This document shows positions 1-64,000 of a stretch of 64,000 bases of DNA, piece by piece. Positions within the stretch are counted from its first letter, which is position 1, and each line of letters begins with the position of its first letter. The notes under the pieces are model-generated. The model ran no database searches. It was not told the origin of the DNA and saw nothing but the letters and a program-made list of their open reading frames with translations. The DNA is from Agrococcus beijingensis (lineage in GTDB: Bacteria > Actinomycetota > Actinomycetes > Actinomycetales > Microbacteriaceae): contig NZ_CP132360.1 in the NCBI RefSeq assembly GCF_030758955.1, positions 812,905 to 876,904 of the forward strand, in the 5' to 3' direction. Position numbers and translations under genes: made by a program.

Positions 1-233
1 GTCGCCTGGCCGGCGGCGTGCTCCCCGGTCGCCTGGTCGGCGGCGTGCTCCCCTGGCGCGAGCGCGTGATGCCCTGCCACGACCGGCGCGGCGGCGCCGT
101 GCCCCGCGGCGGACGGACCGAGCTGATGCATGCCCAGCAACCCGACGACGAGCAGCAGCACGATCCCGGCCAGCAGCAGCAGCGCGCGCAGAGAGCGGCC
201 GTCACGTGGGAGTGCGCGGCCCGGCAGCAGCAT
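1..233 (-). CDS. partial DUF6153-like small membrane protein
   Basis: An open frame runs from ATG at 233 leftwards off the window, giving at least 77 residues with no stop. Residues about 15-37 form a leucine/valine-rich membrane segment ending in VVGLLGMHQLG. That layout of a short hydrophobic helix followed by a Met-His motif and then a His/Ala/Gly-rich tail resembles the actinobacterial DUF6153 family, whose function is unknown. The tail contains two imperfect copies of an EHAADQATG-like unit, so the end of the gene is repetitive. The ribosome binding site is weak (GCGAGCGG). The family assignment is from pattern memory only; the existence of the coding frame is better supported than its name. 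Confidence 0.5.
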   Translation of the reverse strand, partial: MLLPGRALPRDGRSLRALLLLAGIVLLLVVGLLGMHQLGPSAAGHGAAAPVVAGHHALAPGEHAADQATGEHAAGQA

Positions 234-296
234 CCGCTCGCCTGTCACGAGCACAGGGTACGGCGGTCGGCGCCCGCGGGTCTCGGCGCTCGGCCG

Positions 297-431
297 CTAC
301 GCCTCGAGGTCGGGGTTGCGGCGGATGATGATGCTGCGCAGCACCTTGACGCCCACCACCACGGCGATGGGGAAGAGCGCGACTGCGCCGGCGACCAGGA
401 GGATCGAGCCGTCGAACTGCTGCTCATCCAT
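297..431 (-). CDS. 44-residue small membrane protein
   Basis: ATG at 431 opens a 44-residue protein beginning MDEQQFDGSILLVAG and ending RRNPDLEA. It has one hydrophobic helix at roughly residues 9-30 with a basic stretch (KVLRSIIIRR) after it, as in a single-pass small membrane protein. A longer frame in the same phase starts further upstream, but its extra part is low-complexity antisense sequence, and the ATG at 431 overlaps the stop of the upstream frame by eight bases, which suits translational coupling. Function unknown. It lies between the unknown frame to its right and the DUF6153-like gene to its left, all reading leftwards. Confidence 0.55.
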   Translation of the reverse strand: MDEQQFDGSILLVAGAVALFPIAVVVGVKVLRSIIIRRNPDLEA

Positions 432-678
432 GCTCGGCCCCCCGTCGCCAGGCGCCGTCGACGAGCGTGAGCTCGACGGTCTCCCCTCGTTCTGTGGGGC
501 ACGCGAGGCGGATCGAGCTGAGGCCTGAGCCCGCGAGGATGCGCGCGATCTGGCGGTTTGCATGGGAGGGCTGCACGAGCGAGGTCGGAGAGCCTGCGGA
601 CGATGCGTTCAGCTCGGCGAGGATCTCGTCGATGTCGGCATCGGTATAGACGACGTTCTGGTCAAGATGGAGTTCGAT
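424..678 (-). CDS. unknown small protein, start codon uncertain
   Basis: A frame of about 84 residues (contains VVYTDADIDEILAELNAS and LSSIRLACPTERG) reads leftwards and stops at 424, overlapping the next ATG by eight bases. Its amino-acid composition looks like a real soluble protein rather than an antisense shadow. No ATG, GTG or TTG lies near the expected beginning: the coordinates use an ATC at 678 placed six bases after a -10-like TACAGT, and an in-frame CTG lies further upstream. A GTG start about 36 codons downstream would leave a very short protein. No family recognised. Confidence 0.35.
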   Translation of the reverse strand: MELHLDQNVVYTDADIDEILAELNASSAGSPTSLVQPSHANRQIARILAGSGLSSIRLACPTERGETVELTLVDGAWRRGAEHG

Positions 679-687
679 GCTTCGACT

Positions 688-718
688 GTACCCCAGCCGG
701 GGGACAAGACCGGGGTAC
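688..718. promoter_or_regulatory. CsoR-like operator / promoter candidate
   Basis: Perfect 7-base arms GTACCCC (688-694) and GGGGTAC (712-718) are separated by 17 bases. Within them TACCCC-AGCC-GGGGGA (689-704) resembles the short G-tract palindromes bound by CsoR/RcnR-type metal sensors. On the minus strand the site overlaps a -10-like TACAGT directly before the small-gene cluster reading left. The metal link is inference from site shape only. Confidence 0.35.
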
Positions 719-765
719 GGCGGCGGAGATGCGCGGCGCCGTCGCCTTAGCCGCAGCCACGGCTG

Positions 766-1437
766 TCACGGGCTCACATCGGTCTCGCCGTGCGGCGCGC
801 CCACCTGCTTCGACTCGGGCGAGCCGCGCTGGCGCAGGTAGATCGAGAGGGCGATCATGCTGCCGACCGCCAGGAACTCCGACTGCCAGTTCTGCAGCGT
901 GCGGTTCCAGAAGTCGGCCGAGACGATGTAGTCGAGCCAGCCGATCGCCGCCTCCCCGTGCTGCGCCTGCTCCTCGTTGAAGACCGTGACACCCGCCAGC
1001 GACTGGGCGAGCCAGGAGAGCACGAAGATCGTGCCCATCGTCAGCAGCAGCGAGTTCGAGAGCAGCGCGTGCCGCCAGCCGCGCACCTTCGCCCACTTCG
1101 GCGAGTCGGCGCGCGCGTGCTCGTGCACCAGCTGCTCCTCGTCGGTGCCCAGTCCCTCCTCGCCCCGCTTCTTCGACTCCGGCGAGCCGCGCTGCACCAG
1201 CCAGATGGTCGCGAAGATGAAGAGGAAGAACTGCAGGTACTCCGACTGCCAGTTCTCGGCGACGTCGACCAGGAACTGCGAGGAGGTGACGAAGTCGCCG
1301 AACGCGACCGGATCGGCGCCGTGCGACTGCTGCTCGGCGTTGAAGACGAAGAAGCCCGCGATCGACTGGCCGACCAGCGCGACCAGGAACGCGGCGCCGA
1401 ACGCGATCGAGAGGCCGTGGTTGCGCATGCCGCTCAC
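766..1437 (-). CDS. DUF6766-like membrane protein with internal duplication
   Basis: About 223 residues, three predicted membrane segments or more. The protein is an internal duplication: each half carries a hydrophobic start with a QS(I/L)AG motif, then FN.EQ..HG, then NWQSE(Y/F)L, then a membrane segment ending in QRGSPESK. The duplicated layout matches my recollection of the DUF6766 family of actinobacteria and proteobacteria, function unknown. The start chosen is GTG at 1437, whose GTGA overlaps the stop of the preceding small gene; an in-frame ATG nine bases later (1428) is an alternative. It is the second gene of a two-gene leftward unit. Confidence 0.65.
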   Translation of the reverse strand: MSGMRNHGLSIAFGAAFLVALVGQSIAGFFVFNAEQQSHGADPVAFGDFVTSSQFLVDVAENWQSEYLQFFLFIFATIWLVQRGSPESKKRGEEGLGTDEEQLVHEHARADSPKWAKVRGWRHALLSNSLLLTMGTIFVLSWLAQSLAGVTVFNEEQAQHGEAAIGWLDYIVSADFWNRTLQNWQSEFLAVGSMIALSIYLRQRGSPESKQVGAPHGETDVSP

Positions 1438-1556
1438 CGCCCCGCCAGCAGCAGCGCGATCATGACGATCAGCCCGATCGCGATGACCGCGATCCAGCTG
1501 GAGAAGACCGCTCGCATGCCCGGGGTGCCCGTGGATTCGTCGTCGATGTGAGCCAT
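1434..1556 (-). CDS. 40-residue single-pass membrane protein
   Basis: ATG at 1556 opens a 40-residue protein, MAHIDDESTGTPGMRAVFSS followed by a strongly hydrophobic segment (IAVIAIGLIVMIALLLAG) and a final Arg. Its stop overlaps the GTG start of the DUF6766-like gene (GTGA), so the two are probably translated together. Such tiny single-pass partners are commonly found beside larger membrane proteins, but no function can be assigned. A longer frame in the same phase begins upstream but adds only basic low-complexity sequence. Confidence 0.6.
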   Translation of the reverse strand: MAHIDDESTGTPGMRAVFSSWIAVIAIGLIVMIALLLAGR

Positions 1557-1619
1557 GAGCCGAGCATGCCCCCGCTGTCTGAGAACGGGCATACCGCGGC
1601 GGGCGACGGCGGGTCCCCT

Positions 1620-1735
1620 GCACAACGCAAGCCCGCCCGACCCATCGTGGGCCGAAAGGCGGCTGCTCCGGCCGCGGGCCGCAAGACGGGGCCGCCGGGC
1701 TTGCGTTGTGCGGGGCCGCCGGGCTTGCGTCGTGC
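1620..1735. repeat. dispersed inverted-repeat element, copy 1
   Basis: Left arm GCACAACGCAAGCCCGCC (1620-1637) faces a right arm CCGGGCTTGCGTTGTGC (1695-1711), then a second, slightly changed right arm CCGGGCTTGCGTCGTGC (1719-1735). The same arms recur in inverted orientation at 9786-9877, so this is a dispersed family rather than a local hairpin. The extra right arm suggests a partial duplication. Confidence 0.75.
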
Positions 1736-1839
1736 CGAGCGGGCGGCCGCGAGTGGAGCGGCACGCTCCCCCGACCGGCGGAGGTGAGCCGACGCATCCG
1801 CCCGCCGCATGAGGGAAGCGCCCGCCGCACCGGCGCGCC

Positions 1840-1845
1840 TAGGCT
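1840..1845 (+). promoter_or_regulatory. -10-like TAGGCT, leaderless start
   Basis: TAGGCT lies seven bases before ATG 1853 of the kinase gene, with no ribosome binding site between; transcription would start at or next to the ATG. Confidence 0.5.
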
Positions 1846-1852
1846 CGACGGC

Positions 1853-3121
1853 ATGCCTGTGCGCCGTGCCCCCGATGCGACCTCGCTGCGCCACGACGCG
1901 ATCCTCGCCGCCGCGCTCGCGGCCGCCGGCCTCGTGATGGTCGCGCTCAGCCAGGCGAGCGGCATGCAGTTCGCCGAGCAGCCGATCTGGCAGCCGATGC
2001 TCGCCGCCCTGCTGCTGCCTCTGCCGCTCGTGTGGCGCCGGGTCGCGCCCGTGCCGGTCGCGATCGTGCAGATCGTGATCTACGTGGTCGCCGGCGAGGC
2101 GGGCGCGCTCGAGCTCTACGCGTCGCAGGTCGCGCTCTTCATGGGCTTCTACTCGATCGGCGCGTGGGAGCCGCAGCGCCGCCGCGCGCACTGGGTGCGG
2201 GTCGCGATCTCGATCGCCATGGGGCTGTGGCTGGCGTCGTCGTTCGTGCGCGGGTTCCTCGACCCCGAGACGGGCGAGCGCGGCGTCTCGGCCTTCTTCG
2301 CGCTGCTGGTGATCCAGCTGCTGATCAACATCGCCTACTTCGGCGCCGCCTGGCTCTTCGGCGACCGAGCCTGGGCGTCGGCGCTCGAGCAGCAGCGCCT
2401 CACCGCGGCGCACGACGAGATCCGCGCGCAGCAGGCGCAGCTCGCGACGCAGGCCGTCTCGCTCGAGCGCGTGCGCATCGCGCGCGAGCTGCACGACGTC
2501 GTCGCGCACCATGTGTCGGCGATGGGCATCCAGGCAGGCGCCGCGCGGCGGGTGCTCGCGGTCGATGCCGGCAGGGCGGCGGATGCGCTGCGGCACGTCG
2601 AGCAGTCGGCTCGCGACGCGATCGGGGAGCTGCGGTCGCTCGTGCTGACGCTGCGCTCCGACGACGACGGTGCCGCGTCGATCCCCGACCTGGATGCGCT
2701 GCCGGCGCTGGTCTCGGCGGCGCAGGCGAGCGGGCAGTCGGTGTCGCTGCAGGTGGTCGGGGAGGCCCGCGCGGTGTCGGCGATGGTCGGGCTGACGGCC
2801 TATCGCACCGTGCAGGAGGCGCTCACCAACGCCCGCAAGCACGCGGGGCCGGCGGCGCAGATCGACGTGCGCGTGCGCTACCTGTCGGATGCGCTCGAGG
2901 TCGAGATCGCCGACGACGGCCACGGCGCCGGCGCGGGCGAGCACGGCGCGGGCGCGGGGCTGCTGGGCATGCGCGAGCGCGTCGCGGCGCTCGGCGGCAC
3001 GCTCGAGGTCGGGCCGCGCTCGCGCGGCGGCTGGCTGGTGCGCGCGGCGGTGCCGGCGCCCGCACCTGCTGCGGCTGCGGGTGCGGCTGCGGCTGCGGCT
3101 GCGGGTCAGTCCACCACCTGA
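1853..3121 (+). CDS. NarL-type sensor histidine kinase
   Basis: Protein of 422 residues. Residues about 18-185 form five or so membrane helices, followed by a coiled linker (EQQRLTAAHDEIRAQQAQ) and a HisKA_3 dimerisation domain with RIARELHDVVAHHV; the phosphorylated His is residue 214. An ATPase domain follows (EALTNARKHA; GAGLLGMRERVAALGG). The C-terminus is an Ala/Gly tail made by GCTGCG hexamer repeats. The start at 1853 follows a TAGGCT box with leaderless spacing; an upstream in-frame extension is low-complexity. The probable partner regulator is at 4954, beyond a convergent secreted-protein gene. The signal sensed is unknown. Confidence 0.88.
   Translation: MPVRRAPDATSLRHDAILAAALAAAGLVMVALSQASGMQFAEQPIWQPMLAALLLPLPLVWRRVAPVPVAIVQIVIYVVAGEAGALELYASQVALFMGFYSIGAWEPQRRRAHWVRVAISIAMGLWLASSFVRGFLDPETGERGVSAFFALLVIQLLINIAYFGAAWLFGDRAWASALEQQRLTAAHDEIRAQQAQLATQAVSLERVRIARELHDVVAHHVSAMGIQAGAARRVLAVDAGRAADALRHVEQSARDAIGELRSLVLTLRSDDDGAASIPDLDALPALVSAAQASGQSVSLQVVGEARAVSAMVGLTAYRTVQEALTNARKHAGPAAQIDVRVRYLSDALEVEIADDGHGAGAGEHGAGAGLLGMRERVAALGGTLEVGPRSRGGWLVRAAVPAPAPAAAAGAAAAAAAGQSTT
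3064..3108 (+). repeat. GCTGCG hexanucleotide run
   Basis: A run of GCTGCG/GGTGCG units encodes the Ala/Gly tail of the kinase. Slippage here would change tail length by two residues at a time without a frameshift. Confidence 0.7.
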
Positions 3122-3151
3122 CTCCGCGTCATCTCGAGCGACGGGCGCCGG

Positions 3152-4867
3152 TCAGCCGCAGCTGACGTAGCGGGCCGTCGCCTCGCCCAGCGTCGGCAGC
3201 CCGCCCAGCACGATCACGTCGTCGGGGGCGCGCTGCAGCAGCGCGCTGCGGGTCGTCGCCGGCATGCACTCGGGCCGCGCCAGCAGCATCGGCGCGCCCT
3301 GGTGGCCGGCCGCGGCCGCACCCGCGAGCGCGTCGGGGAAGCCCAGGCCGCTCGCGACGTACACGGTGCTCACGTCGCCGAAGACGGCGGCGAGCTGCAC
3401 CGCGGTCGCGAAACGATCCGCGCCGGCGAAGCGCTCCACCTCGGCGGCGGCCGCACCCAGCCCCGAAGCGATGCCCGCAGAGACCGAGCTCTCGTCGCCG
3501 ACGACCCCGACCCATCCGACCCCCAGCTGCTGCAAGGTGGCGACGGTCGCCTCGTCGGGCGCCGCCATCGCGCCGTGCACCAGGATCACGGGGCCGTCGA
3601 AGACCGCCGCCGCGGGCCCGGCGGCGAGCGCGTCGGGGAACTTCAGGCCGGTGGCGACGAACGCGTTGGACGCCGATTCGAACGCGTGCTCGGCGATCAG
3701 CCGGCTCGTGTGGAACCGGTCGGTGCCGCCGAGCCGCAGCACCTCGCGCTCGGGATCCAGGCCGCGCACGGCGGTCTCGACCTCGGCCGACACCGAGGGC
3801 GTGTCGCCGACGATGACGACCCGCGTGGGCGCGAGCCGCGTGATCTCGTCGAGCACGCCCTGGATCGCGCGGCCGCCCGGCGTCAGCAGCACGGGCCCGC
3901 CCTGGTGCGCGGCGGCGGGACCGGCGGCGAGTCCGTCGGGGAAGTTCTCGCCGCTCGCGAGGTAGACGACCGGAGCGCCCGCCGGGAACGCGCGCTGCGA
4001 GATCGCCACCGACGTCGCGTAGCGATCAGGCCCCGCGACTCGCGCTGCGGTCGGCAGCTCGAGGGTGGGGTCGCCGAACCAGTCGGTCCAGATGCGCCAG
4101 GTGTTGCGATTGCCGTACGAAGAGCACGCGTCCCCCGTGCCGTAGAGGTTCGCGAGCGCCGCCGCGTTGGGCTGGTAGGGCGTGTAGTTGTAGAGGCCGG
4201 CGGTCGCCAGGTTGCGGATCAGCACGGGACCCGTGCCGCAGTCGTTGGCGGGCACCTGCGGGTAGTAGAGGATCTGGTTGACCTGACCGACCTGGTGCCG
4301 GTAGTTCTGCGGCAGGGCCGCATAGCGGTTGAACTGCCTGGCGGCGAAGTACAGCTGGTAGTAGAAGCCGCCGAACTCCGAGTTGCACGGCGAGGTGTCG
4401 GGGCAGGCGAATCCTGTTGCGCGCTCGTACCGCACCGGGCTGGGATTCGACAGCGTGACGAGCGTCTGCTCCTTCTGGATCAGCACGAGCAGGAATCGCT
4501 GCGAGATGTCGCACGCGACGCCGACGCGCGCGATGATGCTGGCCGCGGACTCGTCGGTCGTGGCGGGCAGTGCGTCGCAGTAGGCATCCGCTGCGATCGC
4601 GATCGTGTCCTGCGTGTAGGTGTCGAGACAGGTGTAGCCGGCGTCGCAGCCGCGGCTGCGCGCGTCGATGAACGCCTGCACCTGCTCGGCCGTCATCGCG
4701 CCGCCGTCGTAGAACCGCTGGTCGGAGACCAGGTTGCCGGCGTCGAAGTCGGCCGCGACCGCGGCCGAAGCCTGCCCGGCGGTGCCCGACGGCGGGATGA
4801 CGGTGAGCACGGCGCCGAGCAGGGCGGCGAGCACGACGGCGACGACAGGGCGGGCAGTGGTGCGCAT
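3152..4867 (-). CDS. secreted cell-wall-binding repeat 2 protein
   Basis: A 571-residue exported protein. Residues 1-36 are a signal peptide (hydrophobic VVAVVLAALLGAVLTV, Ala-rich cleavage region). Residues about 37-245 are a Cys-containing N-terminal domain (AFIDARSRGCDAGYTCLDTY; LVLIQKEQTLVT) of the kind often found before CWB2 repeats in Microbacteriaceae. Three CWB2 repeats follow (around 252-345, 350-450, 455-571), each with R(V/F)AG.DR(Y/F).T, then FPD.LA(A/G) and VV.VGD motifs. It probably anchors non-covalently to the wall. It reads against the kinase gene and sits between the kinase and regulator genes, so it may be a target of that pair. Confidence 0.85.
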   Translation of the reverse strand: MRTTARPVVAVVLAALLGAVLTVIPPSGTAGQASAAVAADFDAGNLVSDQRFYDGGAMTAEQVQAFIDARSRGCDAGYTCLDTYTQDTIAIAADAYCDALPATTDESAASIIARVGVACDISQRFLLVLIQKEQTLVTLSNPSPVRYERATGFACPDTSPCNSEFGGFYYQLYFAARQFNRYAALPQNYRHQVGQVNQILYYPQVPANDCGTGPVLIRNLATAGLYNYTPYQPNAAALANLYGTGDACSSYGNRNTWRIWTDWFGDPTLELPTAARVAGPDRYATSVAISQRAFPAGAPVVYLASGENFPDGLAAGPAAAHQGGPVLLTPGGRAIQGVLDEITRLAPTRVVIVGDTPSVSAEVETAVRGLDPEREVLRLGGTDRFHTSRLIAEHAFESASNAFVATGLKFPDALAAGPAAAVFDGPVILVHGAMAAPDEATVATLQQLGVGWVGVVGDESSVSAGIASGLGAAAAEVERFAGADRFATAVQLAAVFGDVSTVYVASGLGFPDALAGAAAAGHQGAPMLLARPECMPATTRSALLQRAPDDVIVLGGLPTLGEATARYVSCG

Positions 4868-4941
4868 CCGGCAACCATTCGCTCGAGGGCAGGGTTCGGG
4901 CCAGGCTACTGGGCGGGGCCTGCGGCGTCTACGGCCGCCGA

Positions 4942-4947
4942 TAGCGT
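4942..4947 (+). promoter_or_regulatory. -10-like TAGCGT, leaderless start
   Basis: TAGCGT is six bases before GTG 4954. The spacer GGAGGC also resembles a ribosome binding site, so a leadered start from further upstream cannot be excluded. Confidence 0.4.
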
Positions 4948-4953
4948 GGAGGC

Positions 4954-5661
4954 GTGACCCGGATCCTGCTCGTCGACGACCAAGCGCTCGTGCGCGCCGG
5001 CTTCGAGACGATCCTCTCGAGCGAGCCCGGCTTCGAGGTCGTCGGCCAGGCGCGAGACGGCGCCGAGGGCGTGCGCCTCGCCGCCGACCTGCAGCCCGAC
5101 GTCATCTGCATGGATGTGCAGATGCCCGTCATGGACGGCCTCGCCGCCACCGGCGCCATCACCGCGGGCTCCGCGCACGCCGCCGTGCTCATCCTCACCA
5201 CCTTCGACCGCGACGACTTCCTCTTCGAGGCGCTGTCGGCCGGCGCCAGCGGATTCCTGCTGAAGACGGCCGAGCCCGAGCACCTCATCGACGCGGTCCA
5301 CGCGCTGGCCCGCGGCGACGCCCTGCTCTCGCCCGAGGTGACCCGGCGCGTCATCGAGCGGTTCACGGTTGCGGATGCGTCGACGCGCGACGCCCACACC
5401 GGCCCCGCGACCGACGGGGCCGGGAGCGCGCCGCGACCCGAGGCATCCGCCCACCTCGACGGCCTGACCGAGCGGGAGCGCGAGACCCTGCTGCTGCTCG
5501 CCCGTGGACGCTCGAACGCCGAGATCGCGCGCGAGCTGTTCGTCGGCGAGGCGACGGTGAAGACGCACGTGTCGAACGTGCTGCTCAAGCTGGGCATCCG
5601 CGACCGCATCCACGCGGTGATCTGGGCGTACGAGCACGGGGTGGTCGAGCGGGCCGGCTGA
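4954..5661 (+). CDS. NarL/LuxR-family response regulator
   Basis: Protein of 235 residues starting at GTG 4954. The receiver domain covers about residues 1-120, with acidic pocket D8/D9, phosphoacceptor D54 (ICMDVQMPVMDG) and switch/Lys region (FLLKTAEP). A low-complexity linker follows (about 130-167), then a LuxR-type helix-turn-helix (LTERERETLLLLARGRSNAE; ATVKTHVSNVLLKLG). It is the natural partner of the HisKA_3 kinase at 1853, to which it is linked by genome position although a convergent CWB2 gene lies between. Targets are not evident; self-regulation or control of the wall protein is plausible. Confidence 0.9.
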   Translation: MTRILLVDDQALVRAGFETILSSEPGFEVVGQARDGAEGVRLAADLQPDVICMDVQMPVMDGLAATGAITAGSAHAAVLILTTFDRDDFLFEALSAGASGFLLKTAEPEHLIDAVHALARGDALLSPEVTRRVIERFTVADASTRDAHTGPATDGAGSAPRPEASAHLDGLTERERETLLLLARGRSNAEIARELFVGEATVKTHVSNVLLKLGIRDRIHAVIWAYEHGVVERAG

Positions 5662-5770
5662 GCGCCGAGACCGAGGCGCTCGAGCGGGCTGAGGTCGGGG
5701 GTTGGCAGCCCGGATGCGTCGGGTCACCATGGGGGCGACCGCGCGAGCGAACGCACCCGAGGAGGCCCCC

Positions 5771-6367
5771 ATGGCGCAGCAGCTGAGCATCATCGTCGAG
5801 CAGATGGTCACGGTCGACGGCTTCGCCGCTGCGCCCGACGGCGGGCTCGAGTTCGCCGAGGCGACCATGCCCCGCGACGACCTGACCGACCACGCGCAGC
5901 TGGCGATGCTCGAGTCGGTCGACGCGATCGTGCTCGGCCGCCGCACCTACGCGATGTTCGCGCAGTACTGGCCGGGCGCCGACCCCGCCGTCGAGGGCGT
6001 CGCCGAGCCCATCAACCGGCTGCCGAAGCTGGTCGTCTCGTCGACGCTCGGGCGGGCGCCGTGGGGCGGCGCGGGCCCCGACGAGATCGAGGTGCTGCGC
6101 CCCGACCCGACGGCGGCGGATGCGGTGGCCGGCCTCGCAGACCGCTTCGGCACGGTCATCGTGTGGGGATCGCTGCAGCTGGCCAACGCGCTCATGGAGA
6201 CGGGCCTGGTCACCCGGCTGCGGCTGCGCGTCTGCCCCGCCGTGCTCGGCGACGGGCTGCGCTTCACGCCGCCCGGGCTCGGGCTCACGCTGCTCCGGCT
6301 GGAGTCGTCGACGGCGCTGCCCTCGGGGCACGTCATGACCGAGTACGCGGTGGCGGCGCCGGCATGA
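5771..6367 (+). CDS. dihydrofolate reductase/RibD C-terminal family protein
   Basis: A 198-residue protein with the RibD C-terminal/DHFR-like fold: N-terminal VTVDGFAAAPDGG, central VLGRRTYAMFAQYW, GTVIVWGSLQLANALMETGL and a C-terminal CPAVLGDGLRF motif. Members bind NADPH and reduce small heterocycles, but most actinobacterial copies have no known substrate. ATG 5771 is chosen because GAGGAGG precedes it; the frame extends upstream without a site. It overlaps the next gene by four bases (ATGA), forming a two-gene unit of related reductases. Confidence 0.8.
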   Translation: MAQQLSIIVEQMVTVDGFAAAPDGGLEFAEATMPRDDLTDHAQLAMLESVDAIVLGRRTYAMFAQYWPGADPAVEGVAEPINRLPKLVVSSTLGRAPWGGAGPDEIEVLRPDPTAADAVAGLADRFGTVIVWGSLQLANALMETGLVTRLRLRVCPAVLGDGLRFTPPGLGLTLLRLESSTALPSGHVMTEYAVAAPA

Positions 6368-6930
6368 TCAGCGACCCTCAGCCGCAGGTCGCCGCCGGCA
6401 AGGTGCTCTGGCACTTCACGATGTCGCTCGACGGCTTCGTCGCCGGACCCGAGCACGACATGGGTTGGATGAGCAGCGGCATCACCGGCCGCGAAGGCCT
6501 GGTCGACGAGTACGTCGCGACCACGGGGGCCGTGCTCGGCGGCCGCGACGGCTGGGATCTCTACCCCGACGTGAGCGCTGTCTACGGCGGCGCGTGGACG
6601 GGGCCGCTGTTCGTGCTCACGCACCATCCGCACGACGCTGCGCCGGCCGACGGCGTCACCTTCCTCGACTGCGACGTGGCCGAGGCGGTGCGCATCGCGC
6701 TGGCCGCCGCAGACGGCAAGAACCTCGAGATCCTCTCGCCCTCGATCGGCGCGCAGGCGCTCGCGCTGGGGCTCATCGACGAGATCGACCTGCACGTCGC
6801 GCCGATCCTGCTCGGCGACGGCATCCGGCTCTACGACGTGCCCGGCGGCGCCGAGATCCGGCTCGCGCTCGTCAACGGCGAGCGGCCCACCGACGAGGTC
6901 GACCTGCGCTACCGGGTCGCCCGCGACTGA
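6364..6930 (+). CDS. second dihydrofolate reductase-like protein
   Basis: A 188-residue paralogue of the preceding gene: WHFTMSLDGFVAGPEHDMGW at the N-terminus, VLGGRDGWDLYPD, NLEILSPSIGAQALALGLID and HVAPILLGDGIRLYD near the C-terminus. It starts at ATG 6364 inside the stop of the first reductase, so translation is probably coupled. The two share fold and layout but little identity, which suggests old duplication or assembly of two family members. Substrate unknown. Confidence 0.8.
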   Translation: MISDPQPQVAAGKVLWHFTMSLDGFVAGPEHDMGWMSSGITGREGLVDEYVATTGAVLGGRDGWDLYPDVSAVYGGAWTGPLFVLTHHPHDAAPADGVTFLDCDVAEAVRIALAAADGKNLEILSPSIGAQALALGLIDEIDLHVAPILLGDGIRLYDVPGGAEIRLALVNGERPTDEVDLRYRVARD

Positions 6931-6944
6931 CGCAGGGGCGGCCG

Positions 6945-7610
6945 CTACGGCCGCGGCCGCCGGGTGAGCTCGAGCCGCAGGAGCGGCAGCAGGTGCCTCG
7001 CGATGACGACCGTGGCGACCGCGTCGTCGAGCTCGACCCCGACGCCGACCACGTGCTCGTCGTCGATCGAGACGGCCGGCAGCTCCACGCCGTCGACGAT
7101 GACGGATGCGGGGCGTGCGTCATCGGCGGAGGGCGGGTCGATGAACGACGACGGCTCGTGCACCACCGGATGGCGCTCCTGGCGGAACGTGTTCGCGATG
7201 ACGTTCCGCATGTGCATGGCGAGCCGCTCGGGCAGCGACTGGAGGCTCTCGCGCGGCACGTGCGTCTGCACCGCCTCGTAGGCGATCGGGAAGCGCATCC
7301 ACTGCATCCACTCGCGCGCGACGCCAGACAGCCGCGGCGACGGGTTCTCGAGCGCCTCCTCGAGCTCGGGCGCCAGCTCGACGTGGTTCATCGGATCGTC
7401 GAGGTCGTCGGGGTTCCAGAAGACCGCGTACATGATCGCGGCCTGCTCGTAGTCCCAGGTGCCGTCGTTCCCCGACTTGGCCGTGTTCACGCCGATCTCG
7501 CGAATGCCCGGCTGGGGCACGAGCGTGACCAGCAGCGCCGGGAACTCGGCGCCGACCGTCGCGAGCGTGGGTGGGTCGGGCATCGGCCCGTCGTGCTCTG
7601 CGAACTCCAT
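6945..7610 (-). CDS. unknown soluble protein, 221 residues
   Basis: Not recognised. The frame runs from ATG 7610 to a stop at 6945 and encodes an acidic, soluble protein without signal peptide or membrane segments. Conserved-looking parts include PGIREIGVNTAKSGNDGTWD, MYAVFWNPDDLDDPMNH and REWMQWMRFPIAYEAVQTHV; the C-terminus is basic (LTRRPRP). The start is supported by a CAGGGT box seven bases upstream, the leaderless spacing seen at other genes here; a second ATG nine codons later is possible. It converges on the reductase pair and diverges from the ABC exporter. Confidence 0.65.
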   Translation of the reverse strand: MEFAEHDGPMPDPPTLATVGAEFPALLVTLVPQPGIREIGVNTAKSGNDGTWDYEQAAIMYAVFWNPDDLDDPMNHVELAPELEEALENPSPRLSGVAREWMQWMRFPIAYEAVQTHVPRESLQSLPERLAMHMRNVIANTFRQERHPVVHEPSSFIDPPSADDARPASVIVDGVELPAVSIDDEHVVGVGVELDDAVATVVIARHLLPLLRLELTRRPRP

Positions 7611-7617
7611 GCGCCCC

Positions 7618-7623
7618 ACCCTG
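7618..7623 (-). promoter_or_regulatory. -10-like CAGGGT, leaderless start
   Basis: CAGGGT on the minus strand lies seven bases before ATG 7610 with no ribosome binding site. Confidence 0.3.
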
Positions 7624-7752
7624 CCGCGCCGATCGACGCGGCGCCAGCACCGCATCCGCTCCCCCTTCCGGCGCCGGTGACACGCCCGCTCCCCCGACCG
7701 GCGGAGCGCGAAGTCCAGCCGCCAGGGGGAAGCCCGCCGACGCCCGCGTGCG

Positions 7753-7758
7753 TAGCGT
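7753..7758 (+). promoter_or_regulatory. -10-like TAGCGT, leaderless start
   Basis: TAGCGT lies six bases before ATG 7765 of the ABC exporter ATPase; spacer CGAAGC has no ribosome binding site. Confidence 0.5.
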
Positions 7759-7764
7759 CGAAGC

Positions 7765-8646
7765 ATGCTCTCCATCCGATCGATCTCCCGCTCCTTCAAG
7801 GAGCACCAGGCGCTCAAGGACGTCACCTTCGACGTGCACCCGGGCCTGATGACCGGCTTCGTCGGTGCCAACGGCGCCGGCAAGACCACCGCGATGCGCA
7901 TCATCCTCGGCGTGCTCGCCCCCGACTCGGGCGAGGTGCTGCTCGACGGCCGCCCGGTGAACGCCGACGACCGCGCGCAGTTCGGCTACATGCCCGAGGA
8001 GCGCGGCCTGTACCCCAAGATGAAGGTGCACGAGCAGCTCGTCTACCTCGGCCGCCTGCACGGCATGACGGCCACCGCCGCCGCCTCGCGCGCCGACGCG
8101 CTGCTCGAGCAGCTCGGCCTCGGCGAGCGCAAGCACGACACCCTCGAGTCGCTCAGCCTCGGCAACCAGCAGCGCGCGCAGATCGCCGCCGCGCTCGTGC
8201 ACGAGCCGACCGCGCTGGTGCTCGACGAGCCCTTCTCGGGCCTCGACCCGATGGCCGTCGAGACCACCGTCGACGTGCTGCGCGACGTCGCCCGCACCGG
8301 CGCCCCCGTGCTCTTCTCGAGCCACCAGCTCGACGTCGTCGAGCGCCTCTGCGACTCGCTCGTGATCCTCGCGCACGGCGAGGTGCGCGCCGCCGGCACC
8401 CGTGCCGAGATCCGCGCCGCCCACGCCCGCCCCGAGTGGATCCTCGAGACCGACGACGCCGGCTTCGTGCGCGGCATCCCGGGCGTCGAGGTGATCGAGT
8501 TCGACGGCGGCCATGTGCGCTTCACCGCCGAGAGCGACGAGGCCGCCGACCGCGTGCTCCGCGACGCGATCGAGCGCGGCAGCGTGCGCAGCTTCGCCCC
8601 CACCATCCGCCCGCTCACCGAGATCTTCCAGGAGGTCGTCCGATGA
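7765..8646 (+). CDS. ABC exporter ATP-binding protein (NatA-like)
   Basis: A 293-residue ABC ATPase. Walker A is GANGAGKTT (residues 34-42), the signature region LSLGNQQR is near 130-137, Walker B LVLDEPFSGLDP near 152-163 and the switch His in LFSSHQLDVVERL. The last 90 residues form a DUF4162-like C-terminal extension typical of NatA/DrrA-type exporters. It overlaps the permease gene by four bases and must form the motor of that exporter. The cargo is not readable; Na+ export or drug/lipid export are both known for this family. Confidence 0.88.
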   Translation: MLSIRSISRSFKEHQALKDVTFDVHPGLMTGFVGANGAGKTTAMRIILGVLAPDSGEVLLDGRPVNADDRAQFGYMPEERGLYPKMKVHEQLVYLGRLHGMTATAAASRADALLEQLGLGERKHDTLESLSLGNQQRAQIAAALVHEPTALVLDEPFSGLDPMAVETTVDVLRDVARTGAPVLFSSHQLDVVERLCDSLVILAHGEVRAAGTRAEIRAAHARPEWILETDDAGFVRGIPGVEVIEFDGGHVRFTAESDEAADRVLRDAIERGSVRSFAPTIRPLTEIFQEVVR

Positions 8647-9755
8647 CTGCCGTGCACGCATCCCCCAACACCCGCGGCCGCACCGGCTTCTGGGCGGCGA
8701 CCGGCATCGTCGCGCAGCGCGAGATCCTCGTGCGGCTGCGCTCGAAGTCGTTCGTCATCTCGACCGCGATCATGCTCGCGCTCATCCTGGCGGCGGTGAT
8801 CTTCTCGTCGGTCGGCCCGGCGCTCTTCGACGAGGACACCCGCGTCGCCACCGTCGGCTCGCTCGCCGCGACCCTCGAGGCGATGGACGGCCTCGCCGTC
8901 GACACCCTGTCGGGGGCGGATGCGGTGCGTCAAGCAGTGCTGGACGGCACGGCCGACGCCGGGGTCGTGCCGGGCGATGGGCCCAGCGGCCTGCTGGTGC
9001 TGGCCGACCGCGAGGCGCCCTCGTCGCTGATCCAGATGCTGAGCGTCGCGCCGGCGCTCGAGCTGCTCGACCCGAACGCGCCCGACCCGATGCTCACCTA
9101 CTTCATCGGCATCGCCTTCGGCATCGTCTTCTTCTCGTCGGCGATCACCTTCGGCCAGACCATCGCGCAGTCGGTGGTGGAGGAGAAGCAGTCGCGCATC
9201 GTCGAGATCATGCTGGCGACCGTGCCGGCGCGGGCGATCCTGGCCGGCAAGGTGATCGGCAACTCGGTGCTCGCCTTCGGGCAGATCATCCTGATCGCGG
9301 CGGTGGTGCTGCTGGGCGGCGCCATCACGGGCTCGCAGCTGCTGCTCGACGGGCTCGGCATGCCGATCGTCTGGTTCGTGGTGCTCTTCACGGTGGGCTT
9401 CGTGATGCTCGCGGCGCTCTACGCCGCGGCCGCCGCGCTGGTCTCGCGCGCCGAGGATCTCGGCACCGCCACCAGCCCGCTGATGATGCTGATCATGCTC
9501 CCGTACATCCTGGTGATCTTCTTCAACAACAACCCGGTGGCGCTGCAGGTCATGTCGTACGTGCCGTTCTCGGCGCCGGTCGCCGTGCCGATGCGGGTCT
9601 ACCTGCAGACGATGGAATGGTGGGAGCCGTTCCTGTCGCTGGGCATCCTCGCCGCCTTCACGGTGCTGGTGATCGTGTTCGCCGCGAAGGTCTACGAGCG
9701 CTCGCTGCTGAAGACCGGCGCGATGGTGAAGTGGCGCGACGCCCTGAAGGCGTAG
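8643..9755 (+). CDS. ABC-2 type permease (NatB-like)
   Basis: A 370-residue membrane protein: one helix at about 34-56, a long extracytoplasmic loop (about 60-150), then five helices from about residue 155 to 355 (starting TYFIGIAFGIVFFSSAITFG). The internal ITFGQTIAQSVVEEKQSRIV segment is the coupling region typical of ABC-2 permeases of the NatB/YhaP type. The start at ATG 8643 overlaps the ATPase stop. Together the two genes make a complete heteromeric half of an exporter. The C-terminus is basic and cytoplasmic. Confidence 0.85.
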   Translation: MTAVHASPNTRGRTGFWAATGIVAQREILVRLRSKSFVISTAIMLALILAAVIFSSVGPALFDEDTRVATVGSLAATLEAMDGLAVDTLSGADAVRQAVLDGTADAGVVPGDGPSGLLVLADREAPSSLIQMLSVAPALELLDPNAPDPMLTYFIGIAFGIVFFSSAITFGQTIAQSVVEEKQSRIVEIMLATVPARAILAGKVIGNSVLAFGQIILIAAVVLLGGAITGSQLLLDGLGMPIVWFVVLFTVGFVMLAALYAAAAALVSRAEDLGTATSPLMMLIMLPYILVIFFNNNPVALQVMSYVPFSAPVAVPMRVYLQTMEWWEPFLSLGILAAFTVLVIVFAAKVYERSLLKTGAMVKWRDALKA

Positions 9756-9785
9756 CCCGCACCTCCCCCTCTCCCCCCTCCCCCC

Positions 9786-9877
9786 GCACAACGCAAGCCC
9801 GCCAGCCTCGTTCCGCGACGGACGCGCCCCCACCGGGGCGGCGGCCGCCGGATCGGCTCGGCGGGCTTGCGTTGTGC
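9786..9877. repeat. dispersed inverted-repeat element, copy 2
   Basis: Arms GCACAACGCAAGCCCGCC (9786-9803) and GGCGGGCTTGCGTTGTGC (9860-9877) are an exact 18-base inverted repeat with a 56-base GC-rich centre. The arms match copy 1 at 1620-1711. The position right after an operon end would also suit a terminator-like role. Confidence 0.8.
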
Positions 9878-9959
9878 ATCCGCCGCCACGCTCCGCGCAC
9901 CCACGCGACCCACCGCATCCGACCAGACGAGGGCGTCCGAGCCCGACATGGGCAGATGG

Positions 9960-9988
9960 TTGACACGGCGCCGGTCCCATGGTTCATT
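9960..9988 (+). promoter_or_regulatory. sigma-70-like promoter of the ytr-type operon
   Basis: TTGACA (9960-9965), a 17-base spacer and TTCATT (9983-9988). The -10 lies inside the palindromic operator at 9980-10005, so a bound repressor would block it. Confidence 0.6.
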
Positions 9989-10005
9989 AGTCGAGTAATG
10001 AACCA
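9980..10005. promoter_or_regulatory. palindromic operator for YtrA-type GntR regulator
   Basis: Perfect 10-base arms TGGTTCATTA and TAATGAACCA flank a 6-base centre GTCGAG. The site overlaps the promoter -10 and lies about 65 bases before the GntR gene, as expected for autoregulation by that protein. Confidence 0.75.
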
Positions 10006-10071
10006 ACGGAGTAAGGAACCCCGAGCTCCGGGATGTGCGCACATCCGACCCGACACCAACCAGGAGGCAGC

Positions 10072-10431
10072 ATGCTCGACGACAGCAAGCCGCTCTTCGT
10101 CTCGGTGGCCGAGCAGATCGAGGACGGGATCCTCGACGGCAGCTACCAGGAAGACGGCCCCGTCCCCTCGACGAACGAGCTGGCCGCCTTCCTCCGCATC
10201 AATCCCGCCACCGCCGGCAAGGGCCTCGGCCTCCTCGTCGACGCGGGCGTGCTCATCAAGAGGAGAGGGATCGGCATGTTCGTCGCCCCCGGCGCCGCCT
10301 CGGCGCTCCGCGAGCGCCGCAAGAGCGCGTTCGAGGATCAGTTCATCGCACCCCTGCTCCGCGAGGCTGCACAGCTCGGCATCTCGCCGGCAGAGCTCGC
10401 AGACATGATCACGAAGGAAGTCGCACGATGA
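10072..10431 (+). CDS. GntR-family regulator, YtrA type
   Basis: A 119-residue regulator. A winged helix-turn-helix of GntR type occupies about residues 1-75 (PLFVSVAEQIEDGILDGSYQ; VPSTNELAAFLRINPATAGK), followed by a short helical tail (FEDQFIAPLLREAAQLGIS) that is diagnostic of the YtrA subfamily, which lacks a ligand-binding domain. AGGAGGC precedes ATG 10072. It heads an operon with an ABC ATPase and membrane protein (four-base overlap with the ATPase) and very probably represses the operon through the palindrome at 9980-10005. In known cases envelope-active antibiotics induce such operons. Confidence 0.9.
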   Translation: MLDDSKPLFVSVAEQIEDGILDGSYQEDGPVPSTNELAAFLRINPATAGKGLGLLVDAGVLIKRRGIGMFVAPGAASALRERRKSAFEDQFIAPLLREAAQLGISPAELADMITKEVAR

Positions 10432-11333
10432 CCGCCATCGTCACCACCGCCCTGTCGAAGCACTACCCCGAGGTGCGCGCGCTCGACGGCGTCACGCTGC
10501 AGCTCGAGGAGCACCGCATCCACGGCCTGCTGGGCCGCAGCGGCGCGGGCAAGACGACGCTCATGCAGCTGCTCACCGGCCAGGTGTTCGCCACCTCCGG
10601 GCAGATGCAGGTGCTGGGCGCCAGCCCGATCGAGAACGTCGCGGTGCTCTCGCAGACCTGCTTCATCCAGGAGAGCCAGCGCTACCCCGACACGTTCCGG
10701 CCGATCGACGTGCTGCGCATCGCGGCCGGCGCCTACCCGAACTGGGATCAGTCGCTCGCCGACCAGCTCGTCGCCGACTTCAAGCTGCCCGTCAAGCGCA
10801 CGATCAAGAAGCTCTCGCGCGGCCAGCTCTCGGCGATCGGCATCGTGCTCGGCATCGCCTCGCGCGCACCGCTGACGTTCTTCGACGAGCCCTACCTGGG
10901 CCTCGACGCGGTCGCCCGGCGCCTGTTCTACGACCGCCTGCTCGCCGACTACAGCGAGCACCCGCGCACGATCGTGCTCTCGACGCACCACATCGACGAG
11001 GTCGCGAACCTGCTCGAGCACGTCGTGATCCTCGACCAGGGCAGGGTGCTGCTCGACGCCGACACCGACGAGCTGCACGACGCGGCGATCACCGTCTCGG
11101 GGCGCGCAGACACGGTGGATGCGTTCCTGGCGGGCCGCGAGGTGCTCGAGCGTCAGTCGCTGGGCACGCTGGCCACCGCCACCGTGCGCAACACCCCGGG
11201 CGACGAGCTCGACGCCCGCGAGGCGGGGCTCGACGTGACGCCCGTCTCGCTCCAGGCACTCTTCGTGCACCTCACCACCCAGGCCGCGGCAGCCGCGGCC
11301 ACCGACCCCGCGACCGACGTCGCGACCGTCTGA
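10428..11333 (+). CDS. ABC transporter ATP-binding protein of YtrA-type operon
   Basis: A 301-residue ABC ATPase with Walker A GRSGAGKTT (residues 36-44), a Q-loop around LSQTCFIQE, signature LSRGQLSAIG and Walker B LTFFDEPYLGLDA, then LSTHHIDEV with the switch His. The extra C-terminal 75 residues are an accessory domain. It overlaps the regulator stop by four bases and is followed after ten bases by the membrane component. By analogy with YtrB-type exporters it probably powers export or envelope protection; the cargo is unknown. Confidence 0.87.
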   Translation: MTAIVTTALSKHYPEVRALDGVTLQLEEHRIHGLLGRSGAGKTTLMQLLTGQVFATSGQMQVLGASPIENVAVLSQTCFIQESQRYPDTFRPIDVLRIAAGAYPNWDQSLADQLVADFKLPVKRTIKKLSRGQLSAIGIVLGIASRAPLTFFDEPYLGLDAVARRLFYDRLLADYSEHPRTIVLSTHHIDEVANLLEHVVILDQGRVLLDADTDELHDAAITVSGRADTVDAFLAGREVLERQSLGTLATATVRNTPGDELDAREAGLDVTPVSLQALFVHLTTQAAAAAATDPATDVATV

Positions 11334-11343
11334 GGAGGCGACC

Positions 11344-12063
11344 ATGCGCATCCGCAACGTCATCCAGCTGCACACCGTCAACAAGCTGCAGGCCTTCGGC
11401 TGGCCGCTGATCATCATGAGCATGTCGCTCGTGCTGGTGCTCATCGTCGGCGCGATGGTCATCAGCTTCGGCGGCGCGGGCGCCCGCGAGGGCATGAACC
11501 AGGGCATGCAGTGGAGCGGCGCGATCTTCGCCCTGCTCGGCCCGCTCATCGGCTTCGGCTTCACCGCGATGGGCCAGTACTTCCCGCTCGCGCTGGGCCT
11601 CGGCCTCACACGCCGGGAGTTCGCCACCGGCACCCTGGCGGTCTTCGTCGGCAACGCGGCGTTCTACGCCATCATCATCACGATCGGCAAGGTCATCGAG
11701 GTGGCCACCGGGGGCTTCGGCCTCAGCGTGCGCTTCTTCGACGTCGCCTACACGGGCCTCGGCGAGTGGTGGCAGACGCTGCTGCAGTCGTTCACCCTGA
11801 TCCTGGTCGTCATGCTGGTCGGCGCCGCGATCACCACCGCCTTCCAGCGCTGGGGCCAGTCGTTCCTCTGGATCTTCTGGATGGCGCTGGCCGTCATCGT
11901 GCTGGCGATCGTCGCGGGCACGCTGTTCTCGGACTCGTTCCGCGAATTCGGCCTCAGCGTGCTCGGCATGGGCTGGGCACCCTGGATGGCCGTGCTCGCT
12001 GGCTTCGGCCTGCTCGGCGCGGCCGTCTGGCTCACGCTGGTGCGGCGCGCTCAGGCAAGGTGA
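11344..12063 (+). CDS. membrane component of YtrA-type ABC operon
   Basis: A 239-residue protein with about six membrane helices (PLIIMSMSLVLVLIVGAMVI; GAIFALLGPLIGFGFTAMGQ; FVGNAAFYAIIITIGKVIEV; FTLILVVMLVGAAITTAF; FWMALAVIVLAIVAGTLF; AVLAGFGLLGAAVWLTLV). A motif LGLGLTRREFATGT after the second helix is typical of the small permeases encoded next to YtrA-type ATPases. GAGGAGGCGACC supplies a ribosome binding site before ATG 11344. It is the last gene of the operon and is followed by a strong hairpin. Confidence 0.8.
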   Translation: MRIRNVIQLHTVNKLQAFGWPLIIMSMSLVLVLIVGAMVISFGGAGAREGMNQGMQWSGAIFALLGPLIGFGFTAMGQYFPLALGLGLTRREFATGTLAVFVGNAAFYAIIITIGKVIEVATGGFGLSVRFFDVAYTGLGEWWQTLLQSFTLILVVMLVGAAITTAFQRWGQSFLWIFWMALAVIVLAIVAGTLFSDSFREFGLSVLGMGWAPWMAVLAGFGLLGAAVWLTLVRRAQAR

Positions 12064-12116
12064 CGGACCCGCGCTGAGGCATCCGCGCTGACCCACCCGC
12101 ACGGGCGCACCGCGCA

Positions 12117-12162
12117 GCACGACGCCCGCCTCGAGCCTCTGGCTCGCAGGCGGGCGTCGTGC
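12117..12162. terminator. bidirectional terminator hairpin
   Basis: A 15-base perfect stem GCACGACGCCCGCCT / AGGCGGGCGTCGTGC with a 16-base loop lies between the converging ABC operon and the acidic-protein gene. Confidence 0.75.
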
Positions 12163-12174
12163 GTTGCTGCGGCC

Positions 12175-12819
12175 TCAGTCGCGGCGATCGGTGCCGTCGT
12201 CGCCGAGGCCCAGCCGGTCGCCCTCCATGGCGTCGGTGCCGAGGTTGCGGTTCTCGGAGCCCAACGGGTCGGTGCGGCGGGTCTCGTCGATGTCGACGCC
12301 GGCCGGTTCTGTGACGGCCGCGCCGGTCCCGTGCGCGGGCGAATCGGCGTCCTGCACGGGCGCACCCTCGCCGTCGGGCGACGGGCCGAGGCCCTGCACG
12401 GGCGAAGCGGCGTCCTGCACCGCACCCGCACCCGCACCCGCTCCCGGGCTCTCGGCCTGCACGGGCGTGCCGGTGCCGGGCGTCGGTCCCCCGAGCCCCT
12501 CGGCCGGCGACGCCGCCTCGCGCACCGGCGAGCCGTCGAAGGTCGCGCCCGCGCCGGTGCCCTCGGTGGGCGAGCCGGCGCCGTGGATCGCGTCGACGTC
12601 GCCGTCGACCGGGGCTCCGGCGCCGCGGGGCGAGCGGCCCTCGATCGACTCGTCGGTCGCCTCGGCCATCTCGGCAGCCATGTGCTCGCGGCCGCCGTCG
12701 TGCTCGGCGCCGGTCGTGCCGCCGTACTGGGCGCCGGTCTGGGCGTCGCTGCCGGGCTCGTCGATCTCACCGTCGGGATGCACGGGGCGGGCGCCCTCGG
12801 GCTGCGATGCGTGGTTCAT
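12175..12819 (-). CDS. low-complexity acidic repeat protein
   Basis: A 214-residue protein, Gly/Ala/Pro/Asp-rich, without signal peptide or membrane helices. It contains four or more degenerate copies of a G.(P/A)V(Q/R)(D/E)A(A/D)SP unit (SPVREAASPAEG; TPVQAESPG; AVQDAASPVQG; APVQDADSPAHG), then an Asp-rich C-terminus (NLGTDAMEGDRLGLGDDGTD). It looks intrinsically disordered. CGGAGGAGCAG before ATG 12819 is a good ribosome binding site, which argues that it is expressed. No family known to me; neighbours give no clear role. Confidence 0.65.
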   Translation of the reverse strand: MNHASQPEGARPVHPDGEIDEPGSDAQTGAQYGGTTGAEHDGGREHMAAEMAEATDESIEGRSPRGAGAPVDGDVDAIHGAGSPTEGTGAGATFDGSPVREAASPAEGLGGPTPGTGTPVQAESPGAGAGAGAVQDAASPVQGLGPSPDGEGAPVQDADSPAHGTGAAVTEPAGVDIDETRRTDPLGSENRNLGTDAMEGDRLGLGDDGTDRRD

Positions 12820-12990
12820 CTGCTCCTCCGATCGTGATGCGTGCGGCGCCGCTCGATGGCCGGCGCCGTGGAGTGATCCCCGCGTGGAGTGATCCCCCGA
12901 CGGGCATTGTGGCCCCATCGCCTGACGATGCACCCGGAACTTCGTGCGCGCGGGCCGACTGGGCCTCGCGCGGTCTGCGAGGATCGTCGC
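12820..12990. other. divergent intergenic region with direct repeat
   Basis: Holds a 14-base direct repeat GTGGAGTGATCCCC at 12868-12881 and 12884-12897 (16-base period) between the divergent acidic-protein and aldolase genes. Two tandem sites in a divergent promoter region could be a regulator site; no further evidence. Confidence 0.5.
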
Positions 12991-14040
12991 GTGCAGACGC
13001 TCCACGACACCGGCCGCCGCGGCTTCGCCTCCGACAACTACTCCGGGGTGCACCCCGACGTGCTCGCCGCGATCGCCGCGGCGAACGGCGGCCACCAGAC
13101 CGCCTACGGCGCCGACGACTACACCGCGCGCCTGCAGCAGGTCGTGCGCGGCCACTTCGGCGAGCAGGCCGAGGCCTTCCCGGTCTTCAACGGCACGGGC
13201 GCCAACGTGCTCTCGCTGCAGTCGCTGCTGCCGCGCTGGGGCGCCGTGATCTCGGCCAAGAGCGCACACATCAACGTCGACGAGGGCGGTGCGCCCGAGC
13301 GGGTGGGCGGCATGAAGCTGCTCACCGTGCCGACGCCCGACGGCAAGCTCACGCCCGAGCTGATCGACCTCGAGGCGTGGGGCTGGGGCGACGAGCACCG
13401 CGCGCAGCCGCTGGCCGTGTCGATCACGCAGTCGACCGAGCTGGGCACGCTCTACACGCCCGACGAGATCCGCGCCATCGCCGACCACGCGCACGCGCAC
13501 GGCATGCTGCTGCACCTCGACGGCGCCCGCATCGCGAACGCCGCGGTCGCGCTCGGCGTGCCGTTCCGGGCGTTCACGACGGATGCCGGGGTCGACATCG
13601 TCTCGCTCGGCGGCACCAAGAACGGTGCGATGGGCGCCGAGGCGGTCGTCGTGCTCAGCGGGGCCGCCGGCCACGGCCTGCTGTTCCTGCGCAAGCTCAA
13701 CATGCAGCTGGCCTCGAAGATGCGCTTCATCTCGGCGCAGCTGATCGCGCTGTTCGAGGGCGACCTCTGGCACGAGAACGCGGCGCACGCCAACGCCATG
13801 GCCGCGCGCCTGCGCTCCGCCGTCGAGGGCCTGCCCGGCGTCTCGTTCGCCTACCCGACCCAGTCGAACGGTGTCTTCGCCAGGCTGCCGGAGGGCGTGG
13901 CCGACCGGGTGCGCGACGCCTTCTTCTTCTACGACTGGGACGCATCCGCTCGTGAAGCGCGCTGGATGTGCACGTGGGACACCACCGAGGACGACGTGGA
14001 TGCGTTCGCCCACGCCGTGCGCGAGGCGATCGGCGCGTAG
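12991..14040 (+). CDS. low-specificity L-threonine aldolase-like enzyme
   Basis: A 349-residue PLP enzyme of the beta-eliminating lyase/threonine aldolase family. Motifs include FASDNYSGVHPDVLAAI at the start, the HLDGARIANAAVALGV region binding PLP, and VSLGGTKNGAMGAEAVV, where Lys210 should form the Schiff base. Typical activity is cleavage of L-threonine (and allo-threonine) to glycine and acetaldehyde. GTG 12991 is chosen because homologous sequence starts there; the upstream in-frame stretch is not protein-like. A GAGGAT box six bases before the GTG fits the leaderless pattern weakly. Confidence 0.85.
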   Translation: MQTLHDTGRRGFASDNYSGVHPDVLAAIAAANGGHQTAYGADDYTARLQQVVRGHFGEQAEAFPVFNGTGANVLSLQSLLPRWGAVISAKSAHINVDEGGAPERVGGMKLLTVPTPDGKLTPELIDLEAWGWGDEHRAQPLAVSITQSTELGTLYTPDEIRAIADHAHAHGMLLHLDGARIANAAVALGVPFRAFTTDAGVDIVSLGGTKNGAMGAEAVVVLSGAAGHGLLFLRKLNMQLASKMRFISAQLIALFEGDLWHENAAHANAMAARLRSAVEGLPGVSFAYPTQSNGVFARLPEGVADRVRDAFFFYDWDASAREARWMCTWDTTEDDVDAFAHAVREAIGA

Positions 14041-14071
14041 ACCTCAAGGAAGCACTTCCTCTGGGCGCACT

Positions 14072-14095
14072 CCCTCAGGGCGCATGCGCTGAGGG
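14072..14095. terminator. hairpin between converging genes
   Basis: CCCTCAG (14072-14078) pairs with CTGAGGG (14089-14095) around a palindromic GCGCATGCGC-like loop, between the aldolase and the small gene reading left. Confidence 0.5.
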
Positions 14096-14110
14096 CCAAG
14101 GTTCCCGCGG

Positions 14111-14305
14111 TCAGGGCCGCAGGTCGTCGGCGATGCGCTGTCGTTCGTTCGGGTCGGCGGGGATGCTGCGCAGCCACTCGTGGCGTGCTGCCTCGCGCGC
14201 GCGCATGACGGCCGCCGACATGGCGGGGTGGTCGTTGCCGGGCGCGGGCGTGGCGGCGACGCTGCCGCCATTGCCCGTCGCGCCCGTCAGGGTGCGATCG
14301 GTCAT
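14111..14305 (-). CDS. 64-residue unknown protein
   Basis: ATG 14305 to stop 14111 gives MTDRTLTGATGNGG at the N-terminus, a low-complexity linker and a more protein-like C-terminal half (RAREAARHEWLRSIPADPNE, then RQRIADDLRP) that should be helical. No membrane helix or signal. A weak purine-rich site (GAAACGGAC) precedes the ATG. It stands alone between the aldolase and the DUF3618 operon. No family recognised; it may be real because the reading frame has typical codon use. Confidence 0.45.
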   Translation of the reverse strand: MTDRTLTGATGNGGSVAATPAPGNDHPAMSAAVMRAREAARHEWLRSIPADPNERQRIADDLRP

Positions 14306-14327
14306 GGTGCTGTCCGTTTCTGGCGTG

Positions 14328-14349
14328 CACGGAGGCCGAGCCCTCCGTG
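14328..14349. other. inverted repeat upstream of small gene
   Basis: CACGGAGG (14328-14335) and CCTCCGTG (14342-14349) with a 6-base loop, just upstream of the 64-residue gene. Could be an operator or a 5' hairpin; nothing else supports either. Confidence 0.35.
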
Positions 14350-14423
14350 GATCAGTTGTACCCCTGTCGGGGCGCGCATGGCTGGGAGCATGCCTCGAAT
14401 CGCGGCGTCGCTGCCGGCGGCGA

Positions 14424-14459
14424 AGCAGGGCCCCGGCGGTGTTCCGCCGGGGCCCTGCT
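14424..14459. terminator. strong terminator of the DUF3618/holin operon
   Basis: A 16-base perfect stem starting AGCAGGGCCCCGGCGG with a TGTT loop, 27 bases after the stop of the DUF3618 gene (which reads left). No U tract follows, as usual in this genome. Confidence 0.8.
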
Positions 14460-14485
14460 CCAGATACGGTCAGGTCAGGCGCGCG

Positions 14486-15058
14486 TCAGGAGCCCGACTG
14501 GTCCTGCACTCGCTGACGAGCCCGGTCGGCGTCGGCGCGCACGTCGTCGGCGCCGCTCTGCGCCTCGTCGCGCACGTGCTCGCCCGCCTGCTGCGCGGTC
14601 TCCTTGACCGCCTGCGCGGCGTCCTGCGCCGGCTGCTGCAGGTGCTCGCCCATCTCCTTCGCGACGTCCTTCGCGCCCTCGACGACAGGCTCCGCAGACT
14701 CCTTGACCTTGACGGCCACCTCCTTCTCCTTGTCGCTCGCGGGGATCAGCGAGGCGATGAGCGCCCCCACCCCGAAGGCGACGAGGCCGACGGCGAGGGG
14801 GTTGCCCTTCGCCTTCTGCACGGCTCGGTCGGCGGTGTGCTTGACGTCGTCCCCGACGCGCCCGACGGCGCCCGGGTCGTGGTCGTTGGCACCGAACAGG
14901 CGATCCTTCACGTCGTTGACCTTGCCCTTCACTCGCTCGGCCTCGCGCTCGACCATGCCGGTCGGCGAGACCTTCTCGGCGAGCGCGTCGACATCGCCGC
15001 TCACCTGCTCGCGCGTCATGTCGATGCGCGCACGGATCTCCTCGGGTGTCTCGTTCAT
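14486..15058 (-). CDS. DUF3618 domain protein
   Basis: A 190-residue protein. Residues 1-40 carry the DUF3618 signature (PEEIRARIDMTREQVSGDVD then ALAEKV), followed by a charged helix, one membrane segment at about 92-110 (NPLAVGLVAFGVGALIASLI) and a long Lys/Glu/Ala/Gln helical tail (VKESAEPVVEGAKDVAKEMG and onward) resembling LEA-type stress proteins. It overlaps the holin-X gene by four bases. The trio DUF3618 / Actinobacteriophage_holin_6-like / helical membrane-anchored protein is common in actinobacteria and thought to act in envelope integrity; function is unproven. Confidence 0.8.
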   Translation of the reverse strand: MNETPEEIRARIDMTREQVSGDVDALAEKVSPTGMVEREAERVKGKVNDVKDRLFGANDHDPGAVGRVGDDVKHTADRAVQKAKGNPLAVGLVAFGVGALIASLIPASDKEKEVAVKVKESAEPVVEGAKDVAKEMGEHLQQPAQDAAQAVKETAQQAGEHVRDEAQSGADDVRADADRARQRVQDQSGS

Positions 15059-15525
15059 CGGTTCTCCTCCTTGGTGTGCAGTGCGTCGGGGATCTGCTTG
15101 ACCGAGTCGACCGTCTCCGGCATCGGCTCGACCTGCTTGAGCTCCTTGCGGCCGACGGCGTAGAGCACCGCGGCGACGATCGCCCAGATGACGCCGACGA
15201 TCAGGGCGCCCCAGCCCAGGTGATCGGTGAGGTCGCCGAGCGCGAACATGAGCGCCAGCGACAGGAAGAGCAGCACCATGCTGCCCGCGTAGCCGGCGCC
15301 GCCGAGCATGCCGACGCCCTTGCCGGCGCGACTGGCCTGCTCCTTGGCCTCCGCCTTCGCCAGCGCGATCTCCTGCCGCATGAGCGTGGAGATGTCGCGC
15401 AGGAGACCGCCGACGATGTCGCCGAGCGACTCGGATGCGGCCCTGCGCTCAGCGGGCGTGTCGGCCGCCTGCACGGCCGGGTCGGCGGCCGAGTGCCGGC
15501 CGGAGTCCTGCATGCTGCTGCTCAC
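15055..15525 (-). CDS. phage-holin-family (Act_holin/DUF1469-like) membrane protein
   Basis: A 156-residue protein: an N-terminal amphipathic region with LGDIVGGLLRDISTLMRQEI and a Lys/Ala helix, then two membrane helices (about 78-98 and 104-126) separated by a short loop, and a charged C-terminus. This is the layout of the DUF1469/putative actinobacterial holin-X family, which despite its name is usually chromosomal. It lies between the DUF3618 and helical-repeat genes, overlapping both by four bases, so the three are one translational unit. Confidence 0.8.
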   Translation of the reverse strand: MSSSMQDSGRHSAADPAVQAADTPAERRAASESLGDIVGGLLRDISTLMRQEIALAKAEAKEQASRAGKGVGMLGGAGYAGSMVLLFLSLALMFALGDLTDHLGWGALIVGVIWAIVAAVLYAVGRKELKQVEPMPETVDSVKQIPDALHTKEENR

Positions 15526-16517
15526 AGCCCGGCCCCCCTCCGCAGCGCGTCGTCGCCGGTGAGGTCGTCGCCGGGGCGGCGGCGGGTCTCGGGCGCGAGG
15601 GCGTCGTCGGCGACATAGGTGTCGGCGGCCATGCCGGTCGGGTTGGCGCCGTAGGCGCCGCCCAGCGACGACGGGGAGTCCGTGTCCGTGTCGTAGGCGG
15701 TGTCGTAGCGAGTGTCGTAGCGACCGCCCGAGCCGGTGCCGTAGGCGGTCTGCGCGCGAGCGGAGCGCTCGTGCTCGTCCTTGGCCTGGCCGATCATGCC
15801 GCTCGTGAGACGGCCGACGATGAGGCCGGCGACGCCCGCGATGGCGATGAAGGTGCCGGGGCGGCGGCGCGCGAAGCGCTTGACCTCGTCGAGCAGGTCG
15901 GCCGGCTCACGATCCTCGAGCCAGCGCCCTGCTGCGTCGATGCGATCGCCCGCCTCGCCGATCAGCTGCGCGGCGAATCCGCTCTGCGGCGAACCCTCGC
16001 CCGACGCCATCTTGCGCAGGTCGTCGCCGAAGGTGTGCATGCCCTGCGCCGCCCGGTGCTGCTGCGTCTTAGCCTGCGACGAGGCCTCGTGCATCGTCTC
16101 GTCGAGCAGGCGCTTGCCCTGCGCCTTCGCCTCCGAGGCCACGTGGCGTGCCTCTTCCTTCGCCGTGCCGGTCACCCGTCGCCCCGCATCCTTCGCGGTG
16201 TCGGCGACGTGGGCAGCCTCCTCCTTGGCGGTGTCGGTGGTGCCGCCCCCGGAGGAGCCGGTCGCGGTGCCGCCGGCGCCGTAGCCTCCGGTGCCGCCGG
16301 TCGCGGCGCCTGAGCTGGTCGTCCCGGTGACGCTGGTGGTACCGGTCGTCCCGGTGGTGCCGGTCGTTCCGGTGGTTCCCGTGGTGCCGGTGCGCGTGGT
16401 CCCAGCGCCGGCGCCGGTGCCCCCGGGGGTACCGGTCTGCGGCATGTTCGTGCCGGGAACCGCGGCACTCGCGGGGATGCGGACCTCGTCGGGTCCGGGC
16501 TGCTGCACGTTGGTCAT
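15522..16517 (-). CDS. membrane-anchored protein with Thr/Gly repeats
   Basis: A 331-residue first gene of the three-gene operon. After MTNVQQPGPDEVR comes a Thr/Gly region with at least six tandem TTG tripeptides (about residues 42-62), then a Lys/Ala/Glu helix with repeated TAKE(E/D)A units, a helical domain (HTFGDDLRKMASGEGSPQSG), one membrane segment (GTFIAIAGVAGLIVGRLTSG, about 235-254) and a tyrosine-rich tail with RYDTRYDTAYDTDTD. The start ATG 16517 is preceded by GGACGGATC. It resembles LEA-like envelope stress proteins. No exact family identified. Confidence 0.65.
   Translation of the reverse strand: MTNVQQPGPDEVRIPASAAVPGTNMPQTGTPGGTGAGAGTTRTGTTGTTGTTGTTGTTGTTSVTGTTSSGAATGGTGGYGAGGTATGSSGGGTTDTAKEEAAHVADTAKDAGRRVTGTAKEEARHVASEAKAQGKRLLDETMHEASSQAKTQQHRAAQGMHTFGDDLRKMASGEGSPQSGFAAQLIGEAGDRIDAAGRWLEDREPADLLDEVKRFARRRPGTFIAIAGVAGLIVGRLTSGMIGQAKDEHERSARAQTAYGTGSGGRYDTRYDTAYDTDTDSPSSLGGAYGANPTGMAADTYVADDALAPETRRRPGDDLTGDDALRRGAGL
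16325..16400. repeat. 9-base tandem repeats encoding Thr-Thr-Gly
   Basis: Consecutive 9-base units of type GGTGGTGCC/GGTCGTTCC (plus strand) encode the TTG tripeptide run. Synonymous changes between units indicate selection on the protein repeat or old expansion. Confidence 0.7.
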
Positions 16518-16598
16518 GATCCGTCCGTCCTGATCGCGCGGAGGCAGAGCCTTCCGCTGATGGATGTTCGTGAGAGGGCCACCTTGTCCCCCAAATCT

Positions 16599-16617
16599 GA
16601 ACGTCGGCAGGACGTTC
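16599..16617. promoter_or_regulatory. perfect palindrome upstream of stress-like operon
   Basis: GAACGTC (16599-16605) and GACGTTC (16611-16617) with 5-base centre GGCAG, about 80 bases upstream of the operon start at 16517 and 77 bases upstream of the divergent gene at 16694. A likely operator for a dimeric regulator. Confidence 0.5.
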
Positions 16618-16681
16618 GCCGATGGTTTCCGGACACTGTGCGGGGCGGTCGGGTGTAAGAACGCGCGTGGGCGGCCCATGG

Positions 16682-16687
16682 CAGGCT
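16682..16687 (+). promoter_or_regulatory. -10-like CAGGCT, leaderless start
   Basis: CAGGCT lies six bases before ATG 16694; spacer GAGGCC. Confidence 0.35.
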
Positions 16688-16693
16688 GAGGCC

Positions 16694-17386
16694 ATGGCGA
16701 AGCCCGATCGCACCCCCGGCACGGCCGGCGGCACCGTCGAGCGGCCGGCGACCTTCTTCCGCGATGCGACCGAGTTCCGGGCCTGGCTCGAGGCCCATCA
16801 TGAGAGCGCGAGCGAGCTCTGGATGGGGCTCAACGCCAAGCACGTCGAGCCGCGCGGGCTCACCTGGGCCGAGGCCGTGCCCGAGGCGCTCTGCTTCGGC
16901 TGGATCGACTCGCTCTCGCAGCGCATCGACGACGACGCCCGCCGGCAGCGCTGGACGCCGCGCAAGCCCACCTCCAACTGGTCGGCGGTGAACATCGCCC
17001 ACGTCGAGCGGCTGACCGCCGAGGGGCGCATGCGACCCGCCGGCATCGCCGCGTTCGAGGCCAGGAGACCCGAGGCGTCGGCGGTCTACTCGTACGAGAA
17101 CCCCGAGGGCGCCCTGCCGAGCGAGCTCGCTGGCCCGCTCGAGGCGTCGGCCGCCGCGCAGGCCTTCCTCGCCGAGGCGCCGGCCGGCTACCGGAAGGCG
17201 GCGATCGCCTGGGTGCTCGGCGCCAAGCGCGAGGCCACCCGGCAGCAGCGGGCGCAACAGCTCGCCGACGACTCGGCGGCCGGCCGGCTCATCCCGCCCC
17301 AGCGCTACGGCGAGACGCCGAGGTGGGTCGAGCGGGGCTCAGCGGCCGCGGCCGCCGCCGTCGGGAAGTCGCAGCAGCAGCCCTGA
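16694..17386 (+). CDS. YdeI/OmpD-associated family protein
   Basis: A 230-residue protein with the YdeI layout: ATFFRDATEFRAWLEAHH, SASELWMGLNAK, LTWAEAVPEALCFGWIDSLS then QRIDDDARRQRWTPRKPTSN and WSAVNIAHVERLTAEGRM. The C-terminal helical part (GYRKAAIAWVLGAKREATRQ) matches the second conserved block of the family. Family members are described as bacteriocin-resistance or OmpD-associated proteins in enterobacteria, but the actinobacterial role is unknown. It is a single gene with a leaderless-type start, diverging from the DUF3618 operon. Confidence 0.8.
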   Translation: MAKPDRTPGTAGGTVERPATFFRDATEFRAWLEAHHESASELWMGLNAKHVEPRGLTWAEAVPEALCFGWIDSLSQRIDDDARRQRWTPRKPTSNWSAVNIAHVERLTAEGRMRPAGIAAFEARRPEASAVYSYENPEGALPSELAGPLEASAAAQAFLAEAPAGYRKAAIAWVLGAKREATRQQRAQQLADDSAAGRLIPPQRYGETPRWVERGSAAAAAAVGKSQQQP

Positions 17387-17396
17387 CCCGGCCCCG

Positions 17397-18530
17397 TCAG
17401 CCCTCGAGGTACCGAGCCAGGTTGGCGAGCGACTGCCCGAGCCCGTTCTCGTGGTCGGCGTGATCGATGCCGGCCGGCACATCCGTCGCCGACACCGTCA
17501 CCCGCGTGCCCGCCGCGACCGGCTCGAGCCGCCAGGTCATGAGCATCTCGCCACCGAACCGCTCCTCCTGCGACTCGAAGGCGACCCGCTGCACCACCAA
17601 CCGGCTCGGCACCAGCTCGACGAAGGTGACCTGCGACGCATCCGTCGACTCGGTCGTCTTGGGGTCGACGGGGTCGGCGAAGCGCAGCACGGCGCGGAAC
17701 CCGCCGCCCTCCCGGGCGTCCATCTGCGTGATCTCGCCCGTCGCACCCTGCGGAGGCAACCAGGCGGTCAGCGCGGTCGCGTCGAGCAGCGCCTCGTACA
17801 CCCGCGCGGGCGGCACGCCGATCACCGTGCCGGCGCGGTCGACCCGCCCGGCGTCGTGCTGCTCGTGCATCTGCGTCTCCCCCCGTGCGATCGCCCGAAC
17901 CGCGGCGGCGAGCCCGAGCGCCAGGTCGTCGAAGGTCAGGCTGCGCCCCTCGTGGCGCAGGGCGGATGCGCCGGGTCGCGACCCCGCGTCGGTCTCGTCG
18001 CCGACGCCCGCCGTGCCGCTGGTGCGCACCGCCGGCACGTGCACGAAGCCGCCCGGCACCTCGAGCCCGCCCACCAGGTAGGCGACGTGGTTGCACAGGA
18101 ACCGGCCCGCGTCAGCGCTCGCGTCGGCGGGCAGGCCCACCGCGAGGATCGCGCTGACCAGCGCGTCGACGTCGAAGCTCGAGGGTCGCCGCGCGGGGCC
18201 GTCGGGCTCGATGGGGGTCGCCCTCGGCTGCGCGCCGGCGTTGTCCGGGATCCGTGCGTCGTCCTCGTTCACGCCCCATCGCTCGGGGGTGATGGCGCTG
18301 CGGCCACCGGCCTCCCCGACCGCCAGCACCGCATCCGGCTGATGCTGGTCGACGAGCGCCCGCAGCGCCGGGCCAGCGGTCGCGAAGGCGACCGGCAGCA
18401 CGCCGGTGACGAGCTCGACGTGCGGCTGCGGGTCGGCGGCCCAGGCGTCGGCGAGCCGGCGGACCGCTTCGAGGCTCGCGTTCTCGGGGTCGCCGCCGAA
18501 GGGCTCGAAGCCGGTGACGAGGATGCGCAT
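17397..18530 (-). CDS. pyrrolidone-carboxylate peptidase fused to SRPBCC domain
   Basis: One 377-residue frame with two domains. Residues 1-220 are a C15 pyroglutamyl peptidase, which removes N-terminal pyroglutamate: the catalytic triad is visible as Glu73 (VGEAGGR), Cys146 (FLCNHVAY) and His164 (GFVHVPAVRTSG). Residues 221-377 are an AHSA1/SRPBCC domain (VPPARVYEALLDATALTAWL; VTFVELVPSRLV; WRLEPVAAGTRVTVSATD) ending SLANLARYL. There is no stop between them, but an internal ATG at 17870 with GGGGAGA before it could start the SRPBCC part separately. Either a true fusion or two in-frame genes whose stop was lost. Confidence 0.8.
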   Translation of the reverse strand: MRILVTGFEPFGGDPENASLEAVRRLADAWAADPQPHVELVTGVLPVAFATAGPALRALVDQHQPDAVLAVGEAGGRSAITPERWGVNEDDARIPDNAGAQPRATPIEPDGPARRPSSFDVDALVSAILAVGLPADASADAGRFLCNHVAYLVGGLEVPGGFVHVPAVRTSGTAGVGDETDAGSRPGASALRHEGRSLTFDDLALGLAAAVRAIARGETQMHEQHDAGRVDRAGTVIGVPPARVYEALLDATALTAWLPPQGATGEITQMDAREGGGFRAVLRFADPVDPKTTESTDASQVTFVELVPSRLVVQRVAFESQEERFGGEMLMTWRLEPVAAGTRVTVSATDVPAGIDHADHENGLGQSLANLARYLEG

Positions 18531-18567
18531 GCGACGAGTCTGCCCCTGCCGGTGCGCCGGCGCATCC

Positions 18568-19383
18568 CTACAGCAGCGGGTCCGGCGGGAATTCGACGAC
18601 GAGCGGCAGGTGGTCGGAGAGCGGCGGCCGAGGCACGCGGATCTGCCGCGAGCGGGGCAGCGGGTCGCCGCTGAGCACGTGGTCGATCTGCACCATCGGG
18701 TGCCCGGCCGGGAACGTGGCGCCGCGCGCGAGCAGCCGAGCCCCCGCGACGCGCGACACGGCCGCGGGCGGCAGGTTGAGGTCGCCCATCAGCACCCGCG
18801 GGCCGGGCATCTGCCGCAGCCAGCCCATGGTGCGGCGCAGCTGCCGCACGTTCGTGCCGGGCAGGAACGTCAGGTGCGCGCAGGCGACCGTCCAGTCGCC
18901 GAACGGCGTGCGGATCGTCGCGGCGATGGCGGCGCGCGGCTCCTCGCGGAGCCGCCGGACGCTGCGCTCGGGCGACGCCGGGCCGCCATGCCGGCGGCGG
19001 CGCAGCTCGGCCTCGGTGGGTGCGCGCAGCCGCATCGAGGGAGGGAACCGCAGCACCTGCCAGCGCAGCACCGGGTAGCGCGACAGCAGCGCGATGCCGT
19101 AGCCCGTCGACGTCGCCTCGACGTCGTGCTCGTGCGCGGCGCGCCTTGCACGAGCGGGTTCGCCGATGCGTGCCGGCACGAAGAGCCGCTCGGTGGCGCC
19201 CATCGCCTCGGCCGCCACGGCCGTCAGGTCGACCGACGACGAGCGCGGCTGCGCGCGGTCGACCTCCTGCAGCGCGAGCACGTCGGCGTCGAGCGTCGCG
19301 ATCGCTCGCGCGAACCGGTCGATGTCGACGGTGGCGTCGCTCATGCTCCTGCCGTGCAGGATGTTCCACGTCGCCAGCCGCAT
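18568..19383 (-). CDS. endonuclease/exonuclease/phosphatase family protein
   Basis: A 271-residue EEP-fold hydrolase. Metal and catalytic motifs are present in order: TWNILHG near residue 5, ALQEVDRAQ near 38, AAIAATIRTPFGDWTVACAH with the catalytic His, RVLMGDLNLPP near 190, and LSDHLPLVVEF close to the C-terminus. The family hydrolyses phosphodiesters in nucleic acids, lipids or small molecules; a basic stretch (LRRRRHGG) may favour nucleic acid. The start at 19383 follows CAGGAT by six bases. It diverges from the ROK gene, whose start has an almost identical sequence before it. Confidence 0.85.
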   Translation of the reverse strand: MRLATWNILHGRSMSDATVDIDRFARAIATLDADVLALQEVDRAQPRSSSVDLTAVAAEAMGATERLFVPARIGEPARARRAAHEHDVEATSTGYGIALLSRYPVLRWQVLRFPPSMRLRAPTEAELRRRRHGGPASPERSVRRLREEPRAAIAATIRTPFGDWTVACAHLTFLPGTNVRQLRRTMGWLRQMPGPRVLMGDLNLPPAAVSRVAGARLLARGATFPAGHPMVQIDHVLSGDPLPRSRQIRVPRPPLSDHLPLVVEFPPDPLL

Positions 19384-19389
19384 GGGCCC

Positions 19390-19395
19390 ATCCTG
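19390..19395 (-). promoter_or_regulatory. -10-like CAGGAT, leaderless start
   Basis: CAGGAT on the minus strand is six bases (GGGCCC) before ATG 19383. Confidence 0.35.
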
Positions 19396-19461
19396 CACGC
19401 TGAGCCCGGTTCGTGGCTGATCGGCGGCGAGGACGCGGCGTCCGGCGCGCCCGCCAGGCGG

Positions 19462-19467
19462 CAGGAT
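19462..19467 (+). promoter_or_regulatory. -10-like CAGGAT, leaderless start
   Basis: CAGGAT is six bases (GGGCGC) before ATG 19474; mirror image of the site before the divergent gene. Confidence 0.35.
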
Positions 19468-19473
19468 GGGCGC

Positions 19474-20415
19474 ATGACAGTAGCGGGACTCGACGTCGGC
19501 GGCACCAAGATCGCGGCGGTCGCCCTCGCGGCGCCCGGCCGCACCCTCGACGACCTGCAGGTGCGCACGCACCGGACCCACCGCATCCACGGGCCCGAAG
19601 CGCTCGTCGACGACCTCGAGGCCGCTGTCCGCGAGCTCGACCGCCAGCTCGCCGCGGCGGGGCAGGCGCCCATCGAGGCGGTCGGCCTCGCGATCGCCGC
19701 GTGGATGCCGGCCGACCGCGAGTCGATCACCTGGGCCGCGCACCTGGGCGTGCGCGACTTCGCGCTGCGCTCGGCCCTCGCCGCGCGGCTCGGCCTGCCC
19801 ATCACGATCGACAACGACGCCAACGGCTACCTGGTGGGCGAGGCGGCGATGGGGGCGGCGGCGGATGCGTCGTCGTCGTTGCTCCTGGCGCTCGGCACGG
19901 GCGTCGGGGGCGCGTACGTCGCGGGTGGGCGGCCGCTGATCGGCGCCCACGGCCTCGCGGGCGAGCTGGGGCACGTGACGGTCGACGAGAACGGCCCCGT
20001 CTGCTCGTGCACCGCGCGCGGCTGCATCGAGGCGTACGCGGGCGGCAACGCGCTCGCGCGCGACGCGGCGGCGGTGCCCGCGGCGGTGGCGCTCGCGCCG
20101 GATGGCCGCCCCTCGGCGCTCCACCTCGAGCAGGCGGCGCGCGCAGGCGACGATGAGGCCATGGCGGTGCTCGAGCGGGCCGGCTGGGCCGTGGCGGCGG
20201 GGCTGCGGCGGCTGCTGCCGGCGTTCGACCCCGAGGCGGTCGTGCTCGGCGGCAGGGTGCTGCTCGCCTGCGCCGACCTGCTGCTGCCGGTCATCGAGCG
20301 CGAGCTGGCCGAGCACGCCCCGCTGCAGGGCGTGCCCCAGCCGCGACGGCTCGAGCTCGCCCGGCTCGGCGACCACGCGGCGGCGATCGGCGCGGCGGTG
20401 CTCGCGGCGCGCTGA
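19474..20415 (+). CDS. ROK-family sugar kinase
   Basis: A 313-residue ROK protein without a DNA-binding domain. ATP-site glycines are in AGLDVGGTKIAAVAL (residues 4-18); the catalytic Asp lies in ITIDNDANGYLVGEAAMG; the ROK signature GTGVGGAYVAGGRPLIGAHG is followed by the zinc motif in CSCTARGCIEAYAGG. Such proteins phosphorylate glucose, N-acetylglucosamine, N-acetylmannosamine or related sugars; specificity cannot be read here, and annotation as glucokinase would be a guess. Single gene ending just before a strong hairpin. Confidence 0.87.
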   Translation: MTVAGLDVGGTKIAAVALAAPGRTLDDLQVRTHRTHRIHGPEALVDDLEAAVRELDRQLAAAGQAPIEAVGLAIAAWMPADRESITWAAHLGVRDFALRSALAARLGLPITIDNDANGYLVGEAAMGAAADASSSLLLALGTGVGGAYVAGGRPLIGAHGLAGELGHVTVDENGPVCSCTARGCIEAYAGGNALARDAAAVPAAVALAPDGRPSALHLEQAARAGDDEAMAVLERAGWAVAAGLRRLLPAFDPEAVVLGGRVLLACADLLLPVIERELAEHAPLQGVPQPRRLELARLGDHAAAIGAAVLAAR

Positions 20416-20446
20416 GCGGCGGCGCAAGGCGACCTCCCGACACGCA

Positions 20447-20481
20447 CGAGGCCCCCGCAGCGCGATGCTGCGGGGGCCTCG
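20447..20481. terminator. terminator hairpin
   Basis: 14-base perfect stem CGAGGCCCCCGCAG / CTGCGGGGGCCTCG with a 7-base loop, between the ROK gene and the converging helicase remnant. Confidence 0.8.
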
Positions 20482-20504
20482 GTCAAGCGCGAGTGGTGCG
20501 GGGC

Positions 20505-20674
20505 TCAGCCCTGCGCGCGACGCGGTGCGCGACGCTGGCCGTCACGACCGCCGTCGCGGGCGCCGCCGTCACGGCCGCCGCTCTGCAGCGAGCCGCCGCC
20601 GGTCGACGACCACGCCACCGACGAGCCACCGCGCGGTGCGCCCTGGCCCGAGCCGCCGCGACCCGAGCGCCCGC
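20505..20674 (-). pseudogene. C-terminal tail of an RGG-rich DEAD-box helicase (truncated)
   Basis: The minus-strand frame ending at 20505 encodes about 56 residues: GRSGRGGSGQGAPRGG, then SSVAWSSTGGGSLQSGGRDG, then GARDGGRDGQRRAPRRAQG and a stop. This Arg/Gly/Asp-rich basic tail is the typical end of actinobacterial DEAD-box RNA helicases, and a terminator lies 24 bases downstream. The helicase core, which should continue to the right, is absent: at about 20660-20675 the sequence changes to priA coding on the other strand. The family call rests on composition of the tail only. Confidence 0.5.
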
Positions 20675-21487
20675 TGCACCACGTGCGCCGGCCCGCTCGG
20701 GCTGCGCGAGCGCGGCTCGACGCCCGCCTGCCGGCTCTGCGGCCGACTGGCCGCGGGCTGGCGGTGCCGCAGCTGCGGGGAGGCGAAGCTCGCGCCCGTG
20801 GGCCGCGGCTCGACCCGCATCGCCGAGGAGCTCGGCCGCGCCATGCCGAACGTGCCGGTGGTCGTCGCCGACGGCGAGCACGAGCGCCTCGCGATCGACG
20901 CGAAGCCGCGCATCGTCGTCGCCACGCGTGGCGCCGAGCCGATCGCCGAGGGCGGCTACGGCGCCGTGCTGCTGCTCGACGGCGACACGATGCTGTCGCG
21001 CGAGGGCCTGCGCGTCGGCGAGGAGGCGCTCCGCCACTGGGCCGGCGCGCGGGCGCTCGCCGCCGACGGGGCGACCGTCGTGCTCGCGGGCGTCGGCGGG
21101 CCGGTCGTGACCGCGCTCACCGGCGACACCACGGTGCCGTTCGCGAAGGGCGAGCTGGCCGAGCGGCGGAGCCTGCGGTTCCCGCCCGCCGTGCGCACCG
21201 CATCCGTCGTCGGCCACCCCGACGCGGTGGCCGAGGCGATCGAGGCGCTCGGTGCGCTCGAGCACGCGGATGTGCTCGGTCCCGTGCCCGCACCGGCGCG
21301 GCCGGGCAGCGGCGCGGGCGAGGTGGCCGAGCGCGCGATCGTGCGGTTCGCCTACGCCGAGGGGGCGAAGGCCGCCGCCATCGCCCGCAGCCGGGTGCTC
21401 TCCGCCGCGGGCAAGCCCAAGCGGCCGGGCGCGCCGGCGCGGCTCCGCATCCGGTTGGATGATCCTGAGCCCTTCGAGGGTCTCTGA
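20663..21487 (+). pseudogene. priA: priA C-terminal fragment, helicase N-terminal half missing
   Basis: About 274 codons match the C-terminal third of actinobacterial PriA (primosomal protein N'): zinc-cluster cysteines CTTC, CRLCGR and CRSCGE, then RGSTRIAEELGRAMPNVPV, VVATRGAEPIAEGGYGAVLL, LLDGDTMLSREGLRVGEEAL, LAERRSLRFPPAVRTASV and a final LDDPEPFEGL. Full-length actinobacterial PriA is about 650 residues or more; the 3'-to-5' DNA-binding and Walker regions are missing, and so is the first CxxC pair. There is no plausible start codon, and homology begins at the junction with the helicase tail. Its position before fmt and rsmB is the normal priA place. Confidence 0.75.
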
Positions 21488-21560
21488 GCCGCCGAGGCGG
21501 CCCGCAGCACCAGCACCCACCCGCCACGACCCACCCGCCACCACCACCGAGAGGAGCCGC

Positions 21561-22478
21561 ATGCGCATCGTCTTCGCCGGCAGCCCTGCCGCCGCCGTGC
21601 CGAGCCTCGAGGCCCTGGCCCGCGCGCACGAGATCGCCGCGGTCGTCACCCGAGCCGCCTCGCCGCAGGGCCGCAAGCGCGTGCTGACCCCGACCCCCGT
21701 CGCCGAGCGCGCCGCCGAGCTGGGCCTGCCGGTGATCGAGGCGAACCGGCTCGACGCCGAGGTCACCGGGCGCATCGTCGCGCTGGAGCCCGAGCTCGCC
21801 GTCGTCGTCGCCTACGGCGGGCTGGTGCGCGAGCCGCTGCTGTCGGCACCGGAGCACGGCTGGATCAACCTGCACTTCTCGGTGCTGCCCGACTACCGCG
21901 GCGCGGCGCCCGTGCAGCGTGCCCTCATCGACGGGCACGGCGTGACCGGCGTGAGCGTCTTCCGCCTCGTGGCCGAGCTCGACGCCGGCCCGCTGCTCCG
22001 GGTGCGCGAGCTGCCGATCCCCGAGGGCGCGACCGCAGGCGAGCTGCTCGCGCACCTCGCCGAGCTCGGCGCCCACGAGCTCGTCGACGCGGTGCATGCG
22101 ATCGAGGCGGGCACGGCAGAGTTCGAGGAGCAGACCGGCGCGCCCAGCTTCGCGCCGAAGCTGACGCTCGCCGACGGCGCGCTCGACCTCTCCCGCACCG
22201 CACCCGCCGTGCTCGCGCGCTGGCGTGGCGTGACGCCCGAGCCGGGCGCGCACGCCACCGTCGACGGCGAGCGGGTGAAGCTGCTCGCGCTGGCGCGCTC
22301 CGGTGCCGAGCCGCTCGCGCCGGGAGAGGCGGCGCTGGCCGGCCGCACGGCGGTCGTCGGCACCGCGAGCGCGCCGCTCGAGCTGCTCGAGGTGCAGCCT
22401 GCCGGCAAGCGCGCGATGTCGGGCGCCGACTGGCTGCGCGGGCGCGGGGGAGCGGCGACGTTCGAGGTGGCGCGATGA
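21561..22478 (+). CDS. fmt: methionyl-tRNA formyltransferase
   Basis: A 305-residue enzyme that formylates Met-tRNA(fMet) with 10-formyl-THF. The N-terminal GART-type domain starts MRIVFAGSPAAAVPSLEAL; catalytic Asn and His are in GWINLHFSVLPDYRGAAPVQ, and the catalytic Asp in VAELDAGPLL. The C-terminal OB-like domain contains APSFAPKLTLADGALDLSRT and RWRGVTPEPGAHA. GAGAGGAG precedes ATG 21561. It overlaps rsmB by four bases; priA-fmt-rsmB-rpe order is the usual actinobacterial arrangement. Confidence 0.95.
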   Translation: MRIVFAGSPAAAVPSLEALARAHEIAAVVTRAASPQGRKRVLTPTPVAERAAELGLPVIEANRLDAEVTGRIVALEPELAVVVAYGGLVREPLLSAPEHGWINLHFSVLPDYRGAAPVQRALIDGHGVTGVSVFRLVAELDAGPLLRVRELPIPEGATAGELLAHLAELGAHELVDAVHAIEAGTAEFEEQTGAPSFAPKLTLADGALDLSRTAPAVLARWRGVTPEPGAHATVDGERVKLLALARSGAEPLAPGEAALAGRTAVVGTASAPLELLEVQPAGKRAMSGADWLRGRGGAATFEVAR

Positions 22479-23824
22479 GCGCCACCACGGCGAGCGCGCG
22501 CCTCGTGGCCCGCGACGTGGTGCTCGCGGTCGACCGCGACGACGCGTACGCCAACCTGCTGCTGCCGCAGCGCATCCGCGAGGCCGGGCTCGACGCCGCC
22601 GACGCCGGGTTCGCGACCGAGCTCGCCTACGGCACGCTGCGCTGGCAGGGCCAGCACGACGCCCTGATCGCCGACGCGGCGGGCCGCCCGATCGACGAGA
22701 TCGACGCCGAGACGCTCGCGACGCTGCGCATCGGCGCGCACCAGCTGAGCCGCATGCGCGTGCCCGCCCACGCCGCCGTGCACGCGACGGTCGAGCTGCT
22801 GGGCCGTCGCAACACGGGCAGGCTCGGGTTCGCCAACGCGGTGCTGCGCCGGCTCTCCGAGGTGCCCGCCGAGGAGCGGCTCGCGCGGCTGGTCGAGGGG
22901 CTCGGCGCCGACGAGCGGCTCGCCCTCGAGACCGGTCACCCCACGTGGGTGCTGCGCGCGATGCGGCGCACGCTCGACCGCGAGGGTGCCGTCGACGAGC
23001 TGCCCGCGCTGCTCGAGGCCGACAACGTGCCGCCTGCCGTGCAGCTGGTCGCCCTGCCGGGCCTCGCCGACCCCGACGAGCTGGGGCTCGAGCCCACCGC
23101 CAGCCCGCTCGGCCGCGTCGCGCCCTCCGGCGACCCGGCGCGCATCGCCGAGGTGGCCGGCGGCGCCTGGCGCGTGCAGGACTCCGGCTCGCAGCTCGCC
23201 GCGCTCGCGCTCACCCGTGCGCGGCCGGTCGTCGCCGGGGAGCGCTGGCTCGACCTCTGCGCCGGCCCCGGCGGCAAGGCGGCGCTGATGGCCGCCGAGG
23301 CCGCCGTCGCCGGCGCGCAGCTCGAGGCGAACGAGCTGCTGCCGCACCGCGCGAAGCTCGTGCGCCAGGCGGTGCGCAGCATCGAGCCGCAGCCGCGCGT
23401 CGTGGTGGGCGACGCGCGCCGCTACGGCCGCGGCGACGAGGCGGCGGCCTACGACCGCATCCTGCTCGATGCGCCCTGCACCGGGCTCGGGGCGCTCCGC
23501 CGACGGCCCGAGTCGCGCTGGCGCAAGCAGCCGACCGACGTGCCGCAGCTCGCCGCGCTGCAGGCCGAGCTGCTCGAGGCAGCGGCCCGCGCGGTGAGGC
23601 CCGGCGGGCTGATCGCCTACGTGACCTGCTCGCCGCACCTCGCCGAGACTCGCGCGATCGTCGACCGCGCCGCCGCGCTGGGGCTGCGCACCCTCGACAC
23701 GCGCGAGGTGGTGGCCGAGCTGTCGCCCGGCATCGCCCTCGGCGACACGGGCGACGCGGTGCAGCTGTGGCCGCACCGCAACGGCACCGACGCGATGTTC
23801 ATCCAGCTGCTGACGACCGCCTGA
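22475..23824 (+). CDS. rsmB: 16S rRNA m5C967 methyltransferase RsmB
   Basis: A 449-residue protein with an N-terminal NusB-like RNA-binding domain (about residues 8-145, ARDVVLAVDRDDAYANLLL) and a C-terminal SAM-dependent RNA m5C methyltransferase domain: SAM motif LDLCAGPGGKAALMA, then RILLDAPCTGLGALRRRPES and AYVTCSPHLAET, which hold the two conserved cysteines of the reaction. It should methylate C967 of 16S rRNA. Start ATG 22475 lies in the fmt stop (ATGA). It is followed by rpe with its own promoter. Confidence 0.93.
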   Translation: MSATTASARLVARDVVLAVDRDDAYANLLLPQRIREAGLDAADAGFATELAYGTLRWQGQHDALIADAAGRPIDEIDAETLATLRIGAHQLSRMRVPAHAAVHATVELLGRRNTGRLGFANAVLRRLSEVPAEERLARLVEGLGADERLALETGHPTWVLRAMRRTLDREGAVDELPALLEADNVPPAVQLVALPGLADPDELGLEPTASPLGRVAPSGDPARIAEVAGGAWRVQDSGSQLAALALTRARPVVAGERWLDLCAGPGGKAALMAAEAAVAGAQLEANELLPHRAKLVRQAVRSIEPQPRVVVGDARRYGRGDEAAAYDRILLDAPCTGLGALRRRPESRWRKQPTDVPQLAALQAELLEAAARAVRPGGLIAYVTCSPHLAETRAIVDRAAALGLRTLDTREVVAELSPGIALGDTGDAVQLWPHRNGTDAMFIQLLTTA

Positions 23825-23848
23825 GCGGGCGTGGCGCGCGCCAGTCGG

Positions 23849-23854
23849 TAGGCT
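23849..23854 (+). promoter_or_regulatory. -10-like TAGGCT, leaderless start
   Basis: TAGGCT is seven bases (GGAAGCC) before ATG 23862 of rpe. Confidence 0.55.
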
Positions 23855-23861
23855 GGAAGCC

Positions 23862-24623
23862 ATGGTCAGGATCCACCCCAGCATCCTGTCGGCAGACTTC
23901 GTGAACCTCGAGCGAGACCTCGAGCGCATCGCAGGCGCCGACGGCGTGCACGTCGATGTGATGGACGCGCACTTCGTGCCCAACCTGACCTTCGGGCTGC
24001 CGATGGTCGAGCGGATCGTCGAGGTCACCGAGCTGCCGGTCGACGTGCACCTCATGATCGACGACCCCGACACCTGGGCCCCGCAGTACGCGATCGACGG
24101 CGTCGACTCCGTCACCTTCCACGCCGAGGCGACCCGTGACGCGGTGTCGCTCGCCCGCGAGCTGCGCGCTCGCGGCACGCGCGCGGCCATCGCGCTGAAG
24201 CCCGGCACGCTCGTCGACGAGGTGCTCGAGCACCTGCCCGAGTTCGACATGGTGCTCGTGATGACGGTCGAGCCCGGCTTCGGCGGGCAGGCCTTCATGG
24301 AGGCCATGATGCCGAAGCTCGAGCTGCTCCGCGGCCGGGCCGAGGAGCTCGGCCTCGAGCTCGCCCTGCAGGTCGACGGCGGCATCACCGCCGACACGCT
24401 GCCGATCGCGGCGGCGTCGGGCGCCGACGTGTTCGTCGCCGGCAGCGCCGTCTACGGGCACGCCTCGCCGGCCGACCGCATCCGGGCGCTGCGCGACGCG
24501 GGCAGCGGCGCCTTCGACACCGGCCGCATCGACCTGCGCGCGATCCACCGCGGCAGCGCCGGCTCCGGCGCATCCGGCTCCGGCGCATCGGGGGCCGGCG
24601 CGGCCGGTAGCCTGGAACCGTGA
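23862..24623 (+). CDS. rpe: ribulose-phosphate 3-epimerase
   Basis: A 253-residue TIM-barrel enzyme interconverting ribulose 5-phosphate and xylulose 5-phosphate. Signature parts: [59 protein letters not shown] and [20 protein letters not shown]. The protein is longer than usual because of a Gly/Ser/Ala tail (about residues 228-253) encoded by a CATCCGGCTCCGGCG-like direct repeat. That tail overlaps the -10 box of hisE, and the last codon overlaps the hisE GTG by four bases. Confidence 0.95.
24608..24613 (+). promoter_or_regulatory. -10-like TAGCCT inside rpe, leaderless start of hisE
   Basis: TAGCCT is six bases (GGAACC) before GTG 24620. Allows hisE to be expressed apart from rpe. Confidence 0.45.
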
Positions 24624-24883
24624 AGACCTTCGACGAGCTGTACGCCGAGCTCGAGCGCACCGTCGCCGAGCGCCGCGAGGGCTCCGGCACCGTCGCCGCC
24701 GTCGACGCGGGCGTCCACACGATCGGCAAGAAGATCGTGGAGGAGGCCGCCGAGGTCTGGATGGCCGCCGAGCACGAGTCCGACGACGACGCCGCGATGG
24801 AGATCTCGCAGCTGCTGTACCACCTGCAGGTGCTCATGCTGGCGAAGGGCATCACGCTGCAGGACGTCTACCGACATCTCTGA
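24620..24883 (+). CDS. hisE: phosphoribosyl-ATP diphosphatase
   Basis: An 87-residue HisE of the MazG-like alpha-helical family, second step of histidine synthesis (PR-ATP to PR-AMP). Motifs: [40 protein letters not shown] with the Glu residues that bind Mg2+, and [20 protein letters not shown]. Start GTG 24620 overlaps the rpe stop. It is separate from hisI, as usual in actinobacteria, and precedes hisG by 37 bases. Confidence 0.95.
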
Positions 24884-24920
24884 CGCGCAGCCCACCACTG
24901 TCAGACGATGCAAGGAACCC

Positions 24921-25760
24921 ATGCTGAAGATCGCCGTGCCCAACAAGGGCTCGCTGGCCGAGACGGCCGCCTGGATGCTCGACGAGGCCGGCTACCGCGG
25001 GCGACGCGATAGCAAGGAGCTGATCGTCGTCGACGCGCGCAACGAGGTGGAGTTCTTCTACCTCCGCCCGCGCGACATCGCGACCTACGTCGGCTCCGGC
25101 GCCCTCGACGTGGGCATCACCGGCCGCGACCTGCTGCTCGACTCCGGCTCCGACGCCTTCGAGGTGCAGGGCCTCGGCTTCGCCCGCTCGACCTTCCGCT
25201 TCGCCGGCACCGCTGGCCGCTTCTCGTCGGCCGCCGACCTCGAGGGCGTGCGCGTCGCCTCCTCGTACACGGGCCTCGTCGAGCAGCACCTCGCGACGCT
25301 GGGCGTCACGGCCGAGCTCGTGCGCCTCGACGGCGCCGTCGAGTCGGCCGTGCGGCTCGGGGTGGCGGATGCGGTGGCCGACGTCGTCGAGACCGGTGGC
25401 ACCCTGCGCGCCCAGGGACTCGAGGTCTTCGGCGACCCGATCCTGACGAGCGAGGCCGTGCTGATCGGCAACGGCAGCGGCAAGCCCGGCCTGTCGACGC
25501 TCAAGCGCCGGCTCGATGGCGTGATCGTCGCCCGCGACTACGTGCTGGTCGACTACGACATCGAGCGCTCCCGCCTCGACGCGGCGATCGCCGTCGCGGC
25601 CGGCTTCGAGAGCGCCACGGTCAGCCCGCTGCGCGACCCCGACTGGGCGGCCGTCCGCGTCATGGTGCGCCGCGACGAGACCAACCACGTCATGGATGCG
25701 CTCGCCGACGTCGGCGCGCGGGCGATCATCGTCACGCGCATCCACGCCGCACGCATCTGA
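24921..25760 (+). CDS. hisG: ATP phosphoribosyltransferase (long form)
   Basis: A 279-residue enzyme for the first committed step of histidine synthesis. The periplasmic-binding-like catalytic domains include [40 protein letters not shown] and the PRPP-binding [20 protein letters not shown]. The C-terminal domain (residues about 205-279, [20 protein letters not shown]) is the ACT-like histidine feedback module of the long form, so HisZ is not needed. GCAAGGAACCC precedes ATG 24921. It overlaps hisF by one base. Confidence 0.95.
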
Positions 25761-26518
25761 TGCTCGCCACCCGCGTCATCCCCTGCCTCGACGTCGCGCA
25801 CGGCCGCGTCGTCAAGGGCGTGCAGTTCCAGGGCCTCACCGACCAGGGCGACCCGGTCGAGCTGGCCGCCCGCTATGCCGAGCAGGGCGCCGACGAGCTG
25901 ACCTTCCTCGACGTGAAGGCGACGGTCGAGGATGCCGGCACGATGCTCGAGGTCGTCGAGCGCTGCGCCGAGCAGATCTTCATCCCGCTGACCGTCGGCG
26001 GCGGCGTGCGCAGCCGCGACGACGTCGCGCGCCTGCTCGCGCACGGCGCCGACAAGGTGGGCGTCAACTCCGCCGCGATCCGCGACCCTGCGCTGATCGA
26101 CCGGATCGTCGCCGACTTCGGCTCGCAGGTTCTGGTGCTCTCGCTCGACGTGCGCCGCTCGACCGAGATGCCCTCCGGCTTCGAGGTGACCACGCACGGC
26201 GGCTCCCGCGGTGCGGGGCTCGACGCCATCGAGTGGGCGCGCGAGGGCGTGCGCCGCGGCGCGGGCGAGCTGCTGGTCAACTCGATCGACGCCGACGGCA
26301 CGAAGGACGGCTTCGACCTCGAGCTGACGCGCGCGGTCCGGGCAGTCGCCACGACGCCGGTGATCGCCTCCGGCGGTGCCGGCGGCCCGGAGCACTTCGC
26401 GCCGGCCGTCGCCGCGGGCGCCGACGCCGTGCTGGCGGCGAGCATCTTCCACAGCGGGCAGTGCACGATCGGTCAGGTCAAGAGCGCGATGCGCGAGGCC
26501 GGGGTGACCGTACGATGA
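25760..26518 (+). CDS. hisF: imidazole glycerol phosphate synthase, cyclase subunit
   Basis: A 252-residue TIM barrel acting with HisH (not in this window) to form imidazole glycerol phosphate and AICAR. Catalytic Asp residues appear in [20 protein letters not shown] and [14 protein letters not shown]; phosphate-binding loops are [20 protein letters not shown] and [23 protein letters not shown] 25760 shares one base with the hisG stop (TGATG) and its own stop overlaps hisI by four bases. hisH, hisA, hisB, hisC and hisD must lie elsewhere. Confidence 0.95.
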
Positions 26519-26874
26519 AGGCAGGTGACGGTGCGATGACGCTGCCAGAGCTGAAGAAGGATGCCGACGGGCTGGTCGCCGCGGTGATCCAGGACGACGC
26601 GACCGGCGACGTGCTGATGGTCGGGTACATGGACGACGAGGCGCTGCGCCGCACCTCGACCGAGGGCCGCGTCACGTTCTGGTCGCGCTCCCGGCAGGAG
26701 TACTGGCGCAAGGGCGACACGTCCGGCAACATCCAGGTGCCCCGCTCGATCGCGATCGACTGCGACGGCGACGCGCTGCTGATCCGCGTCGACCAGACCG
26801 GGCCCGCCTGCCACACCGGCGCGCGCTCGTGCTTCTTCACGCCGATCGCGACGACGCATCCGGAGCCCGCGTGA
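26515..26874 (+). CDS. hisI: phosphoribosyl-AMP cyclohydrolase
   Basis: A 119-residue single-domain HisI, third step of histidine synthesis. Metal ligands are in [20 protein letters not shown] and [10 protein letters not shown]; the front part has [20 protein letters not shown] and [19 protein letters not shown]. The start at 26515 overlaps hisF (ATGA); an in-frame ATG at 26536 gives a slightly shorter protein more like typical HisI. The stop overlaps trpE GTG by four bases, linking histidine to tryptophan synthesis in one transcript. Confidence 0.93.
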
Positions 26875-28385
26875 GCATCACCACCACCCGTGCCGCGTTC
26901 GACGCGCTGCTGCCCGACCACCGCGTCGTGCCGGTGGTGCGCGAGGTGTTCCTCGACGCCGAGACCCCGGTGGGCGTCTATCGCCGCGTCGCCGCCGGGC
27001 GACCGGGCACGTTCCTGCTCGAGTCGGCCGAGCAGGGCGTCTGGAACCGCTACTCGTTCGTCGGCGTCGAGACGTTCGGCCTGCTCACCGCCGACCGCGG
27101 CCGCATCGCCTGGCGCTCCGACCGCGTGACGGCCGAGCGGCTGCTCGGCGACGACGCCCCGCGCACCGGCCTCGGCACCGTCGAGCACGTGCTGCGCCGC
27201 TGGGCGACGCCGCGCATCGAGGGCCTGCCGCGCATGACGAGCGGCATGATCGGCCACATCGGCTGGGAGGTCGTGCGCGAGCTCGAGCGGCTGCCCGAGG
27301 CCCCGGAGCGCGACGTCGACGTCCCCGCGGTCGCCATGTCGCTCACCGCCACGCTCGTGGTGCTCGACCACCGCACGGGCGCCGCCCACCTGGTGGCGAA
27401 CGTGCTCAACGACGGCACCGACGACGCGGATGCGCTGTGGCACGACGCGCAGGCCCGTCTCGACGCGCTCGAGGAGGCCCTCGCCGCCGACGGCCCGGGA
27501 TCCGTCGCGGCGCTCGACCGCGACGCGGCGCCCGAGCCCTCCTCGCGCGTGAGCGCCGACGCGTTCCGCGCCATGGTCGAGTCGTCGAAGCGCCACATCG
27601 TCGACGGCGACGTCTTCCAGGTGGTGCTCTCGGCCCGCTTCGACCTGCCGACCGACGCCGACCCGCTCGACGTCTACCGCGTGCTGCGCATGCTGAACCC
27701 GTCGCCCTACCTCTACCTGCTGTCGCTCGAGGACGCCGACGGGGGAGCGTACGCGGTCGTCGGCTCCAGCCCCGAGGCCCTGGTGACCGTCCACGAGGGG
27801 CGCGCGACGATGCACCCGATCGCCGGCAGCCGCCCGCGCGGCAGCGACGCCGTGGCCGATCGCGAGCTCGCCGACGACCTGCTCGCCGACCCCAAGGAGC
27901 GCAGCGAGCACGTGATGCTCGTCGACCTCGCCCGCAACGACCTCGCCAAGGTCTGCGTGCCCGGCACGGTGGCCGTGACCGAGCTGATGGCGATCGAGCG
28001 CTTCAGCCACATCATGCACATCGTCTCGACCGTCGAGGGCGAGATGCGACCCGACGCATCCGCCATCGACGCCTTCCGGGCCACGTTCCCGGCCGGCACC
28101 CTCTCGGGCGCGCCGAAGCCGCGCGCGCTCGAGCTGATCGACGAGCTCGAGCCCGCGCAGCGCGGCGTCTACGGCGGCGTCGTGGGCTGGCTCGACCTGG
28201 CCGGCGACGCCGACCTCGCGATCGCGATCCGCACGGTGACGATGCGCGACGGCGTCGCCCACGTGCAGTCCGGTGCGGGCCTCGTCGCCGACAGCGATCC
28301 CGAGACCGAGCTGCAGGAGGTGCGGAACAAGGCGGCCGCACCGCTGCGCGCGGTCGCGGTCGCGAGCACGATGCGGCGCGCATGA
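26871..28385 (+). CDS. trpE: anthranilate synthase component I
   Basis: A 504-residue chorismate-utilising enzyme forming anthranilate with a glutamine amidotransferase subunit that is not encoded nearby. The tryptophan feedback motif [17 protein letters not shown] is at the N-terminus; catalytic-core motifs include [59 protein letters not shown] sequence ([15 protein letters not shown]) and [22 protein letters not shown] 26871 sits in the hisI stop (GTGA). It overlaps the next membrane gene by four bases. Confidence 0.95.
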
Positions 28386-28927
28386 GCGGTCGCGTCGTCG
28401 CCGTGCTCTGCCTGCTCGCCGCCGGCGCGCTGGGACTCGTCGCCGCGACGCAGCCGTGGGCGCAGGTCGAGCTCGCCGACGGCCGCGGGCTCGCGGTGGC
28501 GGGGCAGGACCTCGCGGGCGGGCTGGCGATCCTCTCGCTCGCCTGCGTCGCGCTCGCGCTGGTGCTGCCCATCGCCGGCGTCGTGTGGCGCTTCGTGCTG
28601 GCCGGCCTCGCGATCGTGCTGGGCGCGCTGATGGCCGTGCACGCGTCCTCGGCCGTCGGCGGCATCGACGCCGCCGTCGAGGCGGTGGTGGCCGAGGCCA
28701 CCGGCATCGCCGGCGCCGCCCAGGCCGCGGAGATCACGACCCGCACCGCTGCGCCCTGGCCATGGCTGGCGGTGGCCGCGGGCGTGCTGGCCGCACTCGT
28801 CGGCGTCTGGGTGATGATCACCGCGCGCCGCTGGCCCGCGAAGGCGCAGCGCGCTGCCCGCTACGAGCGCACCGGATCCGGGCTCGCGTGGGATGTCATG
28901 GACGACGGCGAAGACCCGACTCGATAG
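28382..28927 (+). CDS. Trp-biosynthesis-associated membrane protein
   Basis: A 181-residue protein with four membrane helices (VVAVLCLLAAGALGLVAAT; LAILSLACVALALVLPIAGV; FVLAGLAIVLGALMAVHASS; PWLAVAAGVLAALVGVWVMI) and an extracytoplasmic loop containing WAQVELADG. This matches the actinobacterial Trp_oprn_chp family, always found beside trp genes and of unknown function; a role in tryptophan or precursor transport or in sensing is only a guess. ATG 28382 lies in the trpE stop. The gene stop codon TAG forms part of the next gene's -10 box. Confidence 0.85.
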   Translation: MSGRVVAVLCLLAAGALGLVAATQPWAQVELADGRGLAVAGQDLAGGLAILSLACVALALVLPIAGVVWRFVLAGLAIVLGALMAVHASSAVGGIDAAVEAVVAEATGIAGAAQAAEITTRTAAPWPWLAVAAGVLAALVGVWVMITARRWPAKAQRAARYERTGSGLAWDVMDDGEDPTR

Positions 28928-28930
28928 ACT
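28925..28930 (+). promoter_or_regulatory. -10-like TAGACT before HGxxPAAW-type gene
   Basis: TAGACT overlaps the stop codon of the upstream gene and lies about 48 bases before GTG 28979, giving a leader of about 40 bases with GAGGAG as ribosome binding site. Confidence 0.45.
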
Positions 28931-28978
28931 GCTCCAGGCGCGTCGAGCGCGCCCCACCGACTTGACCCGAGGAGCACC

Positions 28979-29245
28979 GTGAGCGCAGGCAACGGCATCA
29001 CCGACCACCACGCGACCGAGCACCACGTCGCCCAGTACGACTCGGCGTTCGTCGACCCGGGGCACGGCCACTCGCGCGCCGGCTGGGTCAGCGTGCTCGT
29101 CATGCTCGTCGCGATCTCGTTCGGCACCCTCTTCTTCGTGCTCGACCAGCCGATGCTGGTGTGGGCGAGCGCCGGACTGCTGCTCGTCGGCATCATCCTG
29201 TGGCCGATCCTCAAGAAGGCCGGCTTCGGGCCGAAGGACCACTGA
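28979..29245 (+). CDS. HGxxPAAW-type small membrane protein
   Basis: An 88-residue protein: a His-rich N-terminus ([19 protein letters not shown]), the motif [14 protein letters not shown], and two membrane helices (about 35-55 and 58-78), ending [10 protein letters not shown]. Small proteins with an HGxxPAAW motif directly before trpC are conserved in actinobacteria; here the motif is the variant HGHSRAGW. Function unknown; the location between trpE and trpC is the strongest clue. GAGGAG precedes GTG 28979. Confidence 0.8.
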
Positions 29246-29247
29246 GC

Positions 29248-30036
29248 GTGCTCGACGCGCTCACCGCGGGCGCGCTCGAGGATGCCGCTCGGCGGCGCGA
29301 GTCGCTGCCGACCGACCGGCTGGAGGCGATGGCGCTCCAGTCGCGCACGCCGCTCGACGCCGTCACCATCCTCGCGACGCCCAAGCCCGACTCGGCAGGC
29401 CCCCACATCATCGCCGAGGTGAAGCGGGCGAGCCCCTCGAAGGGCGCGCTCGCCGACATCCCCGAGCCCGCCGTGCTCGCCGCCGCCTACCAGGCGGGCG
29501 GCGCCAGCGCCATCAGCGTGCTCACCGAGGAGCGCCGGTTCCTCGGGTCGCTCGACGACCTGCGCGCCGTGCGCGCCGAGGTGACGATCCCGGTGCTGCG
29601 CAAGGACTTCATCGCCGACGAGTACCAGCTGCTCGAGGCGCGCGCGTTCGGCGCCGACATCGTGCTGCTGATCGTCGCCTCGCTGGCGCCCGCGCGGCTC
29701 GTCGAGCTGCACCGGTTCGCCACGAGCCTCGGCCTGTCGGTGCTGGTCGAGGTGCACGACGAGCGCGAGATCGACGCGGCGCTCGACGCCGAGGCGCGCA
29801 TCCTGGGCGTCAACACCCGCGACCTGAAGACCTTCACGATGCACCCGGAGCGCTTCGCCGAGCTGCGCGCCCGCATCCCGGCCGGCACGGTCGCGGTCGC
29901 CGAGTCCGGTGTGCGCTCGGTGGCCGACGTCGCACGGTACCGGCAGGACGGGGCGGATGCGGTGCTCGTCGGGGAGGCGCTGGTCACCGACGGCGACCCA
30001 CGGTCGCGCGTCGCGGAGTTCGGGAGGGCATCATGA
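29248..30036 (+). CDS. trpC: indole-3-glycerol phosphate synthase
   Basis: A 262-residue TIM barrel converting CdRP to indole-3-glycerol phosphate. Motifs: [20 protein letters not shown] with catalytic Glu and Lys, [38 protein letters not shown] with catalytic Lys, [30 protein letters not shown] and [23 protein letters not shown] 29248 is two bases after the upstream stop; no trpF domain is attached, so the isomerase step would come from the bifunctional HisA/PriA enzyme elsewhere. It overlaps trpB by four bases. Confidence 0.95.
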
Positions 30037-31262
30037 CCGAGGCACAGGCACAGGCACAGCCGCTGCGCGAGCAGCACGGCCCCTGGTTCGGCGAGTTCGG
30101 CGGGGTGTTCATGCCCGAGCCGCTGATGGCCGCGATCGACGAGCTGACCGCCTGCTACGAGGCGTGCAAGGTCGATCCGGAGTTCCAGGCCGAGTTCCAG
30201 CGACTGTCGCGCGAGTACACGGGGCGGCCCTCGCTGCTCACCGACGCCACGCGACTGAGCGCGCAGGCGGGCGCGCGCATCCTGCTCAAGCGCGAGGACC
30301 TGAACCACACCGGCAGCCACAAGATCAACAACGTGCTCGGTCAGGCGCTCGTCGCGCAGCGGCTGGGCAAGACGCGCCTGATCGCCGAGACCGGCGCCGG
30401 CCAGCACGGCGTCGCGACCGCCACCGCTGCGGCGCTGTTCGGCATGGAGTGCGTGGTCTACATGGGCGAGGTCGACACCGAGCGCCAGGCGCTCAACGTC
30501 GCCCGCATGCGCCTGCTCGGCGCGACCGTCGTGCCGGTGAAGACCGGCTCCCGCACCCTCAAGGACGCCATCAACGAGGGCCTGCGCGACTGGGTCGCGA
30601 ACGTCGACTCCACGCACTACCTGATGGGCACCGTCGCCGGCCCGCACCCGTTCCCCGAGATGGTGCGCGACTTCCACCGCGCCATCGGCGAGGAGGCGCG
30701 CGAGCAGACGATCGCGCTCACCGGCGGCCTCCCCGACGCGGTGCTCGCGTGCGTGGGCGGCGGCTCCAACGCGATGGGCATCTTCCACGCATTCCTCGAC
30801 GACGCCGACGTGCGCCTGATCGGCCTCGAGGCCGCCGGCGACGGCGCCGACACCGAGCGCCACGCGCTGTCGATCGAGCGCGGTGCGCCGGGCCTCCTGC
30901 ACGGCATGCGCACCTACCTGCTGCAGGACGTCGACGGCCAGACGCTCGAGTCGCACTCGATCTCCGCCGGCCTCGACTACCCCGGCGTCGGGCCCGAGCA
31001 CGCCTGGCTGCACGACATCGGCCGCGCCGAGTACCAGCCGGTGAGCGACGCGGAGGCGATGGATGCGTTCCTGGCGCTGACCCGCACGGAGGGCATCATC
31101 CCCGCCATCGAGTCGGCGCACGCGATCGCGGGCGCGCTGCGCCTGGCGAAGGAGCGGCCCGGATCCACCATCCTCGTCTCGCTCTCCGGGCGCGGCGACA
31201 AGGACGTGGCGACCGCGGGCCGCTGGTTCGACCTGCTCGACGAGGGAGCGCAGCAGCTGTGA
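30033..31262 (+). CDS. trpB: tryptophan synthase beta chain
   Basis: A 409-residue PLP enzyme. The PLP Lys is in [20 protein letters not shown]; other landmarks are [77 protein letters not shown] and [15 protein letters not shown]. The N-terminus has a QAQAQ run encoded by CACAGG repeats. It partners TrpA encoded immediately downstream (GTGA overlap). Confidence 0.96.
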
Positions 31263-32107
31263 GCAGGATCACCACCGCCGAGGCCATCCGCGCCAGCGGC
31301 AACCGCGCCCTGATCGGCTACCTGCCGGTCGGCTTCCCCGACCTCGACACGAGCGTCGAGGCGGCGGTCGCGATCGCCGAGGCTGGCTGCACCGCGCTCG
31401 AGATCGGCGTGCCCTACTCCGACCCGGGCCTCGACGGCCCCGTCATCCAGGCGGCGACGCAGGGCGTGCTCGACCGCGGCTTCACGCTCGACCACCTCTT
31501 CGAGGCGGTCGCCCGCATCACCGCGCGCACCGAGGTGCCGGTGCTGGTGATGACCTACTGGAACCCGGTGCTGCGGCACGGCGTCGACCGCTTCGCCGAG
31601 CGCCTCGCCGCCGCGGGCGGCGCGGGCCTCATCACGCCCGACCTCACGCCCGAGAACGCCGCCGAGTGGCTCGAGGCCGCCGAGCGGCACGGGCTCGACC
31701 GCGTCTTCCTGGCCGCGCCGTCGTCCTCCGACGCCCGCCTCGATGCCGCCATCGACGCATCCCGCGGCTTCGTGTACACGGTCTCGACCATGGGCACCAC
31801 CGGCGCCCGCAGCGACGTCGACCAGGCCGCGCGCGGGCTGTCGGAGCGCATCGCCGCGCGCGCCGCCGCCACCGGCAGCGAGGCGCTGCGATGCGTCGGC
31901 CTCGGCATCTCGACTCCCGAGCAGGTGCGCGACGTCCTCACCTACGCCGACGGCGCCATCGTCGGCTCGGCGCTCGTCCGCGCGCTCGGCGCAGGCGGGG
32001 TCGACGCCGTGCGCGCGCTCGCCGCGTCGCTCGCCACAGGTACACTCGACGGCGGCCCGGCTTCTCCGGATGCCGCACCCCCCGCAGAGAAGGGCGCGCC
32101 CGCGTGA
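31259..32107 (+). CDS. trpA: tryptophan synthase alpha chain
   Basis: A 282-residue TIM barrel cleaving indole-3-glycerol phosphate. Catalytic Glu and Asp are in [20 protein letters not shown]; the loop [40 protein letters not shown] and [15 protein letters not shown] are also typical. The C-terminal 20 residues form a Pro/Ala-rich extension. GTG 31259 overlaps trpB and the stop overlaps lgt, so lgt belongs to the same transcript. A TACACT at 32041-32046 inside the gene may be an extra lgt promoter. Confidence 0.95.
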
Positions 32108-33273
32108 CCGTGTTCCAGAGCATCCCGAGCCCCGCCCCCGAATGGCAGCAGGTGCCGCTCGGCCAGTGGCTCGACGCGCTCGGCATCCTGCCGTTCGTGC
32201 AGGGCTCGTTCCTCGGCGCCGTCGTCTTCGCACTGGTGCTGGGCATCGTGATCGCCGTCGTGGTGCTGCTGGTCACCGCCGTCTCCGGCCGGCTGAACCG
32301 CGGTGCGATCGGCTGGACGCTGATCGGCTCGGTCGGCTTCGCCCTGCTGCTCGCCTTCGTGCTCCGCTCGGTGACCCCCGCATGGGGCATCCAGACCTAC
32401 GCGCTGTGCATCCTGGCCGGCATCGTGGTCGCCTCGGTGCTCACCGGCTGGCGCCTGCGCCAGCGGGGCGTCGACGCCGGCTACGTGATCGACATCGCCG
32501 TCTGGGCCGTGCTGCTCGGCATCGTCGCCGCCCGCATCTTCCACGTGGTGACGCACCCCGACGACTACTTCGGCCCGGGCCGCGATCCGATGACGGCGCT
32601 CTACGTCTGGGAGGGCGGCATCGCCATCTTCGGCGCCCTCATCGGCGGCGCCGTCGGCGTCTGGATCGGCTGCCGGCAGACGGGGCTGCGCTTCAGCACC
32701 TTCGCCGACGCGCTCGCGCCCGGCCTGCTGCTCGCGCAGGCGTTCGGCCGCTTCGGCAACTGGTTCAACCACGAGCTGTTCGGCCAGCCGACCACGCTGC
32801 CCTGGGGCCTCGAGATCGAGGCGACGAACCCGGCGTTCCCGGTGGGCCTGCCCGAGGGCACGCTGTTCCACCCCACGTTCGCGTACGAGATCATCTGGAA
32901 CGTCCTCGGCGCCGCCGTGCTCCTCTGGATCGACCGCAAGCGCGACGTGCAGTGGGGCCGCCTGGTGGCGCTCTACCTGGTCTGGTACGGCCTGGGCCGC
33001 TCGGTCTTCGAGACGATCCGCCTCGACCCGTCCGAGCTGCTGCTCGGCATCCGCACGAACGTCTGGATGGCCTTCCTCGCGATCGCGCTCGGCGTGGTCG
33101 TCTGGGTGATCCAGACCCGCCGGCACCCCGGCCTCGAGCCGTCGCCCTGGCAGCCCGGGCGTCAGCCGGGTGCTGAGGAGGGCGTAGACTCTGAGGTCTA
33201 CACCGAGCTCCCCGAGTCCCGCACCAAGGACGAGGACGAGTCCGCCGCAGAACCCGCGGCCGCGACCAGATGA
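32104..33273 (+). CDS. lgt: prolipoprotein diacylglyceryl transferase
   Basis: A 389-residue membrane enzyme adding diacylglycerol to lipobox cysteines of prelipoproteins. About eight helices; the Lgt signature reads AQAFGRFGNWFNHELFGQPT, with other conserved parts in FHVVTHPDDYFGPGRDPMTA, VWEGGIAIFGALIGGAVGVW and FAYEIIWNVLGAAVLLWI. The N-terminus (about 75 residues) and acidic C-terminus (EVYTELPESRTKDEDESAAE) are longer than in E. coli, as often in actinobacteria. GTG 32104 overlaps trpA by four bases, the common trpA-lgt arrangement. Confidence 0.94.
   Translation: MTVFQSIPSPAPEWQQVPLGQWLDALGILPFVQGSFLGAVVFALVLGIVIAVVVLLVTAVSGRLNRGAIGWTLIGSVGFALLLAFVLRSVTPAWGIQTYALCILAGIVVASVLTGWRLRQRGVDAGYVIDIAVWAVLLGIVAARIFHVVTHPDDYFGPGRDPMTALYVWEGGIAIFGALIGGAVGVWIGCRQTGLRFSTFADALAPGLLLAQAFGRFGNWFNHELFGQPTTLPWGLEIEATNPAFPVGLPEGTLFHPTFAYEIIWNVLGAAVLLWIDRKRDVQWGRLVALYLVWYGLGRSVFETIRLDPSELLLGIRTNVWMAFLAIALGVVVWVIQTRRHPGLEPSPWQPGRQPGAEEGVDSEVYTELPESRTKDEDESAAEPAAATR
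33185..33190 (+). promoter_or_regulatory. -10-like TAGACT, possible gltB promoter
   Basis: TAGACT within the 3' end of lgt, about 155 bases before gltB. No clear -35; low confidence. Confidence 0.3.
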
Positions 33274-33278
33274 GGATT

Positions 33279-33296
33279 GCGCGCTCCTGAGCGCGC
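33279..33296 (+). terminator. small hairpin between lgt and gltB
   Basis: GCGCGCT / AGCGCGC with a CCTG loop directly after the lgt stop. Short; may only attenuate. Confidence 0.4.
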
Positions 33297-33347
33297 TGCG
33301 GGCCGATGGCGTCCCGCTCCGACCGCAGAACACAGCACAGGAGCATG

Positions 33348-37899
<4,552 letters not shown>

Positions 37900-37907
<8 letters not shown>

Positions 37908-39351
37908 TCCTCGTGGATTCCTGAAGGTGACGGAGCGCGAGCTCCCCAAGAAGCGTCCCGTGCCGGTGCGCATCCTCGACTGGCGCGAGATCGGCGAGCC
38001 GGGCGACAAGGCCGTGCTCCGGAGGCAGGCCGGCCGCTGCATGGACTGCGGTGTGCCCTTCTGCCACCAGGGCTGCCCGCTCGGCAACCTCATCCCCGAG
38101 TTCAACGACCTCACCTGGAAGGGCGAGGGGCGGGCGGCGAGCGACCGCCTGCACGCGACGAACAACTTCCCCGAGCTCACCGGGCGGCTCTGCCCGGCGC
38201 CCTGCGAGTCGTCGTGCGTGCTCGGCATCAACCAGCCGGCGGTGACGATCAAGTCGGTCGAGCAGTCGATCGCCGACGACGCGTTCGCCAATGGCTGGAC
38301 CGAGCCCCACCCGCCGGCCCGCCTCACAGGCAAGACGGTCGCGGTGGTCGGGTCGGGCCCGGCGGGCCTCGCGGCCGCGCAGCAGCTCACGCGCGCCGGC
38401 CACACCGTGGTCGTCTACGAGCGCGACGACCGCATCGGCGGCCTGGTGCGCTACGGCATCCCCGACTTCAAGCTCGAGAAGCAGCGCATCGACGCGCGCC
38501 TGGCGCAGATGCAGGCCGAGGGCACGCGCTTCCGCGCCGGCATGGAGGTCGGCCGCGACATCACCTGGGAGCAGCTGCGCGACCGCTTCGACGCGATCGT
38601 CGTCGCCACCGGCGCCCCGGAGGCGCGCGAGCTCGAGATCCCGGGCCGCGAGCTCGACGGCGTGCACCTGGCGATGGAGTACCTGGTGCAGCAGAACCGG
38701 GCGGTCGCGGGCACCCTGCCCGCCAACCAGATCAGCGCCCAGGGCAAGCACGTGGTGGTGCTCGGCGGCGGCGACACCGGCGCCGACTGCATCGGCACCG
38801 CGCACCGCCAGGGGGCGCTGTCGGTGACCAACCTGGCGATCGGCGTGCAGCCGCCGTCGGAGCGCCCCGAGCACCAGCCCTGGCCCGTGCACCCGAACGT
38901 CTTCGAGGTGCAGACGAGCCACGAGGAGGGCGGCGACCGCAAGTACCTCGTCTCCACCGTCGCGCTGCTCGCGAACGGCGCCGGCGAGGTGCGCGCCCTG
39001 CAGGTCGCCGACACCGAGATCGTCGACGGCGTGCGCCGACCTGCGGCCGGCACCGAGCGCGAGATCCCCGCCGACCTGGTGCTGCTGGCGCTGGGCTTCA
39101 CGGGGGCGGATGCGTCGATCGGCCAGGCGCTCGAGGTCCCGTTCGAGCGCGGCCTGCCGCAGCGGCGGCCCGACTTCTCGACCGAGCAGCCGGGCGTCTT
39201 CGTCGCCGGCGACGCCGGTCGCGGCGCCTCGCTCATCGTGTGGGCGATCGCGGAGGGCCGCGCCGCGGCCGCTGCCGTCGACGCCTACCTCGAGGGCGAG
39301 ACCTCGCTGCCGTCGCCGGTGCGCGCCACCGACCGGCCCTTCGCCGCGTAG
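37900..39351 (+). CDS. gltD: glutamate synthase small subunit
   Basis: A 483-residue FAD/NADPH subunit feeding electrons to GltB. N-terminal 4Fe-4S cysteine motifs are in CMDCGVPFCHQGCPLGNLIP and CPAPCESSCVLGINQPAVTI; the FAD fold is KTVAVVGSGPAGLAAAQQL, the NADPH fold VVVLGGGDTGADCIGTAHRQ, and the C-terminal FAD motif PGVFVAGDAGRGASLIVWAI. GTG 37900 lies within the gltB reading frame, so the subunits are translationally coupled. Confidence 0.95.
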
Positions 39352-39423
39352 AGCCACGCCCCCTCCTCGCGGGTGTCTGCGAGGATGGGGGTGCCCGCGC
39401 CGTTGCACCCAGGCGGCACGAAC

Positions 39424-39444
39424 ATGGAAGCGAGCAATCGATGA
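39424..39444 (+). CDS. possible six-codon upstream ORF before pyk
   Basis: ATG GAA GCG AGC AAT CGA TGA encodes MEASNR; its stop overlaps the pyk ATG (ATGA). An AGGCGG sits about ten bases before the ATG. Such a minimal ORF could couple or regulate pyk translation, or may be chance. Confidence 0.3.
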   Translation: MEASNR

Positions 39445-40934
39445 GACGAGCCAAGATCGTCGCGACGTTCGGGCCGGCACTCGCCGGCTATGAGATGACC
39501 AGGGCCGCGATCGCGGCCGGCATCAACGTCGCACGCATGAACCTCAGCCACGGAGACCGCAGCGTTCACGAGGAGGTGTACGCGAACATCCGCCGGGCCT
39601 CCGACGAGCTCGGCAAGCCGGTCGGCATCCTGGTCGACCTGCAGGGCCCGAAGATTCGGCTCGGCAAGCTCGCGAACGGCCCTCACGAGCTCGTCGAGGG
39701 GGCGCGCTTCACGATCACCACCGATGACATCGAGGGCGACGGCGAGCGCGCCAGCACCACGTTCACGGGCCTCCCGGCCGACGTGAAGCCGGGCGACCCG
39801 CTGCTGATCGACGACGGCCGCATCACCCTGAAGGCCGTCGAGGTCACCCCGACCGACGTGATCACCGAGGTCGTCATCGGCGGGCCGGTGAGCAGCAACA
39901 AGGGCATCAACCTGCCCGGCGTGGCCGTCAACGTGCCCGCGATGAGCGAGAAGGACGAGTCCGACCTGCGCTGGGCGCTCGACCTCGGCGCCGACATCAT
40001 CGCGCTGTCGTTCGTGCGCGACGCCAAGGACATCGAGCGCGTGCACGCGATCATGGACGAGGAGGGGCGCCGCCTGCCGGTGGTCGCGAAGATCGAGAAG
40101 CCGCAGGCGGTCGAGAACCTGTCCGACATCATCGACGCGTTCGACGCGATCATGGTCGCGCGCGGCGACCTCGGCGTCGAGCTGCCGCTCGAGCAGGTGC
40201 CGCTCGTGCAGAAGCGTGCGATCGAGCTGGCCCGACGGTGGGCGAAGCCCGTCATCGTGGCGACGCAGGTGCTCGAGTCGATGATCGAGAACTCCCGCCC
40301 GACGCGCGCGGAGGCGAGCGACTGCGCCAACGCGATCCTCGACGGCGCAGATGCGGTGATGCTCTCGGGCGAGACCAGCGTCGGCAAGCACCCGATCGTC
40401 ACGATCGAGACGATGGCGCGCATCGTCGAGGCTGCGGAGGAGCAGGGCCTCGGCCGCATCCCCCCGCTCGGCACGAAGCCGCGCACGCAGGGCGGCGCAG
40501 TGACGCTCGCCGCGCTCGAGGTGGCCGACTTCGTCGACGCCGCCGCGATCGTGGTGTTCACCGAATCGGGCGACTCGGCACGCCGCATGTCGCGGCTGCG
40601 CTCGAAGATCCCGATGTTCGGCTTCACGCCCGACCCCGAGGTCGAGTGCCGCATGCAGATGGTGTGGGGCATGAACACCCACCTCGTCGACCGCGTCACG
40701 CACACCGACGAGATGATCGCGCAGGTCGACGACGTGCTGATCGGCAAGAAGCTGGTGCCCGTCGGCAAGAAGGTGGTCGTGATCTCGGGCATGCCGCCCG
40801 GCACGTCCGGCTCGACGAACGACCTGCGCATCCACACGGTGGGCGACGTGCACGCCGAGGCGGTGCCGGCGTACCACGGCCTGCGCCGCATCCAGGTGCC
40901 GCACCCGTCGGCGCCGCACCCCGCTGACGCCTAG
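39441..40934 (+). CDS. pyk: pyruvate kinase
   Basis: A 497-residue glycolytic enzyme making pyruvate and ATP from PEP and ADP. Motifs: MRRAKIVATFGPALAGYEMT, ARMNLSHGDRSVHEEVYANI, VDLQGPKIRLGKLANG, PVVAKIEKPQAVENLSDI with the catalytic Lys, MVARGDLGVELPLEQVPLVQ and the allosteric C-terminal domain from about residue 350. A P in TFGPALAGY replaces the usual Thr-Ser of the ATSGP-type start. GGAAGCGAG precedes ATG 39441 at 8-12 bases. The upstream six-codon ORF overlaps the start. Confidence 0.95.
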   Translation: MRRAKIVATFGPALAGYEMTRAAIAAGINVARMNLSHGDRSVHEEVYANIRRASDELGKPVGILVDLQGPKIRLGKLANGPHELVEGARFTITTDDIEGDGERASTTFTGLPADVKPGDPLLIDDGRITLKAVEVTPTDVITEVVIGGPVSSNKGINLPGVAVNVPAMSEKDESDLRWALDLGADIIALSFVRDAKDIERVHAIMDEEGRRLPVVAKIEKPQAVENLSDIIDAFDAIMVARGDLGVELPLEQVPLVQKRAIELARRWAKPVIVATQVLESMIENSRPTRAEASDCANAILDGADAVMLSGETSVGKHPIVTIETMARIVEAAEEQGLGRIPPLGTKPRTQGGAVTLAALEVADFVDAAAIVVFTESGDSARRMSRLRSKIPMFGFTPDPEVECRMQMVWGMNTHLVDRVTHTDEMIAQVDDVLIGKKLVPVGKKVVVISGMPPGTSGSTNDLRIHTVGDVHAEAVPAYHGLRRIQVPHPSAPHPADA

Positions 40935-40950
40935 TCCCGGCGTCACGACG

Positions 40951-40986
40951 ACGACGGCCCGTCCTCTTCCGAGGGCGGGCCGTCGT
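40951..40986 (+). terminator. pyk terminator hairpin
   Basis: ACGACGGCCCG (40951-40961) pairs with CGGGCCGTCGT (40976-40986), with inner CCTC-TTCC-GAGG pairing; a continuous stem of about 15 pairs. Confidence 0.85.
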
Positions 40987-40990
40987 GCTG

Positions 40991-41072
40991 TACCGGTGAT
41001 GGGACTCGAACCCACACTCCTCGCGGAAGCGCAGTTTGAGTGCGCCGCGTCTGCCAATTCCGCCACACCGGC
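40991..41072 (-). tRNA. tRNA-Leu, anticodon CAA
   Basis: An 82-base type II tRNA. D arm with GAATTGGCAGA loop, anticodon stem GCGCA/TGCGC with loop CTCAAAC (anticodon CAA, decoding UUG), a 13-base variable arm and T loop TTCGAGT. The acceptor stem pairs GCCGGTG with CACCGGT, giving a G1-U72 wobble, with A73 as discriminator; CCA is not encoded. UUG is a very rare codon in this GC-rich genome. It lies between pyk and the ANTAR regulator, reading against both. Confidence 0.93.
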
Positions 41073-41107
41073 TCGGGCCGCGGACCGAGGTCCGGTCGAC
41101 CGAAGAC

Positions 41108-41113
41108 TAGGCT
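41108..41113 (+). promoter_or_regulatory. -10-like TAGGCT, leaderless start
   Basis: TAGGCT is seven bases (AGTGGTC) before ATG 41121. Confidence 0.55.
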
Positions 41114-41120
41114 AGTGGTC

Positions 41121-41762
41121 ATGACCGATGATCTCTTCGCTGAGCCCATGACCGACACGGCTCCTGCCGAGAGCACCACCAGGGCGCGCACCGTGCTGGT
41201 CGCCGAGGACGAGTCGCTCATCCGCCTCGACATCGTCGAGACGCTGCAGGCGGCGGGCTACGACGTGATCGGCGAGGCCGGCGACGGCGAGCGCGCCGTC
41301 GAGCTGGCGACCGAGCTCGTGCCCGACCTGATCGTCATGGACGTCAAGATGCCCAAGATGGACGGCATCACCGCAGCCGAGAAGATCGGTGCCCTGAAGC
41401 TGGCGCCCGTCGTGCTGCTGACGGCGTTCAGCCAGAAGGAGCTCGTGGAGCGCGCCGGCGAGGCGGGCGCCATGGCCTACGTGGTCAAGCCCTTCACGCA
41501 GAACGACCTGCTGCCGGCGATCGAGATCGCCCTGGCGCGCTGGGATCAGATCCGCGCGCTCGAGTCGGAGGTCGGCGACCTCGTCGAGCGCTTCGAGACG
41601 CGCAAGCTCGTCGACCGCGCGAAGGGCCTGCTGAACCAGCGCATGGGCCTCGCCGAGCCCGAGGCGTTCCGCTGGATCCAGAAGGCCTCGATGGACCGTC
41701 GCCTCACGATGGCCGAGGTCGCGCAGGCCGTCATCGAGCAGCTCGACCCCAAGAAGAAGTAG
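41121..41762 (+). CDS. ANTAR-domain response regulator (PdtaR-like)
   Basis: A 213-residue RNA-binding response regulator. The receiver domain (about residues 23-140) has TVLVAEDESLIRLDIVETLQ, the phospho-Asp in LIVMDVKMPKMDGITAAEKI and YVVKPFTQNDL; a coiled linker is followed by the ANTAR domain (about 155-208, ETRKLVDRAKGLLNQRMGLA, PEAFRWIQKASMDRRLTM). ANTAR domains bind paired hexaloop RNA hairpins to cause antitermination. This matches mycobacterial PdtaR, which occupies the same pyk-polA neighbourhood in actinobacteria. Its stop lies eight bases before the first repeat array. Confidence 0.9.
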   Translation: MTDDLFAEPMTDTAPAESTTRARTVLVAEDESLIRLDIVETLQAAGYDVIGEAGDGERAVELATELVPDLIVMDVKMPKMDGITAAEKIGALKLAPVVLLTAFSQKELVERAGEAGAMAYVVKPFTQNDLLPAIEIALARWDQIRALESEVGDLVERFETRKLVDRAKGLLNQRMGLAEPEAFRWIQKASMDRRLTMAEVAQAVIEQLDPKKK

Positions 41763-41770
41763 CCCCCGCC

Positions 41771-42060
41771 TGAGTGGCGCCTCCCGCACCTGACTGGCGC
41801 CTCCCGCACCTGAGTGGCGCCTCCCGCACCTGAGTGGCGCCTCCCGCACCTGAGTGGCGCCTCCCGCACCTGAGTGGCGCCTCCCGCACCTGAGTGGCGC
41901 CTCCCGCACCTGAGTGGCGCCTCCCGCACCTGAGTGGCGCCTCCCGCACCTGAGTGGCGCCTCCCGCACCTGAGTGGCGCCTCCCGCACCTGACTGGCGC
42001 CTCCCGCAGGTGAGTGGCGGCTCCCGCAGGTGAGTGGTGGCTCCCGCAGGTGAGTGGGTG
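41771..42060. repeat. 20-bp tandem array A (inverted relative to array B)
   Basis: Fourteen complete 20-base units of consensus TGAGTGGCGCCTCCCGCACC (41771-42050) plus a partial unit. Units at 41791 and 41991 read TGACTGGC instead of TGAGTGGC; the last three, nearest the DUF559-like gene, end in CAGG and are more diverged (GGCGG, GGTGG). Each unit contains the palindrome GGCGCC. No spacers, so not CRISPR. It begins eight bases after the ANTAR regulator stop. Confidence 0.95.
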
Positions 42061-42142
42061 AGCGACACGTCTCGGCGCCTGACGAGCGGTTCTCCACAGC
42101 AACGCCCTTCTCGACGGCCACATCCCGGCAACATCGCCGACG

Positions 42143-43033
42143 ATGCCGCGCATGGATTCACCACACGGCTTCACCGTCCGCGCTGGCCTCGACCGCGGGT
42201 ACACCGCTTCGGAGCTCCGCTCCATGGCCTTCACCTCGCCGGCTCGCGGGGCGCGCATCACGGCAGCCATCGGCGACCGGGCGCAGGCGCTCCTCGAAGC
42301 GGTCTGCGTCCTCGCCATGGACGACCAGTTCTTCTCGCACTCCACTGCGGCGCGCATCCATGGCATGCCCTTGCCCGCGCGCCTCGAGACCGAAGGGCGG
42401 GTCCACCTCGCATCGCCGACCGGCCGCGCACGCATGCAACGCCCGGGCGTCGTGGGCCACCGCCTCAAGTCCCAGACCGTCGTGGTCGACGGCCTGCTGG
42501 TCGAAGCCCGCGCAGACACGTTCGTGCACCTCTCGGCGATGCTGACGGTCGAGGAGCTCGTCACGATCGGCGACTGGCTCGTGTCGCCCAAGCGTCGGGC
42601 GCCGCTGTCGGTCGACGACCTGACGGATGCGCTGCGGCGCTACAACGGGGCACGCGGGCTTCACCGCGCGAGGCGTGCGCTGGCACTGGTCAGGGTCGGC
42701 TCGGAGTCGCCGCGGGAGACGCTGGTGCGGCTGCTCGTCATCGGCTCGCTGCCCGAGCCGACGCTGCAGCACGAGGTCTTCGACGAATCGGGGACCTTCG
42801 TCGCGCGGCTCGACCTGAGTTGGCCGAAGCTCAAGCTCGGCGTGGAGTACGACGGCGAGCACCACACCGAGCCGGCGCAACGAGCGCGGGATCAGGTTCG
42901 GCTCGAGCGACTTCGTGCCCTGGGCTGGCACATCATCACGGTCACCAAGCACGATCTGGAGGACGGCGGCGAGCGACTGCTCGCAGAGATCGTGGCCGGG
43001 CACCGTCGCTACACCTCGTGGACCGCCGCCTGA
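42143..43033 (+). CDS. DUF559-like (PD-(D/E)XK/Vsr-fold) protein between repeat arrays
   Basis: A 296-residue protein with two parts. The N-terminal half ([39 protein letters not shown]) resembles the AbiEi/winged-helix-like front part seen in many actinobacterial DUF559 proteins. The C-terminal part has the nuclease-like core: FVARLDLSWPKLKLGVEYDG, then EHHTEPAQRARDQVRLERLR, then ALGWHIITVTKHDLEDGGER; candidate metal ligands are the Asp in RLDLSW, and Glu and Asp in VEYDGEHH. The start is uncertain: ATG 42143 or 42152, without a clear ribosome binding site. It is bracketed by inverted 20-bp arrays. Function unknown; DNA cleavage or repair-type activity is inference. Confidence 0.75.
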   Translation: MPRMDSPHGFTVRAGLDRGYTASELRSMAFTSPARGARITAAIGDRAQALLEAVCVLAMDDQFFSHSTAARIHGMPLPARLETEGRVHLASPTGRARMQRPGVVGHRLKSQTVVVDGLLVEARADTFVHLSAMLTVEELVTIGDWLVSPKRRAPLSVDDLTDALRRYNGARGLHRARRALALVRVGSESPRETLVRLLVIGSLPEPTLQHEVFDESGTFVARLDLSWPKLKLGVEYDGEHHTEPAQRARDQVRLERLRALGWHIITVTKHDLEDGGERLLAEIVAGHRRYTSWTAA

Positions 43034-43050
43034 GCCAGGTCGACTCTTGC

Positions 43051-43350
43051 GGCGGGAGGCGCCGCTCAGACGCGGGAGGCGCCAGTCAGGTGCGGCAGGC
43101 GCCAGTCAGGTGCGGGAGGCGCCAGTCAGGGGCCGGAGGCGCCAGTCAGGTGCGGGAGGCGCCAGTCAGGGGCCGGAGGCGCCAGTCAGGTGCGGGAGGC
43201 GCCAGTCAGGGGCCGGAGGCGCCAGTCAGGTGCGGGAGGCGCCAGTCAGGGGCCGGAGGCGCCAGTCAGGTGCGGGAGGCGCCAGTCAGGGGCCGGAGGC
43301 GCCAGTCAGGTGCGGGAGGCGCCAGTCAGGTGCGGGAGGCGCCACTCAGC
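43051..43350. repeat. 20-bp tandem array B (inverted relative to array A)
   Basis: Fifteen 20-base units. From 43111 they alternate strictly between TGCGGGAGGCGCCAGTCAGG and a GGCCGGAGG variant, giving a 40-base higher-order repeat, until the last two units. The reverse complement of the array A unit differs from this unit at a single central base (CACTCAGG versus CAGTCAGG); the last unit (43331-43350) has the array A type. The array ends 10 bases before the thioesterase stop. Confidence 0.95.
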
Positions 43351-43360
43351 GGTGGGCGCG

Positions 43361-43810
43361 TCAGCGCGACTTGATGAAGTTCGTGATGCGGATGGTCGAG
43401 GCGCGGCGGCCCTCGTCGTCGGTGCAGACGACCTCGTGCACGGTCATGGACCGCCCGAGGTGGATCGCCGTGCACTCTGCCGTCACCCATCCGCTCTGGA
43501 TCGACCGCGTGTGGGTGGCGTTCAGATCGGTGCCGACCGCGTAGCGGCCCTCGCCGGCATGGATGTTGGCGCTCACCGAGCCGAGCGTCTCGGCGATCAC
43601 GCAGTACGCGCCGCCGTGCACGTAGCCGACCGGCTGCTTGTTGCCCTCCGCGGGCATGCGCGCGATCGAGTGCTCGGCCGAGAGCTTCACGAACTCGATG
43701 CCCATCCGATCGGCGAGCTGGCCGCCCGACCGCCCTGCGCGCTGCTCCGGCGAGGCACGGGTCGCGTCGTCGGGCTCGCGGGCCGCATCGGGCTCTGTGG
43801 GCAGCGTCAT
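43361..43810 (-). CDS. PaaI-family hotdog thioesterase
   Basis: A 149-residue hotdog-fold protein. The fold signature is KQPVGYVHGGAYCVIAETLG followed by SVSANIHAGEGRYAVGTDLN, with the catalytic-type residues in HGGAYCVIAE, and VTAECTAIHLGRSMTVHEVV later. Members hydrolyse acyl- or aryl-CoA thioesters; in actinobacteria this gene stands beside polA, and the substrate is usually unassigned. ACGGAG precedes ATG 43810. The stop is next to array B, so transcripts reading left would run into the repeat. Confidence 0.85.
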   Translation of the reverse strand: MTLPTEPDAAREPDDATRASPEQRAGRSGGQLADRMGIEFVKLSAEHSIARMPAEGNKQPVGYVHGGAYCVIAETLGSVSANIHAGEGRYAVGTDLNATHTRSIQSGWVTAECTAIHLGRSMTVHEVVCTDDEGRRASTIRITNFIKSR

Positions 43811-43867
43811 CGTGGCTCCGTGGGTGAGCGCACGGGGTGCGCGGCGTGGGCTGTCGGCAGCCCCGGC

Positions 43868-43873
43868 TAGGCT
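43868..43873 (+). promoter_or_regulatory. -10-like TAGGCT, leaderless start of polA
   Basis: TAGGCT is seven bases (GACTGCC) before GTG 43881. Confidence 0.55.
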
Positions 43874-43880
43874 GACTGCC

Positions 43881-46526
43881 GTGTCGGACACGAAGCCTAC
43901 CCTCATGGTCATCGACGGCCACTCCCTCGCGTTCCGGGCGTTCTTCGCCCTGCCGCTCGAGAACTTCGTCAACTCGGAGGGGCAGCACACCAATGCCATC
44001 CACGGGTTCCTGTCGATGCTCCTCAAGCTGCTGCAGGATCACAAGCCGACCCATCTCGCGGTCGCCTTCGACATCTCGCGGTTCTCCTTCCGCACCCGCG
44101 AGTACCCCGAGTACAAGGGCACGCGCGACGAGACGCCGAAGGAGTTCAAGGGGCAGGTGCCGCTGCTCGAGGAGGCGCTGCACGCCATGGGCGTGCGCAC
44201 CCTCACGAAGGAGGACTACGAGGCCGACGACATCCTCGCGACGCTCTCGGTCGAGGGCCGCAAGGCCGGCATGGACGTCTTCGTCGTCTCCGGCGACCGC
44301 GACACGATCCAGCTCGTCAACGACGACGTCACGCTGCTCTACCCGTCGGTGCGCGGCGTCTCCGAGCTCAAGCACTACACGCCGGATGCGGTGCGCGAGC
44401 GATACGGCATCGAGCCCGAGCAGTACCCCGAGATCGCGGCCCTGGTCGGCGAGACGAGCGACAACCTCGTCGGCATCGACAAGGTCGGCGAGAAGACGGC
44501 CGTGAAGTGGATCACGCAGTACGGCACGGTCGAGAACCTGCTCGCGCACGCCGACGAGATCAAGGGTGTGGTCGGCAACAACCTGCGCGAGCAGCGCGAG
44601 CGCGCCGAGCGCAACCGCCGCCTCAACAAGCTGCTCACCGACGTCGAGCTGGGCGTCGAGCCCGACGACCTGACCCGCGGGCAGGTCGACGAGGCGAAGT
44701 TGCGCGAGGTGTTCCAGCGGCTGCAGTTCCGCACGCTGCTCGATCGCGTGCTGAAGCAGGAGGGCAGCGGCGAGGCCGTCGCCGCGCTCGAGCCCGAGGT
44801 GCAGGCGCCCGCGGTGCAGAAGCTCGTCGACGAGGAGCTCGACCTCTGGCTGACGCGCGCCACGGGCACCGTCGCGGTCTCGATCGCCCCCGACGGCGTC
44901 GGCGGCATCGCGGGCTTCGGCGTCGCCACCGAGGGCGCGAGCGCCTACGTGCCCTACAAGTCGGGCACCGGTGACTACGACGGATTCGTGACCTGGCTCG
45001 CGTCGGACGCCCCGAAGGCGCTCCACGACGTGAAGGCATCCATCAAGCTGCTCGAGCGCGAGGGGCTGAGGATCGGCGGTGCGGCGCACGACACGCGCGT
45101 CGGGGCCTGGCTGCAGACGCCCACCGCGCCGCCGAAGACCTTCGAGCTCGACTGGCAGACCGAGGCGCTGCTGGGTGCGACGCTGCCGACGCCCGACCCG
45201 AACCAGCTCGTGCCCGAGATCGAGCCCGAGCAGCTCGGCACGGTCGCGTGGCTGACGGGCGAGCTCTCGCGCGCGCAGCGGCCGCGCCTCGACCCGGGCA
45301 CGCTCGGCGTGCTCGACGACATCGAGCTGCCGCTGATGCCTGCGCTCGTGCGCATGGAGCAGCAGGGCGTGCAGATGGACCGCGTGGTGCTGCAGCGCAT
45401 CCACGACCAGATGCGGGAGCAGGCCGCGGGCCACGCCGAGGCGGCCTACGCCGAGATCGGCCACGAGGTGAACCTCGGCAGCCCGAAGCAGCTGCAGACG
45501 GTGCTGTTCGAAGAGCTCGACATGCCGAAGACGCGCGCGACGAAGACCGGCTACTCGACCGACGCGCAGGCGCTGGCCGATCTGCAGGAGACGAACCCGC
45601 ATCCGTTCCTCGGGCTGCTGCTGCAGCACCGCGAGACGACGAAGCTGGCGCAGATCATCGAGAGCCTGCTGAAGGCGATCCAGGACGACGGGCGCATCCG
45701 CACCCGGTACGACCAGACCGGGTCGGCATCCGGCCGTCTGTCGTCGAACGACCCGAACCTGCAGAACATCCCGGTGCGCACCGAGGTGAGCCGCGAGATC
45801 CGCTCCGCCTTCGTGCACGGACCGGAGTTCGAGACGATGCTGACCGCCGACTACTCGCAGATCGAGATGCGCATCATGGCGCACCTCTCGGGCGACGAGG
45901 GGCTGATCGAGGCGTTCCTCTCGGGCGAGGATCTGCATCGCTTCGTGGGCAGCCGCATCTTCGGCGTCGACCCGAGCGAGGTGACGGCGCTGCAGCGCGT
46001 GAAGGTGAAGGCGATGAGCTACGGCCTCGCCTACGGGCTGAGCGCGTTCGGGCTCTCGAAGCAGCTGCGCATCTCGCAGGCTGAGGCGAAGCAGCTGATG
46101 CTCGACTACTTCCAGCGCTTCGGCGGCATCCGCGACTACCTGCGGGGCGTCGTGATGCAGGCGAAGGACGACGGCTACACGACCACGATCTTCGGCCGCC
46201 GCCGCCCGTTCCCCGACCTCACGTCGTCGAACCGCGTGCTGCGCGAGAACGCGGAGCGCCAGGCGCTGAACTCGCCCATCCAGGGCTCGGCGGCCGACAT
46301 CATCAAGCGCGCGATGATCGCCATCGACCGTCGCATCATCGACGAGGGCCTCGGCTCGCGCATGCTGCTGCAGGTGCACGACGAGCTGGTGTTCGAGGTG
46401 GCGACGGGGGAGCGCGAGGCGCTCGAGGCGATCGTGCGCGCCGAGATGGGCGGCGCCGCCGACCTGTCGGTGCCGCTCGAGGTGCAGGTGGGCGTCGGCC
46501 CCAACTGGGACGCCGCAGCGCACTGA
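43881..46526 (+). CDS. polA: DNA polymerase I
   Basis: An 881-residue protein. The 5'-nuclease domain spans about 1-300 (LMVIDGHSLAFRAFFALP; VFVVSGDRDTIQLVNDDVTL; GIDKVGEKTAVKWITQYG). The middle 3'-5' exonuclease-like domain (about 310-490) lacks the Asp/Glu motifs, as in most actinobacterial PolA, so no proofreading. The polymerase domain has TADYSQIEMRIMAHLSGDEG (motif A), RVKVKAMSYGLAYGLSAFGL (O helix) and MLLQVHDELVFEV (motif C). GTG 43881 is chosen on the TAGGCT spacing and homology start. Acts in repair and Okazaki fragment processing. Confidence 0.96.
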   Translation: MSDTKPTLMVIDGHSLAFRAFFALPLENFVNSEGQHTNAIHGFLSMLLKLLQDHKPTHLAVAFDISRFSFRTREYPEYKGTRDETPKEFKGQVPLLEEALHAMGVRTLTKEDYEADDILATLSVEGRKAGMDVFVVSGDRDTIQLVNDDVTLLYPSVRGVSELKHYTPDAVRERYGIEPEQYPEIAALVGETSDNLVGIDKVGEKTAVKWITQYGTVENLLAHADEIKGVVGNNLREQRERAERNRRLNKLLTDVELGVEPDDLTRGQVDEAKLREVFQRLQFRTLLDRVLKQEGSGEAVAALEPEVQAPAVQKLVDEELDLWLTRATGTVAVSIAPDGVGGIAGFGVATEGASAYVPYKSGTGDYDGFVTWLASDAPKALHDVKASIKLLEREGLRIGGAAHDTRVGAWLQTPTAPPKTFELDWQTEALLGATLPTPDPNQLVPEIEPEQLGTVAWLTGELSRAQRPRLDPGTLGVLDDIELPLMPALVRMEQQGVQMDRVVLQRIHDQMREQAAGHAEAAYAEIGHEVNLGSPKQLQTVLFEELDMPKTRATKTGYSTDAQALADLQETNPHPFLGLLLQHRETTKLAQIIESLLKAIQDDGRIRTRYDQTGSASGRLSSNDPNLQNIPVRTEVSREIRSAFVHGPEFETMLTADYSQIEMRIMAHLSGDEGLIEAFLSGEDLHRFVGSRIFGVDPSEVTALQRVKVKAMSYGLAYGLSAFGLSKQLRISQAEAKQLMLDYFQRFGGIRDYLRGVVMQAKDDGYTTTIFGRRRPFPDLTSSNRVLRENAERQALNSPIQGSAADIIKRAMIAIDRRIIDEGLGSRMLLQVHDELVFEVATGEREALEAIVRAEMGGAADLSVPLEVQVGVGPNWDAAAH

Positions 46527-46683
46527 GCCAGCAGCGCCGCCGTCACCGCCCGGGTCGCCGCCTTCCGGGCCGGGCGGGGACCGAGGTCGCCGAGTGCGTA
46601 GCCGCCGAGCAGCAGCGCTCGCATGCTCGGCACCTCCTCGCTCCGCATGATGCGCCGCCGGGCACCCGCGGCCAAGGCGCGCA

Positions 46684-46689
46684 TATGCT
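46684..46689 (+). promoter_or_regulatory. -10-like TATGCT, leaderless start
   Basis: TATGCT is six bases (GGCGGC) before ATG 46696. Confidence 0.45.
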
Positions 46690-46695
46690 GGCGGC

Positions 46696-47706
46696 ATGAC
46701 CCGTGACCCGTTGCAGTTCGGCCTGTTCGTCCCTCAGGGCTGGCGCCTCGACCTCGTCGGCATCGACCCGGCCGAGCAGTGGGGGCGGATGCTCGAGGTC
46801 GCCTCGCGCGCGGACGCCGGGCCGTGGGACTCCATCTGGGTCTACGACCACATGCACACCACGCCGCAGCCGACCGCCGAGGCGACGCACGAGGCCTGGA
46901 CGCTGATGGCGGCGCTGGCCGCGAGCACGAAGCGGGTGCGGCTCGGGCAGATGTGCACGTGCATCGGCTACCGCAACCCCGCGCTGCTGGCGAAGATCGC
47001 CGCCACCGTCGACTTGATCTCCGGCGGTCGGCTCGAGTTCGGCATCGGCGCGGGCTGGTACGAGCACGAGTGGCGCGCCTACGGCTACGGGTTCCCCGGT
47101 GTCGGCGACCGCATCTCTGCGCTGCGCGACGGCGTGCAGATCATCCAGCGGCTCTGGGCCGAGGGCGAGGCGACGATCGAGTCGCAGACGTTCACGGTCG
47201 ACGGCGCGATCTGCCGGCCGCAGCCGCTGCAGCTCGGCCGCGACGGCCGCCCCCGTATCCCCACCTGGATCGCCGGCGGCGGCGAGCAGCGCACCCTCCG
47301 CTACGCGGCGAAGTGGGCGGACGCCACGAACTTCGGCGGCGGCCCCGAGCAGTTCGCCCGCAAGCGCGACGTGCTGCTCGGCCACCTCGACCGCGAGGGG
47401 CGCGACCCCGCAGAGGTGCGCCTGACCTCGAACCTGAACATCGTGGTGCGCGAGAGCGAGGCCGAGGCCCGGCGAGTCGTCGACGAGGTCAACGCGCGCG
47501 CAGACTCGGCGATGCGCCCCGAGCACGCGGGATCCGGCTTCTCGACCAAGGGTGCGGTCGTCGGCACGCCGCAGATGGTGCTCGACCACGTGGGCGCGCT
47601 GCGCGAGGCGGGCCTCGGCACGCTCATCGCCTACATGCCCGAGGTCGCGTTCGCGCAGGACGGCATCGCGCTGTTCGAGAGCGAGGTGATGGGCCGGCTC
47701 GACTGA
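46696..47706 (+). CDS. LLM-class F420-dependent oxidoreductase-like protein
   Basis: A 336-residue luciferase-like TIM barrel. Motifs: LQFGLFVPQGWRLDLVGIDP, SIWVYDHMHTTPQPTAEATH, TKRVRLGQMCTCIGYRNPAL, GGRLEFGIGAGWYEHEWRAY, RPRIPTWIAGGGEQRTLRYA and WADATNFGGGPEQFARKRDV. The family uses F420 (or FMN) for hydride transfer on varied substrates; F420 use is expected in actinobacteria but the substrate is unknown. A single gene with leaderless-type start, between polA and the DUF885 gene. Confidence 0.85.
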   Translation: MTRDPLQFGLFVPQGWRLDLVGIDPAEQWGRMLEVASRADAGPWDSIWVYDHMHTTPQPTAEATHEAWTLMAALAASTKRVRLGQMCTCIGYRNPALLAKIAATVDLISGGRLEFGIGAGWYEHEWRAYGYGFPGVGDRISALRDGVQIIQRLWAEGEATIESQTFTVDGAICRPQPLQLGRDGRPRIPTWIAGGGEQRTLRYAAKWADATNFGGGPEQFARKRDVLLGHLDREGRDPAEVRLTSNLNIVVRESEAEARRVVDEVNARADSAMRPEHAGSGFSTKGAVVGTPQMVLDHVGALREAGLGTLIAYMPEVAFAQDGIALFESEVMGRLD

Positions 47707-47741
47707 GGCCGAGTGCGTCGTCGAGCGCGGCGCTGCGCCCC

Positions 47742-47747
47742 TAGGCT
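47742..47747 (+). promoter_or_regulatory. -10-like TAGGCT, leaderless start
   Basis: TAGGCT is seven bases (GTGAGCC) before ATG 47755. Confidence 0.55.
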
Positions 47748-47754
47748 GTGAGCC

Positions 47755-49446
47755 ATGACTGACGAGAACGTCGGCGCGCCGTCGCGCCCGCAGACCGAGA
47801 TCGACCGCATCGCCGAGGGCTACGTCCACCGGGCCGCGGCACTGAACCCTGAGCTGAACGTCTATGTCGGCCTCGAGGGCGACAAGGCCGGGTACGGCGA
47901 CTACTCGCCCGCCGGTCGCGACGCTGACGCCGCGCTCGCACGCGAGTCGCTCGCCGCGCTCGACGCGGTCGAGCCGTCCGACGACATCGACTGGGTGACG
48001 AAGACCGACCTGTCGCGCGAGCTGCAGCTCGAGCTCGACGTGCACGCCTCCGGGTGGGGCGATCGCGACCTGAACAACCTCGCCAGCCCGGCCACGGGCA
48101 TCCGCGACATCTTCGACCTGATGCCGACGGCCACCGACGACGACTGGGCGACCATCGCGCAGCGCATGCGCAACGTGCCCGGCGCGATCGACGGCTACAT
48201 CGACTCGCTGCGCGCCGGCATCGCCAGCGGCAACACTCCCGCCGGGCGGCAGATCGACAACGTGCTCGCGCAGTACGGCGACTACGTGCCCGGCAAGGGC
48301 TTCTTCCACGACTTCGCCGCTGGCGCGGAGGCCGGCGAGTCGGCGCTGCCCGAGTCGCTCCGCGGCGAGCTCGCCGCCGCTGCCGGCGACGCGACCGAGG
48401 CGCACGCGCGGCTCGCGGAGTTCCTGCGCACCGAGCTCGCAGACGCCGCGAACCCCGTCGACGCCGTCGGTCGCGAGTTCTACTCGCTCATGTCGCGCCG
48501 TTTCCTGGGTGCCGAGGTCGACCTCGACGAGACCTACGCGTGGGGCATCGAGGAACTCGACCGCATGCGCGCCGAGCAGGAGGCGATCGCGAACGAGATC
48601 CTCCCCGGCGCCACCGTGGCGGAGGCGATCGCGCACCTCGACGCCGACGAGAGCCGCAAGCTGCACGGCACGGATGCGCTCAAGGCGTGGATGCAGGAGA
48701 CCAGCGACCGCGCCATCGAGGAGCTCGGCCGCAGCCACTTCGACATCGCCGAGCCGATCAAGGCGCTCGAGTGCATGATCGCCCCGACGCAGACGGGCGG
48801 CATCTACTACACGGGCCCCGCCGACGACTTCTCCAGGCCAGGGCGGATGTGGTGGTCGGTGCCCGAGGGCGTCACCGAGTTCGACACGTGGCGAGAGCTG
48901 ACGACCGTGTACCACGAGGGCGTGCCCGGCCATCACCTGCAGATCGCCCAGGCGACCTACAACCGCGCGCAGCTCAACCTGTGGCGGCGGGCGCTGGCCG
49001 GCACGTCGGGCCACGCCGAGGGCTGGGCGCTGTACGCCGAGCGCCTGATGGAGTCGCTCGGCTACCTCGACGACCCCGCCGACCGGCTCGGCATGCTCGA
49101 CGGGCAGCGGATGCGCGCAGCCCGCGTCGTGCTCGACATCGGCGTGCACCTCGGCAAGCCCCGCCTCGACGGCACGGGGGAGTGGGACTTCGACTACGCC
49201 TTCGAGTTCCTGAAGTCGAACGTGAACATGAACGAGCCGTTCGTGCGGTTCGAGGTCAACCGCTACTTCGGCTGGCCGGGCCAGGCGCCCTCGTACAAGA
49301 TCGGCCAGCGCATCTTCGAGCAGATCCGCGACGCGGCGCGCGACGCCGAGGGCGACGCGTTCGACCTCAAGGGCTTCCACAGCCGCGTGCTGAACATCGG
49401 CGGCGTGGGCCTCGACACCCTGCGCGGAGCGGTGCTGCGAGGGTAG
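47755..49446 (+). CDS. DUF885-family peptidase-like protein
   Basis: A 563-residue, mostly helical, cytoplasmic protein. The metallopeptidase-like motif TTVYHEGVPGHHLQIAQATY (HEGxPGHH) is at about residues 385-404, followed by the conserved WALYAERLMESLGYLDDPAD and by VRFEVNRYFGWPGQAPSYKI near the C-terminus. These are hallmarks of DUF885, a family related to M3-like gluzincins with a few members shown to be oligopeptidases; the substrate here is unknown. Leaderless-type start. Confidence 0.85.
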   Translation: MTDENVGAPSRPQTEIDRIAEGYVHRAAALNPELNVYVGLEGDKAGYGDYSPAGRDADAALARESLAALDAVEPSDDIDWVTKTDLSRELQLELDVHASGWGDRDLNNLASPATGIRDIFDLMPTATDDDWATIAQRMRNVPGAIDGYIDSLRAGIASGNTPAGRQIDNVLAQYGDYVPGKGFFHDFAAGAEAGESALPESLRGELAAAAGDATEAHARLAEFLRTELADAANPVDAVGREFYSLMSRRFLGAEVDLDETYAWGIEELDRMRAEQEAIANEILPGATVAEAIAHLDADESRKLHGTDALKAWMQETSDRAIEELGRSHFDIAEPIKALECMIAPTQTGGIYYTGPADDFSRPGRMWWSVPEGVTEFDTWRELTTVYHEGVPGHHLQIAQATYNRAQLNLWRRALAGTSGHAEGWALYAERLMESLGYLDDPADRLGMLDGQRMRAARVVLDIGVHLGKPRLDGTGEWDFDYAFEFLKSNVNMNEPFVRFEVNRYFGWPGQAPSYKIGQRIFEQIRDAARDAEGDAFDLKGFHSRVLNIGGVGLDTLRGAVLRG

Positions 49447-49477
49447 ATCGAGGCCCTTCGCAGGCCCTGCACCCCGG

Positions 49478-49507
49478 TTGTCCGCCGCGACAGCCGGGGT
49501 GTAGGCT
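49478..49507 (+). promoter_or_regulatory. rpsA promoter
   Basis: TTGTCC (49478-49483), 18-base spacer, TAGGCT (49502-49507). Here the TAGGCT box is about 98 bases before the start codon, so this mRNA has a leader, which includes a small GTCAC-TCGT-GTGAC hairpin (49514-49527). Confidence 0.55.
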
Positions 49508-49605
49508 TGTCCGGTCACTCGTGTGACGGAACAATCCACCCGAACGTCGACGACGCATCCGCATGCCGTCGACCCGATCTCCTCCAATAAGGCAACTTGA
49601 ACCCT

Positions 49606-51066
49606 ATGACCACTGCAACGACCACGGCTCCCAAGCAGGTCGCTGTGAACGACATCGGCTCGGCCGATGACTTCATGGCCGCCGTTGAGAAGACCCTGAA
49701 GTTCTTCAATGACGGCGACCTCATCGAGGGCACCGTCGTCAAGATCGACCGCGATGAGGTCCTTCTCGACGTCGGCTACAAGACCGAGGGCGTCATCCCC
49801 TCGCGCGAGCTCTCCATCAAGCACGACGTCGACCCCACCGAGGTCGTCGAGGTCGGCGACACCGTCGAGGCGCTCGTCCTCCAGAAGGAGGACAAGGAGG
49901 GTCGCCTGATCCTCTCGAAGAAGCGTGCGCAGTACGAGCGCGCCTGGGGCGACGTCGAGCGCATCAAGGACGAGGACGGCGTCGTCACCGGCACGGTCAT
50001 CGAGGTCGTCAAGGGCGGCCTCATCGTCGACATCGGCCTCCGCGGCTTCCTGCCGGCCTCGCTCATCGAGCTGCGCCGCGTCCGCGACCTCACGCCGTAC
50101 CTCGGCCAGGAGATCGAGGCCAAGATCCTCGAGCTCGACAAGAACCGCAACAACGTCGTGCTGTCGCGCCGTGCGCTGCTCGAGGAGACGCAGTCGGCCT
50201 CGCGCGGGCAGTTCCTGCAGTCGCTCCAGAAGGGCCAGGTCCGCAAGGGCGTCGTCTCGTCGATCGTCAACTTCGGCGCGTTCGTCGACCTGGGCGGCGT
50301 GGACGGCCTCGTGCACGTCTCGGAGCTCTCGTGGAAGCACATCGAGCACGCCTCCGAGGTCGTCGAGGTCGGCCAGGAGGTCACCGTCGAGATCCTGACC
50401 GTCGAGCTCGACCGCGAGCGGGTCTCGCTGTCGCTCAAGGCGACGCAGGAGGACCCGTGGCAGATCTTCGCCCGCACCCACGCCATCGGCCAGGTCGCAC
50501 CGGGCAAGGTCACCAAGCTCGTCACCTTCGGTGCGTTCGTGCGCGTCGCAGACGGCATCGAGGGCCTCGTGCACATCTCGGAGCTGTCGGGCAAGCACGT
50601 CGAGACGGCTGACCAGGTCGTCGCGGTCGGCGACGAGGTCTTCGTGAAGATCATCGACATCGACCTCGAGCGCCGCCGCATCTCGCTCTCGCTGAAGCAG
50701 GCGAACGAGGGCGTCGACCCCGAGGGCACCGACTTCGACCCCGCGCTCTACGGCATGCTCGCCGAGTACGACGAGCAGGGCAACTACAAGTTCCCGGAGG
50801 GCTTCGACCCCGAGACGAACGAGTGGAAGGAAGGCTTCGACACCCAGCGCGAGGCCTGGGAGGCCGAGTACGCCGCAGCGCAGTCGCGCTGGGAGGCGCA
50901 CAAGGCGCAGGTCGCCACGTCCCGCGACGCCGAGGTGCTCTCGAACGACGTGCCCTCGGGCGCATCCTCGTTCGGCGGCAGCACCGAGGAGTCGGGCGTC
51001 GGCACGCTGGCCGACGACGAGGCTCTCGCGGCGCTCCGCGAGAAGCTCACCGGCGCGACCGAGTAG
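49606..51066 (+). CDS. rpsA: 30S ribosomal protein S1
   Basis: A 486-residue S1 with four OB-fold S1 motifs (about 38-107, 125-190, 211-279, 296-365): GDLIEGTVVKIDRDEVLLDV, GTVIEVVKGGLIVDIGLRGF, GVVSSIVNFGAFVDLGGVDG and GKVTKLVTFGAFVRVADGIE. An acidic tail (about 370-486) follows. The N-terminus APKQVAVNDIGSADDF is the actinobacterial form. ATG 49606 is chosen over an in-frame TTG at 49597, although AAGG is better placed for the TTG. S1 binds mRNA during initiation of leadered messages. Confidence 0.95.
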   Translation: MTTATTTAPKQVAVNDIGSADDFMAAVEKTLKFFNDGDLIEGTVVKIDRDEVLLDVGYKTEGVIPSRELSIKHDVDPTEVVEVGDTVEALVLQKEDKEGRLILSKKRAQYERAWGDVERIKDEDGVVTGTVIEVVKGGLIVDIGLRGFLPASLIELRRVRDLTPYLGQEIEAKILELDKNRNNVVLSRRALLEETQSASRGQFLQSLQKGQVRKGVVSSIVNFGAFVDLGGVDGLVHVSELSWKHIEHASEVVEVGQEVTVEILTVELDRERVSLSLKATQEDPWQIFARTHAIGQVAPGKVTKLVTFGAFVRVADGIEGLVHISELSGKHVETADQVVAVGDEVFVKIIDIDLERRRISLSLKQANEGVDPEGTDFDPALYGMLAEYDEQGNYKFPEGFDPETNEWKEGFDTQREAWEAEYAAAQSRWEAHKAQVATSRDAEVLSNDVPSGASSFGGSTEESGVGTLADDEALAALREKLTGATE

Positions 51067-51081
51067 TCAACCATCACGCAG

Positions 51082-51112
51082 AGCGGGCCGCACCTTCCGG
51101 GTGCGGCCCGCT
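51082..51112. terminator. rpsA terminator hairpin
   Basis: 13-base stem AGCGGGCCGCACC / GGTGCGGCCCGCT with a 5-base loop, between converging rpsA and DUF4126 genes. Confidence 0.85.
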
Positions 51113-51134
51113 TCGCGTTGGCGCAGGTGCCGGC

Positions 51135-51758
51135 TCAGGTCTCGGCGAGCCGGTCGGTGGCCGGTCGGAGATCGGCGTTGCGACGGCGCCGGGCGCTGCG
51201 CCAGATCGACCAGCCGAGCAGGCCGAGCAGGGCGAGGGCCAGCAGCACCAGCAGCGGCGCGACGATCGCCAGCAGCGACATGCCGACCGCCCCGACGTCC
51301 TCGATCGTCGAGACGACGGGGGCGGCGGCGCCCGCGGTGGCGAGGTTCGCCGCCGGTCGCAGCGTGGTCTTCCCGGCGTGCACCACGAGCGCGATCACGG
51401 CGCCCACGACGATCGGCACCCACTGGTTCGAGGCGAAGAACGCCGCCGGGTCGGTGACGGCGACGGTGGATGCGGTGGAGGACGACCCGAAGACGAGGCC
51501 GCCCGCCGTCGGGCGCACGATGGTCTGGATCACGTCGTTCACGCTGTCGACGGCCGGGATCTTGTCGGCGACCAGCTCGACGACGAGCAGCACCGCGACG
51601 ATGCCGAGCACCCAGCCGTTCGACAGCCAGTCCCATCCCTCCGGCAGCGCCATCACGTCGGGGAAGAAGCGGTTCGCCACGCCCACCACGAGCAGCGGGA
51701 TGTAGGCGTTCATGCCCGCTGCGGCAGCGAGCCCCGAACCGGTCAGGAACTCGAGCAT
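51135..51758 (-). CDS. DUF4126 membrane protein
   Basis: A 207-residue protein with about five membrane segments: LAAAAGMNAYIPLLVVGVAN near the start, WVLGIVAVLLVVELVADKIP, QWVPIVVGAVIALVVHAGKT and AIVAPLLVLLALALLGLLGW. The AGMNAY and ADKIPAVDSVNDVIQT motifs are the DUF4126 hallmarks. Function unknown. GGAGAG before ATG 51758 decides the start; a longer frame begins 11 codons upstream but adds no membrane-protein sequence. Confidence 0.85.
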   Translation of the reverse strand: MLEFLTGSGLAAAAGMNAYIPLLVVGVANRFFPDVMALPEGWDWLSNGWVLGIVAVLLVVELVADKIPAVDSVNDVIQTIVRPTAGGLVFGSSSTASTVAVTDPAAFFASNQWVPIVVGAVIALVVHAGKTTLRPAANLATAGAAAPVVSTIEDVGAVGMSLLAIVAPLLVLLALALLGLLGWSIWRSARRRRNADLRPATDRLAET

Positions 51759-51846
51759 CGTCTCTCCATCCTGCGGCGGGTGGCGCCGCATGGGCAGATC
51801 GTAGCCGCGGGCGCCCGTCGCGTCCCGAGAAGCGTCGCGGGCGCGG

Positions 51847-51852
51847 TACCGT
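51847..51852 (+). promoter_or_regulatory. -10-like TACCGT, leaderless start
   Basis: TACCGT is six bases (CAGTGC) before ATG 51859. Confidence 0.45.
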
Positions 51853-51858
51853 CAGTGC

Positions 51859-53478
51859 ATGACGGCGGTGGTCACGACTGCGCGCGCAGGCGGCGCGCAT
51901 CCCGACCGTACCCGCGAGCGCGCCACGGCGGTCAACCAGCTGCTCTTCGCCGCCGCGTGCCTGGTGGCCTGCTCGCTCATCATCGTGCTGGGCGACCTCG
52001 CCGACGGCGCGCTGCTGTTCGTCGGGGTGCTGCTGGTGTTCGCGCTGACGATCCTGGCGCTGGTGGTGCCCTGGAACCGCCTGCCCGCCGCGCTCGTGGC
52101 GCTGGTGCCGGTCGGCGATCTGGTGGCCATCTTCCTGCTGCAGCTCGCCGACTTCAACAGCGAGGTGTGGCCGCTGTGGATGGTGCCGGCGACGTGGCTC
52201 GCCACCATCGGCGGCTGGCCGGGCCTCATCCTCGGCGCGGGTGGCTCGAGCGCCCTCTTCTGGGCGTCGTCGCTGCTGAGCGATGCGTTCGGCAGCCCCG
52301 TGCACGTGCTGCTCGGCCCGCTCGCCATCACGGCCGCATCCGTCGTCGCCTTCGTGGCGGCGCGCCGCTCAGCTGCGCAGCGAGCGCTGCTCGACGAGCA
52401 GGCCGACTACCTCGACCACGCCGTCGAGCGTGCACGCCGGCAGGAGGATGCCGTGAGCGAGCTGCTCGACGCGGTCGACTTCGGCGTGGTGCGCATCGCC
52501 GCCGACGGCACCATCGCGATCGAGAACGACGCGCACGCGCGCCTGAGCACCATCGTCGACGACGGCGCGCTCTTCGCCGCCGACGGCGAGACGCCGATCG
52601 AGCCGGGCATGTCTCCTGCCGCACGGGCCCGCCGCGGCGACACGTTCGAGAACCTGCTGTACTGGCAGGGCGCCGCGAGCGAGACACGGCGGGCGCTGCA
52701 GTCGACCGCACGTCGGCTCATCGACATCAACGGCACCGACGTCGGCGCCATCCTCATCACCCGCGACGTCACCGCCGAACAGCAGGCCGTGCACATCCGT
52801 GACGAGCTGGTCGCCTCGGTCTCGCACGAGCTGCGCACGCCGCTGACGAGCGTGCTCGGGCACCTCGACCTCGCCCTCGACAGCGGCGACGTGGGTGCCG
52901 GCGCCCGCAGAAGCCTCGAGATCGCCGAGCGCAACGCCTCGCGGCTGCTCGTCATCATCGGCGACATCCTGGCTGCGACCGCCGAGGGCCCGGGGCGCTT
53001 CGATGTGCGGCCGGTCACCGAGGACCTCGCGCGGGTCGTGCAGGCGTCGGTGGAGTCGATCGAGCCCCGCGCCTCGGACCGCAACATCCGCATCGACAGC
53101 TCCGGCATCGAGCCGGCGGAGGCCGAGTTCGACCCGATCCGCATCAGGCAGGTGGTCGACAACCTGGTCGGCAACGCCGTGAACTACCACACGGGCGACG
53201 GCCTGATCGAGGTGGGCGTCACCGCCGACGACAAGCACGCCTGGCTCGTGGTGCGCGACGACGGGCCCGGCATCGCCGAGGATGCGCTCCCGCACCTGTT
53301 CGAGCGCCGCTATCGCGCGCGTGGCACCAGCGGCCGCTCGCCCGGCAACGGCCTCGGCCTCTCGATCTCTCGCGACCTCGTGCGCGCGCACGGCGGCGAG
53401 ATCACCGTCCAGAGCGAACCGGGCAGCGGCGCCACCTTCGTGGTGCGGCTCCCGCGGCGCAGCGCAGGAGCCGCATGA
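51859..53478 (+). CDS. membrane sensor histidine kinase
   Basis: A 539-residue kinase. Residues about 30-170 hold five or six helices (LLFAAACLVACSLIIVLGDL; LLFVGVLLVFALTILALVV; AALVALVPVGDLVAIFLL). A PAS-like region (about 185-300, VDFGVVRIAADGTIAIENDA) links to HisKA with ELVASVSHELRTPLTSVLGH (His near residue 323) and HATPase_c with VDNLVGNAVNYHTGDG, VVRDDGPGIAEDALPHLFER and NGLGLSISRDLVRAHGGEI. It overlaps the following GGDEF-like gene by four bases, and the OmpR-type regulator converging from the right is a candidate partner. Confidence 0.9.
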   Translation: MTAVVTTARAGGAHPDRTRERATAVNQLLFAAACLVACSLIIVLGDLADGALLFVGVLLVFALTILALVVPWNRLPAALVALVPVGDLVAIFLLQLADFNSEVWPLWMVPATWLATIGGWPGLILGAGGSSALFWASSLLSDAFGSPVHVLLGPLAITAASVVAFVAARRSAAQRALLDEQADYLDHAVERARRQEDAVSELLDAVDFGVVRIAADGTIAIENDAHARLSTIVDDGALFAADGETPIEPGMSPAARARRGDTFENLLYWQGAASETRRALQSTARRLIDINGTDVGAILITRDVTAEQQAVHIRDELVASVSHELRTPLTSVLGHLDLALDSGDVGAGARRSLEIAERNASRLLVIIGDILAATAEGPGRFDVRPVTEDLARVVQASVESIEPRASDRNIRIDSSGIEPAEAEFDPIRIRQVVDNLVGNAVNYHTGDGLIEVGVTADDKHAWLVVRDDGPGIAEDALPHLFERRYRARGTSGRSPGNGLGLSISRDLVRAHGGEITVQSEPGSGATFVVRLPRRSAGAA

Positions 53479-54683
53479 GCCTCGATCCCTATACCGTCAA
53501 GCTGATCACCGCGCTGGTCGTGCACGTCGCGGGCGGCCTGTTCGTGCTCGAGACGATGCTGCGCAAGGACGACCGCGCCGGTCGCGCCTGGGCGATGGGA
53601 TTCCTCAGCGGCATGATCGCCACCGAGGCCTTCGTGATCGCCGAGGTCTCGGAGATCGGGCTCTGGCCGACGGCCATCGGAGACGCTGCCTGGGTCACCT
53701 GCCTGGGGCTGCTGTGGCTCGGCTGCCGCGTCTACAACAACCGCCCGATCGGCCGCGTGGCGCTGGTGATCGCGCTGACGGCGCTGCTGACCGGGGCAGC
53801 GGTGCTGCTCGAGGATGCCGTCGCCGGCGCCTGGTCCGGGTCCTGGGTGATGTTCGCCGCCAACGCCGCGTTCGCCGGGCTCGGCGCCTTCGAGACGGTG
53901 CGCGGCGCCATGCGCCGCACCCGCACGGCGCTCGGCCTCGGCATCGTGCTGCTCGCGGCCGCCGTGTTCCAGCTCGTGCGGCTCATCGCCGGCGTGACCC
54001 TCGGCACCGAGCACGAGGTGCTGCGCGACTGGATCGACAGCGGCGTGGCCGGCATCGCCACCATCTGCCTCGTGATCGTCGCCGTGGTCGTCACCTCCGT
54101 GCTGCGCGTCGAGCAGGTGCGGCTGCGCGGCACCGAGGACACCTCGCTGATGGCGATCGCCTCCGACGGCGTGCTGCTCGCGCCCTCGTTCGCGCGCGTG
54201 CTCGGCGGCCGCCTGATGCGCGCCAACCGACGCGCAGAGCTCTTCGGCGTGCTCGTGGTGCGCATCGACTCGCTCGGCCGCATCGCCACGGCGTTCGGCG
54301 CCGACGAGGCCGACCACGTGCACCAGGCCGCCAGGGCAGCGGTGCGCCGGCTGTCGCCCACCACGGCGGCGCTCGGCACCGACGACCACGGCGTGCTGCT
54401 GCTCGCCTTCCAGCCCAGCTCGCCCGCCGATGCACGTCAGCTGGCCGCCCGCATGCACCGCGCCATGCTCGACCAGCTGCGCACCGCCGGCGTGCCGGTG
54501 GTGCCGCCGATCGGCATGGGCGTGAGCCTCACGAGCATCTCCGGCTACGACCGCGACACGCTCATCGACGCCGCCCGCACGGCGGCGAAGCGCGCGATCG
54601 CCAGCGACGACGTGACCGTGGTGGTCGCCGGCGAGGACGACGAGACCGACGACGCGACGCGGGGTCAGGCGGTGCGGCGGTAG
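53475..54683 (+). CDS. seven-helix membrane protein with degenerate GGDEF domain
   Basis: A 402-residue protein. Residues 1-215 contain seven membrane helices (LITALVVHVAGGLFVLETML and onward to IATICLVIVAVVVTSVLRV). Residues about 230-390 have the fold pattern of a GGDEF domain (FGVLVVRIDSLGRIATAFGA; AARAAVRRLSPTTAALG; ISGYDRDTLIDAARTAAKRA) but the signature GG(D/E)EF is replaced by GTDDHG, so cyclase activity is not expected. It is coupled to the kinase gene (ATGA). It could bind a nucleotide or act as a scaffold. It overlaps the OmpR-type gene tail to tail by 19 bases. Confidence 0.65.
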   Translation: MSLDPYTVKLITALVVHVAGGLFVLETMLRKDDRAGRAWAMGFLSGMIATEAFVIAEVSEIGLWPTAIGDAAWVTCLGLLWLGCRVYNNRPIGRVALVIALTALLTGAAVLLEDAVAGAWSGSWVMFAANAAFAGLGAFETVRGAMRRTRTALGLGIVLLAAAVFQLVRLIAGVTLGTEHEVLRDWIDSGVAGIATICLVIVAVVVTSVLRVEQVRLRGTEDTSLMAIASDGVLLAPSFARVLGGRLMRANRRAELFGVLVVRIDSLGRIATAFGADEADHVHQAARAAVRRLSPTTAALGTDDHGVLLLAFQPSSPADARQLAARMHRAMLDQLRTAGVPVVPPIGMGVSLTSISGYDRDTLIDAARTAAKRAIASDDVTVVVAGEDDETDDATRGQAVRR

Positions 54684-55486
54684 CCGACGCCCCTGACCGT
54701 CTCGATCCAGCGAGGCTCGGAGGGGGACTCGCCGAGCTTGCGGCGCAGGTTCGCGACGTGCACCTCGATGGCGCGGGCGTCGTGCTCGCTGAGGAAGTGG
54801 TCGGGCTCGCCCCGCTCACCGCGGAGCATGCCGGCCAGCTGCAGCTTGCTGACGACGCGGCGGCCGGAGCCCAGCAGCATCCGCAGGATGTCGAACTCGC
54901 TGCGGGTCAGCTCGACCTCGCTGCCGTCGAGCACGACGACGCGAGCACCGGGCTCGAGCCGCAGGCCTCGGTGCTCGAGGCTCATGACCTCGACGTCGTC
55001 CTCGACCCAGGGGGCCGAGCTCGGGTGCGGAGCGCTGGGGGGCGTCTGCGCGGTCAGCGTCGGGACCGGGCCCGTCTCGTCCAGGCCCGGGGGCGGTGAC
55101 GGATGCGTCGAGGCGAGCGCACGAGGACGGCGCATCATCGCCTCGATCCTCGCGCGCAGCTCGCGCGGCCGGAACGGCTTGACGACGTAGTCGTCGGCCC
55201 CGGTCTGCAACCCCACGAGGGTGTCGATCTCGTCGCCGCGGGCAGTGATCATCACCATGTAGGCCGTCGTGATGCTGCGCACCTGCCGCGCGGTCTCGAA
55301 GCCGTCCATGCCGGGCATGTTCACGTCGATGGTGACGACGATGGGGTCGTGCTCGCGCACGAGATCGACGCCGCTCGGGCCATCGGGCGCTGTGTGGACG
55401 GTGAAGCCGCCCTGCGTCAGCACCTGCGCGAGCAGCTCTCGGATGTCCTCGCCGTCCTCGATGACGACCGCGACGTCTTCGTGCAT
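54665..55486 (-). CDS. OmpR-type response regulator
   Basis: A 273-residue regulator. The receiver (about 1-122) has DVAVVIEDGEDIRELLAQVL, IVVTIDVNMPGMDGFETARQ with the phospho-Asp, MVMITARG and DDYVVKPFRPRELRARIEAM. A long Pro-rich linker (about 125-165, STHPSPPPGLDETGPVPTLT) leads to the winged-helix domain (VVVLDGSEVELTRSEFDILR; EHDARAIEVHVANLRRKLGE; WIETVRGVGYRRTA). One acidic-pocket position is EDGED rather than the usual DD. GGGAGA precedes ATG 55486; an upstream ATG at about 55552 is less likely. Its partner may be the kinase at 51859. Confidence 0.88.
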   Translation of the reverse strand: MHEDVAVVIEDGEDIRELLAQVLTQGGFTVHTAPDGPSGVDLVREHDPIVVTIDVNMPGMDGFETARQVRSITTAYMVMITARGDEIDTLVGLQTGADDYVVKPFRPRELRARIEAMMRRPRALASTHPSPPPGLDETGPVPTLTAQTPPSAPHPSSAPWVEDDVEVMSLEHRGLRLEPGARVVVLDGSEVELTRSEFDILRMLLGSGRRVVSKLQLAGMLRGERGEPDHFLSEHDARAIEVHVANLRRKLGESPSEPRWIETVRGVGYRRTA

Positions 55487-55554
55487 CGGTTCTCCCACAT
55501 CCGGCGCCACTGGGGTCGGCGCGATTCGGCTCATGCTAGCGCTCGCCGGCGACA

Positions 55555-56088
55555 TCAGGGTCGCACGTCGCCGGAGCGCACGATGACGGGCAGCGCGGCC
55601 CGCCTCGACGGGGGCCTGCCGACGAGCAGGACGGAGACCAGCAGGCCGGTCACCGCGACGAGCGGGATCGCCACCTGCGGCTCCACGATCGACGCGACGA
55701 CGCCGCCGACGACCGGCACGCGCAGCGAGGGGCTCCACGCCTCCGCGCCGATGCGATGGGCGGTCGTGCGGTCGGATGCCTCGGTGCCGGTCGTGACCGT
55801 CCAGGTGCCCTGGTCGCGCGCCTCCACCGAGAGCACGCGCTCGGCGACCAGCGGACCGGAACCGGCGCTGGGCACGGTGACGACGTCGCCGGGGACGAGC
55901 TCGGCAGCCGGGGTGCGAGTGCTGATCAGCAGGTCGCCCGCCTGATAGCTCGGCTGCATGGCGCCGGTGACGACGACGACGGGCTGCGCGAGCCCGGCCA
56001 GTGCGCCGGCCCCCAGCACCGCGGCCGTGGCGGCGACGAGTCCGAGCAGCGAGAGCAGCGCGATGGCGATGCGCCTCAGAACGATCAT
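55555..56088 (-). CDS. signal-peptidase-I-like protein lacking catalytic residues
   Basis: A 177-residue protein with the layout of archaeal/SipW-type signal peptidases: N-terminal helix (VLRRIAIALLSLLGLVAATA), a catalytic-domain core, and a C-terminal helix (VAIPLVAVTGLLVSVLLVG). The catalytic Ser box, normally GSMxPT, reads VVTGAMQPSYQAGDLL, with Ala43 at the Ser position; the base (THR in SipW types) reads VAERVLSVEA, with Glu83 instead of His. So both catalytic residues appear lost. GAGGAGG precedes ATG 56088. No TasA-like substrate gene lies nearby. It may be a pseudo-enzyme. Confidence 0.65.
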   Translation of the reverse strand: MIVLRRIAIALLSLLGLVAATAAVLGAGALAGLAQPVVVVTGAMQPSYQAGDLLISTRTPAAELVPGDVVTVPSAGSGPLVAERVLSVEARDQGTWTVTTGTEASDRTTAHRIGAEAWSPSLRVPVVGGVVASIVEPQVAIPLVAVTGLLVSVLLVGRPPSRRAALPVIVRSGDVRP

Positions 56089-56202
56089 GGCGGCCTCCTC
56101 CGTGACTGACGATGCCGTGCTGCACACGCTACGTCGGCCGCCGCGGATCCCCGCGAGGGACGGCCCAGCGGCCGCTTGAGGTTCGCTCAGGAATGCCCGT
56201 GC

Positions 56203-56208
56203 CAGACT
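56203..56208 (+). promoter_or_regulatory. -10-like CAGACT, leaderless start of coaE
   Basis: CAGACT is six bases (CATGGC) before ATG 56215. Confidence 0.4.
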
Positions 56209-56214
56209 CATGGC

Positions 56215-56829
56215 ATGCCCCTCGTCGCGCTCACCGGCGGCATCGCCTCCGGCAAGTCCACCATCGCCGACCGCCTCGCTCGGCACGGCGCCGTCGTGGT
56301 CGACGCCGATGCGCTCGTGCGCGAGCTCCAGCAGCCCGGGCAGCCCGTGCTGCGGGCGATCGCCGCGGCGTTCGGCGACGTGCTGCTGCCGGATGGCTCG
56401 CTCGATCGCGCCGCGCTCGGCGCGCTGGTCTTCGGCGACCACGACGCCCGGCACCGGCTGAACGCCATCGTGCACCCCGCGGTCGGGCGCGAATCCGCCC
56501 GGCGCTTCCGTGCCGCCCTCGCCGCCGACCCCGACGCGGTGGTCGTCTACGACGTGCCGCTGCTCGTCGAGGCGCGCGCCGACGACCCGTGGGACCTCGT
56601 GGTGGTGGCGCACGCACCGGCCGAGGAGCGCATCCGCCGTCTGATCGAGCTCAGGGGCATGGACGAGGCGGATGCGCGCGCTCGCGTCGCGTCGCAGGCG
56701 AGCGACGAGCGTCGGCTCGCCATCGCCGACGTCGTGATCGAGACCGGCGACGACCTCGAGCGCACCCTCGAGCAGGCGGATGCGCTGTGGGAGCGGCTGC
56801 ACGGCGACCGTGTGGGCGGCCGCTCGTAG
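56215..56829 (+). CDS. coaE: dephospho-CoA kinase
   Basis: A 204-residue P-loop kinase catalysing the last step of coenzyme A synthesis. P-loop [18 protein letters not shown] at residues 5-22, then [48 protein letters not shown] and [23 protein letters not shown] 56215 follows the CAGACT box; the frame extends 13 codons upstream without protein-like sequence. coaE-uvrB adjacency is common in actinobacteria (rpsA is also near). Confidence 0.94.
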
Positions 56830-56832
56830 GCT
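56827..56832 (+). promoter_or_regulatory. -10-like TAGGCT, leaderless start of uvrB
   Basis: TAGGCT overlaps the coaE stop codon and is seven bases (GGGTGCC) before ATG 56840. Confidence 0.55.
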
Positions 56833-56839
56833 GGGTGCC

Positions 56840-58891
56840 ATGGAACCGACCCGTGCCGTCCGGCCGTTCGAGGTCATCAGCGAGTACACGCCCTCCGGCG
56901 ACCAGCCGAAGGCGATCCAGCAGCTGACCGAAGCGCTCGGCAGAGGCGAGACCGATGTGGTGCTGCTGGGCGCGACCGGCACGGGCAAGAGCGCCACCAC
57001 CGCCTGGCTCGTCGAGCAGGTGCAGCGGCCGACGCTCGTGCTCGCGCACAACAAGACGCTGGCCGCGCAGCTCGCGAACGAGTTCCGCGAGCTGCTGCCG
57101 AACAACGCCGTCGAGTACTTCGTCTCGTACTACGACTACTACCAGCCCGAGGCGTACATCCCGCAGACCGACACCTTCATCGAGAAGGACTCCTCGCTGA
57201 ACGCCGAGGTCGAGCGGCTGCGGCACTCCGCGACGAACGCCCTGCTCTCGCGGCGCGACGTGATCGTGGTCTCGACGGTCTCCTGCATCTACGGCCTCGG
57301 CACGCCAGAGGAGTACCTCGAGGCGATGGTGGCCCTGCAGGTGGGCATGCGCGTCGACCGGCAGGCGCTGCTGCGCCGCTTCGTCGCCATGCAGTACCAG
57401 CGCAACGACGTGGCCTTCACGCGCGGCACCTTCCGGGTGCGCGGCGACACGATCGAGATCATCCCGATGTACGAGGAGCACGCGATCCGCATCGAGCTCT
57501 TCGGCGACGAGATCGAGGCGCTCTCCACGCTGCACCCGCTCACCGGCGAGGTGCTCGAGACGCACGAATCGGTCTCGATCTTCCCCGGCAGCCACTACGT
57601 GGCCGGCAACGAGCGCATGCACAAGGCGATGGAGCGCATCCGCGACGAGCTCGACGCGCGGCTCAAGGTGCTCGAGCGCGAGGGCAAGCTGCTCGAGGCG
57701 CAGCGGCTGCGCATGCGCACCTCGTTCGACCTCGAGATGATGGAGCAGATCGGCTTCTGCTCCGGCATCGAGAACTACTCCCGCCACATCGACGGCCGTG
57801 AGGCGGGGGAGCCGCCGCACTGCCTGCTCGACTACTTCGCCGACGACTTCCTGGTCGTGATCGACGAGTCGCACGTCACGGTGCCCCAGATCGGGGCGAT
57901 GTACGAGGGCGATGCGAGCCGCAAGCGCTCGCTGGTCGAGCACGGCTTCCGGCTGCCGAGCGCGCTCGACAACCGGCCGCTCAAGTTCGGCGAGTTCCTC
58001 GAGCGCACGCCGCAGAAGGTCTACCTGTCGGCGACGCCCGGCAAGTACGAGATGGGCCTGGCCGACACGGTGGTCGAGCAGATCATCCGGCCGACGGGCC
58101 TCGTCGACCCGAAGCTGGTCGTCAAGCCCACGAAGGGCCAGATCGACGACCTGCTCGAGGAGATCCGGGTACGGGCCGAGCGCGACGAGCGGGTGCTCGT
58201 CACGACGCTGACGAAGAAGATGGCCGAGGAGCTCACGGAGTACTTCACGGAGGCGGGCGTGCGGGTGCGCTACCTGCACTCCGACGTCGACACGCTGCGT
58301 CGCGTCGAGCTGCTGACGCAGCTGCGGCAGGGCCTGTTCGACGTGCTGGTGGGCATCAACCTGCTGCGCGAGGGCCTCGACCTGCCGGAGGTCTCGCTGG
58401 TGTCGATCCTCGACGCCGACAAGGAGGGCTTCCTGCGCTCGTCCACGTCGCTCATCCAGACGATCGGCCGTGCCGCCCGCAACGTCTCGGGCGAGGTGCA
58501 CATGTACGCCGACCGCATCACCGACTCGATGCGGCTCGCGATCGACGAGACCGATCGCCGACGCGCGGTGCAGGTCGCCTACAACACCGAGCACGGCATC
58601 GATCCGACGCCGCTGCGGCGCCGCATCGCCGACATCACCGAGGTGCTCTCGCGCGAGCAGGCCGACACCGACGAGCTGCTCGCCGGCACCAAGCGCGGGG
58701 CGCCGACGCCGCGGCTCGCGCGCGACCGCTCCGACCTCGACGGCCCGACGCAGCTCGAGGGCATCATCGCCGACCTGACCGCCCAGATGACCGAGGCGGC
58801 GGGCGAGCTGAAGTTCGAGCTGGCGGCGCGCATCCGCGACGAGCTGCACGACCTCAAGCGCGACCTGCGGCAGATGCGTCAAGCGAGCTAG
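56840..58891 (+). CDS. uvrB: excinuclease ABC subunit B
   Basis: A 683-residue helicase-like subunit of nucleotide excision repair. Motif [21 protein letters not shown] (about 41-60), the damage-probing hairpin [20 protein letters not shown] (about 95-114), motif [22 protein letters not shown], motif IV-VI including [40 protein letters not shown] and QTIGRAARN, and the C-terminal UVR motif ([20 protein letters not shown]). uvrA and uvrC are not in the window. A hairpin terminator begins at its stop codon. Confidence 0.96.
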
Positions 58892-58915
58892 GAAGGGCCC
58901 TTTCGGGCCCTTCCT
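58890..58915 (+). terminator. uvrB terminator hairpin
   Basis: AGGAAGGGCCC / GGGCCCTTCCT with a TTTC loop; an outer AAGCG/CGCTT pairing extends it. Confidence 0.85.
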
Positions 58916-58923
58916 CGCTTGAC

Positions 58924-58948
58924 GCCGACGCCCGTCCCGGGCGTCGGC
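58924..58948. terminator. second hairpin after uvrB
   Basis: GCCGACGCCC / GGGCGTCGGC with a GTCCC loop, just after the uvrB terminator. Confidence 0.6.
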
Positions 58949-59015
58949 TCGTCCCTGGCGCCCGTCGAGCCTCGTCCCTGGCGCCCGTCGAGTCACCTCT
59001 CTGGCACCCGTCGAG
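58948..59015. repeat. three tandem 22-23-bp degenerate repeats
   Basis: Units CTCGTCCCTGGCGCCCGTCG-AG at 58948-58970 and 58971-58992 and a diverged third at 58993-59015 (CTCTCTGGCACCCGTCGAG). Located between the uvrB terminator and the GntR gene end. Each unit includes a GGCGCC core, as in the larger arrays at 41771 and 43051, but the rest differs. Confidence 0.7.
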
Positions 59016-59019
59016 CCCC

Positions 59020-59661
59020 CTACCCCCGCCCCATCCGCGCATACGCCCCCAGCACCCGCCGCTCCGAGGCGACCAGGTAGCGCTCGAGCTCGACGGCGGC
59101 GCGCTCCGCGCCCTCGTCGACGAGCACCGCGAGCACGCGGCGGTTCTGCTCGACGAAGGGCGCGTGCAGCGACTGGGGATCGTCGATCGCGAGGAACGCC
59201 AGGCGCAGCTCGGCGGCGAGCTGGTCGTAGGCGCGCGACAGCCGCGGGCTGTCCGCGAGCGAGACCAGCGCGCCGTGGAACGCCATGTTGGCGGTGCCGA
59301 CCGTCACCCAGTCGTCAGCGGCCAGGGCCCGCTCGGCCCGCTCCACCGCATCCCGCATGGCCGCGACGCCGGGGTGCAGCGGCGCCGCCTCGCGCAGCAC
59401 GCCGCACTCGAGCTGGCGGCGCGCGCGGTAGATGTCGATCACGTCGGCGGTCGTGGGGGAGGCGACCGAGACCCCGCGGTGCGGCACGTGCTCGACGAGC
59501 CCCTGCTCCGAGAGCACGCGGAAGGCCTCGCGGAGGGTGTTGCGCGAGACCGCGAGCCGCTCCGCGAGCGCGACCTCGGAGAGCCGCTGGCCGGGCTCGA
59601 AGGCCCCGTCGATGATCTGCTCGCGCAGGGCTGCGGCGAGCGTGGGTGCGTGGTCTGCCAT
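59020..59661 (-). CDS. GntR/FadR-family regulator (FCD domain) of the pxp operon
   Basis: A 213-residue regulator. N-terminal winged helix (ALREQIIDGAFEPGQRLSEV; ERLAVSRNTLREAFRVLSEQ), C-terminal FCD ligand domain (VIDIYRARRQLECGVLREAA; MAFHGALVSLADSPRLSRAY with metal-binding-type His). It diverges from the NRAMP-pxp operon and probably controls it through the palindrome at 59711-59725. B. subtilis uses an IclR-type regulator (KipR) for the equivalent genes, so the regulator type differs. Start at 59661 follows TACGAT by six bases. Confidence 0.87.
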   Translation of the reverse strand: MADHAPTLAAALREQIIDGAFEPGQRLSEVALAERLAVSRNTLREAFRVLSEQGLVEHVPHRGVSVASPTTADVIDIYRARRQLECGVLREAAPLHPGVAAMRDAVERAERALAADDWVTVGTANMAFHGALVSLADSPRLSRAYDQLAAELRLAFLAIDDPQSLHAPFVEQNRRVLAVLVDEGAERAAVELERYLVASERRVLGAYARMGRG

Positions 59662-59667
59662 GGGCCG

Positions 59668-59673
59668 ATCGTA
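59668..59673 (-). promoter_or_regulatory. -10-like TACGAT, leaderless start
   Basis: TACGAT on the minus strand is six bases (CGGCCC) before ATG 59661. Confidence 0.45.
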
Positions 59674-59710
59674 GGGTGCCGTGCAACGCGTTCGAAACGC
59701 GATCGACACA

Positions 59711-59725
59711 GATTGTTCGACAATC
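59711..59725. promoter_or_regulatory. palindromic operator for the GntR regulator
   Basis: GATTGT-TCG-ACAATC is a perfect 6-base-arm palindrome with 3-base centre, of the shape bound by FadR/FCD-type GntR proteins. It lies just before the -35 of the operon promoter and between the divergent genes. A second inverted repeat CTGTC-CTAC-GACAG (59735-59748) lies in the promoter spacer. Confidence 0.65.
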
Positions 59726-59726
59726 G

Positions 59727-59755
59727 TTGCAAGCCTGTCCTACGACAGATACGCT
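59727..59755 (+). promoter_or_regulatory. promoter of the NRAMP-pxp operon
   Basis: TTGCAA (59727-59732), 17-base spacer, TACGCT (59750-59755). The expected leader is about 48 bases with GGGA near the start codon at 59810. Confidence 0.6.
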
Positions 59756-59809
59756 CTGGCCTGCGCAGCTCGCGCGCCTGAGCCCCTCGACGAAGATGGG
59801 AACCTCCCG

Positions 59810-61087
59810 ATGACCGACGCATCGCAGCCTGCCGAGACCGCTCCGCCGAAGGAGCGCGCGGCGTCCTTCGCCAAGAGCCGCCGCGGCCCCATCCTCGGCG
59901 CCATCTTCCTCATGGCGACCTCGGCCATCGGGCCCGGCTTCATCACGCAGACCGCCACGTTCACGGCACAGCTCGGCGCCGCGTTCGCGTTCGCGATCCT
60001 GGTCTCGGTGCTCATCGACCTCGCGGTGCAGATGAACATCTGGCGCATGATCACCGTCTCCGGCAAGCGCGCAGGCGACCTCGCCAACCAGGCCGTGCCC
60101 TACTCCGGCCACGTGCTGGCCGTGCTCATCGTGGTCGGCGGGCTGGCCTTCAACATCGGCAACATCGCGGGCGGCGGCCTCGGCCTCAACGCGCTGCTCG
60201 GCATCGACCCGAAGGTCGGCGGCCTGCTCACCGGCCTGCTGGCGATCGGCATCTTCCTGTTCAGGAAGGCCGGCCGCGCCGTCGACATCGTCGTGATGGT
60301 GCTGGGCATCGGCATGATCCTGATGACGGTCTTCGTCGCGATCGCCTCCCAGCCGCCCATCGGCGACGCGCTGCGCCAGACCTTCGTGCCCGACACGATC
60401 AACTTCGCCACCATCACGACGATCGTCGGCGGCACCGTCGGCGGCTACATCACCTACGCCGGTGCCCACCGCTACCTCGAGTCGGGGTTGGTCGGCCCCG
60501 AGCACGTCAAGCCCGTGCACCGCGCGTCGCTGCAGGGCATCCTCGTCACCGGCATCATGCGCTACGTGCTCTTCCTCGCGATCCTGGGCGTGGTCGCCTC
60601 CGGTGTCGTGCTCGACGTCTCGGGCCAGGCGGCCAACCCCGCGGCGCAGGCGTTCGGCGCCGTGCTCGGCGATGCAGGCATGCGCATCTTCGGCTTCATC
60701 TTCTGGGCCGCCGCCATCACCTCGGTGATCGGCGCCGCCTACACCTCCGCCACGTTCCTCTCCGTGTTCTCGAAGCGGCTCGCGGGCGGCTGGCCGCTGC
60801 AGCTGGCCACGGTCGCGTTCATCCTGGTGTCGCTGGTCGTGTACGCGCTCATCGGCACGGCCCCCGCGGCGCTGTTGGTGTTCGTGGGCGGCTTCAACGG
60901 CCTGATCCTGCCGATCGGCCTGTCGATCTTCATGTACATCGGCTGGTTCCGGCAGCGCGACGTGCTGGGCGGCTACCGCTACCCGAGGTGGCTGCTCGTC
61001 GTCGGCACGCTCGCCACGCTGCTCTCCTTCTGGATGGGCATCAGCTCGATCGGCCCGATCTTCGCCTTCCTGGGGGTGGGCGCATGA
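59810..61087 (+). CDS. NRAMP-like transporter (YcsG-like)
   Basis: A 425-residue membrane protein with about eleven helices. It belongs to the NRAMP superfamily but the metal-binding motif of helix 1 (DPGN) reads [13 protein letters not shown], so Asp is replaced and divalent metal transport is doubtful. Other segments: [60 protein letters not shown]. It starts the operon with pxpA, so transport of 5-oxoproline or a related acid is a reasonable inference, as proposed for B. subtilis YcsG. ATGA overlap with pxpA. Confidence 0.82.
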
Positions 61088-61854
61088 CCGCCATCGACCT
61101 GAACTCCGACCTGGGCGAGAACACGCCCGACCGCATCGTGGGCGACGACGAGGCGATGCTGCGCGTCGTCACGAGCGCCAACGTCTCCTGCGGCTTCCAC
61201 GCGGGCAGCCCCGAGGGCATCCGCGCCACGCTCGCCGCGGCCGTCGCGCAGGGCGTCGTGATCGGCGCCCACCCTGGCTACCGCGACTACGAGGGCTTCG
61301 GCCGGCTGCCGATGGCCGTCGACGACGCGACCCTGCAGGCGCACGTCGAGTACCAGTTGGGCGCCCTCGAGGGGCTCGCCCGCTCGGTCGGCGGCCGCAC
61401 CGCCTACGTGAAGCCGCACGGCGCGCTCTACAACACCATCGCGCGAGACGAGCGCCAGGCGGCGGTGGTGGTGCGCGCGATCCGCGCGATCGACCCGTCG
61501 CTCGTGCTGCTCGGCCTCGCGGGCGGCGTCGTGCTCGACGTCGCCGAGCGCGCGGGCCTGGCGACGGCGGCCGAGGCGTTCGCCGACCGCGCCTACACGC
61601 CGGAGGGGCTGCTGGTCTCGCGCACCGAGCAGGGCTCGGTGCTGCACGACCCGCAGCTGGTGGCGGCCCGGATGGTGCGGCTGGCCCACGAGGGGCTGAT
61701 CGAGGCCGTCGACGGCAGCGACGTCGCGGTCCGTGCCGAGTCGATCTGCGTCCACGGCGACTCGGCGGGCGCCATCGCCATGGCCGAGGCGACGCGTGCT
61801 GCGCTCGAGGCCGCCGGGGTGACCATCGCGCCATTCGTGGGTTCCCGACCGTGA
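61084..61854 (+). CDS. pxpA: 5-oxoprolinase subunit A (LamB/YcsF family)
   Basis: A 256-residue protein of the LamB/YcsF family, a subunit of the ATP-dependent 5-oxoprolinase PxpABC that opens pyroglutamate to glutamate. Motifs: [80 protein letters not shown] and [23 protein letters not shown] 61084 lies in the NRAMP stop and GTG of the next gene in its own stop. Confidence 0.92.
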
Positions 61855-62651
61855 CGCGCACCGCATCCGCCACCCAGCTCGAGCAGGCGAGGGCCGCACG
61901 GTCGTCGTACCGCGCTGGCGCCGTCGCACCCACCAGCGGCGTCGCGCACGGGCTGGTGCAGGCCAACCTGATCGCGGTGCCCGCCGACTGGGCGTTCGAG
62001 ACGCTGCTCTTCGCGCAGCGGAACCCCCGATCGTGCCCGGTGCTCGAGGTGCTCGACGCCGGGCAGGTCGAGCCGCGGCTCGCGCCGGGCGCCGATATCC
62101 GCACCGACCTGCCCGCCTACCGCGTCTGGCGCGACGGCGAGCTCGTCGAGGAGACGGCGGATGCGTCGCGGGCGTGGGGCGAGCAGCCAGACCTGGTCGC
62201 GTTCCTCATCGGCTGCTCGTTCACCTTCGAGGCGGGGCTCGCCGACGCCGGGATCCCGATCCGGCACCGGGAGCTCGGGCGCAACGTGCCGATGTACCGC
62301 ACCGACCGGGCGTGCGAGCCCGCGGGCAGGCTGCACGGCGAGCTCGTCGTCTCGATGCGCCCGATCGCTGCCGACCGGGTCGCCGACGCGGTGCGGATCT
62401 CGGGGCGGTACCCGGCCGTGCACGGCGCACCGGTGCACGTCGGCGATCCCGGCGCGCTCGGCATCGCCGACCTCGGCGCGCCCGACTTCGGCGACGCCTC
62501 CGAGGTGCGCGAGGGGGAGCTGCCGGTCTTCTGGGCGTGCGGCGTCACCCCGCAGGCGGCGATCATGGCGTCGCGGCCGCCGTTCGCGATCACGCACGCC
62601 CCGGGCCACATGCTCATCACCGACGTGCCCGACGCGGCGTACGCCGCATGA
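61851..62651 (+). CDS. putative hydro-lyase (YcsI/DUF1445 family)
   Basis: A 266-residue protein: [20 protein letters not shown] and [20 protein letters not shown] at the N-terminus, [20 protein letters not shown] and [18 protein letters not shown] in the centre, [20 protein letters not shown] and [17 protein letters not shown] at the C-terminus. These are the blocks of the DUF1445/D-glutamate-cyclase-like family, found in 5-oxoproline gene clusters. A role in turning D-glutamate to 5-oxo-D-proline or in dehydration has been proposed for relatives; unproven here. GTG 61851 overlaps pxpA; it overlaps the next gene by four bases. Confidence 0.85.
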
Positions 62652-64000
62652 CCCGCCTGCTGCCGGCGGCCGACACCGCGCTGCTGCTCGAGACGGCCGA
62701 TCTCGACGAGGCGGTGCGCCTGCTGCCCGCGCTGGTCGCGGCCGCGCTGCCGGGCGTCACCGAGCTGGTGCCCGCCGCGCGCACGATCCTGGTGCGCTTC
62801 GACCCGAGCCTCGTCAGCGCATCCGCCCTCGGCGCGGCCCTGCTCGCCGTCGAGCCGCACGCGGAGGGTGCCGCCACGGATCGCGCCGTGACGATCCCCG
62901 TGCGCTACGACGGCGAGGACCTCGCCGAGGTCGCCGCGCACCTCGGGGTGCCGGTCGACGACCTGGTCGCACGCCATCAGGCGGCGCTCTGGACGGTCGC
63001 GTTCACCGGCTTCGCGCCGGGCTTCGGCTACCTGGTCGGCGACGATCCGCTCTTCGACGTGCCGCGGCGGCCCTCGCCGCGCACCCGCATCCCCGCCGGC
63101 TCGGTGGCGCTCGCCGGACGCTTCTCGGGCATCTACCCGAAGCAGAGCCCGGGCGGCTGGCAGCTCATCGGCCGCACCGACGCCGTGCTGTGGGATCTCG
63201 ACCGCGAGCCCCCGGCGCTGCTCGCGCCCGGCACCGCGGTGCGCTTCGAGCGGGTCGAGCGCGAGCTCGTCGTGGCGGCGGCGACGACGCACGCCCCGAC
63301 CGCGTCGACCCACGCCGTCGAGGTCGTGCGGGCCGGCCTGCAGCTGCTCGTGCAGGACCTCGGCCGCCCCGGGATGGCGTCGCTCGGCGTCTCGGCATCG
63401 GGCGCGGCCGATCGCTCGGCGCTGCGCGAGGCGAACCGGTCGGTCGGCAACCCGCCCGGCTGCGCGGGGCTCGAGCTGGCGGGCGGGGGCGCGGTGCTGC
63501 GGTTCCGCGGGCCGGCGGTCGTCGCGCTCGGCGGGGCGCTGGCCGACGCGAGCCTGCGCGCCGGCGATGTCGAGCACGCGATCGAGCACGGCCGCGCCGT
63601 CGCGCTCGACGACGGCGACGAGCTGCGCGTGGGTGCCACCCGCGACGGCCTGCGCACCGTCATCGCGCTCCGCGGCGGCATCGCGCTCGAGCCGGTGCTC
63701 GGCAGCCTCGCCACCGACACGCTCGCGCACCTCGGACCCGCCGCGCTCAGCGCGGGCGACGTGCTGCCGCTGCACGGACCCGCCGCGGCGGGCGCGGCCG
63801 TCGAGCGCACCCGCGCCCCGCGCATCCCCCTGCCCGTCGCCGGCGAGACGGTCGAGCTCGAGATCGTGCTCGGCCCGCGCGACGACTGGTTCGCGCCGCA
63901 GGCGCTGCGCGACCTGCTCGACGAGGCGTGGCTCGTCACCCCGCGCTCCGACCGCGTCGGCGTGCGGCTCGAGGGCAGGCCGCTCGAGCGCGCCCGTGAC
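62648..64000 (+). CDS. fused 5-oxoprolinase subunits B and C (PxpB-PxpC), partial
   Basis: The frame from ATG 62648 runs 451 codons to the window edge without a stop. Residues 1 to about 205 are PxpB/KipI-like ([80 protein letters not shown]). Residues from about 225 are PxpC/KipA-like ([58 protein letters not shown]). In B. subtilis and E. coli these are separate genes; the fusion also occurs in actinobacteria (urea-amidolyase-related). Together with PxpA it should hydrolyse 5-oxoproline using ATP. Confidence 0.9.

Follow-up and report, generated by a model that had tools for sequence, protein, structure and literature searches.

RAYTs are single, distinctive bacterial genes, each with its own flanking repeat, and the repeats occur as dispersed inverted doublets (REPINs), according to the sections of PMC3116915 available to us, which also call the spread and persistence of bacterial intergenic repeats unresolved even for REPINs. 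In the accessible part of PMC12907096, the Caulobacter protein VsrA is described as a Vsr-like DUF559 endonuclease whose role in mismatch repair is tied to a cytosine methylase. A link between DUF559 genes and repeats is absent from the available passages of PMC12306157, PMC12907096, PMC3116915 and PMC3710099, and a survey of the open-access literature, which leaves subscription papers and preprints mostly outside its scope, found no paper that assigns cognate repeats to DUF559 genes.

Here we describe a DUF559-type gene of Agrococcus beijingensis lying between two inverted arrays of one 20-bp repeat, within a stretch of 64,000 nucleotides that was analysed as a whole (the window). The likeness to RAYTs (TnpA-REP) and REPINs is that a distinctive gene has its own repeat in its non-coding flanks (the window gene, 17/17 sites, and 19/30 genes elsewhere, thus not every DUF559 gene), that repeats differ between such genes of one genome (22 of 25 pairs dissimilar), and that the repeats are dispersed as inverted doublets, with six inverted pairs for the window unit, 19 for a second element (E4), further examples for two Microbacterium elements, and weak or absent dispersal for two from Mycolicibacterium. 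RAYTs, however, are Y1 tyrosine transposases, whereas the proteins considered here are DUF559/Vsr-fold PD-(D/E)XK proteins, and since this enzyme is unrelated to RAYT the pairing is not a RAYT system. A further difference from REPINs is that tandem 20-bp arrays replace single arms in one lineage.

With VsrA the window protein shares a DUF559 domain of the PD-(D/E)XK Vsr-like type, but the available text describes no repeat partner for VsrA, whereas here an N-terminal region precedes the domain and the gene is bracketed by repeats of its own. The homing endonuclease I-Bth0305I (3r3p) resembles it in the fold of the catalytic domain (E-value 0.11), but the window gene is a free-standing one flanked by two other genes, and if it has a target at all, the repeat would be that target. 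MITEs and insertion sequences carry terminal inverted repeats. They are comparable to our locus in having inverted repeats around a nuclease-like gene and dispersed gene-free repeats, but the scanned proteins lack a transposase domain and the gene occupies one site in 18 of 24 genomes, with related copies elsewhere in some.

The window locus and its nuclease-like gene

The first-pass annotation of the window had reported two inverted arrays of one 20-bp unit bracketing a single DUF559 gene, and both TRF and the list of open reading frames (ORFs) bear this out (Table 1), with 97% matches in array A and 90% in array B at a period of 20 bp. The flanking stop codons lie where it had placed them (41762 and 43361), and Pfam agrees on both neighbours. 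The units of the two arrays are mutually inverted, and their main difference is indeed one central base, the G/C in GA(G/C)TGG. The optimal inverted alignment pairs 41763-42047 with 43072-43355 at 254 matches. Along much of array B two main unit types alternate, and this difference in unit make-up argues against one array being a copy of the other. Searching 40500-44500 for known RNA families returned nothing besides one tRNA.

Table 1. Features of the window locus, E4 elements within the window, and DUF559-type genes of the same genome that pass the flank test.
Feature	Position	Strand	Evidence
ANTAR response regulator, left neighbour, syntenic anchor	41121..41762	+	Response_reg + ANTAR domains
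Array A, 14.4 copies of CCTGAGTGGCGCCTCCCGCA, in the orientation of the ANTAR gene	41769..42057	+	TRF, unit counts
DUF559 / Vsr-fold PD-(D/E)XK nuclease-like gene, 296 aa	42143..43033	+	ORF list, Pfam, alignment, fold match
Array B, 14.9 copies of the unit of array A, inverted	43052..43349	-	TRF, unit counts
Thioesterase ORF (4HBT), right neighbour, stop at 43361, ORF start mechanical	43361..44026	-	ORF list, Pfam
E4 element, arms 76 bp apart, extra arm at 1720-1735	1620..1711	.	pattern search
Second window E4 element, between ORF ends 9755 and 10033 (ORFs in other frames overlap)	9786..9877	.	pattern search
DUF559-type gene of the window	855 kb of the genome		flank test
DUF559-type gene with TCTCAACGTGTSAGGTG palindromes	761 kb of the genome		flank test
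DUF559-type gene with TGTGTGTCCG palindromes	1821 kb of the genome		flank test
DUF559-type gene	2431 kb of the genome		flank test
DUF559-type gene with E4	53 kb of the genome		flank test

In terms of domain composition, the window protein matches DUF559 (PF04480) at 22.4 bits, slightly above the Pfam cut-off of 20.6, and MTES_1575 (PF18741) at 27.6 bits, below the cut-off of 38.2; a newer MTES_1575 model is precomputed for the database copy of the protein. Pfam finds no AbiEi domain in it and a weak match, below cut-off, in one paralogue, and AbiEi_1 is precomputed for several homologues. Among the 7,995 scored candidates, chosen as those sharing most words, homologues carry AbiEi_1, DUF559 or MTES_1575 in varying combinations. 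Residues D224, E235 and D237 are invariant among 16 aligned sequences. The AlphaFold model has middling confidence (pLDDT 70.5, pTM 0.62), and Foldseek matches it to the catalytic domain of I-Bth0305I at a probability of 1.00 and a TM of 0.75 relative to the target, and further to PvuRts1I and NGO0050, with no match at E <= 0.001. None of the nine proteins scanned with Pfam has a Y1 or transposase domain, the only matches being DUF559/MTES_1575 or nothing; this, together with a fold search that leads to Vsr-type nucleases, agrees with the earlier statement that the protein is not a RAYT. The N-terminal part of the protein may be responsible for DNA recognition.

The 20-bp unit also occurs outside this locus and is not a locus-specific cassette. 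In the 2.89-Mb genome its pattern matches 137 times and the backward pattern never, which rules out chance or low complexity as the source of the repeat, and arrays occur at a dozen genomic places at least, with dispersed copies lacking a linked DUF559 gene. Inverted array pairs, always of identical polarity, are present at six places examined, with spacers of 129, 77, 1040 (the window locus), 15, 150 and 73 bp. The suggested stem-loop around the gene is thus no special feature of the window locus, as five other places have such pairs at 15-150 bp. By crude gene calls based on ORF scores (the thioesterase stop being from the ORF list), 12 of 18 arrays lie downstream of a stop codon in sense orientation, so that the inverted arrangement around the gene partly reflects two convergent neighbours, each with its array. 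The unit is ruled out as a hairpin, since the fold of three units is no more stable than that of shuffled sequence (z -0.4); for comparison, E2, E3 and the element of L100 reach z about -10, and E4 z -4.5. At one of these places (L046 1921-2808, G000:C1:1554920-1555807) a very uniform 45-unit array of GACTGGCGGCTCCCGTCGCT, 15 bp from an opposing 10-unit array, looks like a recent local expansion.

Gene and arrays at the same site in Agrococcus

The ANTAR neighbour is present in all 24 Agrococcus genomes (E<=1e-50), and the DUF559 gene adjoins it in 18. In a further genome (G014) the contig with ANTAR breaks off within array A and a separate contig carries the gene; with the place of the gene inferred, this is the nineteenth gene-bearing genome. 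Reading the sites directly from the DNA, with thioesterase and polA matches as position marks only, we find that the remaining five genomes (G002, G003, G010, G012, G015) have neither the gene nor these arrays between ANTAR and thioesterase, in line with the view that the block is inserted there. By eye, the 18 gene-bearing sites all have repeats on both sides, with letters specific to the species: units GAGTGGCGCC, GAGTGGTCAC, GAGTGGCCAC, GAGCGGTCGC, GAGTGGTCAT and GATTGGCCAC at some, few units or short palindromes at the others. A test for an element common to both flanks (the flank test) was scored at 17 of the 18, and all 17 passed. The five gene-less sites have none of the repeats of the gene-bearing sites, and two of them (G002, G010) have other palindromes. 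An orthologue elsewhere in the genome is absent in four of the five gene-less genomes (top paralogue <=37% identity), and G010 has paralogues of 56% and lower identity at other places. One gene-bearing genome (G006, L063) has its orthologue split into two frames and few array matches (11, control 4), as if gene and arrays were decaying together.

The pattern of four GANTGG at period 20 matches in 19 of the 24 genomes, and the five zeros are the five gene-less genomes, which are also zero for the backward control (Fisher 2.4e-5, kinship ignored). On a tree of the ANTAR gene and its upstream DNA, in which G012 and G014 have very long branches, the gene-less label needs three changes, and the independent events are therefore few; three of the gene-less genomes (G003, G010, G015) are incomplete (65-86%). 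Array counts range from 6 (G023) and 7 (G008) to 181 in the own genome. G016, with a count of 20, does not exceed its backward control of 18, the arrays being visible at the site itself. Other genomes also give control matches (e.g. G001 13, G014 25, G022 20). Since the backward pattern GGTNAG also fits the unit variant GGTGAGTGG, the arrays may themselves yield such matches, as judged from the pattern itself. A CGCCASTC trimer, whose backward control is also matched (e.g. G014 8, G016 14), matches in the genome of the window and in 13 of the 23 other Agrococcus genomes, in none of 13 genomes from the family's other genera, which rules out a repeat common to the whole family, and as one match in 1 of 23 genomes of the order.

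The first-pass annotation had regarded the association as chance if the repeat were found at many loci without a linked DUF559 gene and no empty-site polymorphism existed. Unlinked loci are indeed many, but dispersed copies are a prediction of a RAYT-like pair, and empty sites are found.

The palindrome GCGTGTCAGSTTGTTG at the gene-less site of G002 has a pattern that recurs, among the loci compared, only at L179, where it flanks a DUF559-type gene of G002 left and right (37% identity to the window protein; DUF559 13.9 bits, below cut-off), so that the partner gene was traced from an element with no DUF559 gene beside it. The palindrome at the gene-less site of G010 (L069), CGAGCTTCCCCGA.., has no partner among the loci compared, and its 13-mer with one mismatch also matches by chance.

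Flanking elements of other DUF559-type genes

Other DUF559-type genes, in Agrococcus and in other genera, often lie between two copies of their own distinct element, typically a palindrome of 60-90 nt. In the own genome five of the seven pass the flank test (Table 1), those at 1345 and 2756 kb being below its threshold. Downstream of the gene at 1821 kb (L051 3977-4440) are four palindrome copies 116 bp apart, apparently tandem duplicates of element and spacer.

A second case is E4, a doublet of GCACAACGCAAGCCCG arms that flanks the DUF559 gene at G000:C1:52875-53732; both E4 doublets of the window are about 760 kb from this gene. Orthologues (>=71%) occur in G004, G005, G007, G013 and G020. 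The doublets flank the gene on both sides in four of the six orthologues, the others having a left doublet and a right arm, or right arms only. The six genomes with an orthologue have 57, 33, 42, 15, 30 and 10 arms, versus 17 (G001), 10 (G014), 3, 2, 2, 1, 1 and eleven zeros in the 18 without (Mann-Whitney p 1.7e-4, kinship ignored), and the backward control is 0 in all 24. In the own genome the 19 doublets share a single polarity and a spacing of 75-76 bp. In a comparison of four copies conservation is limited to the arms and does not extend to the loop of about 60 nt, and copying of the whole element is not seen among them. The free loop favours arm-wise copying, or two protein-binding sites at fixed spacing, over transposition of the whole element.

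A search with the 16 aligned sequences gave 34 loci from Agrococcus and other genera, of which L098 was dropped for too short a flank. An element common to both flanks (score >= 20, against a cross-locus null that includes related arrays) is present at 24 of the other 33; the nine without one include an Agrococcus homologue of 51% identity (L088). We then took genes from 12 other genomes by PF04480 rank. A shared flank element accompanies 19 of these 30 genes and is lacking in 11, compared with 4 of 143 control genes from the same 12 genomes and the own genome (p 3.7e-14), the choice of genomes not being blind, as they are those of 13 loci picked from the 33-locus test, 12 of which had a signal there. 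Removal of two loci already in that test leaves 17/28 (p 8.6e-13). Within this set L118 and L121 duplicate the places of L106 and L086, and the ORF chosen for L116 was wrong. Among the four control matches, one (L144 15068-16061, Microbacterium sorbitolivorans) is a strong palindrome pair, CTGCATTTCTCCGCGCGGTCATCTG.., around an unrelated gene, possibly the element of yet another pair. Four partner genes (L179, L039, L090, L091) are below the Pfam cut-off for DUF559 and are DUF559-like by homology to the window protein.

Paralogues within one genome share elements in 3 of 25 pairs and have dissimilar ones in 22. Wider flank scoring passes 71 of 96 loci, which is not a fair rate, as the set leaves out eight of the nine no-signal loci, L095, L098, L100, L166 (the G014 copy) and both pieces of the split G006 gene, and holds near-duplicates such as L110 and L207. 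The similarity of elements seems to rise with protein identity, a trend confounded by genes at one site; with same-site pairs removed, elements are similar in 35 of 120 pairs at 45-60% identity versus 119 of 1,587 below 35%, which is suggestive only.

Dispersal varies, as counts in two other genera differ. Of the elements searched for in 420 kb of Microbacterium sorbitolivorans, two are present in 7 and 9 two-kb bins, counting those of the gene loci (controls 0), and a third appears in a single bin under a loose pattern but in none under a stricter one. Over 420 kb from Mycolicibacterium elephantis, one further place was found for one element and no further place for another.

Interpretation and rival explanations

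The idea of a RAYT-like relation, raised in the first-pass annotation, thus gains support from the co-occurrence of gene and arrays and from the own flanking repeats of other DUF559-type genes, at the level of association. The association is specific to the gene, gene and arrays co-occur, and several elements are dispersed. From this we infer that DUF559-type (Vsr-fold PD-(D/E)XK) nuclease-like genes are probably paired with their own private repeat in a manner like RAYTs and REPINs, the proteins binding, cutting and spreading it. A gene would retain copies of its repeat on both flanks, with more elsewhere in the genome; the N-terminal part of the protein would most likely bind the repeat, and the nuclease domain may cut at or near it, in a duplex, a hairpin or a replication intermediate. 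Repair or replication could then copy repeat arms to new places and keep the arms uniform. In the window lineage the arms of the element may have grown into 20-bp tandem arrays, in that direction, through repeated cutting and slippage; some other species have short palindromes and few units at the same site. More tentatively, these pairs could be a second class of replicator pairs in bacteria, evolved independently, in which Vsr/DUF559-type nucleases, often several per actinobacterial genome, each drive and depend on private palindromic repeats by break-and-repair copying of arms and not by transposition. We count against the pairing the few changes on the tree, the incomplete genomes, the low array counts of G023 and G008, the control of G016 and the persistence of E4 without an orthologue in G001 and G014, the unconserved E4 loops, as well as the loci without a shared flank, the Mycolicibacterium elephantis counts, the control pair at L144 and the partner genes below cut-off.

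The main rival explanation, which we consider unlikely, is that the repeats are operators: the N-terminal part would bind the palindrome to control its own gene, dispersed copies would be regulatory or decoy sites, and the nuclease domain would act elsewhere. The position of elements directly upstream as well as downstream of the gene speaks for it, as do the fixed arm spacing and free loop of E4, which fit two binding sites, and the AbiEi_1 matches precomputed for several homologues, with the weak one in a paralogue. In the window family, however, the placement of 12 of 18 arrays after a stop codon in sense (by crude gene calls) is not a promoter position, and growth of an array to 45 units is unnecessary for an operator. 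It is less likely still that the association is indirect, with general intergenic repeats spread by some other enzyme and dispensable DUF559 genes inserted or tolerated in repeat-rich sites. Such a history is compatible with arrays at many loci without DUF559, with the strong palindrome pair around one control gene and with the presence or absence of the DUF559 gene itself at the site; it is at odds with the 19/30 versus 4/143 of the flank test, with paralogues in one genome that seldom share elements, with orthologues that keep the same element across species, and with the lack of arrays in genomes without the gene.

A self-marking or conflict system, in which a restriction- or toxin-like nuclease would be accompanied by repeats that mark the chromosome or titrate the enzyme, making the pair addictive, appears very improbable: the immediate neighbours are a regulator and a thioesterase, neither a methylase nor a toxin, and E4 persists in two genomes without its gene, even though gene and arrays are absent together and the available passages of PMC3710099 state that a HEPN conflict protein contains a Vsr-type REase domain (MTES_1575). 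If the preferred reading of nuclease genes paired with private repeats is true, DUF559 nucleases would be a second, unrelated family of enzymes tied to repeats, and a comparison of the two independent systems could address the spread and persistence of such repeats; proteins so far labelled 'unknown function' would gain a function and, on the more tentative reading of replicator pairs, many actinobacterial repeats an origin. As each such gene brings its own candidate target sequence, binding and cutting are directly testable.

The window contains further short tandem repeats, at 16317-16392 and 58948-59017, of 27-bp and 23-bp units, respectively, and their consensus units are unlike the 20-bp unit.
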